From Acidobacteriaceae bacterium (GTDB taxonomy: Bacteria; Acidobacteriota; Terriglobia; Terriglobales; Acidobacteriaceae), in assembly GCA_003165095.1 (NCBI GenBank), contig PLSH01000282.1, positions 778-7,841 on the forward strand: a stretch of 7,064 nt of DNA. The letters run 5' to 3'. Positions 1 through 7,064 of the stretch are shown piece by piece (positions within the stretch are counted from its first letter, which is position 1; every line of letters starts with the position of its first letter). A program made the position numbers and the translations under genes. The notes beneath the pieces were generated by a model. The model saw only the letters and a program-made list of their open reading frames with translations. It made no database searches and had not been told where the DNA came from.

Positions 1-1
1 C

Positions 2-39
2 GGCCCCTGATCGAGGACCCTCTGGAAACCTGAGGGGCC
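2..39 (-). terminator. Possible terminator hairpin after the TonB-family gene (inverted repeat)
   Basis: The arms GGCCCCT (2-8) and AGGGGCC (33-39) are perfect 7-base inverted repeats. The second arm lies one base past the TGA stop (41-43) of the TonB-family gene. Read on the minus strand this would form a GC-rich stem with a 24-base loop, which could end the two-gene transcript. The place where a T-run would follow lies outside the window, and the loop is long for an intrinsic terminator, so this stays tentative. Confidence 0.3.
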
Positions 40-40
40 C

Positions 41-1300
41 TCATCCAAGCAGAGAAAAAACCACTTCTACCGTTGTCTCTGCATCAACCGGCTGGTTGTC
101 CAGTTTATAGGGCTTGTAGCGCCATGTCCGAACGGCGTCGACAGCAGACTGCCGCAACATGGGAGGGCCGCTCACAACCTGCACGTCCTTGATAATTCCC
201 GTGGCAGAAATGGTAGCTTTGAGCAATACTCTGCCTTCGACGCGAGCCGATTTGGCGATAGGCGGATAAATAGGCTGAGTCCTCTGAACAAGCAGACCCA
301 CCGCAACGCCCTCTGAGATGGTCACGACTTTGGGAGCCACTCCTCTTACTTTGGCTCCCTGCCCGCTGAAGACGCTGCCGATCGGGCTGTTGGAGCTCAC
401 ACCTTCCATTCCGGCCGCGCTAATGCGTGTTGTGGGTGGCGCTTCCTCGGCGGCCCTGGGGTCGATAGCATGGGAGATTCGCGCTGGTGTAGCCAGCTGG
501 TCGCTCATCATCTGCGACTGCACCTGGGGTGCGTCCGCAACCTGATCGACCGCAGTATGCGCTGCCGGATCCGAGTTGGACGCCGCCGGCTGTCTAGCTG
601 GAGACGGCTTTGCGGAAGACGCAGCCTGAAGAGCACTCACGTTTGTCGCTGCCGGCGCCTGCGTTCCGGTTGCCACAGCCTGACGTACGACCGGCTGCTT
701 CACCGTGGAGGGTCTGGCCCGGAAGAACACGAGCGACAGGACGAGCAGAACCAGAACCACGCCGCCGGAAATGGCTGCCGCCATGGTCCAGTTTTTGCGG
801 GGGCGAATTCCCTCTTCCACATTAAGGCTTTTGGAATGAAACGACTGGAAGAGGAATTGATCGTCCTCGGTCAGCGCGCCTGCCTGGGGCGAGGCTGTGG
901 AATGTGACTCGCCCGCCGCAGCGCCGTTCGATCCGCGGGGCTGCTGAGCTCCTTCGTTGATGACACGGACAGGCGCCGGTTTAGGCGAAGCGGTGCCGGG
1001 CAACTTGTCCACCACATCGTTAATGGACCTTAGCCGTCGGAAAAAGGCTTCTTCCTCTTCGTCGAACTTGGCTGGCGCGGATGAATGGACGATACGCAGC
1101 ACATTCGCCAAAGGCTCTTCGGCAGCATGCGGTCCTGCGAGCTGCGCAGCCGTCACGGGAGCAACGTCGGGTCCAGGGACGGTTGCGGGGCCGTCAGAAT
1201 TGACGGAATGAGGCGCCGAAGAAGCTCCGCCATCCCATTCGGCGAAATCCTCAGGAAGCGTATCGGGTAATCCGTGCCTTATTTCCGCTGGAGATGCCAT
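41..1300 (-). CDS. TonB-family protein with long cytoplasmic N-terminus
   Basis: This 419-residue protein has the TonB C-terminal domain at about residues 335-419. Visible hallmarks are the QPIYPPIAK stretch, the VEGRVLLKATIS strand, the VVSGPPMLRQSAVDAVRTW helix region and the WRYKPY motif, ending in VEVVFSLLG. One membrane segment lies at about residues 171-193 after basic residues (RPRKN), and a Pro/Ala/Ser/Gln-rich periplasmic linker follows. In the family this domain contacts outer-membrane receptors or other periplasmic partners. Two features are unusual. About 170 residues precede the membrane segment, where E. coli TonB has about a dozen. The segment also has no histidine, whereas classical TonB has a conserved SHLS-type face that couples to ExbB/ExbD. 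The N-terminal part carries an aromatic-acidic peptide (LPEDFAEWD, residues 15-23) and an acidic patch (DEEEEAFF, residues 80-87). The start is an ATG whose Shine-Dalgarno GGGAG (1311-1315, 10 bases upstream) lies inside the preceding gene. The frames overlap by 22 bases, which suggests translational coupling. No exbB/exbD is seen. The domain call is firm; the role as an energy transducer is not. Confidence 0.88.
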   Translation of the reverse strand: MASPAEIRHGLPDTLPEDFAEWDGGASSAPHSVNSDGPATVPGPDVAPVTAAQLAGPHAAEEPLANVLRIVHSSAPAKFDEEEEAFFRRLRSINDVVDKLPGTASPKPAPVRVINEGAQQPRGSNGAAAGESHSTASPQAGALTEDDQFLFQSFHSKSLNVEEGIRPRKNWTMAAAISGGVVLVLLVLSLVFFRARPSTVKQPVVRQAVATGTQAPAATNVSALQAASSAKPSPARQPAASNSDPAAHTAVDQVADAPQVQSQMMSDQLATPARISHAIDPRAAEEAPPTTRISAAGMEGVSSNSPIGSVFSGQGAKVRGVAPKVVTISEGVAVGLLVQRTQPIYPPIAKSARVEGRVLLKATISATGIIKDVQVVSGPPMLRQSAVDAVRTWRYKPYKLDNQPVDAETTVEVVFSLLG

Positions 1301-4173
1301 TGGCCATCTTCTCCCTTCTCATAAACAGCGCCTTTGTAAGTGCGTGTCTCACGCTGACCTTCCTGGGTGGAGCTGCTTCCGCTGGTTGCCACGTCTCGCT
1401 CGCCTTCCCAAAGGTCGGTCGCGTTTGCGATGCCTGTTTGCGGGAACGGTATCTGCGTGGACGCCGTGAGCAGCGATGCGATATTCGCCAATCCTTCAAC
1501 GACGAGCGCCACGGTTGCCTGCGCAGGCGCGTACTTCTCAATGTCCTCGGGAGTTAAGGTCACGGTGAGAGTGTGAGTTCCCGGCGCCAGCACGTCACCC
1601 GCGGCGGGGCTGTAAACAAACGTTCCCGGTACCGATGCCGTGGCATTGAGCTGGGCGGCGCCGAGGGCAACACCGTAGCGAATGGCGGAGGGATGAGGCC
1701 AGGTGATCCTGGTTGGCGCTGTCTCAGTGACGGCCAGAGATACGGCCGATTGCGCTGCCCTGTAATTGGTAGTGTCCTTTGGAGTGAAGGCAACGGAAAG
1801 GGTATGCGCACCTGCTCCAAGCACATCACCCCCTGCGGGACTGTAGACGAACGTTCCGGGAACCGAGGCCGTGGCGTTGAGTTGTATAGCGTTGAGCGGA
1901 GCGCCGCAGTGGATCGGGTCGGGGGACGGCCATGTGATTACCGGCATTGCCTTGGCGACAATGAGCGATACGGCGGCCTGCACCGAGGTGTAGCTCGAGC
2001 GATCTGCCGGGGTGAAAATGACCGAGGGCGTATGCTCTCCAGCCGCCAGAACGGCGCCGGCTCCCGGGATGTATTCGAACGTCCCCGGAACCGAAGCCGT
2101 GGCACTGAGCTGAGCGGAGCTGAGCGGGTTTCCGTAAATGATTGCATCAGGCTGAGGCCAAGCGATGGCCGGAGTCGCCCTGGCGACGGAAACGGATACG
2201 GTGGCCTGGGTCTGGGCGTAGTTCGTGCTGTTTTCCGGAATGAAGATTGCCTGAAGCGTATGCGTTCCCGCCCCCAGCACCTCACCCGCGCCGGGAGCAT
2301 ATTCGAACCTTCCGGGAACCGACGCCGTGGCATTCAGCTGCGCATCGCTGAGCGCGGCGCCATAGGGCATCGGATGGGGAGCAGCCCAAGCGACCGCCGG
2401 TGTGGCCCTGGCGACTTCAATTGATACCGAGGCTTCAGCCGGAGTGTAATCGGCTTCGTTCGCCGGAACGAATATCACATGCAGCATATGCGTTCCGGCA
2501 TCAAGCAATTCACCCGGAGGAGGAGTGTAAGCAAGCGTACCCGGGACCGACGCCTCCGCTTTAAGCTGAGAGGAGCTGAGCGCGACGCCGTAGGAGATGG
2601 CCTCAGGCTCCGGCCAGCCGATGGTTGGCGTCGCCCTGGAGACAACGATCGTGACAGCAGCCTGTACCGGATGTCCCGCAGAGTCATCGGGCGTGAAAGT
2701 GACCCAGAGCGTGTGCGTTCCCGCCGGGAGCATGTAGCCGGCGCTCGGGGTGAAGACAAATGTCCCGGGGACCGATGCCGAGGCATTGAGTTGAGTATCG
2801 CCAAGCGCGGCGCCACAGGTAATCGGGTCGGGCGCTGGCCATGCAATGGCAGGCGTGACCCCGGCCTTTACCGGCTTCGTACCATTGGCAGGCGTTGGAC
2901 TGAGAATGGAAAGCGGTTTTTCGGTTGTGGAAGCTTTCTCTGTATTATTTCTGCCCAGACCGATGAAGTTGAACCCTTTTTTCTTTCCGTGGGGTACGGG
3001 ACGGCCTGTAACGGAGCTAGCCATTTCGAGGATCTGCCTTGAAATGGGGGAATCCGCGAGCGCGAGCGGAGTTGCGGTGTTCTGCATTTGGCGCACAGCG
3101 TCGTAATCGTCAGGAATCTTCCACTGCACCGGCCTGTTGAGAGCCTTGGCAATATGTTCTTCGCCGATCCCCAGCACCTGGGGCTCGAAGCGGTTGATCA
3201 CGATTTCGAGTTTTGGGCCGCCGGCGTGGAAGAACCGCGAGATCAGGCGGCTTGAATTGCGTAGTTCGGAGATGCCGGCCTGGGTGACCAGGTAGATGGT
3301 AGACGCATCTTTGAAGAGAGTGGTGTCCATTAAATCCACTCTCGAGCCAACGTCGACAATCACATAATCGAATTCCAGCCGGGCGACCGCAGCCAGCTTG
3401 TCAATGCTTGCTGTCGTGGACACGACCTCGGGAACCTTGCTGGGAGCCGCAAGCAGGGATACCCCGGACTGATGCTTAGCCACGAGTTTTTGAAGGAAAC
3501 TTCCATCCAGCCGGTCGGCTTCAAGGAGCGCGCTGTCGGTGGAGTAATCCGCTGCGATTCCCAGGTTGAGCGCAGCGTCTCCCATGGGAAGGCCGAGGTC
3601 GATCAAGAGAGTGCTTTGGTCGGAATCCTGCGCCATGGCGATGGCGAAATTGCAGGCAATGGTGGTGACGCCGGAGCCGCCCTTGGCGCCGAAAAACACC
3701 AGCAGTTTCCCCCGCGTCTTCTTGACGGGGTAAGGTCTCGGGCGGAGGATGGCCGCGGCGCGAACCAGAGCCTCCGCGACCGTGTTCTGGTCGTAGGGAG
3801 GAATCAAGTACTCACGGGCGCCTGCGCGCATGCAACGGACCAAGCGCTCCCGATCGGCGACGGCCGAATAGACCATTACGGTTGCTGTGCCTTTGCTGCA
3901 AATGCTCTCCACCAGATCCAGGGCGGCTCCCGGTTCGCTATCCAGGTCGATGATGATGACGTCGAAGTTCTGCTCCAGCAGCCTCGGCACGTCATCCAGC
4001 GAAGTTGGGTAGGAGGAGAATTCGTGGACCTCAGCTTCACGTCCTTCGGCAAGCGCGCGGGCCATCTCCTGGCGCCGCAATTCGTCCGGGCCGATCAACG
4101 CGATCGACAGCTTCTCAACTCCAATGGAGTCGGAATACCTGGTATCGAAATCCGGTGATAAGCCTGAACTCAT
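1279..4173 (-). CDS. CpaE/TadZ-like receiver-ATPase fused to six Ig-like (MBG-type) repeats
   Basis: This 964-residue protein has four parts. (1) Residues about 20-145 form a receiver-like domain with an Asp at the phosphoacceptor position (D76 in IIIDLDS) and S103. Only one acidic residue follows strand 1 (D30), and the usual KP lysine is replaced (YLIPPYD), so it looks like a pseudo-receiver. (2) Residues about 155-390 form a MinD/ParA-type ATPase. Its deviant Walker A is GAKGGSGVTT: the signature lysine K164 is kept and the usual second lysine is V169, as in CpaE/TadZ. LLIDLGLPMGD (D192) and DYVIVDVGS (D274) follow. CpaE/TadZ proteins position the Tad pilus machine at the pole. (3) Residues 441-893 are six tandem beta-rich repeats. 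(4) Residues 894-964 are a polar tail ending YKGAVYEKGEDGQWHLQRK. No signal peptide or membrane helix is visible, so the whole chain should be cytoplasmic. CpaE proteins usually end near the ATPase domain, so more than half of this chain is additional. The ATG at 4171-4173 is preceded by GGAAGG (4185-4190), 11 bases away. It lies upstream of the TonB-family gene and overlaps it by 22 bases. No other tad/cpa genes are present, so a role in pilus assembly is uncertain. Confidence 0.87.
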   Translation of the reverse strand: MSSGLSPDFDTRYSDSIGVEKLSIALIGPDELRRQEMARALAEGREAEVHEFSSYPTSLDDVPRLLEQNFDVIIIDLDSEPGAALDLVESICSKGTATVMVYSAVADRERLVRCMRAGAREYLIPPYDQNTVAEALVRAAAILRPRPYPVKKTRGKLLVFFGAKGGSGVTTIACNFAIAMAQDSDQSTLLIDLGLPMGDAALNLGIAADYSTDSALLEADRLDGSFLQKLVAKHQSGVSLLAAPSKVPEVVSTTASIDKLAAVARLEFDYVIVDVGSRVDLMDTTLFKDASTIYLVTQAGISELRNSSRLISRFFHAGGPKLEIVINRFEPQVLGIGEEHIAKALNRPVQWKIPDDYDAVRQMQNTATPLALADSPISRQILEMASSVTGRPVPHGKKKGFNFIGLGRNNTEKASTTEKPLSILSPTPANGTKPVKAGVTPAIAWPAPDPITCGAALGDTQLNASASVPGTFVFTPSAGYMLPAGTHTLWVTFTPDDSAGHPVQAAVTIVVSRATPTIGWPEPEAISYGVALSSSQLKAEASVPGTLAYTPPPGELLDAGTHMLHVIFVPANEADYTPAEASVSIEVARATPAVAWAAPHPMPYGAALSDAQLNATASVPGRFEYAPGAGEVLGAGTHTLQAIFIPENSTNYAQTQATVSVSVARATPAIAWPQPDAIIYGNPLSSAQLSATASVPGTFEYIPGAGAVLAAGEHTPSVIFTPADRSSYTSVQAAVSLIVAKAMPVITWPSPDPIHCGAPLNAIQLNATASVPGTFVYSPAGGDVLGAGAHTLSVAFTPKDTTNYRAAQSAVSLAVTETAPTRITWPHPSAIRYGVALGAAQLNATASVPGTFVYSPAAGDVLAPGTHTLTVTLTPEDIEKYAPAQATVALVVEGLANIASLLTASTQIPFPQTGIANATDLWEGERDVATSGSSSTQEGQRETRTYKGAVYEKGEDGQWHLQRK
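1495..2853 (-). repeat. Six tandem Ig-like coding repeats, period about 228 bp
   Basis: The array covers residues 441-893 of the CpaE-like protein. Units, in order of translation, are 2853-2629, 2628-2401, 2400-2173, 2172-1945, 1944-1714 and 1713-1495. The conserved SVPG motif recurs with DNA spacings of 225, 228, 228, 228 and 231 bases. The consensus is roughly ATPxIxWPxPxxIxYG, then LxxxQLNATASVPGTF, YxPxxGxVLxAGTHTL, FTPxDxxxY and a closing hydrophobic strand. This matches the MBG/Ig-like repeats common in large exported proteins of Acidobacteriota. The units are similar but diverged, with no identical copies. Units 1 and 5 share PDPIxCGA, with Cys replacing the Tyr found in the others (C453 and C756). 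The repeat pattern is plain in the sequence; the family name is from recognition. Confidence 0.93.
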
Positions 4174-4379
4174 GGGATACCCTACCTTCCGAATTCAAGA
4201 TTCTTGCCGGCCACCAATGTTTATCGACTGGAAGCCAATCTCGGTACACTCCTCCACTCTTGATTGAGCGGCGGTCCCGCAAATTCGGGAACGTTTTCAA
4301 GGCAAAAACAGCACAAGCTGCATACAAAAGCTCTTGCCAAATACAAAGTGACACGAATCAGGATTGAGACCAAAATCCC

Positions 4380-4415
4380 CACGAAAAGCCGATCATAATC
4401 GATTTCGTGCTTTTC
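4380..4415. promoter_or_regulatory. Imperfect palindrome over the candidate -10 element (possible operator)
   Basis: CACGAAA-AGC-CGAT (4380-4393) and ATCG-A-TTTCGTG (4398-4409) form an interrupted inverted repeat around a CATA centre. Alternatively, GAAAAGC (4383-4389) pairs perfectly with GCTTTTC (4409-4415). Both sit on the candidate -10 and spacer, where a repressor could block transcription of the CpaE-like gene. The symmetry is seen directly; the operator role is inferred. Confidence 0.35.
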
Positions 4416-4418
4416 CAA
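4392..4418 (-). promoter_or_regulatory. Candidate sigma70-type promoter for the CpaE-like/TonB unit
   Basis: On the minus strand a TTGGAA -35 (4413-4418) is followed after 15 bases by TATGAT (-10, 4392-4397). The -10 matches the consensus TATAAT at five of six positions. The spacer is shorter than the optimum of 17, which is the main weakness. It is the best-looking promoter in the AT-rich gap and is oriented toward the CpaE-like gene. Confidence 0.42.
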
Positions 4419-4429
4419 GCCAAAGTTTG

Positions 4430-4463
4430 AACTTTAATAACTGGTTTAGACGTTACTAAAGTT
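4430..4463. promoter_or_regulatory. 12-base inverted repeat upstream of the -35 (possible regulator site)
   Basis: AACTTTAATAAC (4430-4441) and GTTACTAAAGTT (4452-4463) match as inverted repeats at 11 of 12 positions, separated by 10 bases. A third half-site, AAAGTT (4422-4427), forms a second palindrome with AACTTT (4430-4435) across TG. The elements lie 4 to 45 bases upstream of the candidate -35, where activators often bind. The stem is AT-rich and no T-run follows it, so it does not look like a terminator. Confidence 0.45.
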
Positions 4464-4651
4464 TACAGCAAAATTCTGGGGACTCAGATGCCCCGACGTG
4501 AACTCAGAAGAGGTTCGGCATTACGAGGGGCGAGATTTGGCCGATAACCCTGCCACGCATTCTCGGTGGAATGTCGGTTGCGGCTCGATCAGGCGGAGTC
4601 TGCCAGGGGCGTAGAGGCTGACCTCACGTTCTCTGCGCTCGAATGGGGGGA

Positions 4652-5707
4652 CTAATTGCGGGTTTGAGACAGCAGGGTTTCGATCCCGGCCTTTTCCTCG
4701 GCAGTGAGCGCGAGGAGCGGAGAACGTACGCGGCCACCGTAGTAGCCGTTGAAGTCGCAGGCGTACTTGACGCCGGCTATTCCGAGGACGCCGACGATGC
4801 GCTGGTTCGCTTCCGCAATGCGCTGCTGTTTCTCGCCGGCAAGCTCCAGATCGTGATCTTTCCAGGCTAAGTAGATCTCCTGGCAGGCCTGCGGAGCGCA
4901 AGCGGCGAAGGCCAGAATAGCCCCGGATGCGCCGGCCTGCAGGGATTCAAATACGGACGAACCAGAACCGCAAAGCACCTGGAAGCCGACTTCCCTGCTC
5001 CGCGTCTTGAGTGGGGCGGCGGGAGGTGCTGTGGCCAAAGCGATACCGCTTGCCAGACCGCTTGCAGAGACAAATGTTCCGGCCGATTCGGCTGCCGGGG
5101 ACAACATGCGTGCGGTGACCGCCTCAAAGATTGGAGTCACTGTAACGGTGCGGCGAAGCGCGGTTCCAGTGGCGGCTACTGAGGCCCGAATCCGATCGAC
5201 GCTGCCGCTCGAATCCTTGATTCCGATGATATTGGGGTGGTTGGCCAGCTCGGCGATGAGCTCAATGGGGATCTGATAAGGAACGCACTTGGGGATGTTA
5301 TAGAGCAGAACCGGCAGAGGCGAATGGTCGGCGACGCTGCGGAAATAATTCAGCACCGCGGGCGAGGACAATTGGCCGGCGTAATAGCTGGGAGGGCGAA
5401 CGAGGATGGCGTCGTAGTGGAATTCTGCGGCAGCTTCGGCCAGGACGAACGTTGCGCCAACACTCTCGCGGCCCACGCCGGCGATGAGGACTTTTTCCGG
5501 CGCAGTGGCTTCCGCAGCTACCCGCAAGACTTCGCGAGACTCGGCATCGTCGAGCATAACCGCTTCGCCCGTTGAGCCCAGTACGACCATTCCGGCAAGC
5601 AGGCTGCGGGAGTAGCGAGCCATGTTGGCCTCAAGCTTGCGGAAGTAGATCCGCTCGTCGGAATAAAACGGGGTGGTTACCGCGGCAAAGACGCCTTCTA
5701 TCAGCAT
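4652..5707 (-). CDS. DHDPS/DapA-superfamily aldolase, 4-hydroxy-2-oxoglutarate aldolase-like
   Basis: This 351-residue protein is a class I (Schiff-base) TIM-barrel aldolase of the DHDPS/N-acetylneuraminate lyase superfamily. Visible motifs are VTTPF (10-14), the carboxylate-binding loop GSTGE (44-48), a tyrosine pair after RPPS (108-109), catalytic Tyr136 in YNIPK and Schiff-base Lys164 in GIKDSSG. The stretches SPLPVLLYNIP, HPNIIGIKDSSG, GFQVLCGS and GYYGGRVRSPL resemble animal HOGA1, which splits 4-hydroxy-2-oxoglutarate into pyruvate and glyoxylate. This is from memory of the family, so the substrate remains uncertain and a dihydrodipicolinate synthase role is possible. Typical members have about 290-310 residues. 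Here an in-frame insertion at about residues 181-237 separates KDSSG from FQVL. The ATG start is supported by the N-terminus MLIEGVFAAVTTPF, which fits the family, but no clear Shine-Dalgarno is visible. It lies 107 bases after carB on the same strand and could be cotranscribed with it. Confidence 0.87.
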   Translation of the reverse strand: MLIEGVFAAVTTPFYSDERIYFRKLEANMARYSRSLLAGMVVLGSTGEAVMLDDAESREVLRVAAEATAPEKVLIAGVGRESVGATFVLAEAAAEFHYDAILVRPPSYYAGQLSSPAVLNYFRSVADHSPLPVLLYNIPKCVPYQIPIELIAELANHPNIIGIKDSSGSVDRIRASVAATGTALRRTVTVTPIFEAVTARMLSPAAESAGTFVSASGLASGIALATAPPAAPLKTRSREVGFQVLCGSGSSVFESLQAGASGAILAFAACAPQACQEIYLAWKDHDLELAGEKQQRIAEANQRIVGVLGIAGVKYACDFNGYYGGRVRSPLLALTAEEKAGIETLLSQTRN

Positions 5708-5736
5708 GTACTCATTGTAAAACCGAGCCTGCCGGG

Positions 5737-5815
5737 CGGAGCCTCTTCCTGGCTCCGATTGCTACGGAATGGGTCTCGGCCGAGGGGGTGGCGAGTACTG
5801 GAACATCGCAATCGG
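5737..5815 (-). promoter_or_regulatory. Overlapping inverted repeats between carB and the aldolase gene
   Basis: CGGAGCC (5737-5743) pairs with GGCTCCG (5751-5757) around a 7-base loop. CCGATTGC (5755-5762) pairs perfectly with GCAATCGG (5808-5815), which abuts the carB stop. The two stems share bases 5755-5757, so they cannot both form in full. A 10-base palindrome CTCGGCCGAG lies at 5775-5784. On the minus-strand transcript the first hairpin is followed about 13 bases later by a short TTTT. This could be a weak terminator or leader structure; the role is a guess. Confidence 0.3.
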
Positions 5816-7064
5816 CTACGATTTGGCTCCGCCGTTCGCCGCATGCAGGTGCTGAAGGGCGAAAACGGTGGTGTGATGCAGCTGCATGGCGGCGATGCCG
5901 TCGGCGGCGGCCTGGGCGGCGGCGATGGTGGTGATGGTGGGAATGCGGGCGAGGACGGCGGCGCGGCGGATGGCTTTCTCGTCGAAGAATGTGTCCTGGC
6001 CGCGGGGCGTGTTCACGATGAGCTGGATCCGGTCGCCCTTGATGAGGTCGACGACGTTGGGCCGGCCTTCCTTGACTTTAAAAACACGTTCGACGATCAG
6101 GCCGGCGGCTTCGAGCACCTTGGCCGTACCCTCGGTGGCCACGATCTTGAAGCCGAGGTGTACGTAGCGGCGGGCGAGGTCAACCACCGCTTCTTTGTCG
6201 TGGTCGTTGACGGTGAAGAAGACTGTACCCTTGGTTGGAAGAATCTGGCCGGCGGAAAGTTGCGCCTTGGCAAAAGCTTCGCCGAAGGTGGACGCAACGC
6301 CCATGACTTCGCCGGTGGATTTCATCTCCGGGCCGAGGACCGTATCGACGCCGGCGAATTTCGACCACGGGAAGACTGGAGATTTGACGTAGTAATGCGT
6401 GCCGGTATCGAGGTCTTTGCCGGAGGCCAACTGCGCCGGGAGCAGTTCGCGGAGCTTGCGCCCGGTCATGAGCCGCGCGGCCACTTTGGCCAAGGGAATT
6501 CCGGTTGCCTTGGAGACGTACGGGACGGTTCTCGAGGCGCGGGGGTTGACTTCGATCACGTATACGCGGTCGGCGCCCTCGGCATCGCGCTGGATGGCGA
6601 ACTGGAGGTTGACGAGGCCGACGACCTTGAGGGCCAGGGCTAGCTTGCGAGTGTAAATGCGCAGGGTTTCGAGGGTCTGATCGGAGATGCCGACGGCGGG
6701 GAGAACGCAGGAGGAGTCGCCGGAGTGGATGCCGGCCTCCTCGATGTGCTGCATGATGCCCGCGATAAGCACGTCTTCAGAGTCGCAGAGCGCGTCTACG
6801 TCGACCTCGATGGCGTTTTCGAGGAAGTGATCGATGAGGACGGGGCGTTCCTGGGAGTATTCGACGGCTGCCTTCATATAGCGGTCGACTGCTTCCGCGT
6901 CGTAGGCGATGACCATGGCGCGTCCGCCGAGAACATAGCTGGGCCTGACGAGAACCGGGTAGCCGATGCGCTCGCCGACGGCGAGAGCCTCCTGAACGCT
7001 GGTTGCGGCGCCGCCAGGGGGTTGAGGAATGTCGAGCTCTTCAAGCAGCTTGCCGAAGCGCTTG
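5816..7064 (-). CDS. carB: Carbamoyl-phosphate synthase large subunit, C-terminal part (5' end off window)
   Basis: About 415 residues are present and the frame stays open to the right edge, so the start and roughly the first 660 residues are outside. CarB makes carbamoyl phosphate from glutamine-derived ammonia, bicarbonate and two ATP, for pyrimidine and arginine synthesis, with the small subunit CarA. The visible part begins within the second synthetase half. Its ATP-grasp motifs include [12 protein letters not shown] (about 6914-6949), [36 protein letters not shown] (about 6500-6556, with the metal-binding E and N) and [13 protein letters not shown] (about 6299-6337). The C-terminal MGS-like allosteric domain follows (about 5882-6241; [20 protein letters not shown] through NTPRG). 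Its length and end match full-length bacterial CarB, and no break is seen. The visible ATG at 6914-6916 is internal, not the start, because conserved sequence continues upstream of it. The stop is TAG. Confidence 0.97.

What the first reader, a model, noticed from the sequence alone, without database searches (positions are those of the whole stretch)
1279..4173. Cytoplasmic CpaE/TadZ-type ATPase fused to six Ig-like repeats normally seen in exported proteins
One uninterrupted frame joins a pseudo-receiver, a MinD-like ATPase with a CpaE-type Walker A, six MBG-like repeats and a polar tail. No signal peptide or membrane segment is visible. From family knowledge, CpaE ends near its ATPase domain and MBG/Ig repeats belong to surface or secreted proteins. 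A repeat rod on a positioning ATPase suggests an intracellular scaffold or spacer, possibly at the pole or inner membrane. This would be a new use for these repeats.
Basis: partly seen in the sequence, partly recalled or inferred. Interest (0 to 1): 0.8.

Follow-up and report, generated by a model that had tools for sequence, protein, structure and literature searches.

The report
CpaE ATPase with cytoplasmic Ig rod
In some soil Acidobacteria, a pilus-positioning ATPase carries a rod of immunoglobulin-like repeats that sits inside the cell and probably hooks onto a TonB-like membrane protein encoded right behind it, so a building block known from the outside of bacteria seems to serve as an internal spacer or tether.

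Summary
Minus-strand frame 4173..1279 (964 aa) is one gene: CpaE/TadZ-type pseudo-receiver, MinD-like ATPase, six ~76-aa Ig-like repeats, tail. It is no assembly join: over a hundred relatives share the architecture. The name MBG is not confirmed by Pfam. Three things were missed. (1) The last 23 residues are a conserved tag. (2) The next gene, overlapping by 22 bp in 17 of 17 rows, encodes a TonB_C protein with a long cytoplasmic N-terminus and one membrane helix. (3) Of 123 repeat-bearing CpaE proteins, 113 carry the tag and no helix after the repeats; 9 of the other 10 have a membrane helix there, three running on into TonB_C. The repeats thus lie on the cytoplasmic side; their cysteines agree. 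In four genomes the rod-bearing CpaE belongs to a Tad pilus operon, three with this TonB gene, one with a remnant. Best explanation (0.55): a CpaE paralogue whose rod docks through the tag on a TonB-like strut, tethering or spacing a Tad-type machine. Docking and function are inferred. The window subfamily's ATPase looks hydrolysis-deficient.

The parts
1279..4173 (-). CpaE-type ATPase with Ig-like rod, 964 aa, whole gene
3754..4116 (-). pseudo-receiver (residues ~20-140)
   Evidence: Asp76 and Asp78 invariant in 26 of 26 rows, no Lys at 124-126
3001..3714 (-). MinD/ParA-like ATPase (residues 154-391); deviant Walker A 164-171; Gly194 where MinD has its second Asp
2950..2985 (-). basic-aromatic motif KKKGFNFIGLGR (397-408), equivalent to the C-terminal end of plain CpaE; presumed membrane hook, here internal
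   Evidence: loose motif pattern in 52 of 57 plain CpaE C-termini (16 residues looked at) and 103 of 112 REP_tag proteins (40 residues looked at); no chance control run; membrane role inferred from Caulobacter CpaE (PMC13170226 passages)
1510..2859 (-). six Ig-like repeats (439-888)
1282..1350 (-). C-terminal tag (942-964), predicted three-stranded mini-sheet
   Evidence: 12 invariant positions over the 26 rows of A1; after the repeats in 113 of 120 unfused proteins; strands 943-946, 949-953, 959-963 with pLDDT blocks 58-76
1279..1300 (-). 22-bp overlap of the CpaE stop with the TonB start
   Evidence: 22 bp in 17 of 17 rows holding both motifs
41..1300 (-). TonB_C-domain protein, 419 aa: ~174 aa before one membrane helix, then a linker and TonB_C
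1232..1270 (-). N-terminal motif LPDTLPEDFAEWD of the TonB-like protein
   Evidence: DFxxWD-type motif in the first 40 residues of 108 of 110 full-length homologues (120 listed)
722..778 (-). membrane helix of the TonB-like protein (residues 175-193)
   Evidence: hydropathy 2.7
50..277 (-). TonB_C domain (residues 342-417)
   Evidence: PF03544, 66.9 bits

Best explanation
The gene is a duplicated Tad-type CpaE. A cytoplasmic Ig-like rod has been added behind CpaE's C-terminal membrane hook, and the rod ends in a small docking tag. The tag most likely binds the cytoplasmic N-terminus of the TonB_C protein made from the overlapping next gene, which crosses the inner membrane and reaches into the periplasm. 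Together they form a strut: CpaE dimer - Ig rod - tag:TonB - periplasm/outer envelope. Because the basic-aromatic hook (start of the rod) and the tag (end of the rod) would both be at the membrane, the rod may lie along the inner face as a spacer, with 6, 8 or 13 repeats in the main classes. In some genomes this replaces the CpaE of the Tad pilus operon; the window's copy is a separate paralogue whose ATPase probably binds ATP without efficient hydrolysis and acts as a dimer clamp. Shown from sequence: architecture, overlap, tag-or-membrane-helix alternative, order of parts in single-chain forms, Tad-operon forms. Inferred: tag binding to TonB, rod along the membrane, loss of hydrolysis, positioning of a pilus or secretion machine.
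For: Order CpaE-repeats-membrane helix-TonB_C in one chain in P0070, P0281 and P0356. Of 123 repeat-bearing CpaE proteins, 113 carry the tag after the repeats and none of those has a membrane helix there (maximum hydropathy 1.43); 9 of the 10 without the tag have a hydrophobic segment there (P0033 1.85, the others 2.53-3.17) and one (P0109) has neither, its tail looking frameshifted. Tag and TonB_C gene adjacent at 34 of 40 tag contigs in 80 genomes (hand collation); overlap exactly 22 bp in 17 of 17 rows holding both motifs, L046 repeating L003. Tad operon order peptidase A24 - CpaE+rod - TonB - CpaF in L005, L142 and L150. Cys in repeats 3.7 per 1000 residues in CpaE fusions (90 of 121 proteins with at least one) against 0.35 (4 of 44) in repeat proteins with a hydrophobic N-terminus. 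Hook motif at the fusion point. In the tree 52 of the 56 rod-bearing rows share a branch (support 85) with 8 plain Tad CpaE; four 13-repeat rows fall outside. Presumed catalytic Asp replaced by Gly/Ala in 23 of 24 six/seven-repeat proteins but kept in 81 of 87 longer tagged ones.
Against: No interaction test of tag and TonB was possible. The DFxxWD motif is kept in L051 (DFTEWD), from genome G009, which has no tag match, and in L120, a repeats-TonB fusion with no tag of its own, so the motif may bind something else. Five of 40 tag contigs lack a TonB gene: three Lys-rich-tail chimaeras, one unrelated 311-aa protein (L140), and L145, where a TonB start is present but stops early; a sixth is cut by a contig end. 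Net charge around the TonB helix gives no clear topology (N-side above C-side in 56, below in 42 of 108). There are no Tad genes in the window itself. The Cys contrast is weak in the eight-plus-repeat class (1.6 per 1000), does not correct for kinship, and two proteins without a Walker A match (P0274, P0280) hold 103 of the 178 Cys of that set of 116 for unknown reasons.
Confidence: 0.55

Rival explanations
1. The pair energises outer-membrane transport: the TonB-like protein serves TonB-dependent receptors and the CpaE-rod part is a regulator or anchor that places the transducer.
For: TonB_C domain well above cut-off and a hydrophobic helix in all 108 motif-bearing homologues of the list.
Against: The SxxxH pattern I recall for TonB's membrane helix is present in 0 of 108. 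The few neighbour genes scanned (window 4 genes, and some of L001, L003, L004, L005) included no exbB/exbD, but no genome-wide search was made. In L005, L142 and L150 the pair sits in a Tad operon.
Confidence: 0.17
2. The repeats are a passive, fast-evolving spacer in the cytoplasm with no partner; the tag is a stability or folding cap, and the TonB gene is merely co-translated.
For: Repeat number varies from 6 to 20; the tag also occurs before the repeats in 89 of 120.
Against: The tag is replaced by a membrane helix in 9 of 10 untagged proteins; three fused CpaE-rod-TonB chains exist.
Confidence: 0.2
3. Exported repeats: the ATPase half is cytoplasmic but the repeats are outside.
For: Foldseek's first solved structures for a repeat pair are mostly surface, cell-wall or extracellular proteins such as InlK, SraP, LdtMt2 and S-layer (none below E 1e-3). 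Related repeats occur in proteins with hydrophobic N-termini.
Against: No membrane helix between ATPase and repeats; in single-chain relatives the membrane helix follows the repeats; Cys-rich repeats. The whole model also hits intracellular axoneme chains (9ijj, 7n6g), so the fold does not decide.
Confidence: 0.04
4. Assembly or annotation artefact joining a cpaE gene and a repeat gene.
For: None found.
Against: The same continuous frame in 26 rows of A1 and 123 repeat-bearing CpaE proteins, which are 90% clusters.
Confidence: 0.01

Closest known systems
CpaE/TadZ of Tad (Flp) pili
   Same: Atypical receiver plus MinD-like ATPase with deviant Walker A; in L005, L142, L150 and L145 the gene is the CpaE of a Tad operon
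   Different: Carries six or more Ig-like repeats and a tag behind the ATPase; overlaps a TonB_C gene; in the window it is outside any visible Tad operon and has lost the presumed catalytic Asp
GltG (PglI) of Myxococcus gliding, described in PMC3169522 (passages)
   Same: Cytoplasmic signalling domain (FHA there) joined to a membrane helix and TonB_C; L049 and L051 here are receiver-helix-TonB_C chains
   Different: FHA instead of CpaE receiver/ATPase and Ig rod; different lineage; whether an AglR/TolQ-type channel is a partner here was not tested
Ig-like repeat proteins without CpaE, e.g. P0009 and relatives
   Same: Same repeat type; P0009 is 51% identical to the window protein over 47% of it
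   Different: 44 of 116 such proteins have a hydrophobic N-terminus, and 4 of these 44 have any Cys in the repeats; here the rod follows a cytoplasmic ATPase
Eukaryotic cytoplasmic Ig rods such as titin or filamin (recalled, no call)
   Same: Tandem Ig-like domains used as an intracellular spacer
   Different: No homology tested; bacterial, membrane-linked

Membership tests
CpaE/TadZ | N-terminal atypical receiver | tested here: met
   Response_reg 28.4 bits, below cut-off 30.2; structural match to 3fkq over 20-390; 4dn6 'putative pilus assembly protein CpaE' E 0.0026
CpaE/TadZ | MinD/ParA-like ATPase with deviant Walker A | tested here: met
CpaE/TadZ | C-terminal membrane-binding segment right behind the ATPase | tested here: inconclusive
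   motif present, membrane binding not testable
CpaE/TadZ | Encoded with Tad genes (cpaF, tadB, tadC) | tested here: not met
   none in the 7-kb window (no own genome held); met in relatives L005, L142, L150, L145
CpaE/TadZ | Protein ends near the ATPase | tested here: not met
   about 560 further residues
MBG repeats (Pfam) | Match to a Pfam MBG model | tested here: not met
   no such match at E<=1 for the window protein
TonB | TonB_C domain | tested here: met
   66.9 bits, cut-off 24.6
TonB | Short N-terminus and SxxxH in the membrane helix (recalled) | tested here: not met
   ~174 residues before the helix; SxxxH in 0 of 108
TonB | Partner ExbB/ExbD | not tested
   no genome-wide search made

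The most novel reading that the evidence does not exclude
A new kind of envelope-spanning strut: a CpaE-type (pseudo)ATPase uses a cytoplasmic Ig rod as a membrane-parallel ruler and plugs, through a small modular docking domain, into a TonB_C transmembrane protein. It evolved inside the Tad pilus machine and was then duplicated as an independent positioning system. The same tag is reused on small proteins and an unrelated protein as a docking label.
Probability: 0.4. Interest if true: 0.85.

Novelty: new variant of a known kind. Interest (0 to 1): 0.72.

Why it matters
Bacterial Ig-like repeats of this type are thought of as outside-of-cell rods. Here they appear to be used inside, between a positioning ATPase and the inner membrane. 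That gives a testable example of a bacterial cytoplasmic Ig spacer and suggests a physical link from the cytoplasmic CpaE to a periplasmic TonB_C domain, bearing on the question of how CpaE/TadZ positions the Tad machine across the envelope. The tag-or-helix alternative gives a clean genetic test.

Tried and rejected
Artefact or frameshift: rejected. Secreted repeats: rejected on topology. DNA-level repeats over the gene: only one two-copy 25-nt family at 76%, so the six protein repeats have diverged at DNA level. Solved-structure search by sequence with the repeat half: 0 matches at E<=1. Positive-inside analysis of the TonB-like protein was uninformative. Promoter/terminator scan upstream: one hit of each type against a shuffled mean of 0.6 each, the promoter-like one on the other strand. 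In the VIA-align list only 152-391 was really tested, so no absence is claimed for the repeats.

Papers (listings only unless said): 'CpaE'+'Acidobacteria' 4; TadZ/CpaE/Tad pilus, at least two terms, 47 with 20 listed; 'CpaE'+'Ig-like' 0; 'CpaE'+'TonB' 9; TadZ/Walker A/Eubacterium rectale, at least two terms, 562 with 10 listed; 'MBG domain'+'cytoplasmic' 2, irrelevant by listing; GltJ/TonB/MglA 2; 'TadZ'+'immunoglobulin' 26 with 8 listed. Passages read: PMC13170226, PMC3169522, and PMC3174227, whose one CpaE passage lists four CpaE copies in Solibacter against none in the comparison and says nothing on repeats. The TadZ structure paper PMC3272108 is not held.

Rows dropped or misfiled: in the Cys count, proteins with under 3 repeats;'s class split, all but the 93 proteins with an early LSxALxxP motif; in the 'no Walker A' set at least P0308, P0356, P0071 and probably P0014 are CpaE fusions, which works against the contrast. 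The tree took 36 of 109 tagged P proteins. A1 took 21 of the listed proteins plus 4 loci and the window. In one search, three frames of 579-627 aa in tag-negative genomes matched TonB from nearer the N-terminus and were not looked at. L049 was first read on the wrong strand and corrected.

Full report

It is not a one-off. The search found 2437 relatives at E<=1e-3 among the 7993 candidates scored. Where the 120 listed bear a name it is mostly 'Flp pilus assembly CpaE family ATPase', and some are named from Terracidiphilus. In one search, 123 of the 357 proteins held (the window's own among them) had at least three repeats and the CpaE start or Walker A; repeat numbers of the 120 unfused ones run from 6 to 20. 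Distribution is narrow: the last 43 residues match in 28 of 80 genomes of one genus-level group but in 2 of 396 genomes drawn from the phylum, both already in that group. In 150 genomes of the family, 104 with a match, the listed matches are mostly plain CpaE frames of about 390-520 aa and separate long repeat frames; among those listed only G001 and G019 showed the fusion, and further matches were not listed.

The neighbour. The next gene (1300..41) overlaps by 22 bp and encodes a TonB_C protein with a helix at 175-193. Of 120 listed homologues, 110 are full length and 108 of these have a DFxxWD-type motif in the first 40 residues. The overlap is 22 bp in 17 of 17 rows that hold both motifs (the script looks only at such rows); L046 is the same gene as L003. 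By hand collation, 34 of 40 tag contigs have a TonB_C gene adjacent, 5 do not and 1 is cut by a contig end. Among 12 genomes searched with the TonB protein, the nine with a repeat-bearing CpaE (G001-G005, G008, G010, G011, G019) have the pair; G006, G007 and G009 have no repeat-bearing CpaE and no match from the TonB N-terminus.

Where the repeats are. In P0070, P0281 and P0356 one chain runs CpaE - repeats - membrane helix - TonB_C; P0260, P0282, P0295, P0315 and P0332 run CpaE - repeats - membrane helix - short tail; P0033 ends in a weaker hydrophobic region. Of 123 proteins, the 113 with the tag have no helix after the repeats, and 9 of the 10 without the tag do. With a P-loop ATPase at the N-terminus and one helix behind the repeats, the repeats must be cytoplasmic in the single-chain forms, and by homology in the window. 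Cysteine supports this: 297 in 80440 repeat residues of 121 CpaE fusions, against 17 in 48536 for 44 repeat proteins with a hydrophobic N-terminus; all 116 proteins without a Walker A match hold 178 in 134814, of which 103 are in P0274 and P0280 and some in misfiled fusions. By class it is 11.5 per 1000 in the membrane-helix forms, 6.9 in the six/seven-repeat forms and 1.6 in the longer forms (93 proteins). None of this is corrected for kinship.

The tag. Twelve positions between 942 and 962 are invariant over the 26 rows of A1 while the linker before has almost none; nine of them lie upstream of the overlap, so the overlap alone does not explain the conservation. In 89 of 120 relatives a tag also precedes the repeats. 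The three fused TonB chains lack both tag and DFxxWD motif (0 of 3 each), as expected if these two are the joint. Against this, L051 keeps DFTEWD in a genome without a tag match and L120 fuses repeats to a DFHEWD-TonB. Three genomes have a short frame of 94-106 aa that ends in a tag, overlapping the TonB gene (L135, L138, L139).

Origin. Plain CpaE proteins end in a basic-aromatic motif (52 of 57); the tagged rod-bearing ones keep it just before the rod (103 of 112); the pattern is loose and had no chance control. [quoted passage not shown] In the tree 52 of 56 rod-bearing rows share a branch with 8 plain Tad CpaE (support 85); four 13-repeat rows lie outside; the fewest changes between plain and rod-bearing is 4; the window sits with six-repeat and membrane-helix forms at 100 (quick search, long branches noted). 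In L005, L142 and L150 the order is peptidase A24 - CpaE+rod - TonB - CpaF; in L145 TonB is reduced to a start followed by an early stop. Genomes G001, G003, G004, G008, G010 and G011 carry a plain Tad CpaE as well as the rod pair.

The ATPase. The P-loop lysine of MinD is Val in 26 of 26. The second Asp of MinD's 'IDADIG' aligns with Gly194 (4v03); it is Gly/Ala in 23 of 24 six/seven-repeat proteins, Asp in 81 of 87 longer tagged ones and in 1 of 9 membrane-helix forms. That this Asp is catalytic is recalled. So the window's copy probably binds ATP without efficient hydrolysis, while the longer forms, three of which were seen in Tad operons with TonB, may cycle.

Mechanism and verdict. Best supported is a strut: CpaE dimer at the membrane, Ig rod in the cytoplasm, tag docking on the TonB-like protein, TonB_C in the periplasm. 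Architecture, coupling and order of parts are shown from sequence; docking, direction of the rod and function are inferred. The closest kinds are CpaE/TadZ and, for the cytoplasmic-domain-helix-TonB_C plan, GltG of Myxococcus (PMC3169522 passages). In the listings and passages seen there was no description of this combination; no paper was read whole.

Noticed in passing
L143, L144, L149: Three genomes hold a chimaera: CpaE - repeats (six; five whole ones in L149) - second copy of part of the ATPase - tag - Lys/Pro/Ala-rich histone-H1-like tail, with no TonB gene found in the stretch fetched.
   Followed up: partly
L140, minus strand, frame of 311 aa: An unrelated, probably coiled-coil protein carries two copies of a tag-like motif, so the tag may be a reusable docking label.
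   Followed up: no
L135, L138, L139: Short frames of 94-106 aa end in a tag overlapping a DFxxWD TonB_C gene, without ATPase or repeats.
   Followed up: partly
L049 and L051: Receiver - membrane helix - TonB_C in one chain without ATPase or repeats, in genomes G006 and G009, where no rod form was found.
   Followed up: partly
L120:1567-4488: Repeats - DFHEWD - helix - TonB_C in one frame without CpaE, with a different N-terminus.
   Followed up: partly
L145:4500-4700: Tad operon in which the TonB gene behind the rod-bearing CpaE is reduced to a start with an early stop.
   Followed up: partly
P0282 and P0315, C-termini: After the membrane helix both end in a similar helix-like stretch instead of TonB_C.
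   Followed up: no
window 4652-5707, minus strand: DapA-like gene whose Pfam match breaks into two stretches, suggesting an insertion after residue ~181.
   Followed up: no
window 5816-7063, minus strand: C-terminal part of carbamoyl-phosphate synthase large subunit, running off the window.
   Followed up: no
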